Part shown: in pieces, positions 1-64,000 of the stretch | How positions within the stretch are numbered: position 1 is the stretch's first letter | Layout of the letters: each line of letters begins with the position of its first letter | Source: Polyangiaceae bacterium | GTDB taxonomy: Bacteria; Myxococcota_A; Polyangia; Polyangiales; Polyangiaceae | Assembly: GCA_023150915.1 (NCBI GenBank) | Contig: JAKLKA010000018.1 | Coordinates: forward strand, 1-64,000 | Length of the DNA stretch: 64,000 nucleotides | Direction of reading: 5' to 3' | The notes under the pieces: model-generated | What the model saw: only the letters and a program-made list of their open reading frames with translations | The model's database searches: none | Told to the model about the DNA's origin: nothing | Translations under genes and position numbers: made by a program

Positions 1-73
1 ACTTGCAACAACCTTTACGCCCGCCAGGTCGCCATCTTCTGCCTCCACCGAAGCCGCCCGCGCGACTGGACCT

Positions 74-134
74 CCTGAAGCCTGCAGCCTGAAGTCTGTA
101 GCCTCGGCTTTCGCCCGAAAGGGCGAAAGCCGAG
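74..134. repeat. Tandem heptamers plus perfect hairpin (REP/MITE-like element)
   Basis: Four tandem 7-base units (CCTGAAG, CCTGCAG, CCTGAAG, TCTGTAG) run from 74 to 101. They are followed by a perfect hairpin with 14-base arms, CTCGGCTTTCGCCC at 103-116 and its exact complement at 121-134, closed by a GAAA tetraloop. The element lies exactly where the upstream membrane-protein reading frame stops resembling its family. Heptamer tracts and short palindromes of this kind are known as dispersed non-coding repeats in bacteria. No flanking target duplication is evident, so insertion is an inference. Confidence 0.6.
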
Positions 135-371
135 TCTGAGAGGAAGGTACTCGGCGCCGAGCGCCATCCGGGTCTCGACGGAGAAATCGAACCAGATTTT
201 TCGAAGCGCGTCCGCAGAAGCGTCCTGCAGCACCGGGTTGTCACGGATCAGCCAGGGGTCGTCCCAGTTCAGGTAGCCGCCGGAGAGTGACGCCGAGTAT
301 CCCAGCGCGATCGCCAGGACCAAGAGGTACGGCATCGCACGGCGCACGCGGAGCGGGATCCTCCCGATCAT
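135..371 (-). pseudogene. 5' fragment of a TMTC/TPR-type polytopic membrane protein, truncated
   Basis: The frame starts at 371 with a membrane segment (about residues 12-30). It continues with a GGYLNWDDPWLI-type stretch and a GAEYLPLR stretch, which resemble the N-terminal luminal loop of bacterial relatives of TMTC/O-mannosyl and GT-C membrane glycosyltransferases that carry TPR repeats. Such proteins run several hundred residues. Here the recognisable sequence ends near 135 at the heptamer/hairpin repeat. The frame then reads about 40 unrelated residues to a stop at 15-17. I read this as a gene fragment, either disrupted by the repeat or left over from a rearrangement. An assembly junction at the window edge cannot be excluded. 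Confidence 0.55.
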
Positions 372-776
372 CGGCTTCGAATCCTAGGCGAAGCGAGAGG
401 CATCGAGCCACGCGGAATGCGACTGTCGCGATTCGTCAAGCAGGTAGTTCCATCTGAGTCCATCTGAGTCCATGTGTGATGGAGTAGTGAATGGACACTC
501 ACCTGCACACGCGTGCGTGATCGTGCACGTCGTTCGTTCAGCGATCACGCGGGTTAGCTATGTAGTTCCATGTGCGCACGCACGCGCGCCGAGCCCGACG
601 AACGCGGCTCTCGCTATGTCAAACAATGTCCGATTGAGATGCGCGTTTCGCGTCCATGGAGCGGCCGGGCGCAGCTTGCAAAAAAAAGGGTGGAAAGGGT
701 TTTGGGTGATCCACTCAATAGAATATATTCGCTCGCGTCCGAGGGTGCCGCTGGGCGGCGCGGAGAAAGCAGCCAG
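372..776. other. Intergenic region upstream of the MerR-like gene, with direct and inverted repeats
   Basis: I see no convincing gene in these 405 bases. They contain two tandem copies of the 10-mer CATCTGAGTC (451-470), two copies of GTAGTTCCAT (444-453 and 562-571), a perfect 9-base inverted repeat (515-523 / 542-550) and the palindrome GTGCGCAC (572-579). An A tract at 680-687 and the AT-rich stretch at 717-729, including TATATT at 724-729, are the only AT-rich parts. They are the likely core promoter of the gene at 777, although no good -35 hexamer sits at the right spacing. The 53 bases just upstream of 777 would form the leader, with GGAGAAAG at 762-769 as the ribosome binding site. Confidence 0.5.
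515..550. promoter_or_regulatory. Perfect inverted repeat, possible operator
   Basis: GCGTGATCG at 515-523 is matched by its exact complement CGATCACGC at 542-550, with 18 bases between. It lies about 230 bases upstream of a DNA-binding regulator gene and about 170 bases upstream of its AT-rich presumed promoter. It could bind a dimeric regulator or form a hairpin. No partner is identified. Confidence 0.35.
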
Positions 777-1295
777 ATGCCGGGTATCGACGACACGACC
801 TTGAGCCAGATCGAGCGGGACCACGCCGCCGGTCTGACCTCGGCCGAGATCCTCGACGTCTTCGCCACTCATGGGGTGACCCTCTCCGAGGCCACGCTGC
901 GCAAGTACGTCCAGCTCGGCCTCTTGCCCCGCAGCATTCGGGTCGGGCGCAAGGGAAAGCACCAAGGGTCGCAGGGCATCTACCCGGTCGGGGTGGTGCG
1001 CCAGATCTTGCGCATCAAGCAGATGATGGCCGAGAGCTACACCATCGACCAGATCCAGCGCGAGTTCCTCTTCATGCGCAGCGACCTGCAGGCGCTCGAG
1101 CAGACGCTGGACGGGTTGTTCGACAAGCTGGCGCGCATCGTGGGCGACAAGAAGCGCGGAGAGGCGACGGCCAAGGCCGTGGCGCGGGACGTGACCGAGG
1201 CGCGCTCGCTCAGCAAAGACTTGTTGGTCCGACTCGGGGCCATTGAATCGCGGCTCACGTCGCGGACGAGGATCGAGAAGGCTGTAGCTTCATGA
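777..1295 (+). CDS. MerR-like HTH transcriptional regulator
   Basis: A 172-residue protein with a winged-helix region at about residues 15-75. A helix-turn-helix is followed by a KYVQLGLLP stretch, the typical MerR-family helix-then-wing pattern (in MerR, YYxxxGLLxP). Residues 85-160 look helical and would form the dimerising coiled coil. No effector-binding domain or metal-binding cysteines are visible, so any ligand is unknown. I chose the ATG at 777 because GGAGAAAG lies 7 bases upstream and the domain begins right after it, although the frame stays open further upstream to 570. The gene stands alone, with a 215-base gap before the next gene. It is probably a cytoplasmic DNA-binding regulator with targets unknown. 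Confidence 0.75.
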   Translation: MPGIDDTTLSQIERDHAAGLTSAEILDVFATHGVTLSEATLRKYVQLGLLPRSIRVGRKGKHQGSQGIYPVGVVRQILRIKQMMAESYTIDQIQREFLFMRSDLQALEQTLDGLFDKLARIVGDKKRGEATAKAVARDVTEARSLSKDLLVRLGAIESRLTSRTRIEKAVAS

Positions 1296-1510
1296 GGGAT
1301 TCGACGGAGGGTTTCTGGGGGCGCAGGTGACTTGACGCGGGCCCGAACGGCACCACCCGCGTGCGACGGCAGGGTCGTGGCACGACGACGTTCGGCAGCG
1401 TGATTCTGGTTGGGATAGTCGAGGCGAAAACCACGTGATCGGGACGGGCTCCCGGCCGCAACGGGGATCGTGCGTGCACTGGCGGAAACGGACAGTTCTG
1501 GAGGCAGGCG

Positions 1511-2194
1511 ATGGATTCGAACAAGCAGGGCGGCACGCCCGACACGGCCACGATGGAGACCACGGCTGAGCCCGAGACGCAGGGCGCAACGGCGCTGGCC
1601 CTGGAGCCCGAAGGCGACAGCGAGACGATCACGCGTGAACAACGCCGCTCGCGCCGCAAGCGCGACGTGCGCGCGCGCACCATCAGCGTCAAGCGCATGA
1701 CCAAGCGCGAGCTGGAGATCGGGCGGTTGCTCTACCCCGAGTCCGACTACGAGAAGCCGAAGACCCGCGCCGAGTGCGCCGAGGGCCCGCGCCCGTGCGC
1801 GTTCGTGTCGTGCAAGCACCACCTTTACATCGACGTCTCGCCGCGCACCGGCGCCATCAAGCTCAACTTCCCCGACCTCGAAGTCTGGGAGCTCAACGAG
1901 TCTTGCGCGCTGGACGTCGCAGACCGCGGTGGGACGACGCTCGAGGACGTGGGGGCCATCATGAATCTGACGCGCGAGCGCATTCGGCAGGTCGAGGTCA
2001 AGGCGTTGGCGAAGCTCGAGGCGCTTCGGGACATGATGGCGCTGCGCGACTATGTGGACGAGGGCCCGGTGGGCAAGCGGCGCCTGCCGCGCTTGAGCAA
2101 GGCCGACTTGGCCGTGAGTGCAGACGACGACGACGCGAGCAGCGACGACCTGGACGCTGACGCGGGCGACTTCGACGTCGCGCTCGACGCCTGA
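1511..2194 (+). CDS. Sigma-70 region-4-like HTH DNA-binding protein
   Basis: A 227-residue protein. The N-terminal 50 residues are low-complexity and acidic, followed by a basic patch around residues 45-62. A conserved Cys-rich block ([18 protein letters not shown], about 97-114) comes next, then a helix-turn-helix at about 140-170 ([20 protein letters not shown]) that matches sigma-factor region 4.2. The tail is strongly acidic, rich in Asp. Regions 2 and 3 of a sigma factor are absent, so it cannot act as a normal sigma factor. It is more likely a transcription factor that borrows the -35-binding fold. GGAGGCAGG just before the ATG supports this start. It reads alone on the plus strand and converges with the M19 peptidase gene. 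Confidence 0.7.
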
Positions 2195-2210
2195 CCCGCC
2201 GCAGCGTTGG

Positions 2211-3290
2211 TCACCCGCGCAACAGGGCGACGGTGCGGAGGAAGCTCTTGCCCAGGATCTTCTGCACCGTGTCCGGGCTCATGCCCTGGTCGAGCATGAG
2301 CTGAACCAGCCTGGGCAGCTCGAGGCAGGTGGGAAGGTCGCGGGGGGGCCAGATGGCGCCGTCCCAGTCGCTGCCCAGCGACGCGTGGTCGGCACCCACC
2401 GTACTCACGATGTGGGCCAGATGGCGCACGACGCTGGCGGCGCGGCCGCCCCAGATCGAGTCGCCGAGGAAGCTCGACTGGTACATCACCCCGATCGTGC
2501 CCCCCGTGTCGGCGATGGCACGAAGCTGTCGATCGTCGAGGTTACGCCAGTGCTCGAAGGCACCGGTCACGCCGGTGTGGGTCACCAAGAGCGGGTGTGA
2601 CTTGTCGTGGACCTCGACGGCGTCCCAGAATCCGCGACGACTCACGTGGGCGAGGTCGACGAAGATCTTCCGCGCGTCGAGCGCGCGGACGTATTCACGA
2701 CCCCGGCCGGTGAGGCCGGTGTCGCGCCGCCCGGCCAGCGGCGAGCTGGTGGTGCCCAGGCTGGACGACGAGAGGTGCACCACCGTCACTCGCAGCACCA
2801 CGCCGGCGGGGATGCGATCGAGGGCGTCCGGCGACGCGTCGAGCGCGTTGCCGCCCTGGATGCCGATGAAGGCGGCGTGCTTGCCTTGCGCACGCGCCGC
2901 GCGGTACTCGGCAGCGCTCTTCACCACGGCGAACTGCTCGGGCACCCGGTCGAATTGCGCGAGCAGCTCGGCCAGGTTCCGCTCGAAGGTGTCGGCGCGC
3001 GCCTCGGCGCCGCGCAGAGGGTTGGTGGTGATCACCCAGGTGGCGCCGGTGAGCTGGGCCTCGAGCACCCGTGGGAAGTCGACCTGGCTGTAGAAACGCG
3101 CGCCGAAAAGACCGTGACCGTGGCGTCGAGTCAGGTCGTAGCCCAGCGTGCGGTGCCAGATGAACGAATCGATGTGCAGGTCGATGACGTCGCTGGCCAG
3201 GTACAGCTCGACCGCTTCGAGCGAGATGCCGAGGTGCCGCGCCCAGGCGGCAGGGTCCGACCGGTGATCTTCGAACTCGAGCCGGAGCAT
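2211..3290 (-). CDS. Membrane-dipeptidase-like (M19) metallopeptidase
   Basis: A 359-residue TIM-barrel amidohydrolase of the renal/membrane dipeptidase family, which usually cleaves dipeptides including D-containing ones. Visible ligands are the HxD pair at His39/Asp41 (DLHID), a His in VDLAHVS, a His in LVTHTGV and a C-terminal GSDWDG. The loop that normally carries the bridging glutamate (GxEGG) reads GIQGGN, so that ligand is Gln. The site may hold one metal or have altered activity. No signal peptide is visible, so it is probably cytoplasmic. It lies 43 bases downstream of the ParA partner gene on the same strand and may be cotranscribed. Confidence 0.85.
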   Translation of the reverse strand: MLRLEFEDHRSDPAAWARHLGISLEAVELYLASDVIDLHIDSFIWHRTLGYDLTRRHGHGLFGARFYSQVDFPRVLEAQLTGATWVITTNPLRGAEARADTFERNLAELLAQFDRVPEQFAVVKSAAEYRAARAQGKHAAFIGIQGGNALDASPDALDRIPAGVVLRVTVVHLSSSSLGTTSSPLAGRRDTGLTGRGREYVRALDARKIFVDLAHVSRRGFWDAVEVHDKSHPLLVTHTGVTGAFEHWRNLDDRQLRAIADTGGTIGVMYQSSFLGDSIWGGRAASVVRHLAHIVSTVGADHASLGSDWDGAIWPPRDLPTCLELPRLVQLMLDQGMSPDTVQKILGKSFLRTVALLRG

Positions 3291-3333
3291 GGCGGGGGCA
3301 TAGCCCGCCCCGGTCGAGGCGAAAAGCAGGGGC

Positions 3334-3641
<308 letters not shown>

Positions 3642-3645
<4 letters not shown>

Positions 3646-4733
3646 GCCACACCTCCAAAACTGGACGCCCCTTCTCGGGGGGCGCTCTGCATCACCGAAT
3701 CGAGCAGCTTGTCCACTACCAGGTCGTAGTCGCACGCGGCGCTCGAGCCCGGTGCGTACTCGAACAGAGTCTTGCCCTCGGCAGGCGCCTCTTTGACCTT
3801 GATGGCCAGGCGCACCGGCGAAAGGCAGCGCTCGCCGAAGTGCTCGCGCAACGTCGCCAGCGCTTCGTGACAGATGCGGGCGCGCGCGTCGAACTGGGTC
3901 GGCAACACTCCCCACAGCTCGACGCGGTGACCGAGCTGGCTGCCCACCTGGCGCAAGGTCCTGAGTACCTGGCGGACGCCGATCAGCGACAGATAGTCGC
4001 AGGCCACGGGACACAAGACGGCGTCGGCGAAGGCCAGCGCGTTCTGGTTCATCAGCGACAGGCTGGGCGAGCAGTCCACGATCACGAAGTCGTAGGCGTC
4101 GCGGGCTGCCGACAGGCGTTCGGACAGCACGCGATCGCGCTGTCGGCGGCCGGCCAGGTAGAGCTCGGCCGCCGCCAGGGTCTCGTTGGCGGGCAGGACG
4201 TCGAGCCCGGGGCGCGCCTCGACCACGGCGTCGGCCAGGCCCAGGCCCATGACCAGCACGTGGTAGAGCGACCGCTCGTGCCGGAGCGCGAGCGACGCGG
4301 CGACGTTGCCTTGACTGTCGGTGTCGACCAAGAGCACCCGCGAGCCGCGAGCCGCGAGCCCGGCGGCGACCGTGACCGCGGTGGTGGTCTTGCCGGTCCC
4401 GCCCTTGTGGTTGAACACCGCGACCACCCGGGCGCCGGCGCCGCGGCGCGGCGCGGGGGCGGCCGGCGTGGGGCGCTTGGCAAGGCCCGCACGGCAGAGG
4501 TCGCTGCACGCGTAGTGGCGCTGGGCGCCGACGTACAGCACCTGCGCGGCCAGCTCGACGGTGAACTCGCGGGCGCAAGCGCTGCAGCGCACGCTGCCGC
4601 TGGCGCTCTGGCTCAGGCAGGCCTGGGAGCAGAAGAACACCAGGCGGTCGGAGCCCTCCACGTTCCGGACCTCGGTCTGGTACCGGAACTGCACGTCGAA
4701 CTCGGCGTGACAGACGTTGCAGGCGCGTTTCAT
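3642..4733 (-). CDS. ParA-family ATPase with N-terminal double zinc finger
   Basis: A 363-residue protein. Residues 1-80 hold two tandem Cys4 modules: C5-x2-C8 with C35-x3-C39, and C50-x2-C53 with C76-x3-C80. Each resembles a treble-clef/zinc-ribbon finger. A linker rich in Ala and Pro follows, then a full ParA/MinD domain with the deviant Walker A KGGTGKTT at 110-117, the DTDSQGN Walker A' and the VDCSPS Walker B. The ATPase family positions DNA or protein cargo by nucleoid-bound gradients. The fingers are not part of canonical ParA and may bind DNA or a cargo protein. It overlaps the RHH gene downstream by 4 bases. The chromosomal context (purH, M19) argues against a plasmid partition locus. 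Confidence 0.85.
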
Positions 4734-4831
4734 GGTCGATGGGCGCTTCGTGTTTATCGAAGCGTCGCTCGACCGGATGTCATGCCTACCGGGGTTTGGC
4801 CAAGTTTTCGCGGAGAGGCCCGCCCCGGTTT

Positions 4832-6397
4832 TCAGTGCCGGAAGTGCCGTACGTCGGTGAAGACCATGGCCAGACCCAGGCGATTGGCGGCCGCGATCAC
4901 CTCGGCGTCCTTCTTGCTGCCGCCCGGCTGGGCCACGGCGGTGACCCCGGCGGCGGCGGCCGCTTCGACCCCGTCGGGGAAGGGGAAGAAAGCGTCCGAG
5001 GCAAGCACGCTGCCCGGGGCGCGAGCCCCGGCGGTCTTGCAGGCGACTTCTACTGCGAGGACGCGGGCAGTCTGGCCGCCGCCGATGCCCGCCGTCACGA
5101 ACGTGCCGGCGCCCTCGCCCGCGCGGGCAAGGACGATGGCGTTGCTCTTCACGTGCTTGGCGGCGCACCAGGCGAAGTCGAGCGCGGCGAGCTCCGACTC
5201 GCTGGGGTGGCGCTCGGTCACGACCTTGCCGCGCCGCACCTCGCCGGCGCCGCTGGCATCGCGGTCCTGGAACACGAAGCCGCCGCCGATGCGCTTGGCC
5301 TGCCGCGCGGGGTGCTCGCGCCCCAGCCATTGTCCGGTGGCGAGCAGGCGCAGCGCGCTCTTGGCCCGCAGGCGCTCCAGAGCAGCGGGGCTGAAGCTGG
5401 GCGCGATGATGCACTCGAGGAAGGTCTCTGCCAGAAGCGCCGCCGTGCCCTCGTCCACCTCGCGATTGAGCGCGACGATGCCTCCGAAGGCGCTCATGGC
5501 GTCGGCGTCGCGGGCGGCGCGGTAGGCGTCTGCCAGACTCGGCGCCACGGCCATGCCGCAGGGGCTGGTGTGTTTGACCACCACGGCGCCCGGCGTTTCG
5601 AGCTCGCGCACGGCGTCGAGCGCGGCTTCGACGTCCACCAGGTTGTTGAAGCTCAGCTCTTTGGCCCCGCTGCCCAGGCTCTCGGCCCGCGCCAGAGAAC
5701 CGGCGGGCGCGTTTCGCTCGCGGTAGAACGCGGCGCGCTGGTGGGGGTTCTCGCCGTAGCGCAGGCCATAGCCCTTCTCGAGCGCCAAGGTGAGGTAGCG
5801 CGGCCAACCATCGGCTTCGCCCTGGGCGCTCAGCCAGCCGCTGATCGCCGCGTCGTAGGCGGCGGTGTGCGCGAAGACCTTCGCCGCCAGGCGTCGCCGG
5901 GTCTCGAGCGTGGTGCCTTCGCCCTCGGCGAGCTCTGCCAGAACGCTCGCGTAGTCTGCCGGGTCGCAGACCACGGTGACGCGCGCGTGGTTCTTGGCCG
6001 CCGATCGCAGCATGCTGGGCCCCCCGATGTCGATGTTCTCGATCAGTTCGTCGAACTCGGCGCCGGGCTTGGTCAGGGTCTGCTCGAAGGGGTAGAGGTT
6101 CACCACCACCAGGTCGATGAAGCGCGCGCCGAGGCGCTCGAGGTCTGCCTCGTCGGTGCCTTCGCGCGCCAACAGCGCGCCGTGCACCCTGGGGTGCAAG
6201 GTCTTGACGCGGCCGTCCATCACTTCCGGGGACCCGGTGTAGCTTTCGACCGTTTCGACGGCGATGCCCGCGGCCGCGAGCGCCTGGTAGGTGCCGCCGG
6301 TCGAGAGCAGCGCGACGCCGCGCTGGGCGAGCTCGCGGGCGAAGCCCACCAGACCAGTCTTGTCGGAGACGGAGAGCAGCGCGCGGCGGATCGGCAT
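4832..6397 (-). CDS. purH: Bifunctional AICAR transformylase / IMP cyclohydrolase
   Basis: A 521-residue protein of normal PurH length, catalysing the last two steps of IMP synthesis in the cytoplasm. The MGS-like cyclohydrolase domain covers about residues 1-145 (STGGT at 32-36, DGRVKTLHP at 61-69, IDIGGPS at 122-128). The transformylase domain follows, with RYGENPHQ at 213-220 and KHTSPCG at 275-281, whose Lys-His pair is catalytic. It stands alone, divergent from the lipoprotein gene at 6453 across a 55-base gap that must hold both promoters. Confidence 0.97.
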   Translation of the reverse strand: MPIRRALLSVSDKTGLVGFARELAQRGVALLSTGGTYQALAAAGIAVETVESYTGSPEVMDGRVKTLHPRVHGALLAREGTDEADLERLGARFIDLVVVNLYPFEQTLTKPGAEFDELIENIDIGGPSMLRSAAKNHARVTVVCDPADYASVLAELAEGEGTTLETRRRLAAKVFAHTAAYDAAISGWLSAQGEADGWPRYLTLALEKGYGLRYGENPHQRAAFYRERNAPAGSLARAESLGSGAKELSFNNLVDVEAALDAVRELETPGAVVVKHTSPCGMAVAPSLADAYRAARDADAMSAFGGIVALNREVDEGTAALLAETFLECIIAPSFSPAALERLRAKSALRLLATGQWLGREHPARQAKRIGGGFVFQDRDASGAGEVRRGKVVTERHPSESELAALDFAWCAAKHVKSNAIVLARAGEGAGTFVTAGIGGGQTARVLAVEVACKTAGARAPGSVLASDAFFPFPDGVEAAAAAGVTAVAQPGGSKKDAEVIAAANRLGLAMVFTDVRHFRH

Positions 6398-6452
6398 GGC
6401 CGGTCGCTATCGCGGGGGACGGTGCGGCGTCAATCATGTATGCTGCGCCGCC

Positions 6453-6824
6453 ATGGTGCGTTTCTTGGCGGGCCTGTTCTGCGCCTTTTCTCTGGTGTCG
6501 GCCTGCTCGTCCGACGACGCGGCGGACGACGGCAATCAGCCTTACGAGCCCGCAGGCAACGGCGTGGCGATGAGCGAAAGCGACGCGTGCAAGTCCATCA
6601 CCGCCGCGGAAGACGACCGGCGGGCGGCGCTGTCGTGTGGCCCGGTGACTCGCCCGCCGTGCCCGGTCTACATCCAGAAGAGCAACCCGGCATGCTCGCA
6701 ATACGACCAAGGCACGGTGCAGGCCTGCGCGGCGTTCGTGGGCGAGCAACCCACCTGCGACGCGCTCACCCAGAAGAAGTGCCTTCTGAAGATCCTCCCG
6801 GGCTCGGCGCCGAACGGCTGCTGA
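6453..6824 (+). CDS. Small secreted lipoprotein, function unknown
   Basis: A 123-residue protein with a lipoprotein signal: a short basic N-terminus, a hydrophobic stretch, then LVSAC at residues 14-18 with Cys18 as the lipidated residue. The mature part contains about eight further Cys, suggesting disulfides and a periplasmic or outer-membrane location. No family is recognised. I chose ATG 6453 because it places the signal peptide at the N-terminus. The 3' end overlaps the convergent pseudouridine synthase gene by 59 bases. Confidence 0.7.
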   Translation: MVRFLAGLFCAFSLVSACSSDDAADDGNQPYEPAGNGVAMSESDACKSITAAEDDRRAALSCGPVTRPPCPVYIQKSNPACSQYDQGTVQACAAFVGEQPTCDALTQKKCLLKILPGSAPNGC

Positions 6825-7845
6825 CGCGAGTATCCCAGAAGAGCTGCAGGTCTTCTGCCAGCGGCGACTCGAGCTCGAGGGGCTCGCCCGTCACGGCGTG
6901 CGTCAGGTGATAGCGGTGCGCGTGCAGCGCGTGCCGCGGAAGCTCGAGCCGGACGAGGTCGCCCGGGGTGAGCTCGCCGTCGGCCGCTCGGGCCAGCATG
7001 CGCTCGTCCGGTCCATAGAGCTTGTCGCCGACGATCGGCGTGCCGCTGGCGGCCAGATGCACACGGATCTGATGCTGCCGCCCGGTGTGCAGCCGGCAGC
7101 GCGAGAGCGCATAGCCACCGCGGGACTCGAGCACCGAGACCTCGGTGCGGGCGTCGAGCCCGCCCTGAGTGGCGATGCGCATCTTCACCCGCAGGGGGTT
7201 TTCCAGATCGGGCTCGAGGGGTTGGTCGAACATGCCGCCGGCGGGGGTGCCCCAGGTGATCGCCAGGTAGTCCTTGACCAGCTCGAGGGCGCTGCCGCGG
7301 GCCGCGGCGGTGGTGCGGTCCTCCAGCTTGCGCTTGAACGCGCGATCCGCCTCCGGCGTCTTGGCGACGAGCAAAAGGCCGCTGGTCTCGCGGTCGATGC
7401 GGTGGATGAGTGAGAGATACTGCCCCGGGCGGCTCTTCGACAGCACCTTCACCACCGTGGAATGATGGTGCCGGGCCGTGGGGTGCACGGCCATGAGCGG
7501 CGGCTTGTCGATCACCAGCAGGTGGTCGTCTTCGAACAAGACGACCAGCTCCCGGGGCGAGTCTTGCTCTTCGAAAGGAAGCCGCCAGAGCACCACTCGG
7601 TCTTCGCCCCGGACGCGGTCGTTGTGCCGCAATTTGCGGCCTTCTGGCGAATAGGCGGTGTCGTCGATGATCGAGCGGGCGCGGGTGCGGCTGGTGTTGC
7701 GGAGCTGGGTCGGCAAGAACACGTCCAGGCGCATGCCCTCGGACTCGGGGGGAACGCGGATCACCCGAACGATGGCGTCGCTCGGGACCCCCGGCGGTCG
7801 GACCAGGCCGGGAAGCTGCTCTTCGCCGTGGCTGGCGCCGCCCAT
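6766..7845 (-). CDS. RluA-family 23S rRNA pseudouridine synthase
   Basis: A 359-residue protein converting uridine to pseudouridine in RNA. Residues about 35-90 resemble the S4 RNA-binding domain. The catalytic domain starts near residue 100 (LLVIDKPPLMAVHPT). It carries the family signature HRIDRETSGLLL with catalytic Asp151, and later the HTGRQHQIRVHL motif. The exact target (RluC, RluD or RluA type) cannot be told from sequence alone. The ATG at 7845 overlaps the argB stop codon by one base (TGATG), so it is translationally coupled to argB. A TTG one codon upstream is possible. It converges with, and overlaps by 59 bases, the lipoprotein gene at 6453. Confidence 0.93.
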   Translation of the reverse strand: MGGASHGEEQLPGLVRPPGVPSDAIVRVIRVPPESEGMRLDVFLPTQLRNTSRTRARSIIDDTAYSPEGRKLRHNDRVRGEDRVVLWRLPFEEQDSPRELVVLFEDDHLLVIDKPPLMAVHPTARHHHSTVVKVLSKSRPGQYLSLIHRIDRETSGLLLVAKTPEADRAFKRKLEDRTTAAARGSALELVKDYLAITWGTPAGGMFDQPLEPDLENPLRVKMRIATQGGLDARTEVSVLESRGGYALSRCRLHTGRQHQIRVHLAASGTPIVGDKLYGPDERMLARAADGELTPGDLVRLELPRHALHAHRYHLTHAVTGEPLELESPLAEDLQLFWDTRVSSRSAPSPGGSSEGTSSG

Positions 7846-8732
7846 CAACCCCCGCGCTTGATCTCGGTGCCGACGCCGGTGTCGGTGAAGATCTCCAGCA
7901 AGAGCGCGTGGCTGCGCCGCCCGTCGATGATGTGGACCTTCTCGACGCCCTCGGCGACGGCGTCGAGCGCGCAGCGGACCTTGGGGATCATGCCGCTCTT
8001 GATCACGCCGCGTTCGATCAGGGCCTCGGCCTCTTGGGCGCCCAGCGACGACAGCAACGCGCCCGAGCCGTCTTTCACGCCGTCGACGTCGGTCATCAGC
8101 ATCAGCTTCGCCGCGCCCAGCGCGCCGGCGATGCGCCCGGCTGCGGTGTCGGCGTTGACGTTCAGGGCCAGGCCGGTGGGGTCCACTGCCACCGGGGCGA
8201 TCACCGGAAGGAAGCCGCTGTCGAGCAGCCGGTCCACGATGCTCGCGTCGACCGTCTCGATGTCACCCACGCGACCCAGATCGACCAGCACGTCGACGCC
8301 GCTCGGGTCTTTTGCCGGGACCTCCGGGAGCCGCTGCGCCCGCATGAAGTGGTCGTCTTTGCCCGAGAGCCCCACCGCGCGGCCGCCGTGCTTGCAGATC
8401 AGGCCGACGATGTCCTGGTTGACCGCGCCCCCCAAGACCATCTCGACGACCTCCATGGTCGCGTCGTCGGTCACACGCAAGCCAGCCTGGAACGTGGACG
8501 TGAGGCCCATCTTCGACAGCATCTGATCGATCTGCGGCCCGCCCCCGTGCACCACGACCATGCGGATGCCGACGTAGCGCAGCAGGCAGACGTCGCGGGC
8601 GAAGCTCTCTTTGAGCTCGGCGTCGACCATGGCGTGCCCGCCGTACTTGACCACGAAGGTGCGCCCCGAGAACCGCCGGATGTAAGGCAGCGCCTCGTGC
8701 AGGATTTTGGCCTTCTCGACCAGTGCGTCCAT
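7845..8732 (-). CDS. argB: Acetylglutamate kinase
   Basis: A 295-residue amino-acid kinase of normal ArgB length, phosphorylating N-acetylglutamate in arginine synthesis. KYGGHAM is at 29-34 and HGGGPQI at 62-68, the phosphate- and substrate-binding loops. A DVDGVKDGSG stretch in the C-terminal half fits the ATP site. The helical N-terminus (about residues 1-20) is typical of the hexameric, arginine-inhibited ArgB, so feedback control is likely. No other arg gene is in the window. It is divergent from the gene at 8811 across a 78-base gap and is coupled to the downstream rluA-type gene. Confidence 0.96.
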   Translation of the reverse strand: MDALVEKAKILHEALPYIRRFSGRTFVVKYGGHAMVDAELKESFARDVCLLRYVGIRMVVVHGGGPQIDQMLSKMGLTSTFQAGLRVTDDATMEVVEMVLGGAVNQDIVGLICKHGGRAVGLSGKDDHFMRAQRLPEVPAKDPSGVDVLVDLGRVGDIETVDASIVDRLLDSGFLPVIAPVAVDPTGLALNVNADTAAGRIAGALGAAKLMLMTDVDGVKDGSGALLSSLGAQEAEALIERGVIKSGMIPKVRCALDAVAEGVEKVHIIDGRRSHALLLEIFTDTGVGTEIKRGG

Positions 8733-8810
8733 TTTCGCGCGGAGGGTACGGGGCGGTCGGGTGCTCCGCAAGTGCACATCCCTGGCGACTCGTGTTAGAC
8801 CGCCGGCACC

Positions 8811-10136
8811 ATGGAAATCTTGATGGTCAGCCTCGAGCTCGCCCCGTACGCTCGCGAGACCGAGGCGGGTGACGCCGTGGCGTCCCTGGCCAAGGGTCTG
8901 AGGCAGCTCGGGCACAACGTCACGGTCGCCATCCCGCGGCAGCCGGGCTTCGACGAGTCGGGGCTGATGATGGCGCGTCGGTTGACGCCGCTGCCGCTCG
9001 CCGACGGGGGCGAGGTCCCGGTGCTCGACGCTCAGCTGCCTTCGGGCGTGAACGTCACGTTGTTCGACGCGCCCGTGCTGTTCGATCGTCCGCTGCCCTA
9101 CAGCGCCGACGGCGCGCCGCACGCGGACAACGCCCAGCGCTTCGCGCTCTTGTCGCAGGCCGCGGCCGCGCTGGTGCGGCAGCGTGCCGCGCAGGGCACC
9201 GCCTTCGACATCGTTCACCTGCACGACGCCCCGGCGGCGCAAGTGCCGGCGGCGCTGGCCGCAAGCCCCGGGCCCAGCGTGCCCACGGTGCTCACGATCC
9301 ACGACGCCACGATGCACCTCGAGTCGCTGCGCGCCGGCGTCACCCTGGCAGACGTCGTCACCAGCGTCTCGCCGGCCTACGCCGCCGAGCTCGCGGCTCA
9401 GCTCGAAGATCTGGGCAAGGCCGTGATCGGCATCACCAACGGTGTCGACGGCTCGGTGTTCAATCCGGCCACCGACTCGGCACTCCCCAGCAGGTTCAAC
9501 GCCGAAGACTCGTCCCACAAGGGGATCTGCAAGAGCACCGTTCTGCGCGAGCTGGAGCTGCCGGTGGAGCTCGACCGCCCGCTGCTCTTGATCGACGGCC
9601 CGCTCGGGCCCGAGCAGGGCCTCGATCTGGTGCTGGCGTCGCTGTCGGGCCTGCTCAAGACCGAGGCGGCGGTGGTGGTGGCTGCCGAGCTGCCGCTGGC
9701 CGCGGCAAAGAAGCTGAAAGCGCTGCGCTCGCGCCGGCGAGAAGACTTTGCGTTCGTCGAGCGCCCCACCGACCCCATCCGGCGCCGCCTGGTCGCAGCG
9801 GCCGATCTGGCGCTGTTCTGCCCGCGTCGTGCGCCCTGCGGTCAGGGCCAGCTGGTCGCGCAGCGCTACGGCGCCGTGCCGATCGCCCGCGCGGTGGGCG
9901 GCCTGGTGGACACCATCGTCGACTGCGACGCCTCGCTGGAGACGGGCACGGGCTTCTTGTTCGACGACGAGAGCGACGAAGCGTTGCTCGGCGCCGTGGG
10001 GCGCGGGCTGGCGGCCTTCTCGTCGGCGTCATTCCCGCGGCTGCGGCGGCGTGTCATGCGCCTCGACCTCGGCTGGGATCGGCCCGCTCGGCGGTACCTG
10101 CAGGTCTATCGGCAGGCGTTGGGCGCGGGGCGCTGA
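8811..10136 (+). CDS. Glycogen/starch-synthase-like GT5 protein, catalytic residues missing
   Basis: A 441-residue GT-B protein that aligns along its length with bacterial glycogen synthase: N-terminal MEILMVSLELAPYA, GITNGVDGSVFNP at 207-219, and APCGQGQLVAQRYG at 341-354. The residues needed for catalysis in E. coli GlgA are changed. The KTGGL loop that binds ADP-glucose reads RETEA at 15-19. The R/K pair of SRLxxQKG is lost around 260-272. The essential Glu of FEPCG is Ala341. I infer a non-catalytic paralogue or an enzyme with changed chemistry, perhaps a regulatory or carbohydrate-binding protein. The start is supported by the conserved N-terminal strand. The gene overlaps the convergent membrane-protein gene by 108 bases. 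Confidence 0.8.
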   Translation: MEILMVSLELAPYARETEAGDAVASLAKGLRQLGHNVTVAIPRQPGFDESGLMMARRLTPLPLADGGEVPVLDAQLPSGVNVTLFDAPVLFDRPLPYSADGAPHADNAQRFALLSQAAAALVRQRAAQGTAFDIVHLHDAPAAQVPAALAASPGPSVPTVLTIHDATMHLESLRAGVTLADVVTSVSPAYAAELAAQLEDLGKAVIGITNGVDGSVFNPATDSALPSRFNAEDSSHKGICKSTVLRELELPVELDRPLLLIDGPLGPEQGLDLVLASLSGLLKTEAAVVVAAELPLAAAKKLKALRSRRREDFAFVERPTDPIRRRLVAAADLALFCPRRAPCGQGQLVAQRYGAVPIARAVGGLVDTIVDCDASLETGTGFLFDDESDEALLGAVGRGLAAFSSASFPRLRRRVMRLDLGWDRPARRYLQVYRQALGAGR

Positions 10137-10964
10137 GCCGAGCTCGATCACGATCGCGAGCCACACCGCCCGCGCCGCGACCATGCCCAGCACCACAGCC
10201 TGGTGCAAGAAGGTGACTACGACCAGGCGCCAGCTGCCCGGTCGGCTCACGTCCACGATGCCGACCAGGGGTGCCACCAAGAGCGGAAGCACCAGCGCGC
10301 AGGCGACCAGGCAGAGCCAGCTGCCCCCGAGCGCCAGCCAGCGCGCCCGCAGCAGCGTGCCCGCCTGGCCGAGCGCGCGGCCCAGCGTGGCCCCGCGCGC
10401 CGACTCGATCCGGAACAGGTCTTCGTAGATCCCCAGGGCGGACGCCGCGGCCAGCACCAAGAGCCCGAGCCCCAGCGCCGAGAGGTCGGCGCTTTGCTCG
10501 GGCCACGACGAGGCCAGGCGCCGACCCAGCCGACCGAGCGCGAGCGCGCCGACGGCCAGCACCGCGCCCTGGAGAAACAGCCGGGCGCCGAACGACAGCA
10601 CGAAGCGGGGGAAGAGGGTGACCGCGCGTCGCACCCACTCGGCCGGCCCGCTGGGCTCGTCTTCCACCAGCGCTGCCAAGAGCGCCGCGGCCGGGATCAC
10701 CGACAGCGCGCCGAGCACCGTACCGATCAGCAAGGCGCCCTTCAGCTCCGAGCCCAGCACGCCCAGGGACAGCCGCAACGACTCGATCAGCTCGAGCCCG
10801 CCGGGATCGAACAAAATGGCGTCCCCGCGCGGGTGCTGAGCGGCCACCGTGCTGGTCAGCGCCCGGGCCAGGGGGCTGGCCAGGATCCACGCGGCGAGCG
10901 CCCGCAGGGCGTAGACCAAGGCCACGGCACGAACGGCGCGCCGGGTGCGGGCGAGGGCGCTCAT
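10029..10964 (-). CDS. Polytopic inner-membrane protein, unknown function
   Basis: A 311-residue protein with about six hydrophobic segments, at roughly 12-30, 85-110, 130-150, 165-185, 215-240 and 255-280. I recognise no family. The general pattern of long helices separated by short charged loops recalls conserved membrane proteins encoded at the end of envelope operons. Its ATG overlaps the stop codon of the M1 peptidase gene (ATGA), so it is the last gene of the minus-strand operon that begins with the ECF sigma factor. The C-terminal 36 codons lie antisense to the end of the glycogen-synthase-like gene. Confidence 0.65.
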   Translation of the reverse strand: MSALARTRRAVRAVALVYALRALAAWILASPLARALTSTVAAQHPRGDAILFDPGGLELIESLRLSLGVLGSELKGALLIGTVLGALSVIPAAALLAALVEDEPSGPAEWVRRAVTLFPRFVLSFGARLFLQGAVLAVGALALGRLGRRLASSWPEQSADLSALGLGLLVLAAASALGIYEDLFRIESARGATLGRALGQAGTLLRARWLALGGSWLCLVACALVLPLLVAPLVGIVDVSRPGSWRLVVVTFLHQAVVLGMVAARAVWLAIVIELGSAPRAQRLPIDLQVPPSGPIPAEVEAHDTPPQPRE

Positions 10965-12928
10965 GGTCCGATCAGTCCCAGCGCCAGCTGGACGGCGTAG
11001 GTCATGCGCTCGAGGGTGCGGTGCCCGAACTCGCCGCGTTGGCGCCGCGAGTTGTTCCCCAGGTTCTCGTCCAAGAGGACGTTCCGATCGGGATCGACCA
11101 CCGCCGCCACGACCTCGCTCGGGCCAGCGGCGTCGAAGGTGGCCCAGTCTTCGCTGGCCTGCCAGCGGCGCCGCTGCCGGGTGCCGTCGGCGAAGACCAG
11201 CTCCACGTCGACCGGGAAGCGCAGCGTGCCCTTGCGACGGACCAGCGCCCGACACGACCGCTGCTGGGCGCCGTCGCTTGCGATCGTGGTCCGCTCGGCG
11301 CCGTCGCCGAACACTCCGCGCGCCGGCCCTTGCTGCACGCAATCGAGATCGGCGAGCTCGTAGTCGACCCACCCCTTGTCGAACAGCGCCGCGCTGAGCG
11401 CATCGTGGGCATCGCTGCCCAGGTGGGTGCGGACGTCCTCCAGGAAGCTCTTCGGGCCCGGGTGGCGGAACCGCTCTCGGCGCGTGTAGCTCGCGAGCGC
11501 GCGCTCCAGGGCGTCGTGCCCCCAGACGTTCCCGACGGTCTCGAGCGCAATGGCGGTGCGGGCGTAGACCAGCGCCCCGATGGAGTCGAAGCTCGAGAAC
11601 CGCTCGGCGGGCTGCGCCACCGGGTGGTCGTGTCCCGCCCGGATGGCAAGGGCGCGGCGGGCCGCGGCGCCGGAGACCGAGAGGCCGGGCAGGGCGACCA
11701 TCGAGCCCGCGCCGTGGCGCGCAGACATGGCCCGCATCTCGGCGAAGGTGTCGAGCCCCTCGTCCAGGAACGGCCACTGGTGCTCGTTCGAGGCCAAGAC
11801 CCCCTGGAACCACTGGTGGCCGAGCTCGTGCACGGTGACGCCTTCGACCATGCGCAGGCCCGAGCTTGCCGCCCACCAGGGGCCGCCCGTGGTGATGAAG
11901 GTGGGGTACTCCATCCCACCGGCGTTACGGGCCTGCTCGGGCGGATGCACGACCGTGAGCGTGGGGTGGGGGTAGGCGCCGTACAGCCGACTGAAGCGTG
12001 GCAGCGCGAAGCGAACGGCTTCGACCGTGGCCGCCGCATTCGCTTCGTGCCCGGGCGGGTAGAGGAAGCGAACGTCGACGTTCTCGATCTGCTCGCGCCG
12101 CTCGCGAAAGTCGGGGAAGGCGGTCCAGGCGAAGTCGTGGACCGCGTCGGCGTGGAACTCGAGCCGGCGTCGCGCCCCCACGCGCTCGTCGCGAAGCTGC
12201 GAGCCGGTGGCGCCCACGACCATCTCGGCCGGCACGTCCAGGGTGACGTCGTAGCGGCCGAAGTCTGCGTAGAACTCGGCTTGCGGGTGGAAGGCGAAGT
12301 GGGCCCAGCGGCCGTCGGGCTCGCGCCGGGCGAGCTTCGGAAACCAGTGCCCTAGAAGGTGGAACGAGCCAACATAGCCGGTGCGCTCGACGATACTCGG
12401 CAGGCGGCTCTGCCACTCGAAGTCGATGTGCAGCGTGGCGCCGGGGGCGACCTCGGCCGGCAACGGCACGACGATGTCCGTCTGGTCGTCCGGATCGCCA
12501 GGGCTGTGGCGGGCGGCGCGCGGCCACAGATCGTCCGGGCCCAGCTCGCGGACCACCAGCCGCGACACGTCGATGTAGCCCCAGTCCGAGCCGTGGTCCC
12601 CGCTTCGGCCGGCGCCGAACGGCGACCGCAGGAACACCGTCTTGTCGTTCTTGAACGCGTTCAAATAGAGATGAAACCAGAGCTCGCGTGTCGGCTCGGA
12701 CGACGTGTTCGTCCAGGTGAGCGTGCCCTTGCCGGTGATGCGATGCGCGGGTACGTCCAGGCTGGCTTCCAACCGATACGACGCCACGCGCACCGGCTCG
12801 CCGTCGGGGGGGGCTGCCGGCCGCGCGCCCGCCGAGGGCTGGGCCTGGCTGTCGGTGCTGGCGACGGTGAGGGCCAGCCCCAGCAGAGCGAGCGCGACGC
12901 CCGCCGCCGCTTCAGCGAGTCGTGACAT
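10961..12928 (-). CDS. M1-family metallo-aminopeptidase, exported
   Basis: A 655-residue gluzincin peptidase. An N-terminal signal-like hydrophobic stretch covers residues 8-30. The M1 beta domain lies at about 48-245. The catalytic domain contains the exopeptidase-type GGMEYP at 337-342 and the zinc motif HELGH at 367-371, with the third ligand Glu390 (E-x18 after the second His). Downstream sequence includes a conserved Tyr region (ALVYAR). It probably trims peptides in the periplasm or on the outer face. Its start overlaps the upstream TPR gene by 17 bases and its stop overlaps the next gene (ATGA), placing it firmly in the sigma-factor/chaperone operon. Confidence 0.9.
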   Translation of the reverse strand: MSRLAEAAAGVALALLGLALTVASTDSQAQPSAGARPAAPPDGEPVRVASYRLEASLDVPAHRITGKGTLTWTNTSSEPTRELWFHLYLNAFKNDKTVFLRSPFGAGRSGDHGSDWGYIDVSRLVVRELGPDDLWPRAARHSPGDPDDQTDIVVPLPAEVAPGATLHIDFEWQSRLPSIVERTGYVGSFHLLGHWFPKLARREPDGRWAHFAFHPQAEFYADFGRYDVTLDVPAEMVVGATGSQLRDERVGARRRLEFHADAVHDFAWTAFPDFRERREQIENVDVRFLYPPGHEANAAATVEAVRFALPRFSRLYGAYPHPTLTVVHPPEQARNAGGMEYPTFITTGGPWWAASSGLRMVEGVTVHELGHQWFQGVLASNEHQWPFLDEGLDTFAEMRAMSARHGAGSMVALPGLSVSGAAARRALAIRAGHDHPVAQPAERFSSFDSIGALVYARTAIALETVGNVWGHDALERALASYTRRERFRHPGPKSFLEDVRTHLGSDAHDALSAALFDKGWVDYELADLDCVQQGPARGVFGDGAERTTIASDGAQQRSCRALVRRKGTLRFPVDVELVFADGTRQRRRWQASEDWATFDAAGPSEVVAAVVDPDRNVLLDENLGNNSRRQRGEFGHRTLERMTYAVQLALGLIGP

Positions 12929-13736
12929 CGGTGCCCAGCCCGATGACCTGCTGCTCGAAGAGGGTGAACACGATGCGGAGCGCGTCGAGGCGGGGCATGC
13001 CGCTGATGTCGAGCAACTCTTCGATGGTCGACGAGCCGTCCACCAGCGACAGCAAGAAGCCGGCGCGGTGATCGAGCGAAAGCCAGCGCACTTGATCGGG
13101 CGGCACGGCCACGTAGACCGGGCGATCGAGGGACCCGAGGCGGGCCGAATACATCTGGAGCAGGACGTCGCGGCAGCTCTCGGCGAAGCGCAGCGCATCC
13201 GGATGGCTCGGGTTCGATTCCAGCAGGCTCTCGGCCAGAACCAGCGCGCCGGTGAAATCGCCCGCGGCGTAGCGATCGCGCATCTTGGCTTCGGCCGGCT
13301 CCCCCACCTCGGGGGCCATCGGCGTCTCGAGCTCGAGCTCCAGGCTGCTGGCCGGGCCCCCGAGCTGCATCGGATCCGGCGACTTTGGCGACGACAGGTC
13401 TAGGCGCAGGTCGTCCACGGTGTGCCGTTCGCCGGGCTCGTCGAGCTCGAGGTTCGGGATGTGGAACTCGGGGGTGGGCGTGGGCTTGCCCGAGGGGCGG
13501 TCTTCGCGGGGCTGCACGCCCGAGCGCTCTTCCTTCTCGTCGACCTGCGCCATCGCGTGCTTCACGTAGTCGGCGGTCGGCTCTTCGGGGATGGCCGTCA
13601 CCCGATCGAAAGCGTTGGTTTCCAGGTCGGGGACTTGGTTCAGACCGGAAATGGGGATCTCACCGCTGGCGTCGTCGTCCCACGCCAGATCGATCAGATC
13701 CATCTCGTGCTTCGGTTTGCCGCTGTCTGTCCCCAT
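12912..13736 (-). CDS. TPR-like protein with C-terminal domain shared by myxobacterial regulators
   Basis: A 274-residue protein. The first 130 residues are acidic, Pro-rich and probably disordered. Residues 140-200 look like a short TPR-type helical repeat (YAAGDFTGALVLAESLLE). The last 60 residues (WLSLDHRAGFLLSLVDG, then a helix ending in VIGL) match a small domain that recurs in myxobacterial regulatory proteins and resembles a winged helix. A similar domain starts the J-domain protein upstream in the same operon. The gene begins 4 bases after the DnaK stop, so it may be a co-chaperone or substrate adaptor. An internal ATG 12 codons in is a possible alternative start. Confidence 0.65.
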   Translation of the reverse strand: MGTDSGKPKHEMDLIDLAWDDDASGEIPISGLNQVPDLETNAFDRVTAIPEEPTADYVKHAMAQVDEKEERSGVQPREDRPSGKPTPTPEFHIPNLELDEPGERHTVDDLRLDLSSPKSPDPMQLGGPASSLELELETPMAPEVGEPAEAKMRDRYAAGDFTGALVLAESLLESNPSHPDALRFAESCRDVLLQMYSARLGSLDRPVYVAVPPDQVRWLSLDHRAGFLLSLVDGSSTIEELLDISGMPRLDALRIVFTLFEQQVIGLGTDVTTR

Positions 13737-13740
13737 GCGC

Positions 13741-15567
13741 TCACGATCGGGCGACCACGCCCTTGAACATGCGCTCGGTGCGCTGCAGTTGCTCGACTTG
13801 CTCTTTCAGGCCGGCGGTGTCGCTCTTGGCGATGGCGGCCTGTGTGGCCTCGACGATGCGCTTGGCCTTGCTCATGGCGTCGCGGCCGAAGTCGGCGCCG
13901 CCCACCACCCGCTCGACGTCGGGGAAGAGGCGCTCCACCTCGGCAATCAGCGTCTCGGCCTGCTGCTTCAAGCCCTCGAACTCTTCGTCGTGGCGCCGTT
14001 CGACCATGTAGTCTTTGGCGTTCTCCATCATGCTCTTGATCTCGTCCTGGGTGAGCCCGCTGGTGGCGGTCACCTGGATGGATTGAGCCTGGCCGGTCTC
14101 GAGGTCCTTGGCGTGGACGCTGACGATGCCGTCGGTGTTGATCTCGAAGGTCACCTCGATTTCCACGTGGCCCTTGGGCGCGCGCCGGAGCCCGGTCAAG
14201 ATGAACTCGCCCAAGAGCTCGTTCTCGTCGGCCTTCTTGCTCTCGCCCTGCATCACCAAGATCTTCACCGCGGTCTGGTTGTCGCGGCTGGTGGTGAAGA
14301 CCTTGGTGCGGCTGGTCGGCACCGTGGTGTTCTGGGGGATCAGCTCCTCGAAATAGCTGCCGAAGGTCATGATCCCCAGCGCGTGCGGGGTCACGTCGAG
14401 GAGGATCATCTCGTGCTTGTCCTCGACCAGGGCCGCGCCCTGGATGGCGGCGCCGAGCGCCACGACCTCGTCGGGGTGCACGCTCTTGCTCGGCTCGCGC
14501 CCGAAGAAATCGGTGACCGCCTTCTGGATGGCGGGCATGCGCGTCATGCCACCGACCAAGATCACGTCTTCGACCTCGTCCACCCCCAGCTTGGCGTCGT
14601 CCAGCGCCTGCTTGCAGATGTCCACCGTCCGCTCGGTCAGGTCTTCGGTCAGCCCCTCCAGCGTCTGGCGGGTCAGCGTACGCTGCAGGTGAAGCGCCTC
14701 GTTCCGGCCCGTCGAGATGATGAACGGCAGGTTGATCTCGGTCTCTTTCACGCTCGACAGTTCGCACTTCGCCTTCTCTGCCGCGTCGCGCAGGCGCTGC
14801 AGGGCCATCCTGTCCTGGCGCAGGTCGATCTCGTGCTCTTCCTTGAAGCTCTCGACCAGCCAGTCGATGATCCGCGCGTCGAAATCTTCGCCACCCAGGA
14901 AGGTATCGCCGGTGGTGCTGACCACCTTGAACACGCCGTGGGCGCCGATCTCCAAGATGCTGATGTCGAAGGTGCCGCCGCCCAGGTCGTAGACCGCGAC
15001 CGTGCGGTCGAGATCTTTTCCGAAACCGTAGGCAAGGGAAGCCGCCGTGGGCTCGTTGATGATGCGGATCACGTCCAGCCCGGCGATGGCGCCGGCGTCC
15101 TTCGTGGCCTGGCGCTGGTTGTCGTTGAAGTAGGCAGGCACGGTGACCACGGCCTTGCTCACCGGGTGCCCCAGGTAGTCCTCGGCGATGACCCGCATCT
15201 CTTGCAAGATCATCGAGCTGACTTCGGGCACAGAGTAGGTCTTGTCGCGGAGCTTGATGCGGACGTCGGCGTGGGGGCCTTCCACGATCGAGTAGCTCGA
15301 GGTCATCAGCGCGTTCTTGACCTGCGGCGAGTTCCACTTGCGCCCGATCAGGCGCTTGGCGGCGTACACCGTGTTCTCGGCGTTGGTGATGGCCTGGCGC
15401 TTCGCGATGTGACCGACCAGTCGCTTGCCGGCTTCGGTGACGGCCACGATGCTGGGCGTGGTCTTGTACCCGCCGCGATTGGGGATCACCACGGGCGCGT
15501 CGCCCTCCATCACGGCCACGCACGAGTTCGTGGTGCCGAGGTCGATGCCGATGACTTTCTCAGTCAT
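13741..15567 (-). CDS. dnaK: DnaK (Hsp70) paralogue
   Basis: A 608-residue Hsp70 chaperone. The nucleotide-binding domain shows GIDLGTTNS at the start, YDLGGGTFD and VGGMTRMP. The substrate-binding domain begins near residue 390 (LLDVTPHALGI). It is about 30 residues shorter than housekeeping DnaK and ends in KGVVARS, without the conserved acidic EEV-type tail. That points to a specialised paralogue rather than the main DnaK. In Myxococcus such a paralogue (SglK) is needed for social motility and exopolysaccharide. Whether this is the same gene I cannot tell. It lies 36 bases after the J-domain gene and 4 bases before the TPR gene, so a chaperone set is encoded together. Confidence 0.92.
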   Translation of the reverse strand: MTEKVIGIDLGTTNSCVAVMEGDAPVVIPNRGGYKTTPSIVAVTEAGKRLVGHIAKRQAITNAENTVYAAKRLIGRKWNSPQVKNALMTSSYSIVEGPHADVRIKLRDKTYSVPEVSSMILQEMRVIAEDYLGHPVSKAVVTVPAYFNDNQRQATKDAGAIAGLDVIRIINEPTAASLAYGFGKDLDRTVAVYDLGGGTFDISILEIGAHGVFKVVSTTGDTFLGGEDFDARIIDWLVESFKEEHEIDLRQDRMALQRLRDAAEKAKCELSSVKETEINLPFIISTGRNEALHLQRTLTRQTLEGLTEDLTERTVDICKQALDDAKLGVDEVEDVILVGGMTRMPAIQKAVTDFFGREPSKSVHPDEVVALGAAIQGAALVEDKHEMILLDVTPHALGIMTFGSYFEELIPQNTTVPTSRTKVFTTSRDNQTAVKILVMQGESKKADENELLGEFILTGLRRAPKGHVEIEVTFEINTDGIVSVHAKDLETGQAQSIQVTATSGLTQDEIKSMMENAKDYMVERRHDEEFEGLKQQAETLIAEVERLFPDVERVVGGADFGRDAMSKAKRIVEATQAAIAKSDTAGLKEQVEQLQRTERMFKGVVARS

Positions 15568-15603
15568 ATTTGCCTTTCCAAGCCTTCATGCGAGCTGAAC
15601 GGC

Positions 15604-17133
15604 TCAAACTTCACCGCGTTTGAGCCGTTTGATCCAGTCCTTGACCGTATCATCCCCCGGGGCCATCTGCGAAACGCGCTCGAACTCGGCCAGCGCGCTC
15701 TCTTTCATCCCGGCCTTGACGTAGATTTTCGCCAGTGTGAGCCGGGGTTCCACCGACTTCGGCGCCAGCCCCACGGCCTTGCGCGCCATGTCGCCGGCCT
15801 TGCGCAGGTCCCCGTTGCCTTCGTACAGGCACGTCGCCACCTTGTCGAACACGGTCGCATTGGGCTTGCCCCGCGACACTTTCTCGTAGGTCGCTGCCGC
15901 CTCGAGCCAGTGCTTGTTGGCCTCTTCGTACCTTGCCTGCTCGAGATAGGTGTCGGCCAAGAGCGCCGCGGCCTTCTCTTGTGCGTCGTCGAACCGCGCC
16001 TTGAGCGCGGCGTCGTCCGGGGCCAAGGTGACGGCGATGCGCAGGGCGTTTGCCGCCGAGATCACGTCGCGGGTGGCCATGGATGCGTCCGCGGCTTCGA
16101 CGTACTTCTTCACCTGGTTGTCCCGCGCCTGGCTCAGCCGCGACTCGTAGCGGCGCTTGAGCTCGTCGGCCACGTGCTCTTGGATCACCGCGCGGCTCAC
16201 CTCGGGCGGGGGCGCCGAAGCCCGGGCCGGCGGGGCCAGGGACCCGCGAAGCTTGCGGGCCAGCGCGCGGCGGCGCTCTTCTGGATCGGACGCCGGCGGA
16301 ACGGAGGCGCTGGGGGGTGCGTGGCTGGCGCGCTCCGAGATCCGCGCTTCTTGCTCGATCCGCTGGCGCACGGCCTCGAGCTCGATGCTCTCGACCCGGA
16401 ACGACTGCTCGAGCTTCTTGGTTCGCCGCTGCGACTCGAGATAAGCGTCGTACTCGTCGCGCGTCTGCTTGCGGCTGAGGACCTCTTGCGCCTCGGTCAG
16501 CCGCTGGAACACCCGCTCGAGCTTGGTCTTGAAGCTGCCGAGCTGCTTTCCGTAGTACTTGTCCGGGTGGAAGGTGCCGACGATCTTGAAGTAGGCGTCC
16601 TTGATTTCCTTCTTGTCGGACGCCGTCGAGACCTCGAGCAGCTCGTAGTGGGTCGCGGTGTCCAGCCGGTAGAAATAGTCGAGGACCTTGCGCTTGCGCG
16701 GCAGATCCAGATCCACGGCCTCGTCCAGCTCTGCCGGGTCGTAGAGCGCCGAGGCGGGGTGCTCCGCGTCCGGGTGCTCGGTGGCCTGGGCCTCGATGAC
16801 CGGGTGCGAGATGCGAACCCCCGGCGGCGCGCTCGATCGGTCATGCGGCGGGGGTGCCGACGGCGTCACCTTGTCGTACCGAACCGCGCCCAGCTCGACC
16901 AAGCGTTTCAGGCTCTGGAGCACGCGACCGCCGTCCAGGCCGGTGGCCGCGGCAATGTCGGCTTCGCTCGAGCGACCGTCCACCCGCGTGAGCACGAACG
17001 CCTCTTCCGGCCCGATCGGCAACGTGCGCATGTCGACGCCCGCGACCGGACACGGCAGCTGACCCTCTTCACTCGGCGGCACGGACGTTTTCGGCTCCCG
17101 GGGTGCAAAATACAGCCCCCGTGCGGAATGCAT
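15604..17133 (-). CDS. J-domain / TPR co-chaperone
   Basis: A 509-residue protein. Residues about 25-90 form a small winged-helix-like domain seen in other myxobacterial proteins. A Pro- and His-rich linker follows. A J domain spans about 160-225, with the essential HPD at 189-191 that stimulates DnaK ATPase. A charged coiled-coil segment leads to TPR-like helical repeats from about 345 to the C-terminus. It is the obvious partner of the DnaK encoded 36 bases downstream. I chose ATG 17133, 17 bases after the acyltransferase stop, because GGAG lies 11 bases upstream. Starts further upstream would overlap the previous gene. Confidence 0.85.
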   Translation of the reverse strand: MHSARGLYFAPREPKTSVPPSEEGQLPCPVAGVDMRTLPIGPEEAFVLTRVDGRSSEADIAAATGLDGGRVLQSLKRLVELGAVRYDKVTPSAPPPHDRSSAPPGVRISHPVIEAQATEHPDAEHPASALYDPAELDEAVDLDLPRKRKVLDYFYRLDTATHYELLEVSTASDKKEIKDAYFKIVGTFHPDKYYGKQLGSFKTKLERVFQRLTEAQEVLSRKQTRDEYDAYLESQRRTKKLEQSFRVESIELEAVRQRIEQEARISERASHAPPSASVPPASDPEERRRALARKLRGSLAPPARASAPPPEVSRAVIQEHVADELKRRYESRLSQARDNQVKKYVEAADASMATRDVISAANALRIAVTLAPDDAALKARFDDAQEKAAALLADTYLEQARYEEANKHWLEAAATYEKVSRGKPNATVFDKVATCLYEGNGDLRKAGDMARKAVGLAPKSVEPRLTLAKIYVKAGMKESALAEFERVSQMAPGDDTVKDWIKRLKRGEV

Positions 17134-17150
17134 GCCGAATTTTCTCCAAA

Positions 17151-18041
17151 TCAGCCAGGGCTCGGCGCCGCCATCCACAACCACCATTCGGGGGCCGCAG
17201 AAATAGCCTCCGAGAGCGCCGACGCAACGCGCTGCGTCATGGTCTGGAGTGAGCCGCACGTGGGGTCGATCCGCCTCACGCGCAGCCGAAATCGATCGCT
17301 GCCGGGCAGCGGGGCCAGCGTGCAGATCAAGAGCGGCACCCGGGCGGCGCGCGCGACCCGGGCCGGACCGGACGGCATGGCCATGGTCTGACCCAGGAAG
17401 GCGACCGGGACGCTCGCGACCCGCGCGGGCAGATCGGGGAGGAGGCCGACCAGCTTGCCCCGGCGCAGCGAACGCACGATCCGCGTGCTCGCGCCCGGAC
17501 GCCCGCGGTGGATCACGGTCACGCCCCGTTCCAGCCGGTGGCGATCGACGTGCGCGTCGAGCCCGGGGTCGTAGCTCTCTCGCACGACCACGGCGGGGGC
17601 GAGCCCGGCCTCGGCCACCGCCGGCGCGAGCAGCTCGAACGGGCCGAGGTGGGCGCTCACGACCACCGCGCCGCCTGCCTGCTCGAGCTCGCATCGCGCC
17701 GCAGCATCGATCTCGATCCAGTCGCTGGGCCGCACCTCGGGGCGGCGCAGCAACAGCGTTGCCGCAAGGCTGGTCCCCGCGTTGACGAAGCACGAGGTGG
17801 TGGCGCGTTCGGCCACCTCGGCAGGGAGCGCGAGCGCGGCGCGGTGTCGGGCGCGGCGCGCCAGCGCGGGCGCGACCCAGGGCGTCAGCCGGCCGAGCGC
17901 GCGGCAGGTCGCCAGCAAGAGCGGCGCGGGCAGCCGATCGGCCACCACCAGCAACCCGCGGACCAGCCCGCGAATCACGGCGTTCTTCAGCCATTGCCGC
18001 CGTGTCCAGCGGCCGCCGGAGCGGGCGTCGTGCGGGGTCAT
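17151..18041 (-). CDS. LpxL/HtrB-like acyltransferase
   Basis: A 296-residue protein of the lauroyl/myristoyl acyltransferase superfamily that acylates lipid A and related lipids at the inner membrane. The catalytic H-x4-E motif is SAHLGPFE around residues 129-136. LLPDLPARVASVPVAFLGQ around 200 and the MPSGPARVA block match the family. A hydrophobic N-terminal segment (about 25-50) fits membrane attachment. It is slightly shorter than typical LpxL (about 305). The substrate could be lipid A, phosphatidylinositol mannoside or another glycolipid. Its start overlaps the stop of the lipoprotein gene before it (ATGA). Confidence 0.8.
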   Translation of the reverse strand: MTPHDARSGGRWTRRQWLKNAVIRGLVRGLLVVADRLPAPLLLATCRALGRLTPWVAPALARRARHRAALALPAEVAERATTSCFVNAGTSLAATLLLRRPEVRPSDWIEIDAAARCELEQAGGAVVVSAHLGPFELLAPAVAEAGLAPAVVVRESYDPGLDAHVDRHRLERGVTVIHRGRPGASTRIVRSLRRGKLVGLLPDLPARVASVPVAFLGQTMAMPSGPARVARAARVPLLICTLAPLPGSDRFRLRVRRIDPTCGSLQTMTQRVASALSEAISAAPEWWLWMAAPSPG

Positions 18042-18466
18042 GAGCCGCAGCCGCGCCGCACGTTCTCGGTGGCGGTCTCGAGCTGGCCTTTGGCGCGGGC
18101 GCAGCGCCCGCCCGGATCGCCCGGACCGTTCAAGTCGCAGATGCGCGCCGCGGATCGGCGCATCGAGTCGAGGGCCTTCCTGGCGACCTCGCAGTCCCGT
18201 GTGGAAGACAGCGCGCGCGCCAGATCCCGCGAGTCACGGTCGAAGGTGGCCTCGGCCTCGTCGAGGGTCACCAGGGCCGGCTGAGCGAACCCCGGTTGAG
18301 CCGCGGGGCCCCCCTCGGGCTCTTGCTTCTTCTGGCTCTCGACGTCGGGAGACTCGGGCGCGAGCTCGCCGCCCTGCGGGGCCGAAGCCGGTGCCTCGAG
18401 TTGCTTGGCGGGTGCCGCGCAGCCGCCCACGCACAGCGCGGCGAGCACCAGCGCGCGGGCGCTCAT
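18038..18466 (-). CDS. Small lipoprotein, unknown function
   Basis: A 142-residue protein with a lipoprotein signal (CVGGC, lipidated Cys16). A Pro/Glu-rich stretch of about 50 residues follows, then a helical C-terminal half with four Cys (STRDCEVARKAL and RICDLNGP among them). No family is recognised. Both ends overlap neighbouring genes by 4 bases, in an operon headed by an ECF sigma factor. It is likely to sit in the periplasm or outer membrane. Confidence 0.7.
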   Translation of the reverse strand: MSARALVLAALCVGGCAAPAKQLEAPASAPQGGELAPESPDVESQKKQEPEGGPAAQPGFAQPALVTLDEAEATFDRDSRDLARALSSTRDCEVARKALDSMRRSAARICDLNGPGDPGGRCARAKGQLETATENVRRGCGS

Positions 18467-19050
18467 GGCGCGGCCTCCGGTTTCGCCGTGGCCCGCTCGA
18501 TCACCTCGGCCTGGATCGCCATCGACTTCTCGAACGCGTCCAGGGCCCGCTTCTTCGCCGCCTCGGCGCCGGCCTTGTCGCCCTTGGCGTCCAGCTCTTT
18601 GGCCAGACGCTCGTCCACCAGGCCCCGAACCTCGAAGAGGTGACCGCGGAAATAGGTGGTCTCTCGGGCCAGTTCGAGACCGCGCTCGACGTCCTTCGCG
18701 GCCGCGTCGTGTTGCCCCAGCTGACTCTTCAAATCTGCGAGCCGGGCCAGCGTGTCGGCCATCACTTCGCGCACTTCGGCCGGCGCGCTGGCGCCGCCGC
18801 CGCCGGGGGCAGGCCCGTCCACCAGCCGCTGCAAGGGCTCGACGGCCTTGTCCAGCGCGCCCGCTTCTTCGTGCCGGTCGGCGATGTGATGCGCGCTCTT
18901 CGCGCGGGACAGGTACGCGAGCAGCACCGGATCGACCGGCAGCCCCGCGTCCCCTTCGGGTGACCGCTCGCCCTTGCTGCAGCCGGTGAGCCCCGCGCCC
19001 AGCAGCGCGAGCAGCACCAGCGCCGAAGCGAGCCAACGCCGCGCGGTCAT
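18463..19050 (-). CDS. Helical-repeat lipoprotein, unknown function
   Basis: A 195-residue protein with a signal peptide ending in LTGC (lipidated Cys24). The mature part is almost entirely helical with TPR-like spacing (AKSAHHIADRHEEAGALDKA, then AAKDVERGLELARETTYFRG). It may be a periplasmic scaffold or peptidase partner. It overlaps the anti-sigma gene upstream and the second lipoprotein downstream by 4 bases each, so all are cotranslated. Function is not recognised. Confidence 0.7.
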   Translation of the reverse strand: MTARRWLASALVLLALLGAGLTGCSKGERSPEGDAGLPVDPVLLAYLSRAKSAHHIADRHEEAGALDKAVEPLQRLVDGPAPGGGGASAPAEVREVMADTLARLADLKSQLGQHDAAAKDVERGLELARETTYFRGHLFEVRGLVDERLAKELDAKGDKAGAEAAKKRALDAFEKSMAIQAEVIERATAKPEAAP

Positions 19051-19655
19051 CGCACCCCCCACAAGGCGTAGCGGTTCGAGCGCAGATCGCGCGAGCGGGC
19101 CAGAGCGATGCGATCGACCCGGGCGGTGGTCGCGCCCGGCTCGAACTTCTCGCTGAACATGCCGGCGGTGGAGCGTGACACGGCCAGCGCCTCGGCCTGA
19201 GCCGCCAGCTCGGTTCCGCGGCCTCCGTCGAGCGCCGGCGAGATCACCAGGAACCACGAGGCCGCGAGGGCGACCGTGGTGGTCGCCACGGTACCGAAGG
19301 CCACGATCAGCACCTTCCGGCGGCGGCTCACCCGCTTGCCCAGGACCCGCTCGGCGACCCGCTCGGCGTCGAGCTCTCGCAGCGCCGGGGGGGCTGCGGC
19401 GGCGCGCAAGGCCCGGGCGAGATCCGCCGAGGCATGGCTGCCCCGACCTTCCAGCGCGTCGCGCAGGCGCTCGCTCTCGGCGATCTCTTCGTCGCTGGGC
19501 GGCGCCAGCGGATCTTCCAGCGCGGCGGCGATCAGCGCCTCGTTGACCGCCGGATCCAGCTGCCCTGGCGCGAACGCGGCGCGCAGCGCCCGGGCCAGCT
19601 CTTCTTCTTGCTCTTCGGGCAAGAGCGCGAGGTCGTCGGACGAGTCGCGGGTCAT
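19047..19655 (-). CDS. Probable anti-sigma factor (single-pass membrane protein)
   Basis: A 202-residue protein with a cytoplasmic N-terminal region of about 110 residues, one transmembrane segment at about 115-140 (KVLIVAFGTVATTTVALAAS) and a short periplasmic tail. There is no canonical zinc HxxxCxxC anti-sigma motif. The assignment rests on topology and on its start overlapping the stop of the ECF sigma gene (ATGA), the usual arrangement for a cognate anti-sigma factor. Confidence 0.65.
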   Translation of the reverse strand: MTRDSSDDLALLPEEQEEELARALRAAFAPGQLDPAVNEALIAAALEDPLAPPSDEEIAESERLRDALEGRGSHASADLARALRAAAAPPALRELDAERVAERVLGKRVSRRRKVLIVAFGTVATTTVALAASWFLVISPALDGGRGTELAAQAEALAVSRSTAGMFSEKFEPGATTARVDRIALARSRDLRSNRYALWGVR

Positions 19656-20272
19656 GACCCACCTCCCTCGCTCGCAAGCGCCTTCTTCAGCGCGGCCATC
19701 GCGCGATGGAGTACCACGTCGAAGGTCGCCACGCTGACTTCCAGCTCCTTGGCGGCTTCGTCGCGCGAACGCTCTTCCAGCACACGCAGGCGAATTGCGG
19801 TGGCGTAGCGCGGGTTCAGCCGCCCCAGCAGCTCTTCCACCCGGCCCCGGGCCTGGGCCAGGTCGTGCTGCTCGATCACGTCGGTTTCGCGGTCGTCGCG
19901 CGCGGCTGCGTCGATCTCGCGCTCGACGTCGGCGGGCTCGAACAGCACCTCGCGCTTCTTCGCGCGCAGCTGGTCCAGCGCGACCCGCAGCGCCACGACC
20001 CGCAGCCAGGGGTAGACCCCGACGCTTTGCCAGGTGAACTGCTCGAAGCGCTCGACCACCTTCATGTAGGTCGCGCTCAGCGCTTCTTCGGCGGCGGCGG
20101 CGCTGCCCAGGCGCGGCAAGAGCACACTGCGATACAGCCGCGGCCCATAGCGACGCAGCAGGGTGCCCAGCGCCTCGCGGTCCCCCGCCTGCGCCCGCAC
20201 TGCCAGCACGCGCTCCGCTTCGAGCTCTGCCGGGTCCCGTTCCTGCACGGCGGGGACTCTACACGGCGGCAT
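19652..20272 (-). CDS. ECF-family RNA polymerase sigma factor
   Basis: About 206 residues. Region 2 begins near residue 20 (ERVLAVRAQAGDREALGTLL, then PRLYRSVLL). The -10-binding helix includes WLRVVALRVALDQLR. Region 4 lies at the C-terminus (EERSRDEAAKELEVSVATFDV), with an HTH that reads the -35 element. It should direct its own operon, but I could not define an autoregulated promoter. The start is uncertain: the frame is open to 20371, but ATG 20272 gives a normal ECF length and has GAGGG about 12 bases upstream. It heads the minus-strand run down to 10029. Confidence 0.85.
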   Translation of the reverse strand: MPPCRVPAVQERDPAELEAERVLAVRAQAGDREALGTLLRRYGPRLYRSVLLPRLGSAAAAEEALSATYMKVVERFEQFTWQSVGVYPWLRVVALRVALDQLRAKKREVLFEPADVEREIDAAARDDRETDVIEQHDLAQARGRVEELLGRLNPRYATAIRLRVLEERSRDEAAKELEVSVATFDVVLHRAMAALKKALASEGGGS

Positions 20273-20418
20273 CGTGCCGAACAGCCCTCGCCAGACGTCC
20301 CACGCGACCTGCCCGAGCCCGAGCGCAGAGGCGGGCAGGGGGGTGGGGGCCGTCAGGCACAGCGCGGTCATGCCATCGGAACGGCCGGAGCCGCCCCGAG
20401 CTTACGCCCGGGCGTTCA

Positions 20419-21336
20419 GTGGCCCAAGTCACGCAGGTTCGAGAAAAGGCCTTGCCAAAGGCCGCTGCGGCCGAAAGATTCGCCCTCACCTTGGCTTCCG
20501 GCTCCAGCATTTGTCCGCACTGCGGGGGGCTGAACTCCGTGGACGAGAAGACCTGCTTCCGCTGCGGGCAGCGCCTGCCGGGCCCTGCCGGGCGCGCCGC
20601 GGCGGGCCTTCTGACCACCCTGCTCGGCCGCGACAGCCCGCTGACCAAGCTGTACGTGATCGTGTGCGTCGCGGTCTTCGTGATGACCGTGCTCGCCACC
20701 AAGAAGCTCGCCATGCTGGGCGGCGTGCGCCCTTCCGAGGCGCTGCGCTGGGGCGCGCTCTTCGGGACGCTGGGGCGCGACGAGCCCTGGCGCTACCTGT
20801 CGGCGATGTTCGTGCACTTCGGTGCTCTGCACCTGGGCTTCAACATGATGGCCCTCTGGGACTTCGGGCGCGCCACCGAGCTGCGACTGGGCTCGGGCCG
20901 GTTCGCCCTGATCTTCGTCGGCACGGGCATCGCTGGGTTCGTGGTCAGCGACGTGTGGTACGCCGTGAGCGGCGCGCCGGCGTTGACCGCCGGAGCGAGC
21001 GGCGGGCTGTTCGGCCTGATTGCCGCCTTGATCGGCTATCTCTACGCGGCCCGCGACCCCGCCTGGAAGCAGTACTTGGTGCGGGTGGCGGTCTACGCGG
21101 TCATCTTTGCGCTGGCGCTGTCGGTGAACAACGCCGCGCACATCGGCGGCTTCGTGGTGGGGTTCGCCATGGGCTACGCGTTCTACAAAGAGCCGTCGCC
21201 CTGGAGCCGGAACAAGCTCTTCGGGGCCGTGGCCGCGCTCTTGGTGCTCGCCAGCTTCGCATCGATCGGGCTCAGCCACCTGTCCAGCGTGTGGCGCGAG
21301 GTGAGGCAACAAGAGCTGATGATGGGGCGGGACTAG
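20419..21336 (+). CDS. Rhomboid intramembrane serine protease with zinc-ribbon N-terminus
   Basis: A 305-residue protein. A Cys4 ribbon occupies residues 32-49 (C32-x2-C35, C46-x2-C49), followed by six hydrophobic segments. Catalytic Ser194 lies in GASGGLFG and catalytic His241 in NNAAHIGG. The WR motif (PWRYL) of loop 1 and HxGxxHLxFNM are present, so it should be active. It cleaves transmembrane helices of unknown substrates. A GTG at 20419 gives the listed start, and the true start may lie some codons downstream. It is divergent from the ECF sigma gene. Confidence 0.88.
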   Translation: MAQVTQVREKALPKAAAAERFALTLASGSSICPHCGGLNSVDEKTCFRCGQRLPGPAGRAAAGLLTTLLGRDSPLTKLYVIVCVAVFVMTVLATKKLAMLGGVRPSEALRWGALFGTLGRDEPWRYLSAMFVHFGALHLGFNMMALWDFGRATELRLGSGRFALIFVGTGIAGFVVSDVWYAVSGAPALTAGASGGLFGLIAALIGYLYAARDPAWKQYLVRVAVYAVIFALALSVNNAAHIGGFVVGFAMGYAFYKEPSPWSRNKLFGAVAALLVLASFASIGLSHLSSVWREVRQQELMMGRD

Positions 21337-23513
21337 CGCTTTCGCCGCCGCGCGCCCAGCGCCCAGGCGAGCGGCCCGAGCACGCTTCCGGCCAGCGCGC
21401 CGACGACCCACGGGCTCCAGGCCGCGGTGACCTCGATCCGGTGGCGCCCCTCGGGCACGCTGATGGACGGATAGCCCGGAAACACCATGCGCGACTCGAC
21501 GGGCCGCCCGTCGAGGCTCCAGCGCCACCAGGGGTGGGCGGTCACGCGCAGCACCAGCGCCACCGGCGCTTGCCCTTCGAGCTCGATCACGTGACGGCCA
21601 GAGGCGTGCTGCTCGTTCGAGCGGCTCGCGGCACCTTCGGCGCACGAGTCCGAGAGCGCTTCGAAGGACGGCGGCCCGTCGACGACGAGCTCGGTCCACC
21701 CGGAGGGGTCGAACAGGGCGACTCGCCGGTGCTCGCTGTCCGCGTCTTCCAGCAGGCCGGCGGCGAGCGCGCCGTTCGGCCCGCTGCGGCGCTCGCGGAT
21801 GCATCCCACGCCGAAGAGCCCGCTCCCACCGCGGCGCGCGTACAGGTGCAGGGCGCCGTGGCGCGCGAGCAGGTCGAAGCTCGAGGCGTTCGTCGGGGTC
21901 AGCGGCTGGCCGACGAGCAGGTGGCTGATGCCCAGCGTCTCGGCGCGGTGGGCCAGCCCCGGGTCCTCGAGAGCCAGCCGGCGGACGAGCTGCCATGCGA
22001 AGCCAACGTGGGCCCCGACCCCACGCGTGGTGGCGAGGGGCAGGGCAGAGTCCGCTTCCAGCCCGGTCAGCGCCGCGCAGTTGGCAGCCAGTGACCCTTC
22101 GCGGTCGTCGATGAAGAGCCGCCCTCCCTGCAGCCTGCGCAGGTCGGCGCGCAGCGCGGCGAGCTCCGAAAAGGTCGGATCGGCGGTGCCGCACGGCCCC
22201 TGGGCCACGCTGTGGGCAATGGCGTCGATGCGGGCGTTCACCGCCTCCAGGTGCGAGTGGGCCATCGGAGCGGCCACGGCCACGACCAGCGCCGAGACGA
22301 CGACCTGAAGCGCACGGCGCGACAGGCGTGGCGAGAGGAAGCTCGCCACGGCCGAGCGCTGCACCTCGAGCGCGGTCACGACCGCTGCGGCACCCACCAG
22401 GGGCAAGATCGCGAGCAATCGCAGCGGCTGCAGCACCTTCAGCGCCATCTCGCCCAGGCGGCCGGACTGGCCCAGCGAAGGGCCAATCACGCTGAGCACC
22501 ACCGCCAGCACGGTCGCCACGAGCGCCATGCGAGCGGCCCGCATGCGGGCCCGGGCGGCCAGCACCACCACCGCCCCCAGCCAGAGCGCGGTGAACAGCG
22601 GAAGGCGATCGCGATCGAGCAGCTCTCCGCCCCAGAACCAGTCCGCCAAGCGGTCGGCGCCGAAGCCGACCTGCATCCAGCGAGGCAGCGGCGGCCAGCC
22701 GAAGGGCAAGAGCAAGTGGCGCATGCCGTGGCCGTAGACCACGGCCGAGCACACCACCGCAGAAGCCAGGCTGGACACCGCAGCGACGACCCAGCGGCGC
22801 TGCCCACTGACGACGCAGACGCCCACGAGCAGGATTGCGCCGCCGAGCGCGACCTGCGGATGGGCGAGGAACGCCAGGTTGGCCCAGAGCGCAGCCCCCG
22901 CAAGGTGCTGCGAGGTCAGCACCCGGGTCAGCCACAGCACCATCAGCGGCATGACCACGCATTGCGAGACCAGGCCGGTGTGAAAGTACGTGGCGCTCGA
23001 GCCGACGAACGGATTGAGGGGGCTGACCCAGACCAAGGAGAACGCGCCCAAGAGGCTCGAGAGCTCGGCGGCGCCCAGCCGGCGCGCCAGCCGGTAGGCC
23101 AAGATCGGCGTCATTGCCACGCACGCCAGGCACACGGCGTTCGTCGCGGCCACCGGCGAGGCGCCAAGCGCCATTGGCAGACCCACCAGCACCCAGCCAA
23201 AGATTGGATAGTGCGTGGCGAGGGGGAAGCCCCCGAGGTAGCTGTCGATCCAGCCGCTGCCCCAGCCCCCCTCGAACAGCTGGCGTGCGACCACCGCGTG
23301 GGTCCGCGCGTCGGCGGGCAGAAACCCCGGCATGGGCCGGGTCGCCAGGACCAGCGAGAGCTCGGGGGTGTGGGCCACCAGCAGCGCGGCGATCGCCAGG
23401 GCGTCTCGCCAGGTCGGAGTGGGGGCCGCCGCTGGAGCGTCGGTCGGCGCCTTGGCGCGCAATCCGGCGAAGACCGCCAGGAGCGCGACGACCACGAGTG
23501 CTCCTTGGATCAT
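21333..23513 (-). CDS. Large polytopic membrane protein, GT-C/YfhO-like
   Basis: A 726-residue protein. The N-terminal 430 residues hold about eleven to twelve hydrophobic segments. A first loop carries ADARTHAVVARQLFEGG, reminiscent of the acidic loop of GT-C glycosyltransferases. The C-terminal 290 residues form an extracytoplasmic domain with a beta-rich segment that ends in one more membrane helix (about 700-720). YfhO-like and 6-pyruvoyl-type membrane proteins share this plan. A lipid-linked sugar donor is likely for the family, but the acceptor is unknown. It converges with the rhomboid gene with a 4-base overlap. Confidence 0.7.
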   Translation of the reverse strand: MIQGALVVVALLAVFAGLRAKAPTDAPAAAPTPTWRDALAIAALLVAHTPELSLVLATRPMPGFLPADARTHAVVARQLFEGGWGSGWIDSYLGGFPLATHYPIFGWVLVGLPMALGASPVAATNAVCLACVAMTPILAYRLARRLGAAELSSLLGAFSLVWVSPLNPFVGSSATYFHTGLVSQCVVMPLMVLWLTRVLTSQHLAGAALWANLAFLAHPQVALGGAILLVGVCVVSGQRRWVVAAVSSLASAVVCSAVVYGHGMRHLLLPFGWPPLPRWMQVGFGADRLADWFWGGELLDRDRLPLFTALWLGAVVVLAARARMRAARMALVATVLAVVLSVIGPSLGQSGRLGEMALKVLQPLRLLAILPLVGAAAVVTALEVQRSAVASFLSPRLSRRALQVVVSALVVAVAAPMAHSHLEAVNARIDAIAHSVAQGPCGTADPTFSELAALRADLRRLQGGRLFIDDREGSLAANCAALTGLEADSALPLATTRGVGAHVGFAWQLVRRLALEDPGLAHRAETLGISHLLVGQPLTPTNASSFDLLARHGALHLYARRGGSGLFGVGCIRERRSGPNGALAAGLLEDADSEHRRVALFDPSGWTELVVDGPPSFEALSDSCAEGAASRSNEQHASGRHVIELEGQAPVALVLRVTAHPWWRWSLDGRPVESRMVFPGYPSISVPEGRHRIEVTAAWSPWVVGALAGSVLGPLAWALGARRRKR

Positions 23514-23535
23514 GACGATCGAGCGCCGCCGACCA

Positions 23536-25137
23536 CTATTCCGGAGCGGGCGTCTTGGCGGTCGCGGAGCCCGTCACGGGTGCGGACTTCTCACCCGTGC
23601 TGAACGTGCCGACCCAGCTGCCCGACAGCGCGCTCGGTTGCGCGTGGTCGTCGACGGTGGCCTCGGCGGTGGCAGCCACCGCGAGCAGCGCCGTCGGTGC
23701 TGCCGGCTGGGTCGAGGCGCCCCGGGCCCAGCTCCACTGTAGCTCGAGGCCGCTCTGGCAGAGCTTCTGCGCGCAGCTGGCGTCGCAGCCCGGGAAAGCT
23801 TGACCCGACCCGGTGCCCGCGGCGACCAACGCTTGCGCGACGCCCTTGCAGCTGGCCAGCTCTGCGAGCGCAGCGGGCACGCTGCTGGCGCCGGCGACCG
23901 CGGCCTTGGCGGGCGCAACGGCCAGCAGGGCGACGAGCTCGGAGGGCAGGAACTGAAGGTCGACACCCAGGGCCACGGTGTCGTCGGGTTGTGGCTGCCA
24001 AGAGGCGAGGTATTTCTCGGCCGCGCCCGCCTCCAACGGGTTGGCGCCGCCCACGCTGTCGAGCTGGAACCAGGCGCTGGCGTCGCTGCCCACGGCGCGG
24101 GTCAGGCGCCCGCGAATCACGTCGGGCGACGCGAACGCCTCGGCACCTTGCCCGAGCCAGGGCGAAAGCTTGGTGCGCAGCCCGTTCTGACCGCCGAGCA
24201 CGTTCACCAGTGCGGCGTCCCAACCGCCGGTCTTGCGAGCCGCCTGGAACCCAGCGTCGCCCGCCTGGGCCTGCATGGCGTCGAGCAACGCGCTCGGGTC
24301 GTTCGTCGCCGGCGAGAACGCCAGCAGCATGGAGTCGACGCCCAGCAGGTCGCTCCATTTCCCCTTCGCCCCGTCCAGGCCCAGCGTCACGTCCAGCTTG
24401 GCGTCGCCCAGCTGGATGGGAATGTCCACGACCGGCACTTCGATGGTTTGAACTTCGCCCGCGGTGAGCTCGGCCAGCTCTTCGCAGCCCACCATCGCCT
24501 CGGCGCCGCGCAGGGTCACTGCCAGCGTCGGCCCCACCGGGACGAAGTCGACCTGAGGCACTGACCCGAACGGCGCGCTCGCCTTCAGGTCGCCGTCTTC
24601 CAGCAAGCTGCCCGTCAGCTCGGCGCACGTCACACCGGTGCGCACGCTGGCGACCCAGTGCGAAACGGTACGCTTGCCCGCATAGGCCGGAACCACCTGC
24701 AGCGCGCCGAAGCCGCTGGCGCTCACGCTCACCGCCACACTGGCCGCCACCTTGTCGCCCGAGCTGGCGCGGACGCTGAACGCTCGGGCCGAGCTGGGCG
24801 CGAACAGCACCACGTGGGCGCTGCCGGCCGCGTCGGTGCTGGTTTCGCTCGTGTCCAGCGCGGCGTCGTCGGCGTCGCCCAAGAGCGCGAACCGCACAGG
24901 GTACTTCCCGGGCGGCGAGGCCTTCACGCGAAGCTTGCGCTTCTCGCCCGGCGCCAGCGCCAGCGTGGTCGAAGGTTCGAACGTCAAGGACGAAGGTCCG
25001 CTTGCGCTGCCCCCCATTCCGCCGCTCCCGCCGCCCCCCGCTTCCGCCGCATCGCCCCCGCATGCCGCGCAGAGGCCTGCGACGCCCACCAAGAGCGCCC
25101 AGCGGGCCGCACCGACGAAGGAATGCAGGCGGGTCAT
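23536..25137 (-). CDS. Secreted lipoprotein, unknown function
   Basis: A 533-residue protein with a lipoprotein signal (GLCAAC, Cys26), then a Gly/Ser-rich linker (GGGGSGGMGGSASG), typical of myxobacterial outer-membrane or surface lipoproteins. Residues 55-160 look like an Ig-like beta domain (TLALAPGEKRKLRVKASPPG). The rest is mixed alpha/beta with several Cys near the C-terminus and repeated Ala-rich helices. No catalytic motif is recognised. It is divergent from the PilR-like gene across about 100 bases. Confidence 0.75.
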   Translation of the reverse strand: MTRLHSFVGAARWALLVGVAGLCAACGGDAAEAGGGGSGGMGGSASGPSSLTFEPSTTLALAPGEKRKLRVKASPPGKYPVRFALLGDADDAALDTSETSTDAAGSAHVVLFAPSSARAFSVRASSGDKVAASVAVSVSASGFGALQVVPAYAGKRTVSHWVASVRTGVTCAELTGSLLEDGDLKASAPFGSVPQVDFVPVGPTLAVTLRGAEAMVGCEELAELTAGEVQTIEVPVVDIPIQLGDAKLDVTLGLDGAKGKWSDLLGVDSMLLAFSPATNDPSALLDAMQAQAGDAGFQAARKTGGWDAALVNVLGGQNGLRTKLSPWLGQGAEAFASPDVIRGRLTRAVGSDASAWFQLDSVGGANPLEAGAAEKYLASWQPQPDDTVALGVDLQFLPSELVALLAVAPAKAAVAGASSVPAALAELASCKGVAQALVAAGTGSGQAFPGCDASCAQKLCQSGLELQWSWARGASTQPAAPTALLAVAATAEATVDDHAQPSALSGSWVGTFSTGEKSAPVTGSATAKTPAPE

Positions 25138-25166
25138 GTGGAAGAACAAGCGCGGAAGACTGCACA

Positions 25167-25194
25167 AGCGTAGACTTTTTGCCTGACAAAGCAA
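25167..25194 (-). promoter_or_regulatory. Candidate sigma-70 promoter for the lipoprotein gene
   Basis: On the minus strand TTGCTT (25194-25189) and TACGCT (25172-25167) are separated by 16 bases, and a start near 25160 would leave a leader of about 23 bases before ATG 25137. The stretch is the only AT-rich part of the 99-base divergent gap. The hexamers are imperfect, so this is tentative. Confidence 0.3.
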
Positions 25195-25236
25195 GAGAAG
25201 CGCCGGCCTCTGCCCGCGTGATAGAACCGGGTCGAG

Positions 25237-26667
25237 ATGGAGTCGCTGGTTCCCGGCCCGCTCAAGGTGCTGATCGTCGACGACGAGCCGTCGATCCGCC
25301 AGATGCTCCAGATCGCGCTCAAGCGCGAGGGCTACGACGTGGTCTCGGTCGCGGGCTGTCGGGCGGCCGTCGAGGCCCTTGGCACCAGCCAGCAACCGTT
25401 TCCGGTCGTGCTCACCGACCTGTCGATGCCCGACGGCTCGGGGTTCGACGTGCTGGCTGCCGCCAAGCGTCGCGCCGCGGCGACGGAGGTGATCCTGATC
25501 ACCGCGCATTCCACCGTCGAGAACGCCATCGCGGCGATGCGCGGCGGGGCCTACGACTTCGTCACCAAGCCGTTCCAGCCGGCCGAGATCACGGCGCTGG
25601 TGCAGAAGGCGCTGGAGAAGCACGACCTGACGGCAGAGAACACCCGGCTCCGCGCTCGGATCGAGCGGACCGATGTCGAGGTGCTCGGTCGCAGCCCGGC
25701 GATGCGCGCGGTGCTCGATCTGGTCGACCGCATCGCGGCGACCAAGACCACCGTCCTGATCACGGGGGAGAGCGGCACCGGAAAAGAGCGCGTGGCGCGC
25801 GCCATCCACGACCGGTCGGATCGCCGCTCGGGGCCCTTCTTGGTCGTGAATTGCGGCGCTCTGCCCGAGGCGTTGATGGAGAGCGAGCTGTTCGGCCACG
25901 AGAAGGGCGCGTTCACCGGCGCGCAGACTCGCCACCGCGGACTGTTTCGCGAGGCCGATCGCGGCACCCTCATGCTCGACGAAGTCGGCGAGCTGCCGGC
26001 GTCGCTGCAGGTCAAGCTGCTGCGCGTGCTCCAAGAGCGCAGCGTGCGGGCCGTGGGGGCCACGCAAGAGACGACCATCGACGTGCGCGTGCTGGCCGCC
26101 ACCAACCGCGACATCGAGGCCGAGGTCGCGCGCGGTGCGTTTCGCCAGGACCTGTATTACCGGCTCAACGTGATCCGCGTGGGCCTGCCGCCGCTGCGCG
26201 ACCGGCGGGAAGACATCCCCCTGATGGCCGAGCGATTCCTGCGGCGTTTCTCCTCCGAGATGGGGAAGGACGTCGCGGGCTTCAGCGCCGACGCGCTGCG
26301 CGCCCTCGAGCGCTACTCCTACCCGGGCAACGTGCGCGAGCTCGAGAACGTGATCGAGCGGTCGGTGGCGCTGGCCGGCGCGCGGTCCATCGGCCTTGGC
26401 GACCTGCCGGCGGAGGTGGCCGGCGCTGCCAGCGCGCCGGCGGGTGAGATCCTCACGCTTCCGCCCGAGGGCGCCAACCTCGACGAGCTGCTGAACGAGG
26501 TCGAGCGCCGGCTCTTGCTCTCGGCCATCGACCGCACGGCAGGCAACCGGACCGCCGCCGCCAAGCTCTTGGGCATCACGTTCCGCTCGCTCCGGTACCG
26601 GTTATCGAAGCACGGCCTGGGTGGGGACGACGAAGTGCCCAGCGAGGGCGAGCCCGGTCCGCAATAA
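25237..26667 (+). CDS. pilR: NtrC-family sigma-54 response regulator, PilR-like
   Basis: A 476-residue protein. The receiver domain covers residues 10-120, with phosphorylatable Asp61 (LTDLSMPDGSG). The AAA+ sigma-54 activation domain follows (GESGTGKE Walker A, GAFTGA loop that contacts sigma-54), then a C-terminal Fis-type HTH (GNRTAAAKLLGITFRSLRYRL). The gene lies directly before three prepilin genes, as pilR does in Myxococcus, and so probably activates pilin transcription. No cognate kinase (PilS) is in the window; the usual partner lies next to pilR, so here it must be elsewhere. Start ATG 25237 gives the normal receiver N-terminus. Confidence 0.88.
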   Translation: MESLVPGPLKVLIVDDEPSIRQMLQIALKREGYDVVSVAGCRAAVEALGTSQQPFPVVLTDLSMPDGSGFDVLAAAKRRAAATEVILITAHSTVENAIAAMRGGAYDFVTKPFQPAEITALVQKALEKHDLTAENTRLRARIERTDVEVLGRSPAMRAVLDLVDRIAATKTTVLITGESGTGKERVARAIHDRSDRRSGPFLVVNCGALPEALMESELFGHEKGAFTGAQTRHRGLFREADRGTLMLDEVGELPASLQVKLLRVLQERSVRAVGATQETTIDVRVLAATNRDIEAEVARGAFRQDLYYRLNVIRVGLPPLRDRREDIPLMAERFLRRFSSEMGKDVAGFSADALRALERYSYPGNVRELENVIERSVALAGARSIGLGDLPAEVAGAASAPAGEILTLPPEGANLDELLNEVERRLLLSAIDRTAGNRTAAAKLLGITFRSLRYRLSKHGLGGDDEVPSEGEPGPQ

Positions 26668-26779
26668 CTTGCGAGCCCGACCCCCGGTTGCGTGGCGGAA
26701 AAGGCGGTCGGAAGTCGCCTGGCCGCGCTACAATGCCCTGGCGAGCATGGAACGGAGTGTGCATCCACGGTCGCGATCC

Positions 26780-27331
26780 ATGTCCCGGCGGACGAACTTC
26801 GGGCGTCGCGGCTTCACCCTGGTGGAGCTGATGGTGGTGGTCGTGCTGGTGGGCGTTCTCGCGACCCTGGGCGTCGTGATGTTCCGCCAGTGGGTGTTCA
26901 ACACGCGCTCGGTCGAAGCTTTCGGGATGGTCCAGAGCGTTCGCGTGGCGCAAGAGCGGTGGCGTTCCGAGAACGGCACCTACCTGAACGTCTCGACGGA
27001 CATGACGTCGTGGTACCCCACGGCGACTCCGGGGAAGCGGCTGTATGCGTGGGACTACCCCGCGGGCAACGACTACGCGCGGTGGAGGCTCTTGAGCCCC
27101 ACGGTTTCGGGGCCGGTGCAGTTCGGGTACGTGACCATGGCCGGTGCGCCGTTCAGCGCTCTGCCGGCCGTGGCCACAGCTCAACAGCCCGGCTGGCCAG
27201 CCGCCAACACCATCACCGTGCCGTGGTACGTCATCCAGGCGATGGGGGACACCGACGCCGACGGCGTGAAGTCGTACTACGTTGCCGCCAGCTTCAACGG
27301 CGAGATCCTGCGCGAGAACGAAGGCGAGTGA
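26780..27331 (+). CDS. Type IV prepilin-like protein (pilin 1)
   Basis: A 183-residue protein with leader MSRRTNFGRRG, a class III prepilin cleavage site (RRG then FTLVE) and Glu5 of the mature protein, followed by a hydrophobic helix. After cleavage it would be a pilin or pseudopilin of 172 residues. The C-terminus ends GEILRENEGE, almost the same as pilin 2. A longer leader from ATG 26747 is possible. It is the first of three pilins after the PilR-like gene and 112 bases downstream of it. Confidence 0.85.
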   Translation: MSRRTNFGRRGFTLVELMVVVVLVGVLATLGVVMFRQWVFNTRSVEAFGMVQSVRVAQERWRSENGTYLNVSTDMTSWYPTATPGKRLYAWDYPAGNDYARWRLLSPTVSGPVQFGYVTMAGAPFSALPAVATAQQPGWPAANTITVPWYVIQAMGDTDADGVKSYYVAASFNGEILRENEGE

Positions 27332-27524
27332 GCCGGGTGCCCGCTGCGGTGGCGGGTGTCCGTGCGTGTGCCGGCGTGTGTGCGCTGCGGCTACCCCGGT
27401 GCCTGCCGCGCTTCGTCAGTTGCGCGAGCCGCGGGTGACGGGAATCGTCACTTCAATTGGCCGTGGCTGCCGTCGCCATGGCAAGATCCGTGAGATGTTC
27501 GGCAAAGTCCGCAGGCGCCCGTTC

Positions 27525-27540
27525 TGGTACGGAAGCTGCA
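27525..27540 (+). promoter_or_regulatory. Candidate sigma-54 promoter
   Basis: TGGTACGGAAGCTGCA matches the sigma-54 pattern (GG then 10 bases then GC) at GG 27526-27527 and GC 27538-27539. It agrees with the consensus TGGCACG-N4-TTGCA at 10 of 12 defined positions. A PilR-like activator gene lies upstream, which fits. The drawback is that transcription would start near 27551, only four bases before the ATG of pilin 2 at 27555, so it would have to make a nearly leaderless transcript. Confidence 0.35.
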
Positions 27541-27554
27541 ATCCCGGTTGGTCG

Positions 27555-28091
27555 ATGCGCTTCGGGCGTTCACAACGCGGCTTCACCCTCGTCGAGCTGA
27601 TGGTCGTCGTGGCGATCGTCGGCGCGCTGGCGGCGCTCGCGGTGTACGGGATGAACAAGTACGTGCGCGCCAGCAAGGCCGCCGAGCCGATCTACATGAT
27701 CGGCCAGATCAAGACCGCGCAAGAAGCGTGGCGCGAGGAGTTTCACGCCTACTACAACGTGTCGACGGACATCGACACCTACTACCCGGGCCCGCCGATG
27801 GACAAGAAGCGCCATTGGGTCAACACCGCCCACGCGGACTGGGGTCAGTGGCAGCACCTGGGCGTCCAGACTCCGAACCCGGTTCAGTTCGGGTACGCCG
27901 TGGTCGCCGGCAACCCGGGCGGTGTGCCGCCGAACCCTGGAACCTCTGCGACGCTGAACTATCCGAACCCGACCACCGAGCCGTGGTTCGTGGTGAAGTC
28001 GGTCGGCGATTTCAACCTGGACAAGAACTACTCCAAGTTCGTGGGCTCGAGCTTCACACAAGAGATCCTCACGGAAAACGAAGGCGAATGA
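27555..28091 (+). CDS. Type IV prepilin-like protein (pilin 2)
   Basis: A 178-residue protein with a very short leader (MRFGRSQRG, then FTLVELMVVVAIVG), the Glu5 residue and a hydrophobic helix with AALAVYGMNKY. The C-terminal end QEILTENEGE repeats that of pilin 1, and several internal blocks match it (VQFGY, WFVVKSVGD against WYVIQAMGD). Tandem duplication of the two genes is likely. It lacks paired Cys at the C-terminus. It is separated from pilin 1 by a 223-base gap in which I see only the sigma-54-like site. Confidence 0.85.
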   Translation: MRFGRSQRGFTLVELMVVVAIVGALAALAVYGMNKYVRASKAAEPIYMIGQIKTAQEAWREEFHAYYNVSTDIDTYYPGPPMDKKRHWVNTAHADWGQWQHLGVQTPNPVQFGYAVVAGNPGGVPPNPGTSATLNYPNPTTEPWFVVKSVGDFNLDKNYSKFVGSSFTQEILTENEGE

Positions 28092-28205
28092 GCTGAATTC
28101 GGACCGGTGGCACGCGCCGCCGGTGACGATTGAAATCTGCGCGCGCGGCGGGTGGCCGGGCGCGAAGCCAGAACCCTGCCACCCGAGAGACCAAGGAGAC
28201 ATGTC

Positions 28206-28799
28206 ATGAAGAAGAAACTCAAGAGAGGTTTTACGCTGGTCGAGCTCATGATCGTGGTGGCGATCGTCGGCGTTCTGGCTGCTCTGGCCATCTATGGCGT
28301 TCGTAAGTACATCGCCAACGCGAAGACCGCTGAGGCGCGCAACTCGCTGGGTCAGATCGCCAAGGACGCTTCGAGCGCATACGCGCGCGAAGGTATGTCC
28401 GGCACCATTCTGGCGCTCGGCGGCACGGCCGACATCAACAACCGGCTGTGCGCCACCGCGACCAAGGCGGTTCCGACGGACACTGCCAAGATCCAGGGCA
28501 AGAAGTACCAGTCGAGCCCGGTCGAGTGGTCGGTGGACGGCACCACGGTGCACACCGGCTTCGCGTGCCTGAAGTTCCAGATGACCGACCCGCAGTACTA
28601 CCAGTACAACTACACCCAGGCGGGTGGCACCAACGGTGGCGGCAAGGACGCGGCCTTCACCGCGGAGGCCAAGGGCGACCTGAACGGCGACAAGATCATG
28701 TCGAGCTTCACCCTCACGGGCAAGGTGCAGGAGGGCGCCAATAAGGCGCTCGAGCTCACCATCGCCCCGAACTTCGTCGAGAGCAATCCCGAGGAATAA
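28206..28799 (+). CDS. pilA: Type IV pilin (pilin 3, probable major pilin)
   Basis: A 197-residue protein with leader MKKKLKRG and the site FTLVELMIVVAIVGVLAALAI, closest of the three to classical type IV pilin. AAGGAG lies 7 bases before the ATG, an excellent ribosome binding site. Low Cys content and a Lys/Asn/Gly-rich globular part suggest high expression. A strong hairpin terminator follows directly. I call it the probable major subunit because of the position after PilR, the good RBS and the terminator. The other two may be minor pilins or pseudopilins. Confidence 0.88.
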   Translation: MKKKLKRGFTLVELMIVVAIVGVLAALAIYGVRKYIANAKTAEARNSLGQIAKDASSAYAREGMSGTILALGGTADINNRLCATATKAVPTDTAKIQGKKYQSSPVEWSVDGTTVHTGFACLKFQMTDPQYYQYNYTQAGGTNGGGKDAAFTAEAKGDLNGDKIMSSFTLTGKVQEGANKALELTIAPNFVESNPEE

Positions 28800-28821
28800 C
28801 CCTCGGCGTCCGACGGCACTG

Positions 28822-28857
28822 GCGCCCGCAGCCCTCAGGCTGTGGGCGCTCGTGTTT
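28822..28857 (+). terminator. Rho-independent terminator after pilin 3
   Basis: Arms of 12 bases, GCGCCCGCAGCC (28822-28833) and GGCTGTGGGCGC (28838-28849), pair with one G-U-type wobble around a CTCA loop. A short T-rich tract follows (TCGTGTTT). It lies 22 bases after the pilin stop and just before the 3' end of the convergent sulfatase-like gene, so it may serve both. Confidence 0.7.
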
Positions 28858-28867
28858 GTGCATGCGA

Positions 28868-30985
28868 TCAACGGCGCATGGTGCGCGCGCGCCCGATCCG
28901 CCAGGAGCGATACGCATCGACTTCGGTGTCGACCACCTGGCCTAGACGCATCCCGTCGCTGGGGCGCGCTCGGCGCTCGTGCGGGTCGGCGCAGAGGTCG
29001 AACTCTGCTTGCCAGCCCTGGTCGAGGTCGGCGATCCATTTCTTGCAGCCCTCGACCACCGCTTGCGTGCGGCGATCACTGGACCACTGCTCGGCAAACA
29101 CCCAGGGGCGCGGCAAGGGCGTGCCGTGGCGCAGGCGGCTCACCAGACTCTGGCCGTGCCAGGCGTAGGAATAGGGCAAGCCCAGGAGCTCGACGAGGGT
29201 GGGGACGATGTCGACCAGACCGACCGCGTCGGGCGTTTCGCGTGGCGTTCCGAGCCCGAGCTCGGGGGGTGCACACAACACCAGCGGGACGTGGATCTGC
29301 TCGTCGAACAGGTTGCTTCCATGGGTGATGGTGCCGTGCTCTCCGAACGCTTCGCCGTGATCCGCAGAGAGGATGACCACGGCGCTCGGGGGCAGCTCGC
29401 GCAGGAATCGAGCGAGCTCGCCATCGATGCTGCGCGCCGTTCGCAGATAGCCGGCTCGCCCCTCGCCGCCGCGGTAGGGCATGTGCAGGTCCATCACGTG
29501 GATCCTCAGGTGGAGCGGGCGCTCGCCCGAGGCTTCGCGCATGTAGGCTCGCGCCTGCTGCAGGGTAGTCTCGAGGTTCGGCCACGACGCATCCCCGGTG
29601 TCCGGCAGCGTCCGCCCGAGCTCGTACCCCGTGAGGAAGTACAAGTTCTTCAGCGGAAACGCTGGGAATACCACGTAGGTGGCGAAGCCCGAGGCGGCCA
29701 GCATGGCAGCCAGCGTCGGGGGGGTCGACAGGATCTTCCGCTTCGGATCGGCGTACGCCACCAGCACCTCGTCCCCGTCTTGCACGTGGCGCGGGTACAT
29801 GCCGGTGTGAAGGGAGACCAGAGAGTCCCCCGTTCCGTTCGACTGACTGCGTGCGTTGGTGAAGCGATGGCACTGCTCGGCCCAGGTTCGGGTCTCCGGC
29901 AAGACCGAGGCGTCCTGGAACACATCGTGCCGCAAGCCGTCCACGGTGATCAGGAACACGGCGGGCATCGGAGAGCGGGGAGCCGGCTTGCTTCGCTGGG
30001 CCCGGGGGCTTGCCGGGCCGACCTGCTTCATCGCCTCGTCCAGCGCCCCATCGTGCCCCGTGCAGTTCTGATCCAGGCGGTCGTCGGGCAGGTCGACCAG
30101 CGCGGGGCTCCGCGTGGGGTCGAGGTCGTCACAGTCGAGGCCGAAGGTCGCGGACTCTCCATCGCCGTCCAGATCGGCGACACGCTGGAGCACCACGAGC
30201 GACAGGTTCCCGAACGACGTGTGGTTCGAAGCAAAGCGCCGGAGCGCAGCATGGCGCGTGTCTTGCCACAGGCCCAAGGCCACCCACCCGGCCACGCCGG
30301 CGAACGCCCAGGGTGGAAGCGGTCGCGCCCGCCATTGCCCGTGGGCAACCACAGCCATGAGGCCGAGCGCAGCGAGGGCGCCGGGAAGCGGCTTACCCAT
30401 CACCGTGGCGAGCACGCAGCACGCCGACGGGATGGCGATCAGCCACGCCCATCGGCCTCGCGCATCCGGGCGCGCGGGCGGGCTGAGCTTGCGCCACTTT
30501 GCCCAGACCAGCTCGCCGGCCAAGAGGGGGGGGATCGCCGCGCAGGCGAAGGTCGCACCCGAGTGCCAGTACAGCTGGTACTGACGGCCGATCGTCCGAG
30601 CGAGGATGGCGGTCACGACGCCGTAGACCAGCGCCGCGCGGAGCGCGACGCCGGGCTGGCAAAAGGTCGCGAGCCAGCGGGCAGCGACCGGGGACACATG
30701 CTCTCGGACCCACGGATGTCGCTCGGCGGCGACCAGCGTCAGGTCGAACGCCACCAGGGCTGGGGTCAGCGTCAGAATGCGCGCGGAGCGTGTCCAGAGC
30801 TCCTGGAGCGCGCTGCCGGCATCGGGGAACGACGCGCTTCCGAGCACTGTCCGGATCAGCGTTTCCAGCGCTGCAACGCCCAGCGCCAGCGCCAGGGCCT
30901 GGCTGCCGCTGCGCCGTACGCTTTCCCAAGGCGACTCGCGGGCGGACGCCGGCGGCTCGGACTCGATCGGGCGTTCGTCGTTCAT
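28868..30985 (-). CDS. Membrane-bound alkaline-phosphatase-superfamily (sulfatase-like) enzyme with MopE-type metal motif
   Basis: A 705-residue protein. Residues about 25-245 hold several hydrophobic helices. A cluster at 271-310 (DLDGDGE, LDCDDLDP, DQNCTG) matches the Cys/Asp-rich MopE-type metal-binding motif usually found in secreted proteins. The catalytic domain starts near 340 (VFLITVDG) and has NGTGDSLVSLHTGMYPRH and SADHGEAFGEHG. There is no CxPxR formylglycine motif, so it is not a formylglycine sulfatase. The nucleophile would be Thr or Ser, as in phosphoglycerol transferases. It may transfer a phospho-alcohol onto a surface polymer. It converges with the pilin operon and is divergent from the pilin-like gene by 60 bases. 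Confidence 0.8.
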   Translation of the reverse strand: MNDERPIESEPPASARESPWESVRRSGSQALALALGVAALETLIRTVLGSASFPDAGSALQELWTRSARILTLTPALVAFDLTLVAAERHPWVREHVSPVAARWLATFCQPGVALRAALVYGVVTAILARTIGRQYQLYWHSGATFACAAIPPLLAGELVWAKWRKLSPPARPDARGRWAWLIAIPSACCVLATVMGKPLPGALAALGLMAVVAHGQWRARPLPPWAFAGVAGWVALGLWQDTRHAALRRFASNHTSFGNLSLVVLQRVADLDGDGESATFGLDCDDLDPTRSPALVDLPDDRLDQNCTGHDGALDEAMKQVGPASPRAQRSKPAPRSPMPAVFLITVDGLRHDVFQDASVLPETRTWAEQCHRFTNARSQSNGTGDSLVSLHTGMYPRHVQDGDEVLVAYADPKRKILSTPPTLAAMLAASGFATYVVFPAFPLKNLYFLTGYELGRTLPDTGDASWPNLETTLQQARAYMREASGERPLHLRIHVMDLHMPYRGGEGRAGYLRTARSIDGELARFLRELPPSAVVILSADHGEAFGEHGTITHGSNLFDEQIHVPLVLCAPPELGLGTPRETPDAVGLVDIVPTLVELLGLPYSYAWHGQSLVSRLRHGTPLPRPWVFAEQWSSDRRTQAVVEGCKKWIADLDQGWQAEFDLCADPHERRARPSDGMRLGQVVDTEVDAYRSWRIGRARTMRR

Positions 30986-31045
30986 TGCTACGATGCCGAC
31001 CGCGAGCCTAGCGCAGCGGCGCGACCGCACGCGACACTCTCCCTT

Positions 31046-31567
31046 GTGCCCGGAGGTCGATTCGGGCAGTTTCGAGCCGTCGTGCGCTCCGTTACCCCTT
31101 TGGAGGCCGCCGTTGCGGTCGCGGTCGCGGGTGCGGTCTTGGCCACTGCACTGCCGGCATTCGTTCGAAACCTGCATGCCTCGAAGCTGGTCGAGCCGAT
31201 CGACGGGCTTGGCCGCATCGCGGCCCGCGCCACCGCCCGTGCCGCAGGGCGCCCCGTCGAGTCGGCGTACCCCGAGAGCGTCGGGCTCACTCCGGCCGAG
31301 GTGCCGGCGGGTGTCCGGATCACCGACCCCCCGGGCACCTGGGACCACCCGAGCTGGCGTGCGCTCGAATTCTCGCTCACGGTGCCCCACTCGTTCAGCT
31401 TCGCGTTCGAGAGCGGCGGCAGCCCCGAACAGGCCGCGTTCCGAGCGCGAGCCCACGGGGATCTCGACGGCGACGGGAGTCTCAGCGAGCTCAGCATCTC
31501 GGGGCAGTTTCGCGCGGGGGCCGAGCCCAGCGTCTCGCCCATGGAGCTGTATCGTGAAGTCGAGTGA
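31046..31567 (+). CDS. Divergent pilin-like protein
   Basis: About 173 residues. The N-terminus reads RSVTPLEAAVAVAVAG, aligning with RGFTLVELMVVV of the neighbouring pilins: Glu5 and a hydrophobic helix are kept, but the invariant Gly at -1 is Ser. A globular part with VPHSFSFAFESGG and DLDGDGSLSEL follows, and the C-terminus ends REVE. Whether prepilin peptidase still cleaves it is open. GTG 31046 gives the listed start; GTG 31082 is an alternative. It is the first gene of a short operon with the TPR and spermidine-synthase-like genes and overlaps the TPR gene by 14 bases. Confidence 0.6.
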   Translation: MPGGRFGQFRAVVRSVTPLEAAVAVAVAGAVLATALPAFVRNLHASKLVEPIDGLGRIAARATARAAGRPVESAYPESVGLTPAEVPAGVRITDPPGTWDHPSWRALEFSLTVPHSFSFAFESGGSPEQAAFRARAHGDLDGDGSLSELSISGQFRAGAEPSVSPMELYREVE

Positions 31568-32504
31568 GGCCGGGCGGCGCTCGCGGGGCGGCGGTCGCGC
31601 CGAGCTCGCCGTTGCTTTGTTGGTGATGCTGGGCGCCGCGGCGTTCGTGCGGTTCGCGCGCCCGCGGCTCGCCGGGAAATTTCACCGCCTCAAGGTCGCG
31701 AGTGACGTCTACGTGCTGCCCAGCCCGGACAAGGCGGTGGCGCTCAGCCTGGGCTGGCGTTCGGCCTTGGCCGATCTGCTGTTTGCCCACACGCTCGTTT
31801 CGTACGGGATCCACATCCAAGAGAAGCGGCGGTTCGAGTTCGCCGGAAGCTACCTCGAGACGGTGGTCGAGCTCGATCCGAAGTTCCGCGCGCCGTATCG
31901 CTATTGCGACACCCTGCTGACGCTGGGCGCGTTGAAGCCGCGAGACGAAGACTGGGGGCGCGCCCGGAGGCTGCTCGAGCGGGGTATGCAAGAATACCCC
32001 TTCGACGCCGAGCTCTGGACGCAGGCCGGGCAGTTCATGGCCTACCTGGCGCCCGGTTCGCTGCGCGACGACGCGACGAAGCAAGAGTGGCGCGTGGAAG
32101 GGGCGCGCCGCATGGCACGGGCGTGCGAGCTGATCGGGAACAACGAGAACGTGCCCTTCCACTGCATCACGGCGGCGACGATCTTGTCGAAGGCCGGCGA
32201 GCGCGAAGCGACCATCCAGTTCTTGGAGCGGGTCCTCACGGTCGTCGACAACGACGACGTGCGAAGCATCGCGCTGTCGTACCTGCAGCGGACTGCCGAC
32301 GAGAGCGCACGTGACCGCGTGCAGTGGCGAACGGAACGGTTCATCGATGTCTGGCGGTCCGATCTTTCTTACATCACCAAGGAAGCTTTGCTGGTGGCCG
32401 GGCCGCCCCTGGACCTCGCCGGCTGTGCGGGGCGTGGCCCCGAACCGAAACCGGGGTGCGCCGTCACCTGGCGGTCATGGGGCGAACAGAGCGGGCGCAG
32501 GTAA
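31554..32504 (+). CDS. TPR-like protein with N-terminal membrane anchor
   Basis: A 316-residue protein. Residues about 16-35 form one transmembrane segment (AVALLVMLGAAAFVRFA). The rest is helical with TPR spacing (YLETVVELDPKFRAPYRYCD, then LERGMQEYPFDAELW). GTG 31554 starts it, with GGAG about 10 bases upstream, inside the end of the pilin-like gene. It ends 3 bases before the fused spermidine-synthase-like gene. Such TPR proteins help assemble type IV pili (PilF, Tgl), which would fit the neighbours, but no lipobox is present. The exact role is unknown. Confidence 0.7.
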   Translation: MKSSEAGRRSRGGGRAELAVALLVMLGAAAFVRFARPRLAGKFHRLKVASDVYVLPSPDKAVALSLGWRSALADLLFAHTLVSYGIHIQEKRRFEFAGSYLETVVELDPKFRAPYRYCDTLLTLGALKPRDEDWGRARRLLERGMQEYPFDAELWTQAGQFMAYLAPGSLRDDATKQEWRVEGARRMARACELIGNNENVPFHCITAATILSKAGEREATIQFLERVLTVVDNDDVRSIALSYLQRTADESARDRVQWRTERFIDVWRSDLSYITKEALLVAGPPLDLAGCAGRGPEPKPGCAVTWRSWGEQSGRR

Positions 32505-32507
32505 CTC

Positions 32508-35500
32508 ATGAAGTCCATCACACCTCGGGTCGCAACGCTCCTCTTCGGTTCTGGCCTGGCCGCGTTGGTCTATCAAACCGCTTGGGAGCGGATGCTGCGC
32601 CTGGTATTCGGCGCTTCGACCGCAGCGTCGTCGGCGGTGCTCGCCATCTTCCTCGGGGGCCTCGGGCTCGGCGGCGCGTGGCTCGGTAAGCGCGCCGAAG
32701 CCCACCCCAAGCCGTTGCTCTTGTACGGCAATCTCGAACTCGGGGTTGCACTCTCGGCAGCAGCCACGCCGCTGCTGGTCGACCTCGCCGCTCGGGTGTA
32801 TTGGGGCATGGGCGGCGTTGGCGCGCTGGGCTCGGGCGGTGCCACGGCCATGCGTCTGATCTTGTCGGCCTTGGTGCTCGGGCCGTCGGTCGTGTTGATG
32901 GGCGGGACGCTGCCCGCGGCCGCCCGCGCCGTGGAGAGCGACGAGGATCTGTCGCGCGGCCAGCTGGCGACGCTCTACGCCGCCAACACCGCCGGGGCAG
33001 TGGCCGGTGCCTTGCTGGGCACTTTCGTGCTCTTCGAGTTGCTAGGTATGCGCCTCGCCCTGTGGGGTGCGGTGCTGCTCAACCTCCTGGTGGCGATGGC
33101 CGGGCGGTACAACGGCAGTCGCCTCGACCCCATCGTGGCGGCGCCGGCTACCAGTACCGATACCGACCCCGACCGCCCCGCCGACCCACCCGCCTCGCTG
33201 TCGTCGCAGGCGGTGTACGCCGCTGCCGCCGTGGTGGGGTTCGTATTTCTCGGGCTCGAGATCGTCTGGTACCGGATGCTCGGCCCGATCCTGGGCGGCT
33301 CCAGCTTCACCTTCGGGCTCATCCTGGCGGTGGCTCTGGCTGGCATCGGCATTGGCAGCTTCGCCTACACCCGTCGGAAAGAGACTCAGCCGGCGACGCT
33401 TTCGCTGCTGGCATTCACCGTGGCGATCGAAGCGGGCTGCGCGCTGCTGCCGCTCGCGCTGGGTGACAACGTCGGGATGTTCGCAGCCTACACGCGCCAG
33501 ATGGCGAGCCTGGGTTTTGGGGTCCTGGTTGCCACCTGGGTCTCGATTGCCAGCGTGGTCGTGTTGCCGGCGGCCATCGTGGCGGGCTACCAGTTCCCGG
33601 TGCTCTTCGCCCTGCTCGGAACGGGTCGAGCGCGCGTGGCACGCCAGGTTGGTCTGACCTATGCGTTCAACACCGCTGGGTCCATCATCGGCTCGCTGGC
33701 GGTCGGCTTCGTGCTTCTGCCGCGTTTCGGAGCCGTCGGAGTATGGAAGCTGATGGGAGCGGTGTTGGTCGTGCTCGCCCTCGCGCTGGTCGCGCTCGAC
33801 TACAGGGTCGCGGCCAAGCGGTGGCTGGCTCGAGCGCGCTGGGCCATCGCGACGGCCGTGCTCGCCGGCTGGATGCTCACCGCATCCGGGCCGTCGGCGG
33901 TGACGCGTCATACGCCCATCGGCGCGGGTCGGGTCAACCTGGCCGGCCTCGACAAGAACGGCGTGCGCGAGTGGAATCATCGCACCCGCCTGCGCCTGCT
34001 GTGGGAGCGGGACGGAGTCGAGAACAGCCTCGGCGTTGCTCACGGCAATGGCGTGACCTTTCTGGTCAGTGGCAAGGCTGACGGCGCTGTGTTTGGGGAC
34101 CGCGGGACCCAGGCACTGTCGGGGATGATTCCGGCAATTCTGCACGACAACGTGAGGAGTGTGTTCGTGCTCGGCCTCGGCACCGGAATGACGGCGGGCT
34201 GGCTGTCATCGGTTCCCGGCGTGGAGCGGGTGGACGTCGCCGAGCTCGAGCCCGCGATTCTCGAGGTGGCGCGCGCGGCGTCTCTGGCTAACCAGAACGT
34301 GCTCGAGCGCCCCAACGTCCATATGTATCTGGGTGATGGCCGCGAGTTCTTGCTGACCCACGACCGGAAGTACGACCTTCTGGTCAACGAGCCGAGCAAC
34401 CCCTATCGCGCCGGTGTCGCGTCGCTCTTCACGCACGAATTCTACACTGCCGCGGCCCGGCGCATGAACCCCGGCGGCGTGTTCGCGCAGTGGATCCAAG
34501 GGTACGAGATCGACGTTCAGACCCTGCGGGTTGCGCTGCGCACACTGCGTACGGTGTTTCCGGTAGTCGAAGCCTGGCAGACCCAGGGCGGCGACATGCT
34601 GTTTCTGGCGTCGGCGGAACCGCGAGTGATCGATGTCGACCGCCTCCGTGAGCGCGTGCGCCTCGAGCCGTACCGCACCGTTTTTCCTCGCGCCGGTCTG
34701 GTGGGCGATGCAGAAGGCGTGCTTTCGCGGTTCCTGGCGAGCGATGCGGTCGTGCGCGCCATTGGCGAGGCGGTGCCGGCACCGGTGAACACCGATGACG
34801 AGAACGTGCTCGAATACGCCTTCGCGCGGCACGTGGGCGCGGGAGGCGGTTCGATTCCGGTGCAGCTGGCGACGTTGACGCAGGCCCGCGGCATGGCTCG
34901 ACCGGAGGTGCGCGGTCGCGTCGACTGGACGCGGGTCGACGAGCTGCGGCGCCGGGCATGGCTGATCACCGGGAGCGGCGCCGCGCCGGACTTGCCGTTG
35001 CCCAACGAGAGCGTGCGGGCTCGCGCCAAGGCCTTCGAGGTCGGGTGCGTCGGCGATCTTATCCGGGCCGGGCGCCTCTGGAGTCAGCAGGGCGATTCCG
35101 CGCCGCGCGACGCCATCGAAAAATACGTGCTTGGTCAGATCGCGGCGCAGCGGAAGGAAGAGCGTGCGCTCACGCTGGCGAGCGAGCTCGAAGGGGAAGG
35201 CTTCGTGGCCGAGGCGCGCACCATTCGCGGGCGATACCTGGCAAGCTTCGGGAAGAAGGCGGAGGCCGTCGACGAGCTCCTCTCCGCTGTCGCCGAGCTC
35301 CGGAATTCTGCTCTGCCGCTGTGCGACACTCATCGCCAGGCGGTCGAACTGTTACTGATGATCGGACTCAGCGACCCGGCACTCGCGGCCAAATCCGCAC
35401 GCGGCCTGCTCGAGGGCCCGCTCGCCGTCTACAACTACGAGGACCGGCGGAATGACGTGGCCCAGCAGCTCGCGTTCAAGTCGGCCGACAGCGCGCTGTG

Positions 35501-35819
35501 CGTCGCTGCGTTGGGCCGAAACCTCGAGCTGCCCTGGTGGCAGCTGCCGTTCTTGGCGGCGCGGGCCGAGTGCCTGGAGAAGGCGAACCACCCGCACGCG
35601 GCACGTGCTCGGGCCGAAGTGGCTGAGTGGGTCGGGAACTCGCTGGGCGACATCGGCGCAGGGCTGGTGCTGCCTGCGCCGTCGCTTCCGGCGATGGCCA
35701 ACACTGACGAGTCCCAAGACGCCGGCGTGATCGCTCCCGCCTTGGAGGACGCGGCGACCGGCGCGGCCCCGCCGGCTGCTGACGCCGCGCCGGCAGCTGC
35801 CGACGCTACGCGCGACTGA
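32508..35819 (+). CDS. Polytopic membrane protein fused to a spermidine-synthase-like domain and TPR
   Basis: A 1103-residue protein. The first 440 residues have about twelve hydrophobic segments, as in the family called fused MFS/spermidine synthase. The SAM-fold domain (about 480-800) begins with VLGLGTGMTAGWL near residue 552 and continues with LGDGREFL and NEPSNPY near 627. The Asp that serves as base in true spermidine synthases is not there (DxxDP is NEPSN), so aminopropyl transfer is unlikely. Residues 830-1070 look like TPR helices, and the tail is Ala-rich. It is translated right after the TPR gene. The ends of this gene and of the convergent kinase gene abut with no bases between them. 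Confidence 0.82.
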   Translation: MKSITPRVATLLFGSGLAALVYQTAWERMLRLVFGASTAASSAVLAIFLGGLGLGGAWLGKRAEAHPKPLLLYGNLELGVALSAAATPLLVDLAARVYWGMGGVGALGSGGATAMRLILSALVLGPSVVLMGGTLPAAARAVESDEDLSRGQLATLYAANTAGAVAGALLGTFVLFELLGMRLALWGAVLLNLLVAMAGRYNGSRLDPIVAAPATSTDTDPDRPADPPASLSSQAVYAAAAVVGFVFLGLEIVWYRMLGPILGGSSFTFGLILAVALAGIGIGSFAYTRRKETQPATLSLLAFTVAIEAGCALLPLALGDNVGMFAAYTRQMASLGFGVLVATWVSIASVVVLPAAIVAGYQFPVLFALLGTGRARVARQVGLTYAFNTAGSIIGSLAVGFVLLPRFGAVGVWKLMGAVLVVLALALVALDYRVAAKRWLARARWAIATAVLAGWMLTASGPSAVTRHTPIGAGRVNLAGLDKNGVREWNHRTRLRLLWERDGVENSLGVAHGNGVTFLVSGKADGAVFGDRGTQALSGMIPAILHDNVRSVFVLGLGTGMTAGWLSSVPGVERVDVAELEPAILEVARAASLANQNVLERPNVHMYLGDGREFLLTHDRKYDLLVNEPSNPYRAGVASLFTHEFYTAAARRMNPGGVFAQWIQGYEIDVQTLRVALRTLRTVFPVVEAWQTQGGDMLFLASAEPRVIDVDRLRERVRLEPYRTVFPRAGLVGDAEGVLSRFLASDAVVRAIGEAVPAPVNTDDENVLEYAFARHVGAGGGSIPVQLATLTQARGMARPEVRGRVDWTRVDELRRRAWLITGSGAAPDLPLPNESVRARAKAFEVGCVGDLIRAGRLWSQQGDSAPRDAIEKYVLGQIAAQRKEERALTLASELEGEGFVAEARTIRGRYLASFGKKAEAVDELLSAVAELRNSALPLCDTHRQAVELLLMIGLSDPALAAKSARGLLEGPLAVYNYEDRRNDVAQQLAFKSADSALCVAALGRNLELPWWQLPFLAARAECLEKANHPHAARARAEVAEWVGNSLGDIGAGLVLPAPSLPAMANTDESQDAGVIAPALEDAATGAAPPAADAAPAAADATRD

Positions 35820-38585
35820 TCACGGAAACCGAACTGCCGCCGTCGCGGCGCCGCCCGCCGGGACGTTCACCACGCGGCTCTTCCGGCCGTGCTCGGCGTG
35901 GACGAAGACCACGGTGTGGTTGCCGGCCGGAACGCTGAGCCCGACCTTGGGGGTGGACCCCATCGGCTTGCCGTCGAGGATCACGTTCGAGACCGGGATG
36001 CTGTTGATGTTCAGCGTTCCGGTGCCGGCCGCGGCCACCGGCTTCTCGGTGCCGCCCACCGGCGGCTTGCCGACCTCGGGCTTCTCGGTGCCGCCGGTCG
36101 GCGTCTGCCCACCGGTGGCCACGGGCGCCTCGGGTTTGGGCGCCTTGCCCTTCTCGTACAGGTCGACAGTGAAGGTCTCTTCGGCCTTTCCGTCCTGAAA
36201 GCTGATGTCTTTCTTGAAGTCCTCGAAGCCCGCCTTGGTGGCGACGATGCTCCAGGGCTTGTCGGTGGTGATGTCGATCTTGATCGGCAGCTTCGGGATG
36301 GGGCGGCGCTCGCTGCCGCTGACCAAGAGCACCTTCGCGCCGTCGGCGCCGGTGCCGCCCTTGATCGTCGCCAGGCCCTTCACCACCTTCAGCTTCGGGT
36401 CGATGCTCTGCACCTGACCCTCTTCGATGACGATGCGCTTCTCCCACGCCTCGTAGCGTTCGCCCGCGATCTTGATCACGTGCTCGCCGGCGGTCATGTC
36501 CCGCAGCTCTTGGGGCAGGGGGCCGATCTCTTTCCCGTCGACGAAGAGCTTCACCGCGCCGGCGGTGTCGGCGCTGACCTTGACACCCGTGCCGTCGCTG
36601 GCGCGCGAGAGAGTGACGTTGAGCACGGCATCTTCACCGGTCTCGACCTTCACGCCCTGCTCGGCGGTGGGTTGGAAGCCCGCGGCCGTGACCTTCACCA
36701 TGTGCGTGCCGGTGGCCAGCTCGGTCACGCGGCAGGGGGAGGTGTCGCAGCGCTTGTTCCCGTCCACGAACACCTGCACCGCATCGACGCTCTTGTTCCC
36801 CGGGCCCGCCACGGTGACGACCAGGGTGCCCTTGCGTGGGATGAAGAACACCACCATCGCTGCCACCAGGCTCACCACCAAGAGGCCGGCGACGGCCAGC
36901 AGGATCATGCGGCCCGCACCGCCGGAAGGGGCCGGGGCGGGGTAGGCGGCGGGGACCACCGGGGGCGGCTGTGGAGGCGCGATCGGCATGGGCGCCGACA
37001 TGGGCCCGGGCCCGGGCCCGGGCATGGACGGCATCGACGGCCCGGGCATCGAGGGGCCCGGCATCGACGGTGGAGCGGTGGGCGTGGGGAAGCTGGGCGG
37101 GGCGGCCGTGCCCCCCGAGCTGCCCATCAGCGCGGCGGCGGCGCCCACGCGCATCGAAGGCGGCATGCCGCCACCCGGAGTGGGGGGGCCGCTCTTGAGC
37201 AGTGCCTGCGAGGGAAGCTCGTTCGGCTCCTTGTCGAAGACGGCCGTCTTCTCGTCCTCGTCGTCCCAGTCCATGTCCACCGGAGCCGCTGCGGCCGGTG
37301 GTGGCTTTGGCGGCAGCGGGCCGGGGCTGGGCAGGGTGGCCGGCTTCGACATCGGCGGCAGGCTGGGCGGGGGCAGCCCTCCGCCGGCCCGGCTGGGGGG
37401 CGGCAGTGGCGCTGGCCCACCGCGCAGGCTGGGCGGCGGCAGGTTCTTGCCTGATTGCGGCGCTGGCGTCGGGGGCGGCAAGCCGAGCAGGGTCTTCTTG
37501 TGCCCCGGCGGCGGCGTGGGTGCAGGCAGGGAACGCGGCGCGGGCGCCGGCGTCGATGCCGGACCGCCTCTGCCCGACTTCTTCGCCAGGCCGTCGAACA
37601 CGTCCAGATCAGAACCGCCTTTGTCGCTCATCCCGGTGATCTCCTGCGGACCCGAGGCGGCCTGGGCTGCCTCGGAAGGGAACATCTGGCTCATCAATTG
37701 GGCCAGCCGGCCTGCGTCGCCCGGCGCTGGGAAGCTCCCGGCGAGCGCCTGCAAATCCGCTACTAATTCCGACGCGGTAGCGTACCGCTGGTTTGGGTCT
37801 TTGGCGAGCGCCTTGAGGACGATCGGGTCCACCGCACCGGGCAGCCGGGGGTTCTCGGCGGTGGGGGCTGGCACCGTGTGGGTCCGGATCTTGTTCATCA
37901 CGACGATCTCGTTCGGGCCGTCGTAGAGGCGCTTTCCGGTCAGGGCCTCCCACAGGCAGATGCCGAGGGCGAAGATGTCCGTCCGGCGGTCGACCTCTTT
38001 GCCCCCGACTTGCTCTGGGGCCATGTAGCCGACCTTGCCCTTGATCATGCCCGCCTGGGTACGGGTGATCTTCCCGGCCGCCTTGGCGATGCCGAAGTCG
38101 ATCAGCTTCACCCGCCCGTCGTACGCGATCAGGATGTTCTGCGGGCTCACGTCGCGATGAACGATGTTCAGCGGGCGCCCCTGGCCGTCGCGGCGGTCGT
38201 GGGCGTAGGCGAGCCCAGCGGTGACCTGCGTCAAGATGAAGACCGCCAGCTCCACCGGCAACGTCGACTGCCGGCTGGCGGCCCGGTCGATCAGCGTGCG
38301 CAGGGGCTTGCCGTCCACGTACTCGAGGGCCAAGAAGTGGCCCCCGTCGACCTGGCCGGCGTCCAGCGTGCGCGCGATGTTCGGGTGCTCGAGCAGGGTG
38401 GCGATCCGAGCTTCGTCGTGGAACAGCTCGATGAACTCTTCGTCCTCGGAAACGCTGGGCAAGATGCGCTTCACGGCGACCCGGGCGCCATTCGAACGAT
38501 GGCGCGCGAGGAAAATCTCGGCCATGCCGCCGACGCTGATGCGCTGGATGAGCTCGTAGGGGCCGAAGAGCTGCGTCGGGGGCAA
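35820..38585 (-). CDS. Ser/Thr protein kinase with PEGA repeats
   Basis: A 921-residue PknB-type kinase. The kinase domain (about 8-275) is complete: glycine loop, Lys39, Glu58, HRDVSPQN with Asp145, and DFG at 163-165. A Pro- and Gly-rich linker of about 250 residues follows, with repeated PxPGPxMP motifs. A transmembrane helix lies near 560-582. The outer part has PEGA-like beta repeats (GTLVVTVAGPGNKSVDAVQV, then two or three more copies). A sensor outside the cell and a kinase inside is the common plan in Myxococcota. The substrate is unknown. It is divergent, with its own promoter in the 66-base gap before the secreted protein gene. Confidence 0.92.
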   Translation of the reverse strand: MPPTQLFGPYELIQRISVGGMAEIFLARHRSNGARVAVKRILPSVSEDEEFIELFHDEARIATLLEHPNIARTLDAGQVDGGHFLALEYVDGKPLRTLIDRAASRQSTLPVELAVFILTQVTAGLAYAHDRRDGQGRPLNIVHRDVSPQNILIAYDGRVKLIDFGIAKAAGKITRTQAGMIKGKVGYMAPEQVGGKEVDRRTDIFALGICLWEALTGKRLYDGPNEIVVMNKIRTHTVPAPTAENPRLPGAVDPIVLKALAKDPNQRYATASELVADLQALAGSFPAPGDAGRLAQLMSQMFPSEAAQAASGPQEITGMSDKGGSDLDVFDGLAKKSGRGGPASTPAPAPRSLPAPTPPPGHKKTLLGLPPPTPAPQSGKNLPPPSLRGGPAPLPPPSRAGGGLPPPSLPPMSKPATLPSPGPLPPKPPPAAAAPVDMDWDDEDEKTAVFDKEPNELPSQALLKSGPPTPGGGMPPSMRVGAAAALMGSSGGTAAPPSFPTPTAPPSMPGPSMPGPSMPSMPGPGPGPMSAPMPIAPPQPPPVVPAAYPAPAPSGGAGRMILLAVAGLLVVSLVAAMVVFFIPRKGTLVVTVAGPGNKSVDAVQVFVDGNKRCDTSPCRVTELATGTHMVKVTAAGFQPTAEQGVKVETGEDAVLNVTLSRASDGTGVKVSADTAGAVKLFVDGKEIGPLPQELRDMTAGEHVIKIAGERYEAWEKRIVIEEGQVQSIDPKLKVVKGLATIKGGTGADGAKVLLVSGSERRPIPKLPIKIDITTDKPWSIVATKAGFEDFKKDISFQDGKAEETFTVDLYEKGKAPKPEAPVATGGQTPTGGTEKPEVGKPPVGGTEKPVAAAGTGTLNINSIPVSNVILDGKPMGSTPKVGLSVPAGNHTVVFVHAEHGRKSRVVNVPAGGAATAAVRFP

Positions 38586-38651
38586 CGGTTCTCCCGACGA
38601 GAGTCTCGCACAAACCGGCGAGAGATTTCACAAGATCGGCGTGGCCGCCGC

Positions 38652-41303
38652 TCATTCGGCGGGCGGCGAGCCCCCGCTCGCCTCGGGCTCTTCCTTCTTC
38701 GGCTTGGGGAAGTAGCGCACGCGCTTCGCCTGGAGCGGGTACCAGACGTTGACCGGGACCACCGGAGTATCCGGGAAAATCCGTGTCACCCCCGGGGGCG
38801 GGCGCCGGACCAGCCGCCGCGCGCTGGGATCGGCCGGCAGGCTGCGGCCCCTCAGATCGCGGTCGCCGCCCAGCGCCAGGCCCAGTGGCTTCGATAAGTA
38901 GAGCGCCTGCTTGGCTCCCAGGCTCTTCAGCACGTCGTCGATCAGCTCGCCGTCTCGGGCCGCGTCCCGTCCCGTGCTGACCTCGAGGTAGAGCAGCATG
39001 CCCGCGCCATCCAGCGCCAGGGCCGCCAGCGTGTCGGGGCCGCGCGTGGTGACGCCCCGCGCGAGCGCCACGGCCTTGTCGGGGCCGTCGGCGCCGATGC
39101 TCGCGCCCTTCGGTCCCAGCCAGAGCGCCGGACCCTGGTCGCCGCTCTTCGGGAACGAGACCACCACCTTCGCGTCGGCGTCGGCCGCTTCTGCGCTGCG
39201 AAGCGCGGTGGGATCCAGCTTCACCAGCGTGAGCTTGGTGTCGGGGCGTGCCGCGTCGGCGCGCAGCCAGGTGGTCGCCAGTGCGTACGGCCAGCCCTGC
39301 TGCGGCAGCCCTTTGGTCTTCCACTCGCCCTCGCCGGGCTCAGCCGGCGTGACCCGCGGTGACAACTTCGGACCGGGGACCAGATCGCGCAGCGTCAGGT
39401 AGAAGAAGTCGCGCGACTCGCGCTGGATGTACCGCGGGAAGTTCATCAGGCCCATGTAGCGAAGCATCCGTCGGCCGAGGAAGCGCCAGCCATCCATGCC
39501 GCTCACCGCGCCCTCGGCCTCCCACTGCGGGTCCAGCTTGCGCCCCAGGCTCGGCAACTCGGCGGCCGGCGCTGCGCGATAGAACTCGAAGCCGGTGTGC
39601 CCGGGGTTCATGTCGAGGTGGATGCCGTACACGCAGCGCGCGCGCTGCATGGCGAAGGCCAGGTGATCGGCGTCGATGCTCGCGCCGTAGAGGTAGGCGA
39701 CGAAGCCCTCTTTCGTCTGGCACACCGCGCTGCGCGTGGTCCTGCTTTCGTCGGTCCAACCGGGCGGAACGCCGCCCCACCAGTTGCGCTTGTAGGGGTT
39801 CACCACGCCGTCCATCACCAGCGGGGTCATGTTCTGGCGGAAGCTGGCGACGTGATCGGGGACCTTCTCGTCGTTGGGCCAGGTGCCGAACGCGGTCGAG
39901 CCGTCGGTCAGCTCGGCCACCGTGGCGGCATAGGGCTTCGGCGGCAGATACACCACGCCGTCGGCCATCATGCCGAACTCGCCGTGGGTGGCCTGGAAGC
40001 CGCCGTTGAAGCCGCCCACCAGGCGACGCATCACCTCGGGCTTGCGCGGCACCACCCCCGGCCCGGTCTCGCCGGTGGCGCTCTTCGGCTCGACCGTGCC
40101 GCTCATGGTGTGCAGCGCGACTTGCCGCGGATCCCAGACCAGCACCCAGGTCTGGTTGTACGCGCGCTTCTGGTCGGTGCGGATGAACGACTGCACGAAC
40201 GGTGCGGGCAGGTCCGGGTTGGTGAGGATGAAGGGGTCCTTGTCGAGCGGCCGCCATTTGCCTTCGCCCTCCAGCGCCGGCGAGATCATCGGGTCCATTG
40301 GTGCCGGCGGAAAGCCGGTCTCGGGGTCGGGCAGGTCGGGGGCGAGGGGAGCGTCGTCGAGCCCGGCGAGCTCGGCTTTCACGCGTTCGGCGCCGGTGTC
40401 GCCGGTGACGCCGCCGACCACACGCTCGAACGCGTCGAGCGCCTCGAAGGCCACTGCCTTGACCGCCTGCATGCGGTCGCTGCCGAACCAGGGCAACGCC
40501 CGCACGCGGTCGACCGCCCAGGTGACCAGGTTGCCGGGGCGGCCCTTCTCGGGGGTTTGTTCCAGCAAATGGCGAGCCCCCTCGATGGCGCCATCGCCCT
40601 CGGTCGGGATCCGGATCAAGCGCCCGTCGATGTCCGCGACCAGCGCCCCGGCCTCGAAGGTCAGGTGCGCCCGCTCGCCGGGCGGGTCCAGGCGAAAGGT
40701 GCGCTGCCCGACGCCGCTCTGTTGCCCGGTGGCCTGCAGGTTCGTGATCCGGTTCTGAAAGCGCGCCAGCGCGGGCCAGTCGCTGGGCACGGGCTCGACG
40801 CCGAGGTTCGCCAGCTTGAGCGTGAAGGCTTTGCCGTCGCTGCCGATGACCCACGCGGCGCGCTGACCGTCGACCGTCAACTCGCGCTCGTCGACCGCCG
40901 AGGTGTCACTGAGGTTGTACGTGCCGGTGACCTCGAGCAGTCGCCCTTCGGGTGACCAGCGACTGGTCGTGAGCCAGATGTCCGCCGGGTCGCTGCCCGA
41001 CTGCGCGCGCAGCACGGCGCGCACCGCACGACGCCGGAGACGGCCGGGAAGGGGGTCGAGCAGGTGCACCTCGCTGGGCTGCACGCTCAGCCCGCGCTCG
41101 GCGAGCGCCAGCGCCAGCGCGCGCGACGGATCCGTCTCGGCGCGGGCGGGGGTGGGGGCCGCGGCGGGTGCAGCGCAGTACCCGAGTAGCAACGTGAACG
41201 GCAGCGGGCGAGCGAGCCGCGCAAGAGCGGCGACCCACGGCGGGAGCTGGGAGCGGCGCGCTCTCGGAGCTGCCGCTGTGCTGGGCGCGCTGTCCACCGT
41301 CAT
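38652..41303 (-). CDS. Large exported protein with phosphodiester-glycosidase-like (NAGPA) domain
   Basis: An 883-residue protein with a signal-like hydrophobic stretch at about 33-50 (FTLLLGYCAAPAAAP). The middle of the protein (about 385-570) carries VGGFNGGFQATHGEFGMM and, later, GIHLDMNPGHTGFEF. This matches the NAGPA/phosphodiester glycosidase family, in which a GGFFD-type loop starts the domain and the LDGGGS-type loop ends it. The last Gly-rich loop is altered here, so activity is uncertain. N- and C-terminal regions are not recognised. No close neighbour explains the role. It could modify surface glycans. Confidence 0.6.
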   Translation of the reverse strand: MTVDSAPSTAAAPRARRSQLPPWVAALARLARPLPFTLLLGYCAAPAAAPTPARAETDPSRALALALAERGLSVQPSEVHLLDPLPGRLRRRAVRAVLRAQSGSDPADIWLTTSRWSPEGRLLEVTGTYNLSDTSAVDERELTVDGQRAAWVIGSDGKAFTLKLANLGVEPVPSDWPALARFQNRITNLQATGQQSGVGQRTFRLDPPGERAHLTFEAGALVADIDGRLIRIPTEGDGAIEGARHLLEQTPEKGRPGNLVTWAVDRVRALPWFGSDRMQAVKAVAFEALDAFERVVGGVTGDTGAERVKAELAGLDDAPLAPDLPDPETGFPPAPMDPMISPALEGEGKWRPLDKDPFILTNPDLPAPFVQSFIRTDQKRAYNQTWVLVWDPRQVALHTMSGTVEPKSATGETGPGVVPRKPEVMRRLVGGFNGGFQATHGEFGMMADGVVYLPPKPYAATVAELTDGSTAFGTWPNDEKVPDHVASFRQNMTPLVMDGVVNPYKRNWWGGVPPGWTDESRTTRSAVCQTKEGFVAYLYGASIDADHLAFAMQRARCVYGIHLDMNPGHTGFEFYRAAPAAELPSLGRKLDPQWEAEGAVSGMDGWRFLGRRMLRYMGLMNFPRYIQRESRDFFYLTLRDLVPGPKLSPRVTPAEPGEGEWKTKGLPQQGWPYALATTWLRADAARPDTKLTLVKLDPTALRSAEAADADAKVVVSFPKSGDQGPALWLGPKGASIGADGPDKAVALARGVTTRGPDTLAALALDGAGMLLYLEVSTGRDAARDGELIDDVLKSLGAKQALYLSKPLGLALGGDRDLRGRSLPADPSARRLVRRPPPGVTRIFPDTPVVPVNVWYPLQAKRVRYFPKPKKEEPEASGGSPPAE

Positions 41304-41456
41304 CTCCCGAGAAACGCAGGGCGGCGGTTAGCATCTTCCCCGGGCGGCAGCCATCGCGAGGTTGCGCCAGTGGCAACCCAGTTGGCGCCCCGCGGCCAGC
41401 GCTGCAGCTGTTCGTGGGGGCTCTGGATGGCACGCGGCGTGCTACTCTGTTGGCAG

Positions 41457-41786
41457 ATGACGGTGCTCGGGCGACGCGGTTTTATCCTGGGGCTCGGCCT
41501 TTTGGGCGTGGCCTGCCTGTCGCCCACCTTGCCGCTTCCGCCGCCGAGCCGGCCCACCGTCGAAGGCCCGAACCAGCAGGGGCTGGTCACGCTGGAAGGC
41601 GACGTCGAGGGCGGCTCGACGGTGTTCGCCGCGAACATGCGCAGCGGCGAGATCCGCGGGCAGTTCACCGGTTCGGACGGGCACTACCGCTTCGAGATCC
41701 CTGCCGAGATCGGGGACGAGCTCGAGCTCTGGTACCAGGTCGGGACCACGAGCAGCCCGAGCATCGTGTTCACGATCCCGAAGTGA
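41457..41786 (+). CDS. Small lipoprotein with carboxypeptidase-regulatory-like domain
   Basis: A 109-residue protein with a signal ending LLGVAC (lipidated Cys18). The mature part (LVTLEGDVEGGSTVFAANM, then GQFTGSDGHYRFEIP) has the pattern of a carboxypeptidase-regulatory / CarboxypepD_reg-like beta sandwich. It is divergent from the gene at 41303 across a 153-base gap, in which I see no clear promoter, and converges with rimO with a 17-base overlap. Function unknown. Confidence 0.7.
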   Translation: MTVLGRRGFILGLGLLGVACLSPTLPLPPPSRPTVEGPNQQGLVTLEGDVEGGSTVFAANMRSGEIRGQFTGSDGHYRFEIPAEIGDELELWYQVGTTSSPSIVFTIPK

Positions 41787-43209
41787 GCACCCTGAGGCTC
41801 ACCTTTCGGCCGTCGCTTCCGTGGTGGATCGCGCTGGGCGCGGGGCGAGCCTTCCTTCGCCGGGCGGGCACCGTGGGCTCGTCATCGATCACTTCTCCCA
41901 AGAGGTCGTAGTCCGTGGCGCGCTCGATGCGCACGCGGCGGATCTCGCCAGGATGGACCTCGGCGCCCGAGAGGTAGACCTGGCCGTCGATCTCCGGGGC
42001 TTGCCCCGCGTGGCGTCCGACCATCACCAGCTCGCTCTCTTCGCTCGGGCCCTCGACCAGCACCTCGAGCTCGGTGCCCACCAGCGCACGCTGCTTCTGG
42101 CGGCTGATCGCCCGCTGCACGGCCATCAGCTTCTTGGCGCGGGCGGCGGCGACCCGGGCGGGCACCTTGTCGGGCAGGGCCTGGCTCTTGGCCGACTCTT
42201 CGTCGGAATAGCGGAACACGCCCAGGCGATCGAAGCGCGCCCAGCGCACGAAGTCGCACAGCTCGTCGAACTCGGCGTCGGTCTCGCCGGGGTGGCCGAC
42301 GATGAACGCGGTGCGGAACACCAGGCCCGGCACGCGCTCGCGAAGCCGCGAAACCAGGTCGCGAAGCCGTGCGCCCCCGTGGCCCCGGCGCATTCGGCGG
42401 AGCATGCCGTCGGCGGCGTGCTGCAGCGGCATGTCCACGTAGGGCAGCACGCGTTCGTGGTGCGCCAGCAAGTCGATCAGATCGTCGCCGAGCTTCTCGG
42501 GGTAGAGGTAGAAGAGCCGCACCCAGCGGAGGCCCGGCACAGCTGCCACCCGCTCGACCAGCTGCGCCAGGCTGCGGTCGCCGGCGAGGTCACGGCCGTA
42601 CGAAACGGTGTCTTGCGACACCAGGTTGATCTCGAGCACGCCCGCGTCGGCCAAGCGTTTCACTTCTTCGACCACGTCGCGCACCGGGCGCGAGCGTTGC
42701 AGGCCGCGCAGCTCGGGGATCACGCAGAATGAGCACTTGCGATTGCAGCCCTCGGCGATCTTCACGTAGGCGCTGGCGCCGCGGGTCGAGAGGGTGCGCG
42801 GATCGGCGGCGCGCACCACCCAGTCGGCGGGGCTGCCGACCAGGATGCGCTTGGCCTTGCCGGCAAGCACCCGCTCCAGCGCCAGCATGTCGCTCGAGCC
42901 GAGCAGGTGGTCGACCTCGGGCAGACCGTGGGCCAGCTCGTCGGGGTGGCGCTGGCTGAGGCAGCCCGCCACCACCAGCTTCTTGCAGCTGCCCGCCTGC
43001 TTGTGGCGCGCCAGCTCGAGGATGGTGTCGATGCTCTCTTTCTTCGCCGGCTCGATGAACCCGCAGGTGTTCACCACGATCACGCTGGCGTCGCCGGCGT
43101 CGGGCACGTGCCGGTACCCGGCCCGCTCGGCCACACCCAGCATCACCTCGGTGTCGACGCGGTTCTTCGGGCAGCCGAGGGAGACGAAATGGATGGTCTT
43201 CTTGGCCAA
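41770..43209 (-). CDS. rimO: Ribosomal protein S12 methylthiotransferase
   Basis: A 479-residue radical SAM enzyme that adds a methylthio group to an Asp of ribosomal protein S12. The N-terminal MiaB/RimO domain carries auxiliary-cluster cysteines C13, C49 and C83. The radical SAM cysteines are C155, C159 and C162 (CNRKCSFC). A TRAM-like domain follows at the C-terminus. No ATG is available. I chose TTG 43209, since GGAAG is 8 bases upstream; a TTG at 43215 is too close to it. The C-terminal end has an extra 35 residues after the TRAM domain. Confidence 0.95.
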   Translation of the reverse strand: MAKKTIHFVSLGCPKNRVDTEVMLGVAERAGYRHVPDAGDASVIVVNTCGFIEPAKKESIDTILELARHKQAGSCKKLVVAGCLSQRHPDELAHGLPEVDHLLGSSDMLALERVLAGKAKRILVGSPADWVVRAADPRTLSTRGASAYVKIAEGCNRKCSFCVIPELRGLQRSRPVRDVVEEVKRLADAGVLEINLVSQDTVSYGRDLAGDRSLAQLVERVAAVPGLRWVRLFYLYPEKLGDDLIDLLAHHERVLPYVDMPLQHAADGMLRRMRRGHGGARLRDLVSRLRERVPGLVFRTAFIVGHPGETDAEFDELCDFVRWARFDRLGVFRYSDEESAKSQALPDKVPARVAAARAKKLMAVQRAISRQKQRALVGTELEVLVEGPSEESELVMVGRHAGQAPEIDGQVYLSGAEVHPGEIRRVRIERATDYDLLGEVIDDEPTVPARRRKARPAPSAIHHGSDGRKVSLRVLTSGS

Positions 43210-43242
43210 GAGCAAAGCTTCCTAGCTCGCGACCTTCCCAAG

Positions 43243-44391
43243 TCAATCCCATACGCCCTGACGCAGAGTTTCTGCCAGCTCGCCGGCAGGCAGCACCAGG
43301 ATCCCGTCGTCGGTGAGCCGGCGGCGTGGCTCGAGGCAAACCACGACGCGAGCGCCCACAGCCGGGTGATCCACGGCCAAGGCGCGGAGGCCCTTCAAGT
43401 GATCGGAGGTCACCTTCGCGGTCGCCTTTGCCTCGATCGCTGCGTGCATGTCTCCGATGATGAAGTCGACCTCGATGCCGCTGGCGAGGCGCCAGTACGA
43501 AAGGCCGTGCCCGGTGCCGCGGTAGCTCGCGTGGGCGCACAGCTCGTGATGCACCCAGTTTTCGAAGGCCTTCCCGTAGGAGTCCGTGCGACGCTCGAGC
43601 GCGCTGCGGCGGGCGAGGTGATTCACCACCCCGACGTCCGCGAAGTACCACTTCGGCGCGCCGATGACCCGCCGCTTCGCCCGCTTTCGGAATGCAGGCA
43701 GCCATCGTCCGAGCAGTGTGTCCTCGAGGACCTGGAAGTAGCTCTTCACCGTGTGAGCCGACGCTCCCGTGTCGCGGGCGATGTTGGCGAAGTTGACCAG
43801 CTCGCCGTCTGAGAGCGCTGCCGCTTCGAGGAACTCGCCGAACACGGGCAGGTTGCGTGTCAGCCCCTCGGCGGCGACTTCCTCTTTGATGTAGTCGCCG
43901 ACATAGGCGCTCTGAAGCCGTGCCGGCTGCTCGGCGAGGTAGTGGCGGGGGAGGAAGCCGTGGCGCAGCATGCGGTCGAGATCGAAATCGGTGCCGATTT
44001 CGCCTGCGGTGAGCCCGAAGAGCTCGTGGCGCACGGCGCGGCCTCCGAGCAGGTTCGCCCCTCCGCGTCGCACCTTGCGTGCGCTGGAGCCCGAGAGCGC
44101 GAACTTCGCCCCGCGGGCCTCGTGCAGCCAGTGCACCTCGTCGAGGAGCGCCGGCACCTTCTGAATTTCGTCGATCACCACCTGCCTCCCTGATGCGAGC
44201 AGGGTCACCTCCTCTCGGAGCAGCTCGGGGCGGGTCGCGTAGCGGCGGTATTCGTCCGCCATGAGGAGGTCGATCCACAGCGCGTCGGGATACGTCGCAC
44301 GGAGCAACGTCGATTTCCCGGTCTGGCGCGGGCCCCACAGGAAGAAGGTCTCCGTTCCGGGCGGCGGCAGCGCGAGTGACCTAGAGAACAT
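43243..44391 (-). CDS. AAA ATPase with DUF4143
   Basis: A 382-residue protein. Walker A GPRQTGKS is at 20-27 and Walker B VVIDEIQKVP near 72-80. A SGSSARK sensor-like segment follows. The C-terminal DUF4143-type region (GKAFENWVHHEL, then WRLASGIEVDFII) has the nuclease-like DxxV pattern. Family members often come as solitary, mobile genes with possible roles in defence or toxin-antitoxin systems. The function of the family is not settled. It lies between rimO and the acyl-CoA operon and is divergent from the TetR gene. Confidence 0.85.
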   Translation of the reverse strand: MFSRSLALPPPGTETFFLWGPRQTGKSTLLRATYPDALWIDLLMADEYRRYATRPELLREEVTLLASGRQVVIDEIQKVPALLDEVHWLHEARGAKFALSGSSARKVRRGGANLLGGRAVRHELFGLTAGEIGTDFDLDRMLRHGFLPRHYLAEQPARLQSAYVGDYIKEEVAAEGLTRNLPVFGEFLEAAALSDGELVNFANIARDTGASAHTVKSYFQVLEDTLLGRWLPAFRKRAKRRVIGAPKWYFADVGVVNHLARRSALERRTDSYGKAFENWVHHELCAHASYRGTGHGLSYWRLASGIEVDFIIGDMHAAIEAKATAKVTSDHLKGLRALAVDHPAVGARVVVCLEPRRRLTDDGILVLPAGELAETLRQGVWD

Positions 44392-44484
44392 GTGCTTCTG
44401 TTTATCATGACAATGTGAAGTTGGAGCGCTGACGCCGACTTGATCCCCGTCATTTGTCCTGGGCGCAGGTGCGGCTAATTTCGA

Positions 44485-44513
44485 CTGACCGGCCAGACAG
44501 ACCGACCGGTCAG
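44485..44513. promoter_or_regulatory. Probable TetR operator overlapping the RBS
   Basis: CTGACCGG (44485-44492) and its exact complement CCGGTCAG (44506-44513) form an inverted repeat with a 13-base spacer, which itself contains the related GACCGACCGG. The right arm touches the ribosome binding site AGGAGGGA (44512-44519), seven bases before GTG 44525. TetR-family regulators commonly bind such palindromes in front of their own gene, so the operon is probably repressed by the TetR protein until an acyl-CoA-like ligand appears. The -10 and -35 could not be defined. Confidence 0.6.
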
Positions 44514-44524
44514 GAGGGACTCGA

Positions 44525-45199
44525 GTGGCGGAATCTGCGGAAAACACGCCAGAAGCGAGCGCGGAGCCCAAGGCCCGCCGCAGGCGTCCAAGCCCGCCCA
44601 GCCGCGACGGAGACGCCGTCGAGCGCATCCTCAGCTCGGCCGAGAGCTGCTTCCGGGAGGCCGGCTACACGGGCGTGTCGCTGCGCGAGATCGCCGAACG
44701 CGCGGGGATCTCGAAGAGCGCGGTGCTCTACCACTTCGAGTCCAAGGACCACGTGTTCGCCGAGCTGCAGCTCCGAGTCTATCGCCGCCTGGCGCAGAGC
44801 GTGACCGACTCGGTGGCGCACGCCGGGGGCGCCGCCGCCGATCGCGCTCGCGTCGCGCTCGACTCCCTGATCGCGGCGGTGCGCCAGGGCAACGACTTGA
44901 CCGTGCACGCCATGCTCGGTGCGCGCGCGCTGACCAACGCCGAAGACGCACCCCACGTGCGCCGCATGCGGCGTGAGTTGCGCGGCCTGCTCCAGGGCAC
45001 GCTGCAAGAGATCTTCGGTGGGGACGACGAGGCCATGCCGCTGACCCTCGAGGCCGCGGGGGATCTGCTCTGGGCCGCGCTCACCGGGCTCGGCTTGCAG
45101 TCGGTGCTCGACGATTCGCCCGAGGAGCTGGAACGGGGTTTCGACAGCCTGCGCACCATCGTGGCGCTGGCCTTTGCTGCGAGGGAGGGTGCGCGATGA
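44525..45199 (+). CDS. TetR-family transcriptional regulator
   Basis: A 224-residue protein. A charged N-terminal tail of about 28 residues precedes the HTH at about 45-75 (VSLREIAERAGISKSAVLYHF), the classic TetR signature. The remaining 140 residues are helical and would form the ligand pocket and dimer surface. Start is GTG 44525 with a strong RBS (AGGAGGGA). The stop overlaps the next gene's ATG (ATGA). It probably autoregulates the operon through the palindrome just upstream. The ligand is likely an acyl-CoA or lipid intermediate, inferred from the genes it heads. Confidence 0.9.
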   Translation: MAESAENTPEASAEPKARRRRPSPPSRDGDAVERILSSAESCFREAGYTGVSLREIAERAGISKSAVLYHFESKDHVFAELQLRVYRRLAQSVTDSVAHAGGAAADRARVALDSLIAAVRQGNDLTVHAMLGARALTNAEDAPHVRRMRRELRGLLQGTLQEIFGGDDEAMPLTLEAAGDLLWAALTGLGLQSVLDDSPEELERGFDSLRTIVALAFAAREGAR

Positions 45200-48100
45200 G
45201 CCTGAGAATTGCCGCTGCCGACTTGGGGAAGAGCTCGGCTAAGCTGCTGACGGGCCGCGTCGACGTGGGGCAGGTCCTGGTGGAAGAGACGCGGGTCGTC
45301 GATCACCAAGGCGCGCCACTCGACGTGTTCTCGAGCTGGTATCAGGAGCGCGATCTGGCAAACGCCGCAGCGCTGGGCGTGACCGGCCTGTACGCCGACG
45401 AGGTGCGCGAGCCGGCGCTGTCGGGGCTGCCCGAGGACGCATGTCTGGAGGCCTCGCTCGCCCTCGTGCCGGAGCTCAGCGGGCCGATGAACCTGCTCTC
45501 GGTCGGGGCGCGCGGCTACGCCGTGCTGGTGCGCGACCAGGCCGGGCGCGTGCAGTACCTGGAGAACGACAAGTGCTCGTCGGGGACCGGCGAGACCATG
45601 GTCAAGACCGCCGCGCGCTTCGGCATGAGCATCGAGCAGGCCGACCGACTCGCGTCGAGCGTGAGTGACTCGATCGCCATCACGGCGCGCTGCTCGGTGT
45701 TCGCCAAGAGCGAGATGACGCACTTCGGTAACCAGGGCGAGCCGGCTGACAAGCTCTTCCGCGGCTACTTCGATTCGATCGCGCGCTACGTCGCGGCGCT
45801 GCTCGGTCGCGTGCGCGTCGACGGACCGGTGTACCTGATCGGCGGCGGAAGTCGCGTGCTCACGCTGCGGCAGTGCCTGGCCGCGCACCTCGAGACCGAG
45901 GTCGGCGTGCTCGAGCGCGGGCTCTTGCTCGAGGGCCTGGGCGCCCTCGGCATGGCGGCCGAGCACGCGACGCGCGGCCACGCCAAGGCGCTGCCCGCCG
46001 AGGCGGCCGGGCTGATCCGCGCCAAGGCGCGGCGCGTGCGCACGCTCGAGCCGGCGAGCCAGCATGCCGCGCGCGTCACGCGGCTCACCGCGCCGCCGGT
46101 GCCCGCGGGCGCGGCCGAGGGCCCCACGGTGCTCGGGCTCGATCTCGGCTCGACCGGCAGCAAGGCCGTGCTCACCTCGATCGAGACCGGCGAGATCGTG
46201 CTCGATCTCTACGACCGCACCCGCGGCAACCCGGTCGAGGCGGCGCAGCGGCTGGTGCGGACGCTGTGCGAGAGCGTGCGGCCCGACGTGCGCGCGGTCG
46301 GTGTCACTGGCTCCGGGCGCGAGGCCGTGGCCACCGTGCTCCGGGCAGCCTTTGCCGACGCCGCCGAGCGCGTGGCGGTGCAAAACGAGATCGTGGCCCA
46401 CGCCACCGCGGCGATCCGCTGCGACGACCGCCGCGGCAAGAGCCTGAGCATCGTGGAGATCGGCGGCCAAGACGCCAAGTTCATCCAGATCGCCGACGGC
46501 CAGATCGTCGAAAGCGACATGAACAAGGCGTGCAGCGCCGGGACGGGCTCGTTCCTGGAAGAGCAGGCGGTGTTCTACGGCGTGCACGACATCGCCGAGT
46601 TCACCCGACTCGCCGCCACCTCGAGCGCGCCGCCGGATCTGGGCCAGATGTGTACGGTGTTCGTCGCCGAGACCGCCGCGGAAGCGCACGCCGAGGGCTA
46701 CTCGGTCGCCGACCTGTTCGCGGGCTTTCAGTACTCGGTGGTGCACAACTACCTGAACCGCGTGATGGGCCAGCGCGCATTTTCGGAGCGCGTGTTCTTC
46801 CAGGGCAAACCCGCCAGCGGCGAGCCGCTGGCGTGGGCCCTGGCCGCGGTCAGCGGTCGCGAGGTGATCGTGCCGCCGAACCCCGGCGCGATGGGCGCCT
46901 GGGGCGTCGGGCTGTCGGCCATTGCCGAGCTGGGCGAAAGCCTGGCTCGGGCGCCGGCGCTGGATCTGGCGCCCATGCTCGACGCGCGCATCGTGGGCAA
47001 GACCGAGTTCCGCTGCGACGACAAGCGCTGCGCGACCCTGTGCCGCATCGAGCGGGCCACGGTCGCGGTCGGCGGCGCCAAGCAGACGGTGTTCTCGGGC
47101 GGGTCGTGCCCCAAGTTCGAGGTGGCCCGGGCCGGCAAGCAGAAGCTACCGGCCGAGGCGCCCAGCGCCTTCGACGAACGCGAGGCGTTGCTCGAGCCGT
47201 ACTTCGCCGGAGCGCCCGGCCGGCGCGTGGTCGACGTGCCCTACGTCGGATCGCTGGTGGGCTGGCTGCCCTGGGTGGTTACCCTGCTCCGCGAGCTCGG
47301 GCTCGGCGTGCGCGTGCTCGCGAGCGACGGCGCCAGTCTCTCGCGCGGCGAAGAGCTGTGCAGCGCCTACGACTCGTGCGCGCCGATGAAGGTGGCCCAC
47401 GGCGTGGGTGCCGTGGCCGGCGAGACCCTGTTCTTCCCGCGGCTGGTCGATCTGCTCGATCGCGACGGCGGCCCGGGCAAGACCTGCTCGACCGAGCAAG
47501 GCATGCCCGTGGTGATCGAGCAGGTGGTCAAGGCGCGCGGCCTCGAGACCCGGGTGCTCGCCCCGGTGATCTCGTTCGAGCAGGGGCTGACGGCGCCGGG
47601 TGTGCTGGTGAGCCTGCTCGGCGCCGCGCGCGAGCTGGGCGTCGACGCCACGCTGCTGCCGGCGGCGCTGCACCGCGCGGCGGGCGCCCAGCGCGACTTC
47701 CAGCGCCAGCTCGCGGCCATCGGCCGGCGCACGCTGAGCTACGGGCGCGCGCGCCAGATCCCCATCGTGGCGGTGTGCGGCTCGGAGCACGTGCTGTTCG
47801 ATCGCACGGTGAACGCGGGGATCCCGGGGATCTTGCGCCAGAACGGCGTGCTCGCCCTGCCCATGGACTGCTACCCGGTGCCGGGGCACGTCGATCCCGT
47901 TCCGGGGGTGGCCTGGGCGGACGCTCGCCGTGCGGTGCGCGTGGCGCTGGCCGCGCGCGAGACCGGCGACGTGTATCCGCTCTGGCTCTCGTCCTTCGGC
48001 TGCGGGCCGTCGTCGTTCGTCGAGCAGGCCTTCGATCACCTGATGCACGGCTATCCGCACACCTGCCTCGAGAGCGACGGGCACGGCGGCAGCGCGGGCT

Positions 48101-49431
48101 TCGTCACGCGCATCCAGGCGTTCCTTCACGGGGTGCGCCAGTACGGGCGAAAGCCCGCGCCCACGCCCAAGCGCCGGCTCGCCGTCATCGAGCCGGTGGA
48201 GCGCCGCCCGCTCGCCGCGGACAAGGGCAAGACCCTGGTGGTGGCGTCGGTCGGCGGACGGCTGTCGGAGGTCGGCGCGGCTTCTTACCGCGCGCTCGGC
48301 TTCGACGCGGTCGCGGCGGGCCCCAACACCCCTGCCACGCTGGCGGCCGGGCGCAGCGACTGCTCGGGCAAAGAGTGCCTGCCCTATCAGCTGGTGTGGG
48401 GCGCGTTCAAACAGCGGCTCAGCGAGCACGGGGCCAAAGACAGCGTGCTGGTGCAGGTCAGCGGCCAGGGCGCCTGCCGCAACTGCATGTTCACGGTGAA
48501 GGACAAGATCTCGCTCGAGCACATGGGCGGGATGGGTCGCGTCGACCTGCGCCACTTCGGCGCGGAAGACGACATGCGCACCGCGTTCCAGACCCGGTTC
48601 TGGGCCGGCACGCTGGCCAACGACGTGCTCCGGCAACTCTGGGCGTACCACCTGGTGCTCGATCCGGGTGGGGCCGAGGTGAACGCTCTCGACCAACGCT
48701 ACGGCGCCGAGCTCATCGCACTGCTCGAGCGGCCCGCCGGCGGACGGCTCGAGGCGCTTGCGCGCTGGAAGGAGCTGCTGGTGCTGGTCGAACGCGCGGC
48801 GCGCGACTACGCGCGGCTGGAGAGCCGCGCCACGCCCGAGCTTCGCACCGTGCTGCTCACCGGCGACATCTACCTGCGCATCGACGACTTCGCCAACGAC
48901 GGCATCGTCGCCGCCCTGGCCGAGCGCGGCCTTCGGAGCCTGGTCGAGCCAGCGAGCGTGATGGTCGAGTACCTGAGCTACGAGAACTCGGACGAGCTCA
49001 TCGGCATGCGGCGGGATCTGTTCCAGCACGTCACGTCGGACAAGCTGGGGGTGGCGATGCGCCGCGCCGTCTACGCTGCTGCCGTGCCCCATCACCCGTG
49101 GCTCACGCGCGGCGAGATCCCGGACATGCTCGAGCGCGCGCGCCCCATCATCGACGGCACCCCGTTCGGCGAGGCGCCCATCACCGTGGGCAGCGTGCTC
49201 GAGGGCTGGCAGCGCGAGCGCTGCGACGGCGTGGTGCTGGTCGGCCCCTGGGGCTGCGGCCCCAGTCTCTTGGCCGAGAGCCTGCTCCGGCCGATCCGCG
49301 AGATCCCGATGCTGTTCCTGTACAGCGACGGCTCGCCGATGGACGCCCGGCGGCTCAACGCCTTCGCGCACCGGCTGAGGCGCCGCCCGGCGCGCGCCGG
49401 GGCCGGTCGGGTGGGGGAGGCTGCCGAGTGA
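45196..49431 (+). CDS. Fused activase / 2-hydroxyacyl-CoA dehydratase-like protein (BadF-BadF-DUF2229-HgdB)
   Basis: A 1411-residue protein with two ASKHA ATPase domains. The first (about 1-270) has KCSSGTGETM near 125 and is partly degenerate. The second (311-600) is complete: GLDLGSTGSK, IGGQDAKF near 423, KACSAGTGSF near 443 and MCTVFVAE near 485. These are the cluster Cys of HgdC/BadF activases. A DUF2229-like region follows (Cys near 607, 612, 638, 722, 728), then an HgdB-like subunit with SDCSGKECLPYQ near 1055 and GACRNCM near 1093. Such proteins use ATP to drive low-potential electrons into a second cluster. The clostridial plasmalogen synthase PlsA/PlsR has similar modules. The substrate is unknown. 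Confidence 0.85.
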   Translation: MSLRIAAADLGKSSAKLLTGRVDVGQVLVEETRVVDHQGAPLDVFSSWYQERDLANAAALGVTGLYADEVREPALSGLPEDACLEASLALVPELSGPMNLLSVGARGYAVLVRDQAGRVQYLENDKCSSGTGETMVKTAARFGMSIEQADRLASSVSDSIAITARCSVFAKSEMTHFGNQGEPADKLFRGYFDSIARYVAALLGRVRVDGPVYLIGGGSRVLTLRQCLAAHLETEVGVLERGLLLEGLGALGMAAEHATRGHAKALPAEAAGLIRAKARRVRTLEPASQHAARVTRLTAPPVPAGAAEGPTVLGLDLGSTGSKAVLTSIETGEIVLDLYDRTRGNPVEAAQRLVRTLCESVRPDVRAVGVTGSGREAVATVLRAAFADAAERVAVQNEIVAHATAAIRCDDRRGKSLSIVEIGGQDAKFIQIADGQIVESDMNKACSAGTGSFLEEQAVFYGVHDIAEFTRLAATSSAPPDLGQMCTVFVAETAAEAHAEGYSVADLFAGFQYSVVHNYLNRVMGQRAFSERVFFQGKPASGEPLAWALAAVSGREVIVPPNPGAMGAWGVGLSAIAELGESLARAPALDLAPMLDARIVGKTEFRCDDKRCATLCRIERATVAVGGAKQTVFSGGSCPKFEVARAGKQKLPAEAPSAFDEREALLEPYFAGAPGRRVVDVPYVGSLVGWLPWVVTLLRELGLGVRVLASDGASLSRGEELCSAYDSCAPMKVAHGVGAVAGETLFFPRLVDLLDRDGGPGKTCSTEQGMPVVIEQVVKARGLETRVLAPVISFEQGLTAPGVLVSLLGAARELGVDATLLPAALHRAAGAQRDFQRQLAAIGRRTLSYGRARQIPIVAVCGSEHVLFDRTVNAGIPGILRQNGVLALPMDCYPVPGHVDPVPGVAWADARRAVRVALAARETGDVYPLWLSSFGCGPSSFVEQAFDHLMHGYPHTCLESDGHGGSAGFVTRIQAFLHGVRQYGRKPAPTPKRRLAVIEPVERRPLAADKGKTLVVASVGGRLSEVGAASYRALGFDAVAAGPNTPATLAAGRSDCSGKECLPYQLVWGAFKQRLSEHGAKDSVLVQVSGQGACRNCMFTVKDKISLEHMGGMGRVDLRHFGAEDDMRTAFQTRFWAGTLANDVLRQLWAYHLVLDPGGAEVNALDQRYGAELIALLERPAGGRLEALARWKELLVLVERAARDYARLESRATPELRTVLLTGDIYLRIDDFANDGIVAALAERGLRSLVEPASVMVEYLSYENSDELIGMRRDLFQHVTSDKLGVAMRRAVYAAAVPHHPWLTRGEIPDMLERARPIIDGTPFGEAPITVGSVLEGWQRERCDGVVLVGPWGCGPSLLAESLLRPIREIPMLFLYSDGSPMDARRLNAFAHRLRRRPARAGAGRVGEAAE

Positions 49432-50798
49432 GTCGCGACGTGTTCGTGCTGGGCGTGGGCATGCTGCGCTTCGGCAAGATGCTCGAGCGACCGATCGCCG
49501 ATCTGGCGACGGCCGCCCTGGACGCGGCGCTGGCCGACGCGGCGCTCGATGCGCGACGCATCGAGGCGGTGTGGTTTGCCAACAGCGGTTGGGGGATGAA
49601 CGGCGGCCAGGACTGCATTCGTGGTCAGGTGGCGCTGCAGCGGACGGCGCTGCGCGGCGCGAGCGTGGTCAATGTCGAGAACGCCTGCGCCGGCGGGGCG
49701 AGCGCGCTGCACGGCGCGTTCCTGAGCGTGTCGAGCGGTAGCGCGGAGGTGGCGCTGGCCCTGGGCGCCGAGAAGATCTGCCAGCACAGCCGGCTCAAGA
49801 CCTTTGCCAGCTTCCTGGGCGGCATGGACGTGGCCGCGCTCCCCGAGCTGATGCAGCGGGCGAAGGAGCTGGCGGCCGATGCGCCCGCGCCGACGCCCAG
49901 GGCACGCGCCCCGCGCCGGCGCGCGCGTCGCGCCTGGGGCGAGCTGCCGCGAACCGCGTTCGATGCGCTGGTGATCGCCGATCACTATCGACTCGATCTG
50001 CTCCGGCTGGCCAAGGGCTCGCTGGGCGGCGGGGCGAAGGGCGGCGACAAGAGCCCGTTCATGGACGTGTACGCCGTCGGCGCGCGCCGCCACATGGCGC
50101 GCTACGGCAGCACCGCCCGGCAGCTGGCGGTGATCGCCGCCAAGAACCACCAGCACGGGGCGCACAATCCGCTGGCGCAGATCCAGCGGGCGATGACCGC
50201 GGACGAGGTCCTTGGCGATCGCTCGGTGGCGCCGCCGCTCACCCGCGCGATGTGCGCGCCCCTGGGGGACGGCGCTGCGGCGGCCATCGTCTGCTCCGAA
50301 GGCTTTGCCCGGGCTCACGGGCTGGGGCGCGCGGTGCGCGTTCGCGCCAGTGTGATCGCCTCGGGGACGCGGGATCTGGGCGGCGACGGGCCCGGCATCA
50401 CCGAACGCGTGAGCCGCAAGGCTTACGACCTCGCGGGGCTCGGACCCGACGCCATTCACCTGGCCGAGGTGCACGACGCGACCGCGTTCGGCGAGCTGCA
50501 CCAGAGCGAGGCGCTGGGCTTCTGTCCCGAGGGGCAGGGCGGGGTGCTGGCCGAATCCGGCGCCACCGCCCTGGGCGGCCGGTTGCCGCTCAACCCGAGC
50601 GGCGGGCTCGAGTGCCGCGGCCATCCCATCGGCGCCTCGGGGCTCGCGCAGATCCACGAGCTGGTCACGCAGCTGCGCGGCGAGGCGGGCGCGCGTCAGG
50701 TGTCCGGCGCGCGCATCGCGCTGGCCCAGAACGGCGGCGGGTTTCTCGGGGAAGAGGAGGCGGCGATGGCAATTCACGTGCTCGAGGGGCCGAAATGA
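49428..50798 (+). CDS. SCP2-type thiolase / acetyl-CoA acyltransferase-like protein
   Basis: A 456-residue thiolase-fold protein. The nucleophile is Cys87 (ENACAGGASAL). EVHDATAFGEL and CRGHPIGASGL near the C-terminus give the His and the GHPxGxxG loop of the SCPx/lipid-transfer thiolase subfamily. An Arg/Pro-rich insert lies at about 145-165. The second Cys of classic thiolases is replaced by NGGGF, which is normal in this subfamily. It would cleave 3-ketoacyl-CoA or condense acyl-CoAs. GTG 49428 overlaps the previous stop by 4 bases. Confidence 0.85.
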   Translation: MSRDVFVLGVGMLRFGKMLERPIADLATAALDAALADAALDARRIEAVWFANSGWGMNGGQDCIRGQVALQRTALRGASVVNVENACAGGASALHGAFLSVSSGSAEVALALGAEKICQHSRLKTFASFLGGMDVAALPELMQRAKELAADAPAPTPRARAPRRRARRAWGELPRTAFDALVIADHYRLDLLRLAKGSLGGGAKGGDKSPFMDVYAVGARRHMARYGSTARQLAVIAAKNHQHGAHNPLAQIQRAMTADEVLGDRSVAPPLTRAMCAPLGDGAAAAIVCSEGFARAHGLGRAVRVRASVIASGTRDLGGDGPGITERVSRKAYDLAGLGPDAIHLAEVHDATAFGELHQSEALGFCPEGQGGVLAESGATALGGRLPLNPSGGLECRGHPIGASGLAQIHELVTQLRGEAGARQVSGARIALAQNGGGFLGEEEAAMAIHVLEGPK

Positions 50799-52495
50799 CG
50801 ACCAGCGTCGACTCGCGCCGCCGGCTTTCGGCGGGCAAACAGATCGGGCGCGCGCTCTTGCGCACGCTCAAGGCCGAGCTCAGCGCCGGCACGCTGGGCG
50901 GCACGCTCTCGGCCAGCTGGCGGGCGCGCACGCTGGCCTTCGTCGGCGAGCCCACCTTCGGCGAGCTCTTGGCCCAGCGCGCGGCCCAGCGCCCCGAGCA
51001 CGAGTTCCTGCGCTTCGAAGGCCAGCGCCTGACCCTGGGTGAGCTCGACGCTCGCGTGAACGCCGTCGCCGCCGGGCTCGCCGAGCTGACGAAGCACGGG
51101 GACAACGTGGCCCTCATGAGCCCGAACTGCCCGGCGTTCCTCGAGGCGTTTTTCGCGGTGCAGCGCCTGGGCCTGGGCGCGGTGCCGGTGAACACCGCGC
51201 TGGTCGGCGATGGGCTGGTCCACGTGCTCACCAGCTCGCGCGCGCGCGTGGCCTTCGTGCACCGCGAGCTCTTGCCGGTCGTCGCCGCGGTGCGCTCGCG
51301 CTTGCCCGATCTGGCGCATGTCGTGGCCATCACCGAAGGCGAGGCCGGCGACGGGCCCAGCCTCGAGGCCCTGCGGCGCGATCATCGCGGGGCGCCGCCG
51401 CCCGCCGCGCCGCCCGATCCCGACGCGGTGGCGCTCTTGATGTACACCTCGGGCACCACCGGTTCGGCGAAGGGCGTGGTCTATCGCTATCGCGACTCGA
51501 ACACCAAGCGCCTGCGGCTGCTCTCGCACCTGCTCTACGAGCCGGGCGAGGTGCTCTACACCTGCCTGCCGCTGTTTCACGCCAACGCGCTCTTGCTCAC
51601 CACCGTCATGGCGCTGGACATGGGCTCGACCGTGGGCCTGGGCCGGCGCTTCTCGGCCAGCCGCTTCTGGCAAGAGGTGAGCGAGGCCGGCGGCACCAGC
51701 TTCAACGCGCTCGGCGCGATGATCCCCATCCTGCTCAAGCAGCCGCCGGGCCCCTTCGATCGCAAGCACCGGGTGCGCCTGGTGGTCAGCGCGGCCTGCC
51801 CCGCCGACGCCTGGCGGCCGTTCGAAGAGCGCTTCGGCGTGCGCCTGGTCGAGGCCTACGGCGCCGTCGACGGCGGCGGGTTCATCACCATCAACCTGGG
51901 CAACGCCCCGGTCGGGTCCATCGGCAAGCCGCTGGGCGGCAAGTATCGACTGGTGGACGAAACCGGCGGCGAGGCCCTGGACGGCGAGCCCGGTGAGCTC
52001 TGGATCTGGAGCGGGAAGAAGCGCGAGCGCGCGGTCGAATACTACCGCGACGAGAAGGCCACCGGCGACAAGCACAAGGGCGACTGGATCTGCACCGGCG
52101 ATCTTCTGCGCCGCGACGAGCAGGGCAACCTCTACTTCGTCGGGCGGCGCACCGACAGCATGCGGCGTCGGGGCGAGAACGTGTCGGCGCACGAGGTCGA
52201 GAGCGTGATCGCCCAGCACCCGGACGTGCTCGAGTGCGCGGTGTTCGGCGTGAGAAGCGAGCTGGGGGAAGACGACATCATGGCCCTGGTGGTGCCCATC
52301 GAAGGGCGCACCGTGGCGCCGGAGGAGGTCCGCCGCTTCGTCGAGCCGCGCCTGGCGCGCCACGCCTGGCCGCGCTTCGTCGAGGTGACGGCCGAGTTGC
52401 CCAAGACCGGCACGCACCGCGTGCAGAAGAGCGAGCTGAAGCGCCGCGGTCCGGGCGCCCAGACCTGGGACGCCGAACGGGGAGGTGAGGCGTGA
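50795..52495 (+). CDS. AMP-forming acyl-CoA ligase (FATP/CaiC-like)
   Basis: A 566-residue adenylate-forming enzyme. The N-terminal 60 residues are an extra helical, basic stretch, as in very-long-chain acyl-CoA synthetases. The AMP motif is YTSGTTGSAKG near 223; the A8 hinge ICTGDL and the closing PKTGTHRVQKSEL with catalytic Lys are present. It should activate a long or bulky carboxylic acid to its CoA ester. It overlaps both neighbours by 4 bases. OleC-like beta-lactone synthetase is an alternative, but its diagnostic features are not evident. Confidence 0.9.
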   Translation: MTTSVDSRRRLSAGKQIGRALLRTLKAELSAGTLGGTLSASWRARTLAFVGEPTFGELLAQRAAQRPEHEFLRFEGQRLTLGELDARVNAVAAGLAELTKHGDNVALMSPNCPAFLEAFFAVQRLGLGAVPVNTALVGDGLVHVLTSSRARVAFVHRELLPVVAAVRSRLPDLAHVVAITEGEAGDGPSLEALRRDHRGAPPPAAPPDPDAVALLMYTSGTTGSAKGVVYRYRDSNTKRLRLLSHLLYEPGEVLYTCLPLFHANALLLTTVMALDMGSTVGLGRRFSASRFWQEVSEAGGTSFNALGAMIPILLKQPPGPFDRKHRVRLVVSAACPADAWRPFEERFGVRLVEAYGAVDGGGFITINLGNAPVGSIGKPLGGKYRLVDETGGEALDGEPGELWIWSGKKRERAVEYYRDEKATGDKHKGDWICTGDLLRRDEQGNLYFVGRRTDSMRRRGENVSAHEVESVIAQHPDVLECAVFGVRSELGEDDIMALVVPIEGRTVAPEEVRRFVEPRLARHAWPRFVEVTAELPKTGTHRVQKSELKRRGPGAQTWDAERGGEA

Positions 52496-53502
52496 AGCTC
52501 GCGATCACCGGGGTCAGCGGCTACATCGGCCGGCTCTTCGCCGAGCGCGTGGTGAAAGAGCGCGTCGCCGAGCGCGTGGTCGGCATCGATCTCGCGCCTT
52601 CGAGCTTCGCCGAGAGCCAGCTCACCTACCTGCGCCGGGACGTGCGCGAACCGCTCTTGTCGGGCGATCTGGCCGGCTCGGACACGGTGGTTCACTTCGC
52701 GTTCGTGGTCGAGACCATGCGCGACCGCCGCCTGATGTACGACGTGAACGTGAACGGCACGCGCAACGTGCTCGCGGCCTGCGAGCGCCACGGCGTCAAG
52801 ACCTTGATCGTGGCCAGCAGCATCGCCGCCTACGGCGTGCAGCGGGATCACGTGATCACCGAAGCGACGCCCTGTCTGGGGGACAGTCGCAGCTTCTACG
52901 CGCACACCAAGCGCCTGGTGGAGGACGAGCTGGATCTGTTCGCGGCCAGAAACCCCGGCGTGCGCCTGGTGCGGGTGCGCCCCAGCGTGGTGCTCGGCCC
53001 GCGCTGCAACACCTGGGCCCTCGGGGCCATGGCCGAGCTCGGCCGCTTCGACACCCGGCGCGGCATGCGCCTGCCGGTGGTGCACGAAGACGACGTGGTC
53101 GAGGCCTTCTTCCGGGCGCTCACCCGACCGGTGAGCGGGCCGCTCTTGGTGGCGCACCGCGAGTCGCTCTCGATGCGCGAGCTGGCTCCGCTCCTGGGTC
53201 GCAAGCCCACGATCTTGCCGGCGCGCGTGCTGCTTGGGCTGAGCGACTTCGCCTTTTCGCGCGGGCTCACCCGCATGTCGAGCGACTGGCTGGTGCTGAC
53301 CGTGGAGAACACCCACCGCTACGATCCGAGCGCCACCGAGGCGGCGCTCGGCTGGAAGCCGGCGCACAGCCAGCTCGATGCGCTGAAGGCCACGCTGGCC
53401 ACGGGCGCGCGCCTCAAGGCTTCGGGCGTCCGGTTCGACGCCAAGACCGATCGTCTGGAGGGGACTCGCTACGTCCTCGATGCAACGGAAGGACAGCCAT
53501 GA
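52492..53502 (+). CDS. Extended SDR: NAD(P)-dependent epimerase/dehydratase-like
   Basis: A 336-residue protein. The nucleotide motif is TGVSGYIG at residues 6-13. The catalytic YxxxK is in SFYAHTKRLVE near 140, and the VASSIAAYG block precedes it. Extended SDRs act on 3-hydroxy groups of sugars, steroids or beta-hydroxy acids. In this operon it would reduce or oxidise a 3-oxo/3-hydroxy acyl intermediate. OleD reductase of olefin synthesis is in the same family. GTG 52492 starts it, overlapping the ligase stop, with GGAGGTGAGG before it. Confidence 0.87.
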   Translation: MKLAITGVSGYIGRLFAERVVKERVAERVVGIDLAPSSFAESQLTYLRRDVREPLLSGDLAGSDTVVHFAFVVETMRDRRLMYDVNVNGTRNVLAACERHGVKTLIVASSIAAYGVQRDHVITEATPCLGDSRSFYAHTKRLVEDELDLFAARNPGVRLVRVRPSVVLGPRCNTWALGAMAELGRFDTRRGMRLPVVHEDDVVEAFFRALTRPVSGPLLVAHRESLSMRELAPLLGRKPTILPARVLLGLSDFAFSRGLTRMSSDWLVLTVENTHRYDPSATEAALGWKPAHSQLDALKATLATGARLKASGVRFDAKTDRLEGTRYVLDATEGQP

Positions 53503-55001
53503 AGCACTTCGATCCGGAAGCATTCACCGCCCAGAGCGAGCAGAGCTTCTCGCAGATGTACCCGGCCCTGGCGGCTCTGGGGCGCCACCGCCCGCAGCTT
53601 CTGAAGGACTACGAGCGGATGCTGCGCGAGGCCCGGCGCTTCCGTCGCGAGTACATCGAGCCGCACGCCCTCGACGTGGAGCGCGCGGTGATGCACGACC
53701 CCGAGTACGTCGCCGAGGGCGCCATCCGGGCGGCTTCGGAGTACGGCTTCTTCAGCACGATGATCCCCCGGGCCTTCGGCGGCGGGGGTCTGTCGTTCGG
53801 CGCGATGATCATCGCGATGGAGGAGCTCGGGGCCGGCTGCCTGGGGCTCTCGAACCTGCTGGGCGTGCACGGCCTGGCCATCGCCACGGTCTCGGCCACG
53901 GGCGACCTCGGCGCGATGGAGAAGGTGTGCCGGCTGCTCACCCAGGGCGAGCGCGCGGGCCGGCCGCACCTGCTCAGCACCGCCATCACCGAGCCGACCG
54001 CGGGCACCGACGTGGAAGACGCGGATCTGCTGCGGGTCGCCCGCCTGGTGTCGGAGGCCACGCCGGTGCGCGGCGGTTATCGCGTCAACGGGCGCAAGGT
54101 CTTCATCTCGAACGGCAGCATCGCCCACACCCACGTGGTGATCTTGCCGACCGACAAGAAGAAGCCGGTCGAGACCACCTTCGCGTTCTTGATCGAGACG
54201 GGGACGCCGGGCTTCCGGGTGGGGCGCGTGGAGCGCAAGATGGGTCAGAAGGCCTGCCCTGCGGCGGAGCTGATCTTCGAGGACTGCTTCATCCCCGAGA
54301 GCGCGCGCCTGAACAGCAAACCGCTGCCCGGGCGCGCCATCGAGCTGGTGCTGGGCGCCACACGCGGCGGGGTGGGCGCCTGGGGCACCGCGGCCGCCCG
54401 CGGCGCCTTCGAGCGCGCGCTCACCCACGCCAAGACCCAGCGCCTCGACGGGCGCTTCTTGATCGATCACCAGTGGGTGCAGATCAAGCTGGCCGACATG
54501 CAGCGCAACGTGATGCTCGCGCGGGCCAGCTACGTGGACGCGATGCTGTCGAACGAGCTGTTCGGCCTGTCGCTGCTGGCCTCGCGGAACGGCATGAGCG
54601 AGATCCAGCGGCTCTTGCCGCAGCGCCTGCTCGACAGCGCCGCGGTGAAGAAGGTGATGACCTCGCGCCGAGCGCGCGAGGGCTTCCAGACCGCCATCGA
54701 CGAGCTCGCCGACTGGGAGGTCGACACCGCCAGCGCCCACGGCTCGGCCGCCAAGGTCAGCTGCACCGATCTGGGCATGCAGAACTGCCACCTGGCTCTG
54801 GAGGTGTTCGGCGCCGCGGGCCTGCGCCACGACCGCGGCATCGAGAAGATCTATCGCGACGCGAAGCTGCTCCAGATCTACGAGGGCACCAACCAGCTCA
54901 ACCGCATCGAGCTCTACAAGCGCGCGGTGAACCGCGGGGCCACGGGCCTCGATCTGACACCGAAGCCCAGCGTTGCCGCCGAGCAGGAGGTGCAGCCGTG
55001 A
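53499..55001 (+). CDS. Acyl-CoA dehydrogenase (catalytic subunit)
   Basis: A 500-residue protein, longer than a usual 380-residue dehydrogenase because of extra N- and C-terminal segments. FAD/substrate motifs include TAITEPTAGTDVED near 165-178 and YRVNGRKVFISNG near 195. The C-terminal YEGTNQ carries the catalytic Glu. It would introduce a trans-2 double bond into an acyl-CoA. No EtfAB is in this window to accept its electrons. It overlaps both neighbours by 4 bases and is followed by a second, shorter dehydrogenase. Confidence 0.9.
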   Translation: MKHFDPEAFTAQSEQSFSQMYPALAALGRHRPQLLKDYERMLREARRFRREYIEPHALDVERAVMHDPEYVAEGAIRAASEYGFFSTMIPRAFGGGGLSFGAMIIAMEELGAGCLGLSNLLGVHGLAIATVSATGDLGAMEKVCRLLTQGERAGRPHLLSTAITEPTAGTDVEDADLLRVARLVSEATPVRGGYRVNGRKVFISNGSIAHTHVVILPTDKKKPVETTFAFLIETGTPGFRVGRVERKMGQKACPAAELIFEDCFIPESARLNSKPLPGRAIELVLGATRGGVGAWGTAAARGAFERALTHAKTQRLDGRFLIDHQWVQIKLADMQRNVMLARASYVDAMLSNELFGLSLLASRNGMSEIQRLLPQRLLDSAAVKKVMTSRRAREGFQTAIDELADWEVDTASAHGSAAKVSCTDLGMQNCHLALEVFGAAGLRHDRGIEKIYRDAKLLQIYEGTNQLNRIELYKRAVNRGATGLDLTPKPSVAAEQEVQP

Positions 55002-56041
55002 GCGAGCTCGGAATGCTGCGTGAGAGCGTGCGGCGCTTCGCCCGCGAGGTGGTGGCGCCGACGCGGGAAGCGCTGAACCACTTCCCGGAACGGCCGCTGC
55101 CCGCGGGGATCGTGCCGGGCCTGGGTGAGCTCGGGCTGTTCGACGCCGAGATCGAGCTGCCGCTGCTCGGGGTCGCCCTGGAAGAGCTGTCCAAGGTGGC
55201 GGCCGCACCGGCGGCGCTGGTCCTGACCCACGCCTTCGCTCGGGCGCTGGTGCGCGAAGCCGGCGGTGGTCGCTCGGCGGCGCTCGGCGGCCTGAATGGC
55301 CACGGCCTCTTCGCATGCCCGATCTACTCCGAGCTGGATCTCTCGGACGACGCTCCCAGCCTGCGCCGAGTCGGCAGCGAGATCGAGCTCGACGGCACGG
55401 CCTCGCTGGTGGTCGGCGCACCGCTCGCCCGGGTGCTGGTGCTGCCGGTGCGCGACGCCGGCGGCTGGGGCCTGGTCGGGCTCGAGAGCAGCGAGCCGGG
55501 AGTGAGCGTGGGCGAGGCGCTGCTCACGCTCGGCATGCGCGGCTGCCCCAGCGCCGACGTCAGCTTCCAGCGCGCGCGCTTCCCCGCGGACCGGCTGCTC
55601 GCGACCTCGCCCGACGTCGCGCGGCGGGTGGCGCGGCGTTTCCGGGGCGCCGCGGTGGCCATCTCGGCGGGCGTCCTGTCGAGCTCGGTGGCGGCCGCGA
55701 CGGAGTACGCCCAGGAGCGCTACCAAGGGGGCGGCGCGATCCTCGAGCACCAGGAGGTGCGCGCCATCCTCGGGCGCATGCTCGAAGATCTGGCGTTGTG
55801 CCACGAGGCCAGTGAGCTCTTGAGTCGCGAGGGCGTGCCCGAGTGGCGCGCGCTCGCCGCGTTCCTGCGGGCGAAAGAGCGCGCGGCCCACGCCACTTGC
55901 GACGGCGTGCAGCTGCTCGGCGGCAACGGCTACATGGAAGACTACGGCCAGGAGCGCGCGATGCGCGACGCCAAGCAGGCCCAGTTCTTCTTCGGCCGCA
56001 CCGACGTCGCACGCCAGGCGCTGGCGGGAGCCGTGCCATGA
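54998..56041 (+). CDS. Second acyl-CoA dehydrogenase, no catalytic Glu
   Basis: A 347-residue protein, shorter than a normal dehydrogenase. The C-terminal GGNGYMEDYG and DAKQAQFFFGRTD align with the GGxGYxxxY and YEGTxx region. The base position reads FGRT instead of YEGT, so the catalytic Glu is missing. In alpha2beta2 dehydrogenases of steroid and other bulky acyl-CoA pathways, one of two adjacent subunits lacks it. I therefore infer a heteromer with the gene before it. GTG 54998 overlaps the previous stop; GGAGG is before it. The N-terminal domain is compact. Confidence 0.8.
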   Translation: MSELGMLRESVRRFAREVVAPTREALNHFPERPLPAGIVPGLGELGLFDAEIELPLLGVALEELSKVAAAPAALVLTHAFARALVREAGGGRSAALGGLNGHGLFACPIYSELDLSDDAPSLRRVGSEIELDGTASLVVGAPLARVLVLPVRDAGGWGLVGLESSEPGVSVGEALLTLGMRGCPSADVSFQRARFPADRLLATSPDVARRVARRFRGAAVAISAGVLSSSVAAATEYAQERYQGGGAILEHQEVRAILGRMLEDLALCHEASELLSREGVPEWRALAAFLRAKERAAHATCDGVQLLGGNGYMEDYGQERAMRDAKQAQFFFGRTDVARQALAGAVP

Positions 56042-57060
56042 AGCTCGACGACCGCCGCTATCCGCCCACGCGCTTCGCCCGCTTCGTGGTGGACGGCGAA
56101 AAATGCAACGCCTGTCAAAAGTGCGTCGACACTTGCCCCGGGCAGCTGCTCGAGATGGTGGGCGAGCTGCCCGTCAACAAGCACGACACGGGCAAGTCTG
56201 CGCTGGGCTGCATCGGCTGCAAGAACTGCTACGCGGTCTGCCCCGAAGGCGCCATCGACGTCCGCGGGTACTACCAGGTCGAGCACGGCTTCTACCAGAC
56301 GCAGCTCCGCTCGCCGACGCTGCCGAACCCGTTCGGCGAGGCCGAGTCGCCGGCCTTCGAGGCGCTCGAGCCGCGCCTGACGCCGGTCGAGAAGGTGATC
56401 TACACGCGCCGCTCGAACCGCCTCTACAAGAAGAAGAAGGTGCCGGAAGAGCTGCTCCGGCGGGTGGTCGAGGCGGGGCGCTTCGCCCCCAGCCAGGGCA
56501 ACAGCCAGCCCTGGAGCTTCATCGTGCTGAGCGATCGCGACCTGATCGATCGCATCGGCGCCGAGTGCGCCAAGCGCGTGGCGCCGGTCTCGAAGCTCTA
56601 TCTGGGAAACGGCGACAAGAAGAAGAACCTGCTCAAGACCCTGGCGGTCAACGCCCTGGCGCGGCTCACGCCGAACAACTTCGACCAGCGCCTGGCCCAC
56701 GGCATCGACACCGTGGTCCATGGCGAAAAATGGGACATGTTCCTGCATGCGCCGTCGCTGATCCTGGTCCTGGGTGACAAGCGCAGCATCGGCGACCCGC
56801 TGATCGACGCGGTGCTGGCCGCTCACAACATGGTGCTGGCGGCCCACTCGCTCGGCCTGGGCACTTGCTACGTGGGCTTCGTGAAGATGCTGAACACGCT
56901 GCCCGAGCTGAAGCACGAGCTGGGCATTGCCTGGCCCTACAAGGTGATGACGTCCATCGCGCTCGGCTACCCCCGCACGCGCACGGACAAGGCGGTGGCG
57001 CGCGAGCGCCCCAAGGTGACCTGGTTCCCGGCCGATCGCTCGGGCCCCAGGGAGGAGTGA
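56038..57060 (+). CDS. Ferredoxin-nitroreductase fusion
   Basis: A 340-residue protein. Two [4Fe-4S] motifs occupy the N-terminus: C23-x2-C26-x2-C29-x3-C33 and C58-x2-C61-x2-C64-x3-C68. A nitroreductase FMN domain follows (about 115-330), with TRRSNRLY and FAPSQGNSQPW. Such proteins move electrons between flavin and clusters. Here it may supply reduced ferredoxin-type electrons to the large activase protein. The stop precedes the hydrolase start by 5 bases. Confidence 0.88.
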   Translation: MKLDDRRYPPTRFARFVVDGEKCNACQKCVDTCPGQLLEMVGELPVNKHDTGKSALGCIGCKNCYAVCPEGAIDVRGYYQVEHGFYQTQLRSPTLPNPFGEAESPAFEALEPRLTPVEKVIYTRRSNRLYKKKKVPEELLRRVVEAGRFAPSQGNSQPWSFIVLSDRDLIDRIGAECAKRVAPVSKLYLGNGDKKKNLLKTLAVNALARLTPNNFDQRLAHGIDTVVHGEKWDMFLHAPSLILVLGDKRSIGDPLIDAVLAAHNMVLAAHSLGLGTCYVGFVKMLNTLPELKHELGIAWPYKVMTSIALGYPRTRTDKAVARERPKVTWFPADRSGPREE

Positions 57061-57065
57061 TCCGG

Positions 57066-58013
57066 ATGACGCACCCTGAATTCCCCTTCGAGTCCCGTTT
57101 CGTCTCGGTCGACGGCCAGCGCCTGCACTACGTCGACGAAGGCCGCGGCGAGCCCCTCTTGATGCTGCACGGCAACCCCACCTGGTCGTACCTCTACCGG
57201 CACTTCATCCGCGACCTGCGCTCGGACCATCGCTGCCTGGCCCTCGATCACCTGGGCTACGGCTACTCGGAGAAACCGCCGCACGGCGACTACTCGATGC
57301 GCGCGCACATCATGCGGCTGTCGGGCTTCGTCTCGAAGCTGGGGCTGAAGGATCTGACGCTGGTCGTCCAGGACTGGGGCGGGATCATCGGTCTGGGCTG
57401 GGCGGTGCGAAACAAGCACCTGGTCAAGCGCCTGGTGATCATGAACACCACCGGCTTCCCGCTGCCGTCGCGCCAGACCCTGCTCGAGATGAGGCCCAAG
57501 CCCTGGGGCCTGCTCATGCTCTACCCGCTGAAGGTCCCCGGCCTGGGCGAGCTCTTCGTGCAGGGCGCCAACGGCTTCGTGAAGGCGCTCTTGCCGGCGG
57601 GCATCCACCACCGCGAGCGGCTCGACTCGCAGGTGATGGGCGGCTACCTGGACCCTTACGCGACCTGGTCGTCGCGCCGCGCGCACCTGAAGAGCGTGCG
57701 CCAGATCCCCATCAGCCCGCGCCACCCGACCTGGCGCCTGCTGCAAGAGATCGGCGCCGAGCTGGACGGCTGGCAGGTCCCCACCCAGCTGATCTGGGGC
57801 ATGCGCGATCCGGTGTTCGTGCCCTGGTTCTTGGAAGAGTTCGAGCGGCGCCTGCCGAACCACGCGCCCAGCGTGAAGATCGACGACGCCAGCCACTTTT
57901 TGCAGGACGACCGGCCCGATCGCATCGTGCCGGTGATCCGAACCTTCATGCAGAGCGCTGCCCAAAAGCCCGAGGCCCGCGTGGCCCCGGCTCAGATCGC
58001 AACCGGAGGATGA
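57066..58013 (+). CDS. Haloalkane-dehalogenase-like alpha/beta hydrolase
   Basis: A 315-residue protein. HGNPTWSYLYR at 35-45 provides the oxyanion region, Asp103 in VQDWGG is the likely nucleophile (Asp, not Ser), and a C-terminal ASHFLQDD supplies His. An Asp nucleophile puts it in the haloalkane dehalogenase / OleB (beta-lactone decarboxylase) / epoxide hydrolase group. OleB acts next to OleC and OleD homologues in olefin synthesis, and this operon also has an AMP-ligase and an SDR. A halide substrate is less likely from context. The start ATG 57066 follows GGAGGAG. Confidence 0.82.
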   Translation: MTHPEFPFESRFVSVDGQRLHYVDEGRGEPLLMLHGNPTWSYLYRHFIRDLRSDHRCLALDHLGYGYSEKPPHGDYSMRAHIMRLSGFVSKLGLKDLTLVVQDWGGIIGLGWAVRNKHLVKRLVIMNTTGFPLPSRQTLLEMRPKPWGLLMLYPLKVPGLGELFVQGANGFVKALLPAGIHHRERLDSQVMGGYLDPYATWSSRRAHLKSVRQIPISPRHPTWRLLQEIGAELDGWQVPTQLIWGMRDPVFVPWFLEEFERRLPNHAPSVKIDDASHFLQDDRPDRIVPVIRTFMQSAAQKPEARVAPAQIATGG

Positions 58014-58017
58014 CCCG

Positions 58018-59868
58018 ATGAAGAAGGTGCTGCTCACCAATCCCTGCGCGCCCTACGACCTCGGCTGGGGCGAGGACATGATGGATCTGCTCGCGTCGCG
58101 CCTGGCCCGCGGCCACGACATCGCGAACCTGAAGAGCCACCTGCCGGCCTGGGGCCTCTACCTGATCGCGGAGAACATCCGGAACCCGGCCACCGTGCTC
58201 GAGCACCCGGGCTGGGACGACTTCCTGAAAGAGCTGAAGAACGGCTACGACGTCATCGGCATCCAGCTCAAGACCATCAACCTGGAACGCACGGTGCGCA
58301 TGGTCGAGGCCATCAAGAAGTACTCGCCCAAGAGCGAGATCGTGATCGGCGGCTACGGCGTCTCGGCGCTGGACGCCAAGCTGCCGGGCGACGTCAACGA
58401 TTATGCCGGCTTTCTGAAGAAGAACGCCGACCACCTGTGCCGCGAAGAAGGCGTGAAGTTCATGCGCCGCGTGCTGGGCGACGCGCCCTTCGATCGGCCC
58501 ATCACCCAGTACCACATGCCCTATGCGCGTTTTCACCTGCCGGGCATGCGGCACTTCGATCTGAACATCCCCGCCATTCTGGTCTCGCTCGGGTGCCCCA
58601 ACGCCTGCGACTTCTGCAACACCAGCGCGTTCTTCAAGCACAAGAAGTACTACGTGGCCGAGCCGGCAGAGGTGGTCGACTTCATGCGTCACCACAAGCG
58701 CAAGCTGGGGGTGGACACGCTGAACGTGATCCTGTTCGACGAGGACATCTTCCTGAACACCGAATACGTGCGCGAGCTCGGGCGCCTGCTCCGGGCGGAC
58801 CGCGAGCTCTGGGGGGTGCGCTGGATCAGCTTCGGCTCGGCCAAGGCGCTGGCGCCCTTCTCGGGCGAAGAGCTGCGAGAGTGCGGCGTGGGCGGGATCT
58901 GGATCGGCGTCGAGTCGGGCCTGGTCGACGGCGACTGCGGAAAAGAGGGTTTCGGCAAGCGAGACGGCGGCAAGAGCCCGCCCGAGCTGTTCGACGATCT
59001 GCACCGCCACGGCATCGAGACCATCGGCTCGATGATCCTCGGCTTCGACTTCCACACGCCCGAGAACATCGAGAAGGACATCGACTACTTCGTCGATCTC
59101 AAGCCGATGTTCTATCAGGTGGGCCCGCTCACGCCGTGCCCGGGCACCAAGCTCTACGAAGAGTTCACCCGCGACGGGCGGCTCAAGTCGAACTACAGCT
59201 ATCAGCACTTCCACCTGTGGAAGGACGACGGCATCGACTACAAGCACTTCGGCGAAGGCGGGATCAAGCAGTGGTTCGATCTGGCCCACGAGAAGCTGCG
59301 CACCGTGAACGGCCCGCCGACCTTGCAGTTCGCCGAGCTCAACTTCCGCGGCTACGAGACGCTGAAGGACCACTCGAGCGAGTACCTGCGGTTCCAGGCC
59401 GAGCAGTCTCGCCAGCTCGGGGCCGGCGCGATGCCGCTGGTGCGCGCCATCGGCAAGAACGCGCCGTCGCCGGCGGTGAAGGAGCGCGTGCGCGGCATCG
59501 AGGCCATGGCCGACCGGCTCACTGATCCGGCACCGCTGGCGCTCAGGGCCGTGGGCAAGGTGGTCGAGCTGGTCGCCGCGCGTCAGGCCCAGGCCCAAGA
59601 CCGCCTCGAGCGCCCGCCGGTGGTGAGCGATCCGGGCGCGCGCTGGAGCTACTACAACCAGGGCTCGGCGGCGCCCACGCGCCGCGGCGCCTTCGGTCGC
59701 GCCGACAAGCAGGCCAAGGCCGCCGGCGGCATCACCACCTCGTGGCCCTTCGCGCGAAAGCGCGTCGAGCCGCCGGTCGATCCGGGGCGCGTGCGCGTCG
59801 AGCACGACGACGACGAGTCGCGGGTCGAGGAAGCACGCGCCAAGAAGCGGCTGGCGGTGGTGGGGTAG
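58018..59868 (+). CDS. B12-type-arrangement radical SAM protein
   Basis: A 616-residue protein. The N-terminal 150 residues resemble the Rossmann-like domain of B12-binding radical SAM proteins, but I do not see the DxHxxG cobalamin motif. The radical SAM core has the CxxxCxxC motif at C193, C197 and C200 (GCPNACDFC). SAM-binding strands follow, with an IGVESG motif. The last 150 residues are a charged, low-complexity tail with Lys/Arg/Glu. Start is ATG 58018, four bases after the hydrolase stop, with GGAGG before it. It is the last gene of the operon. The reaction could be methylation or ring/chain rearrangement of a lipid. Confidence 0.82.
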   Translation: MKKVLLTNPCAPYDLGWGEDMMDLLASRLARGHDIANLKSHLPAWGLYLIAENIRNPATVLEHPGWDDFLKELKNGYDVIGIQLKTINLERTVRMVEAIKKYSPKSEIVIGGYGVSALDAKLPGDVNDYAGFLKKNADHLCREEGVKFMRRVLGDAPFDRPITQYHMPYARFHLPGMRHFDLNIPAILVSLGCPNACDFCNTSAFFKHKKYYVAEPAEVVDFMRHHKRKLGVDTLNVILFDEDIFLNTEYVRELGRLLRADRELWGVRWISFGSAKALAPFSGEELRECGVGGIWIGVESGLVDGDCGKEGFGKRDGGKSPPELFDDLHRHGIETIGSMILGFDFHTPENIEKDIDYFVDLKPMFYQVGPLTPCPGTKLYEEFTRDGRLKSNYSYQHFHLWKDDGIDYKHFGEGGIKQWFDLAHEKLRTVNGPPTLQFAELNFRGYETLKDHSSEYLRFQAEQSRQLGAGAMPLVRAIGKNAPSPAVKERVRGIEAMADRLTDPAPLALRAVGKVVELVAARQAQAQDRLERPPVVSDPGARWSYYNQGSAAPTRRGAFGRADKQAKAAGGITTSWPFARKRVEPPVDPGRVRVEHDDDESRVEEARAKKRLAVVG

Positions 59869-60151
59869 GGGGGGGCGCATTCCGCGGGCGCGACTGAGAG
59901 CGCATCCTCGCGCCGCGGGTCGACGATCACGAGAAGCGGCTGGCGGCGCTCGAGCAGACCGTCGGCGCCGTGCGCTGACTTGCCCGAGCTCGCGCCCCAC
60001 GGCCCCGAGCCAGCTCACGGTACCGGGCAGCGCTCGATCCGCCGCCGGCAGCGTGCCGTGACGCGCATGTCTGATCCCGAGCTTGTCTTCGACCCCGAGC
60101 TCGGCCAGGTGGCGGTGGTGCGCGCGGGCCGCGAGTGCTACGTCACTGGGG
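59869..60151. other. Region after the operon with imperfect hairpin and possible gene remnants
   Basis: No complete gene here. CGCGGGCGCGA (59883-59893) and TCGCGCCGCG (59908-59917) form an imperfect hairpin with no T tract. It may be a weak terminator. The plus strand up to the TGA at 59977-59979 reads VDDHEKRLAALEQTVGAVR in one frame, like the C-terminal end of a coiled-coil protein, without a start. From ATG 60067 a frame begins MSDPELVFDPELGQ that soon enters the next gene in another frame. These look like remnants of decayed genes. Confidence 0.4.
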
Positions 60152-60847
60152 GTGCTGTGCGTCGCGTTGCTGCTGCAAGCCGGGGCTCCGCCTCCCACGG
60201 CGGCCACGCCGCCCGTCGGGTGGACGGACTATCCGCCCCCGGCGTGGCAGGCGCCTGCGCCGCCGCCGCCACCGCCCGTCGAGGACGAAGCCCGGCCCGA
60301 AACCAAGCAACGCGTCGAGCACACGTTTCTGCTCCGCGCGGGGCTCGGCGTCGGGTTCCTGCGGCCCAGCGCACACGATGAAGTCCTCGAGGCCGACGGC
60401 TATGATCTCGATTCGCGCGCGGAGCTGGTGCTGGCGGGTGCCGGCGTGGTCGCGGGCCGCGTGGCGCTCGGCGCTTATGTCGGCATCGGCCGGGGCACGG
60501 CGTCCCCGTCGTCCGAGGCGCCCACCTTGCGACAGACTGTGGTTCGAGCGGGCACCGAGATCTCGCTCGTGCTTCAGCCCAGCGCGACCACCACGCTGCT
60601 CTTGGGGCCCGAGCTGGGGATGTTGCAGGGCACGCTTTCGGTGCAAGGCGACGGGCGGTCGCAGACGGTGCTGGAGTACGGCGGCAAGCTGGGCGCGTAC
60701 TTCCGCGTGAGCGACGCGCCGCCGGTCTGGTACCTGGGCTCGACCTTGGGGTACACGCTGGCGCCGGCGGACCCCCCGGGGGCACTGGGCCGCGACTACG
60801 ACTACGGTGCGCTGCACGTCGACTTCACGGTGGTGCTCGGTGGCTGA
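60152..60847 (+). CDS. Exported beta-barrel-like protein
   Basis: About 231 residues with a GTG start at 60152, chosen because it begins a signal peptide (LCVALLLQAGAPPPTAA). A Pro-rich linker (PPPPPP) follows, then alternating short strands of amphipathic pattern (VEHTFLLRAGLGVGFLRP, LVLAGAGVVAGRVALGAY and so on), which fit an outer-membrane beta barrel. It ends with FTVVLGG. Not recognised further. It overlaps the lipoprotein gene downstream by 8 bases. Confidence 0.6.
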   Translation: MLCVALLLQAGAPPPTAATPPVGWTDYPPPAWQAPAPPPPPPVEDEARPETKQRVEHTFLLRAGLGVGFLRPSAHDEVLEADGYDLDSRAELVLAGAGVVAGRVALGAYVGIGRGTASPSSEAPTLRQTVVRAGTEISLVLQPSATTTLLLGPELGMLQGTLSVQGDGRSQTVLEYGGKLGAYFRVSDAPPVWYLGSTLGYTLAPADPPGALGRDYDYGALHVDFTVVLGG

Positions 60848-61352
60848 GCGGCGGCGTCGCGTGGGGCTGCTGCTCGGCGTGGTGGTGTGCAGCGCGTGCT
60901 TCGATTTCCATGACGCCGGCCCGGGCGATCCGCGCCTGCTCGACCGCGCGTGTTTGGGGTCCGACCGGTGTACCACCAGCGGGAAAGCACGGCGGACCAC
61001 CGGCATCACCGCCGACAGCGTCGGTTTCGAGCTGGGGCCCGGCGGCGGCAGCGTGGTGATTCCGCTGGTCGCCGACAGCAGCAGCGACGAAGTTTCGGTC
61101 GAGGTGCTGGTCGCCGGCTCGGGAAAGGTCGACGTCTCGTCGAGCGAGCTGTCCGCGTCCGACAGCTTCACGCTCAGCGAAGACTACGAGTGGTTCCAGG
61201 TGGGCGGCGCGATCTCCGGCTCCAGCTCCGGCTCGGTGAAGCTCCGCGTGGGCGTCACGGGCGACTCTCGCGCCGAGCTGCTCGACATCCGAGCGCGCGG
61301 GCTCGACCACGCGGGGTGCTCCGTGGCGGCGGTCGGGCGCCGGGCTCACTGA
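60840..61352 (+). CDS. Small lipoprotein, unknown function
   Basis: A 170-residue protein. GTG 60840 lies within the end of the previous gene. The signal (RRRRVGLLLGVVVCSAC) ends in a lipobox VCSAC. The mature part is Ser/Gly-rich and probably a beta sandwich (GGSVVIPLVADSSSDEVSV). Cys residues may form a disulfide near the N- and C-termini. The two genes together suggest an outer-membrane pair. It converges with the gene at 61663 with a 7-base overlap. Confidence 0.65.
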   Translation: MAERRRRVGLLLGVVVCSACFDFHDAGPGDPRLLDRACLGSDRCTTSGKARRTTGITADSVGFELGPGGGSVVIPLVADSSSDEVSVEVLVAGSGKVDVSSSELSASDSFTLSEDYEWFQVGGAISGSSSGSVKLRVGVTGDSRAELLDIRARGLDHAGCSVAAVGRRAH

Positions 61353-61663
61353 GGCTCCAGGGCCTGGCAGCCCTCGCGCTCCGCCGCGTCGTCCAGGCTG
61401 CAGCCCGAGACCGCGTCGGCTTCGCACTCGTAGGTCAGCGTCTGGCCGCAACCGCTGGCGGTGAGCCGCGTGTCCGAGAGGGCGGTCACCGCGATGGGCC
61501 CGCTGCAGTCGAGCTCGCGGGCTGCCCGCCGGCGCACCACGTCGCGTGCCGGGTAATAGTCTGCCGCCTCGCCGGCGCAGCCCTTGCCCGTGGCCGACAC
61601 CGGAAACACCGTCATGCAGCCCGCGGCGGCGACCAGCGCGGCCAAGCAGAGAAACCGGCGCAC
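61346..61663 (-). CDS. Small Cys-rich lipoprotein
   Basis: A 105-residue protein with signal MRRFLCLAALVAAAGC (Cys16 lipidated) and six further Cys. The rest (CSGPIAVTALSDTRLTASGCG, ending in EPQ) has no recognised family. It is 4 bases downstream of carA on the same strand and may be cotranscribed. Confidence 0.65.
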   Translation of the reverse strand: MRRFLCLAALVAAAGCMTVFPVSATGKGCAGEAADYYPARDVVRRRAARELDCSGPIAVTALSDTRLTASGCGQTLTYECEADAVSGCSLDDAAEREGCQALEPQ

Positions 61664-61667
61664 GCGC

Positions 61668-62789
61668 TCAGCTGCCGATCATCTGCCGGAAGCGCTCGAA
61701 CAGGTAGAGCGCGTCGTGGGGGCCGGCTGCCGCCTCGGGGTGGTACTGCACGCTGAAGGCGCGGGCCTCGGGCGCTTCCAGCCCTTCGCTGGTGCCGTCG
61801 TTCAGGTGCACGTGCGTCGACCGCGCGCGACCCGCCAGCGAGTCGATGTCGACCACGAAGCCGTGATTCTGGGTGGTGATCTCGACCCGCCCGGTGGTCA
61901 GATCTTTGACCGGCTGATTCAGACCGCGGTGGCCGAACTTGAGCTTGTAGGTGCGCCCGCCGAGCGCCAGCGACAAGAGCTGGTGACCCAGACAGATGCC
62001 GAAGATCGGCTTCTTGCCCAAGAGCTCGCGGATGGTCGCGATGGCATAGGTGACTGCCGCCGGGTCGCCCGGGCCGCTGGACAGGAAGATGCCGTCGGGC
62101 GAGCGCGCGAGGATGTCCTTTGCGCTGGTGGTTGCGGGCACGGCCGTGACGTTGAAGCCCGACTCGACCAGACAACGGAAGATGTTGCGCTTCGCGCCGA
62201 AATCCATCGCCACCACCCGGGGGCGGTCGCCGCCCTTGGGAGCGGGCAGCACGTTCCATTCGCCGGAGCCCTCGGTGAAGTCGTAGGGCGCCTGGGGGGT
62301 CACGCGAGCGGCGAGATCCAGCCCCTCCATGCTGGGCGCACGCCGGGCGCGGTCGACCAGCACGTCGGGCGGCTCGGTGCCGATGGCGCCGTTCTGCGCG
62401 CCGCGGTCACGGATGATGCGCGTGAGCCGTCGGGTGTCGACGCCACCGATGGCGACCACGCCGTGGCGGGCCAGGTAGGCGTTCAGCGTCTCTTTCGAGC
62501 GCCAGTTCGACGCGATCGGGCTCGCGTCGCGCACCACGAAACCGGCCACCTGCGGCCGGCAGCCGACGGCCTCGTCGTCTTCCTGGTTGATGCCGGTGTT
62601 GCCGATCTGCGGCGCCGTCATCGTGACGATCTGCCCGGTGTAGCTCGGATCGGTCAGCACCTCTTGGTAGCCGGTCATGCCGGTGGTGAACACCACCTCG
62701 CCGGTGGACGCCCCCTCGGCCCCGAAGGCTTCGCCTTCGAACAGCGTGCCGTCCGCCAGCGCGAGGTGGGCCCGGCGCGTGGCGCTCAT
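61668..62789 (-). CDS. carA: Carbamoyl-phosphate synthase small subunit
   Basis: A 373-residue protein of normal CarA length. It supplies ammonia from glutamine for carbamoyl phosphate, used in pyrimidine and arginine synthesis. The N-terminal domain shows TGMTGYQEVLTDPSY. The glutaminase domain has Cys in GICLGHQLL and a C-terminal HPEAAAGP, the His and Glu of the triad. The start overlaps the pyrC stop (ATGA). carB is not in the window. Confidence 0.97.
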   Translation of the reverse strand: MSATRRAHLALADGTLFEGEAFGAEGASTGEVVFTTGMTGYQEVLTDPSYTGQIVTMTAPQIGNTGINQEDDEAVGCRPQVAGFVVRDASPIASNWRSKETLNAYLARHGVVAIGGVDTRRLTRIIRDRGAQNGAIGTEPPDVLVDRARRAPSMEGLDLAARVTPQAPYDFTEGSGEWNVLPAPKGGDRPRVVAMDFGAKRNIFRCLVESGFNVTAVPATTSAKDILARSPDGIFLSSGPGDPAAVTYAIATIRELLGKKPIFGICLGHQLLSLALGGRTYKLKFGHRGLNQPVKDLTTGRVEITTQNHGFVVDIDSLAGRARSTHVHLNDGTSEGLEAPEARAFSVQYHPEAAAGPHDALYLFERFRQMIGS

Positions 62790-64000
62790 CGGTCTGCCCC
62801 TGACCGGTCGAAGACCACCCGCCCCGCGGACAGCGTGCAGAGCACCTGGCCGCACAGCTCGCGACCCCAGAACGGCGTGTTGTCGCTCTTCGAGCGCAGC
62901 GAGCCGCGTGCCGGGGACCAGCGCGCCTCGGGATCGACCAGGGTCAGCTCGGCCAGCGCGCCTTCGCGCAGGGTGGGCGCGTCGAGGCCAGCAATGCGCG
63001 CCGGCCGGGTGGAGAGCGCGTCGATCAGCCGCCCCAGCGTGAGCCCATTTTTGCCCACCAGCCCGAGGAGCAGCCCGAAGCACAGCTCGAGGCCGATCAC
63101 TCCCGGCTTCGCGTACGAGAACTCGCAGTCCTTCTCGAGCGAAGTGTGGGGCGCGTGGTCGGTGGCAATGGCGTCGATGGTGCCGTCGGCCAGCGCCGCG
63201 CGCAGCGCCTCGATGTCGGCCTCTTCGCGCAGCGGCGGGTTGACCTTGCAGAACGTGTCGTAGCCGATGACGGCCGCGTCGGTGAGCAGCAGGTGGTGCG
63301 GAGTGACCTCGGCGGTCACGGCGAGCCCCCGGCTCTTGGCTTCGCGCATCAGGCGCACCGAGCCCAGCGTCGAGGCGTGCGCCAGGTGGTAGCGCGCCCC
63401 GGTGTACTCGGCCAGGAGCAGGTCGCGGGCCACGATCACGTCTTCAGCGACCCGGGGCCAGCCCCGAAGCCCCAGCCGAGCGCTGACCGCGCCCTCGTGC
63501 ATGTCGGCGCCGGCGGTCAGCTCGTGGTCCTCGGCATGCTGGATCACCGGCAGGTCGAAGGTCTTGGCGTATTCCAGGGCGCGCCGCATCACGGCGCTCG
63601 ACATCACGCAGACGCCGTCGTCGCTGACCGCCACCGCGCCGGCTTCGCGGAGCTCGGCCATCTCGGTCAGCTCTTTGCCCTTCTGGCCGACGGTGATGGC
63701 GCCAATGGGGTGCAGCCGCGGGCCGCCCACCTCGGCGGCGCGGCGCAGCATCATCTCGGTGACCGCACGGGTGTCGTTCACCGGCTTGGTGTTGGGCATC
63801 ACGCACACGTGGGCGTAGCCGCCGGCTGCCGCCGCCGCGAGCCCGGTGCGGATGTCTTCCTTGTACTCTTGGCCCGGCTCGCGCAGGTGCGCGTGCAGGT
63901 CGACGAACGCGGGCAGCACCCACTTGCCCGAGCCGTCGACCACCCGGGCGCGCTCGCTCTTGGCGGGCTGGGGGCCGGCGCCGGCACCCAGCGCGGTGAT
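62786..64000 (-). CDS. pyrC: Dihydroorotase, partial (5' end off the window)
   Basis: At least 404 codons, with the start beyond the right edge. The metal motif DLHAHLREPG is near the N-terminal end. HAEDHELT, HASTLGSVRL and IATDHAPHT provide further ligands of the TIM-barrel amidohydrolase. These match the class I (long) dihydroorotase that cyclises carbamoyl aspartate. Overlap with carA (ATGA) shows a pyrimidine operon; pyrB probably lies upstream, outside the window. The first codons could not be seen. Confidence 0.95.
   Translation of the reverse strand: MTALGAGAGPQPAKSERARVVDGSGKWVLPAFVDLHAHLREPGQEYKEDIRTGLAAAAAGGYAHVCVMPNTKPVNDTRAVTEMMLRRAAEVGGPRLHPIGAITVGQKGKELTEMAELREAGAVAVSDDGVCVMSSAVMRRALEYAKTFDLPVIQHAEDHELTAGADMHEGAVSARLGLRGWPRVAEDVIVARDLLLAEYTGARYHLAHASTLGSVRLMREAKSRGLAVTAEVTPHHLLLTDAAVIGYDTFCKVNPPLREEADIEALRAALADGTIDAIATDHAPHTSLEKDCEFSYAKPGVIGLELCFGLLLGLVGKNGLTLGRLIDALSTRPARIAGLDAPTLREGALAELTLVDPEARWSPARGSLRSKSDNTPFWGRELCGQVLCTLSAGRVVFDRSGADR

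Follow-up and report, generated by a model that had tools for sequence, protein, structure and literature searches.

The window, i.e. the whole stretch of 64,000 nucleotides that was analysed, belongs to a genome of 8.0 Mb (G000). Judged from gene order, the three genes studied here are the distal part of a pilR-pilin (type IVa pilus) locus, and the original prediction of a surface-assembly module was thus right in kind. The locus starts on the plus strand with a PilR-type sigma-54 response regulator (25237..26667; Pfam Response_reg, Sigma54_activat and HTH_8), followed on the same strand by three canonical prepilins, written here with a slash between positions -1 and +1: prepilin A (26780..27331, RRG/FTLVE), recognised by reading frame, motif and conserved order; prepilin B (27555..28091, QRG/FTLVE; Pfam N_methyl 1.1e-8); and the PilA-like prepilin C (28206..28799, KRG/FTLVE; Pfam N_methyl 5.9e-9), whose 17 PDB matches are type IV pilins. 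A sulfatase-type gene with a MopE-like motif stands on the minus strand (28868-31456) between the pilins and gene 1 of G000; the same holds for G002 but not for G001. Then follow, on the plus strand, gene 1 (31082..31567), encoding a pilin-like protein, gene 2 (31554..32504), encoding a TPR protein, and gene 3 (32508..35819), encoding a fused membrane and spermidine-synthase-like protein of 1103 aa. The pilus locus is followed by a minus-strand gene for a PEGA-domain Ser/Thr protein kinase (35820-38585), with a counterpart in many relatives.

The three genes are joined as had been noticed: gene 2 starts with a GTG at 31554, 14 bases within gene 1, which ends at 31567, and three bases separate the end of gene 2 at 32504 from the ATG of gene 3 at 32508. 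According to tblastn hit coordinates the 14-base overlap is also found in both other species of the genus. When 37 stretches were screened by tblastn with nine window proteins, the arrangement common to relatives proved to be pilR - pilins - gene 1 - gene 2; one of these stretches, L127, is a second region of G000 that has no TPR locus. PilR-like frames were found at 54 of 79 TPR loci of Polyangiales, many of which are truncated by contig ends. Upstream of gene 1 no sigma-54 site was found, and the 14 sigma-54-like matches across the whole window are not above chance (10.8 expected). Two sigma-54-like sites with two mismatches each occur shortly 5' of pilin A (26748-26763) and pilin B (27525-27540).

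Genes 1 and 2 each have a match in 37 of 39 genomes, own genome included, hence their conservation amounts to more than chance. Gene 3 adjoins them in four of 37 genomes only (G000, G001, G002 and, at a contig edge, G008), which confines the triplet, as far as seen, to the genus of the window and G008. The proposed unit of three therefore holds for genes 1 and 2, which are conserved together, and not for the rare triplet; rare adjacency in relatives, named beforehand as evidence against the unit, was found for the triplet and not for the pair.

The TPR protein and its gene neighbourhood

Gene 2 encodes an N-terminal hydrophobic segment, a TPR-like region and a C-terminal Cys pair, the last being present in the 12 closer members. 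Across the phylum 190 of 235 genomes gave a match, own genome included, and named homologues are found in records of Polyangiaceae, Myxococcales and the like, including Sorangium and Polyangium, for which reason the order is called Polyangiales here. For comparison of neighbourhoods 79 loci of Polyangiales were collected, consisting of the window, 56 loci of the genome set and 22 named loci that were assigned by titles and similarity; 14 named loci with contigs matching genomes already in the set were excluded as duplicates. These were compared with 80 TPR loci of other Myxococcota. An ABC ATPase was scored when a frame with a Walker pattern was present on the same strand within 2.5 kb downstream of the TPR gene. 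This was the case for 40 of the 80 loci outside Polyangiales and for none of the 79 within. The 40 loci include 18 that also have a pilin upstream and 20 with no pilin recognised on the stretch, hence TPR and ABC genes do not go together with pilins at every locus. The order in L158 is pilS - pilR - pilin - pilin - TPR - ABC ATPase - ABC2 permease, and in L171 it is pilin - pilin - TPR - ABC ATPase - permease-like gene - A24 prepilin peptidase, the permease being recognised by alignment only.

This arrangement resembles the pilA-G-H-I operon of M. xanthus, for which the available parts of two reports describe a role in pilin translocation (PMC3546991, PMC3724824). Among the PilA matches listed the best identity was 72% and M. 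xanthus was not recognised among the genomes searched; we read gene 2 as a likely counterpart of PilG by its gene position rather than by the M. xanthus PilG sequence. The probable likeness to PilG (MXAN_5782) of the PilGHI exporter is one of gene order: gene 2 follows the pilins, and its counterparts in some other lineages precede genes for an ABC ATPase and a permease, whereas in the Polyangiales genomes searched for them the ABC genes are found elsewhere. Loss of the PilHI transporter in Polyangiales was considered and rejected: G000 has a strong PilH match and a PilI match, both unlinked to the locus. Since these unlinked matches exist, the PilH and PilI genes are dispersed rather than lost, which agrees with the scattered pilus genes that the available part of PMC6060248 reports for Sorangiineae. 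The PilI-like permease of G000 (C217:71542-72471) is matched by two adjacent profile pieces in what is seemingly one frame, as if it carried an insertion; a similar two-piece match occurs in G001, G022, G026, G028 and G036.

The spermidine-synthase-like membrane protein

Gene 3 scores 112.2 bits with the NCBIfam model MFS_SpdSyn (NF037959), above its cut-off of 40, and matches Pfam Spermine_synth (PF01564) at 1.5e-11. Hydropathy analysis identified 11 hydrophobic segments. In the structural model (pLDDT 84.2) these are complemented by a synthase-fold domain at about 490-745, limits that are a reading of the model, and by a C-terminal helical part of about 300 residues. The best Foldseek rows are aminopropyltransferases (1uir, 3.8e-10, target TM-score about 0.7), by which the modelled domain has the spermidine-synthase fold. 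The Asp pair DxxD is catalytic in spermidine synthase. Residues 622-633 of gene 3 read YDLLVNEPSNPY, and in the alignment with T. maritima spermidine synthase (1inl) IDSTDP is matched by NEPSNP, such that the two Asp residues correspond to Glu628 and Asn631. The aligned sequence thus lacks the active-site Asp pair of an aminopropyltransferase, and polyamine-synthase equivalog cut-offs are far from reached, for example with 106.8 of 472 bits. The original prediction had noted the missing Asp in NEPSN and proposed a methyltransferase-fold domain with a purpose other than spermidine; both aligned Asp residues prove to be replaced, and the fold together with the missed cut-offs fits the latter proposal. 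The leading N of the motif is peculiar to the window protein, the eight rows closest to it having SEPSNPY, and the nucleoside-site residues G558, G560, D610 and R612 are invariant in 20 rows. Gene 3 shares with fused MFS/spermidine synthases (NF037959) and soluble spermidine synthases the membrane region combined with a synthase-fold domain; it differs from them by the lack of the Asp pair, the extra C-terminal helical part and its position beside pilus genes.

This position could have a trivial cause. A common MFS-SpdSyn gene may have landed behind pilG in an ancestor of the genus, where it would be expressed by promoter read-through and share no function with its neighbours, a reading to which we grant appreciable, if minority, weight. 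It agrees with the restriction of the triplet to four of 37 genomes, where four of the stretches from the 33 other genomes (L108, L111, L113 and L114) are uninformative since their contig stops with gene 2 or shortly behind it, and with the presence of homologues elsewhere in the genomes, such as the close homologues L065-L069. However, gene 3-type genes are found within about 10 kb of gene 2 at 12 of 159 loci. Eight of these are among the 37 loci of the own genome and 36 relatives, and the same eight were recovered by tblastn, against 0.26 expected. The expectation was derived from 126 matching segments in 293.9 Mb; the segments include fragments, which raises it, and in some genomes only part of the candidates was scored, which lowers it, hence it may be up to about twofold low. 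Five of the eight loci form a single clade, so that they represent three to four independent cases. The remaining four cases came from 122 further loci and likewise argue against a mere passenger.

A tree of 28 gene 3-type rows places the SEPSNPY clade of the window apart from a clade with SQPSHPW, in which two rows, L072 and L076, have no pilin next to them on the stretch seen. When 90 genomes of another class were screened with a SQPSHPW profile, 14 places scored at least 795 bits, the next ones having 575 bits and less. Seven of the 14 are divergently oriented at 333-977 bases from a pilA match (in G124, from a TPR match), which also speaks against a passenger, with the proviso that two of the seven, G061 and G124, were seeds of the profile. 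Three of the others are a pair on the contig of the pilA/TPR matches, at 3.9 and 6.6 kb, and one that is far away; of the last four, two have pilA/TPR matches on other contigs only and two have nothing to compare. SQPSHPW genes divergent beside a pilA or TPR gene, such as L169:3674-7117 and L171:3221-6562, come from several families of that other class. Based on these sequence comparisons we take the gene 3 protein type to be recurrently associated with pilA/pilG, the window representing one instance.

A pilin family with a decayed cleavage site

Gene 1 had been placed at 31046, but its start probably lies 36 bases further downstream. G002 (L092), the closest relative, has an in-frame TGA between the positions that match 31046 and 31082, and the only usual start left is a GTG matching 31082 of the window. 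Because this stop separates the two candidate starts, gene 1 probably starts at the GTG at 31082 and encodes a protein of 161 aa, MRSVTPLE... Its N-terminus, (M)RS/VTPLEAAVAVAVAGAVLATALPAF, has Ser at -1 and Glu at +5. Pfam gave no N_methyl match for gene 1, and a TetR_C_14 match (E 0.97) was dismissed as noise.

Identification as a pilin depends on the predicted structure and on family members. The AlphaFold2 model (pLDDT 91.4) has a long N-terminal helix and a beta-sheet head, and with these the predicted protein has a pilin fold. The best VIA-align rows are PAK pilin, S. sanguinis PilA and FimA; the alignment with PAK pilin covers 125 residues (Z 6.2, rmsd 7.8), which is middling by itself, and starts by pairing residue 4 of gene 1 with residue 1 of mature PAK pilin, and two further pilins give Z 5.5 and 5.4. 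With Foldseek the model had no match of E 0.001 or less, and the top 50 rows listed contained no pilin. At the sequence level gene 1 weakly resembles canonical pilin C, which is encoded at the same locus (E 5.6e-6).

A profile was built on 24 members of the family, hereafter pilin4, and scored against a profile of the canonical neighbour pilin C. This identified pilin4 in 70 of the 79 TPR loci of Polyangiales, directly 5' of the TPR gene in 51 and 3' in 10, and in none of the 80 TPR loci of other Myxococcota, where the Polyangiales-trained profile could miss remote forms. The cleavage site could be placed for 67 of the 70 members, the exceptions being L095, L184 and L238, and rows L109, L180 and L209 are uncertainly aligned there. 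Position -1 is Ser in 25, Gly in 17, Arg in 11, Pro in 4, Ala in 3 and Gln in 3 members, with Thr, Asn, Glu and Lys once each. Gly is therefore absent from 50 of 67, and G, A or S is present in 45. Position +5 is Glu in 52, Gln in 11 and another residue in 4, D/E together accounting for 53.

With type IVa pilins, minor ones included (PilA, FimU and the PilV/W/X/E type), the family shares the N-terminal hydrophobic helix, in most members Glu+5, and the pilin-shaped model, and pilin4 might be an ordinary minor pilin. The prepilin peptidase of the lineage would then tolerate Ser and other residues at -1 as well as a three-residue leader, and the protein would be cleaved and built into the pilus. 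The pilin fold and the mostly kept Glu+5 are as this would have it, and so are the three canonical neighbours. In the part of the source available, the PilFind rule permits G, A or S at -1 (PMC3244431), and its core motif is satisfied by S-VTPL-E of the window and by 36 of 67 members. The original prediction was correct about Ser in place of Gly; as a notable feature the substitution is weaker alone, given this rule, and gains from the decay of the site across relatives. The window's own gene 1 protein may be cleaved, as its Ser fits the rule.

Across the family, however, the picture differs from that of type IVa pilins. Residues R, P, Q, T, N, E or K occupy -1 in 22 of the 67 members, while the three other pilins at the window locus keep Gly. 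Many members also have no more than a stub leader: when every ATG, GTG and TTG before the site was counted, excluding the window and the contig-edge row L233, a leader of more than five residues was impossible in 30 of 49 members that lack Gly and in none of 16 that have it (Fisher p 6e-6, a value that ignores kinship). Parsimony on a TPR tree of 62 rows (midpoint root; L109 and L180 unlabelled, three short rows dropped) requires a minimum of three changes of the -1 Gly state, of which one, a loss of Gly, is placed in the ancestor of a clade of 36 rows (SH-aLRT 97) whose -1 residues are S, T, P, A, R, Q, N or K. A single match to the A24 N-terminal domain of prepilin peptidase was obtained in G000. 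On this evidence we find it rather doubtful that pilin4 is an ordinary minor pilin; as read from the sequences it is a pilin paralogue with a decayed prepilin-peptidase site.

A proposed role in pilus assembly

The explanation that we consider best, and hold with about even confidence, combines a membrane-resident, peptidase-independent pilin that acts with PilG and an accessory gene 3 product that does not serve spermidine synthesis. The TPR protein would be the counterpart of PilG, the accessory factor of an ABC exporter that in M. xanthus is encoded straight after pilA. The pilin-like protein would be a pilin paralogue that has become independent of prepilin peptidase and is made with the stub leader MRS. 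According to the available part of PMC7248040, membrane insertion of a pilin leaves its N-terminal peptide inside and its C-terminal domain outside. Lacking a cleavable leader, the gene 1 product would remain in the membrane, fixed in the inner membrane and exposing its globular domain to the periplasm. Since the coding sequences overlap, matched production of genes 1 and 2 is suggested, and the pilin-like protein may act with PilG, its expression being coupled through that overlap; in the export of pilins and the assembly of the pilus it would be a pilin that does not polymerise or one that initiates. The available part of PMC3724824 describes PilGHI as indispensable to pilin translocation in M. 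xanthus, hence the simplest role would be that of a fixed pilin partner of PilG that delivers or starts pilins. The gene 3 protein would be an accessory, probably still binding a SAM-type nucleoside and not making spermidine; such proteins would have come to pilA/pilG loci on more than one occasion, and at the membrane they may modify or tune either pilins or the machine.

Further observations count against this explanation, besides the fit of the window's Ser to the PilFind rule and the TPR-ABC loci where no pilin was recognised. Glu+5, kept in most pilin4 members, is what one would expect if the protein packed into a filament; and in 33 of 37 genomes, of which four have the contig ending there, gene 3 was not seen next to genes 1 and 2, its close homologues L065-L069 being located elsewhere. 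A more specific version, in which the synthase-fold domain modifies the pilin-like protein, for instance at its free cytosolic N-terminus in replacement of the methylation by prepilin peptidase, would suit the retained nucleoside-site features and a SAM-type membrane protein beside a pilin that is probably not processed by the peptidase, and is improbable given the leader-less pilin4 in many genomes that have no gene 3 alongside.

Pilins are regarded as becoming assembly-competent through prepilin peptidase cleavage. Loss of the site from a conserved protein of pilin fold, in a lineage with a peptidase and with canonical pilins at the same locus, would offer a natural separation of membrane insertion, docking and polymerisation. 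Among the literature matches listed there was no account of leader-less pilins or of pilus-linked spermidine-synthase-like proteins. We tentatively suggest, as a possibility that is more doubtful than the explanation given above, that Polyangiales have a class of natural leader-less pilins which start nearly at the N-terminus of a mature pilin and, as permanent pilins of the inner membrane, together with PilG receive, cap or nucleate the pilus with no need of the peptidase, and that pilus-linked membrane proteins of the spermidine-synthase-like type are an unrecognised type IV pilus accessory across Myxococcota. The putative link with PilG would give a handle on PilGHI, and the recurrent neighbourhood of a synthase-fold membrane protein and pilA may point to an accessory function for a large, poorly characterised family.
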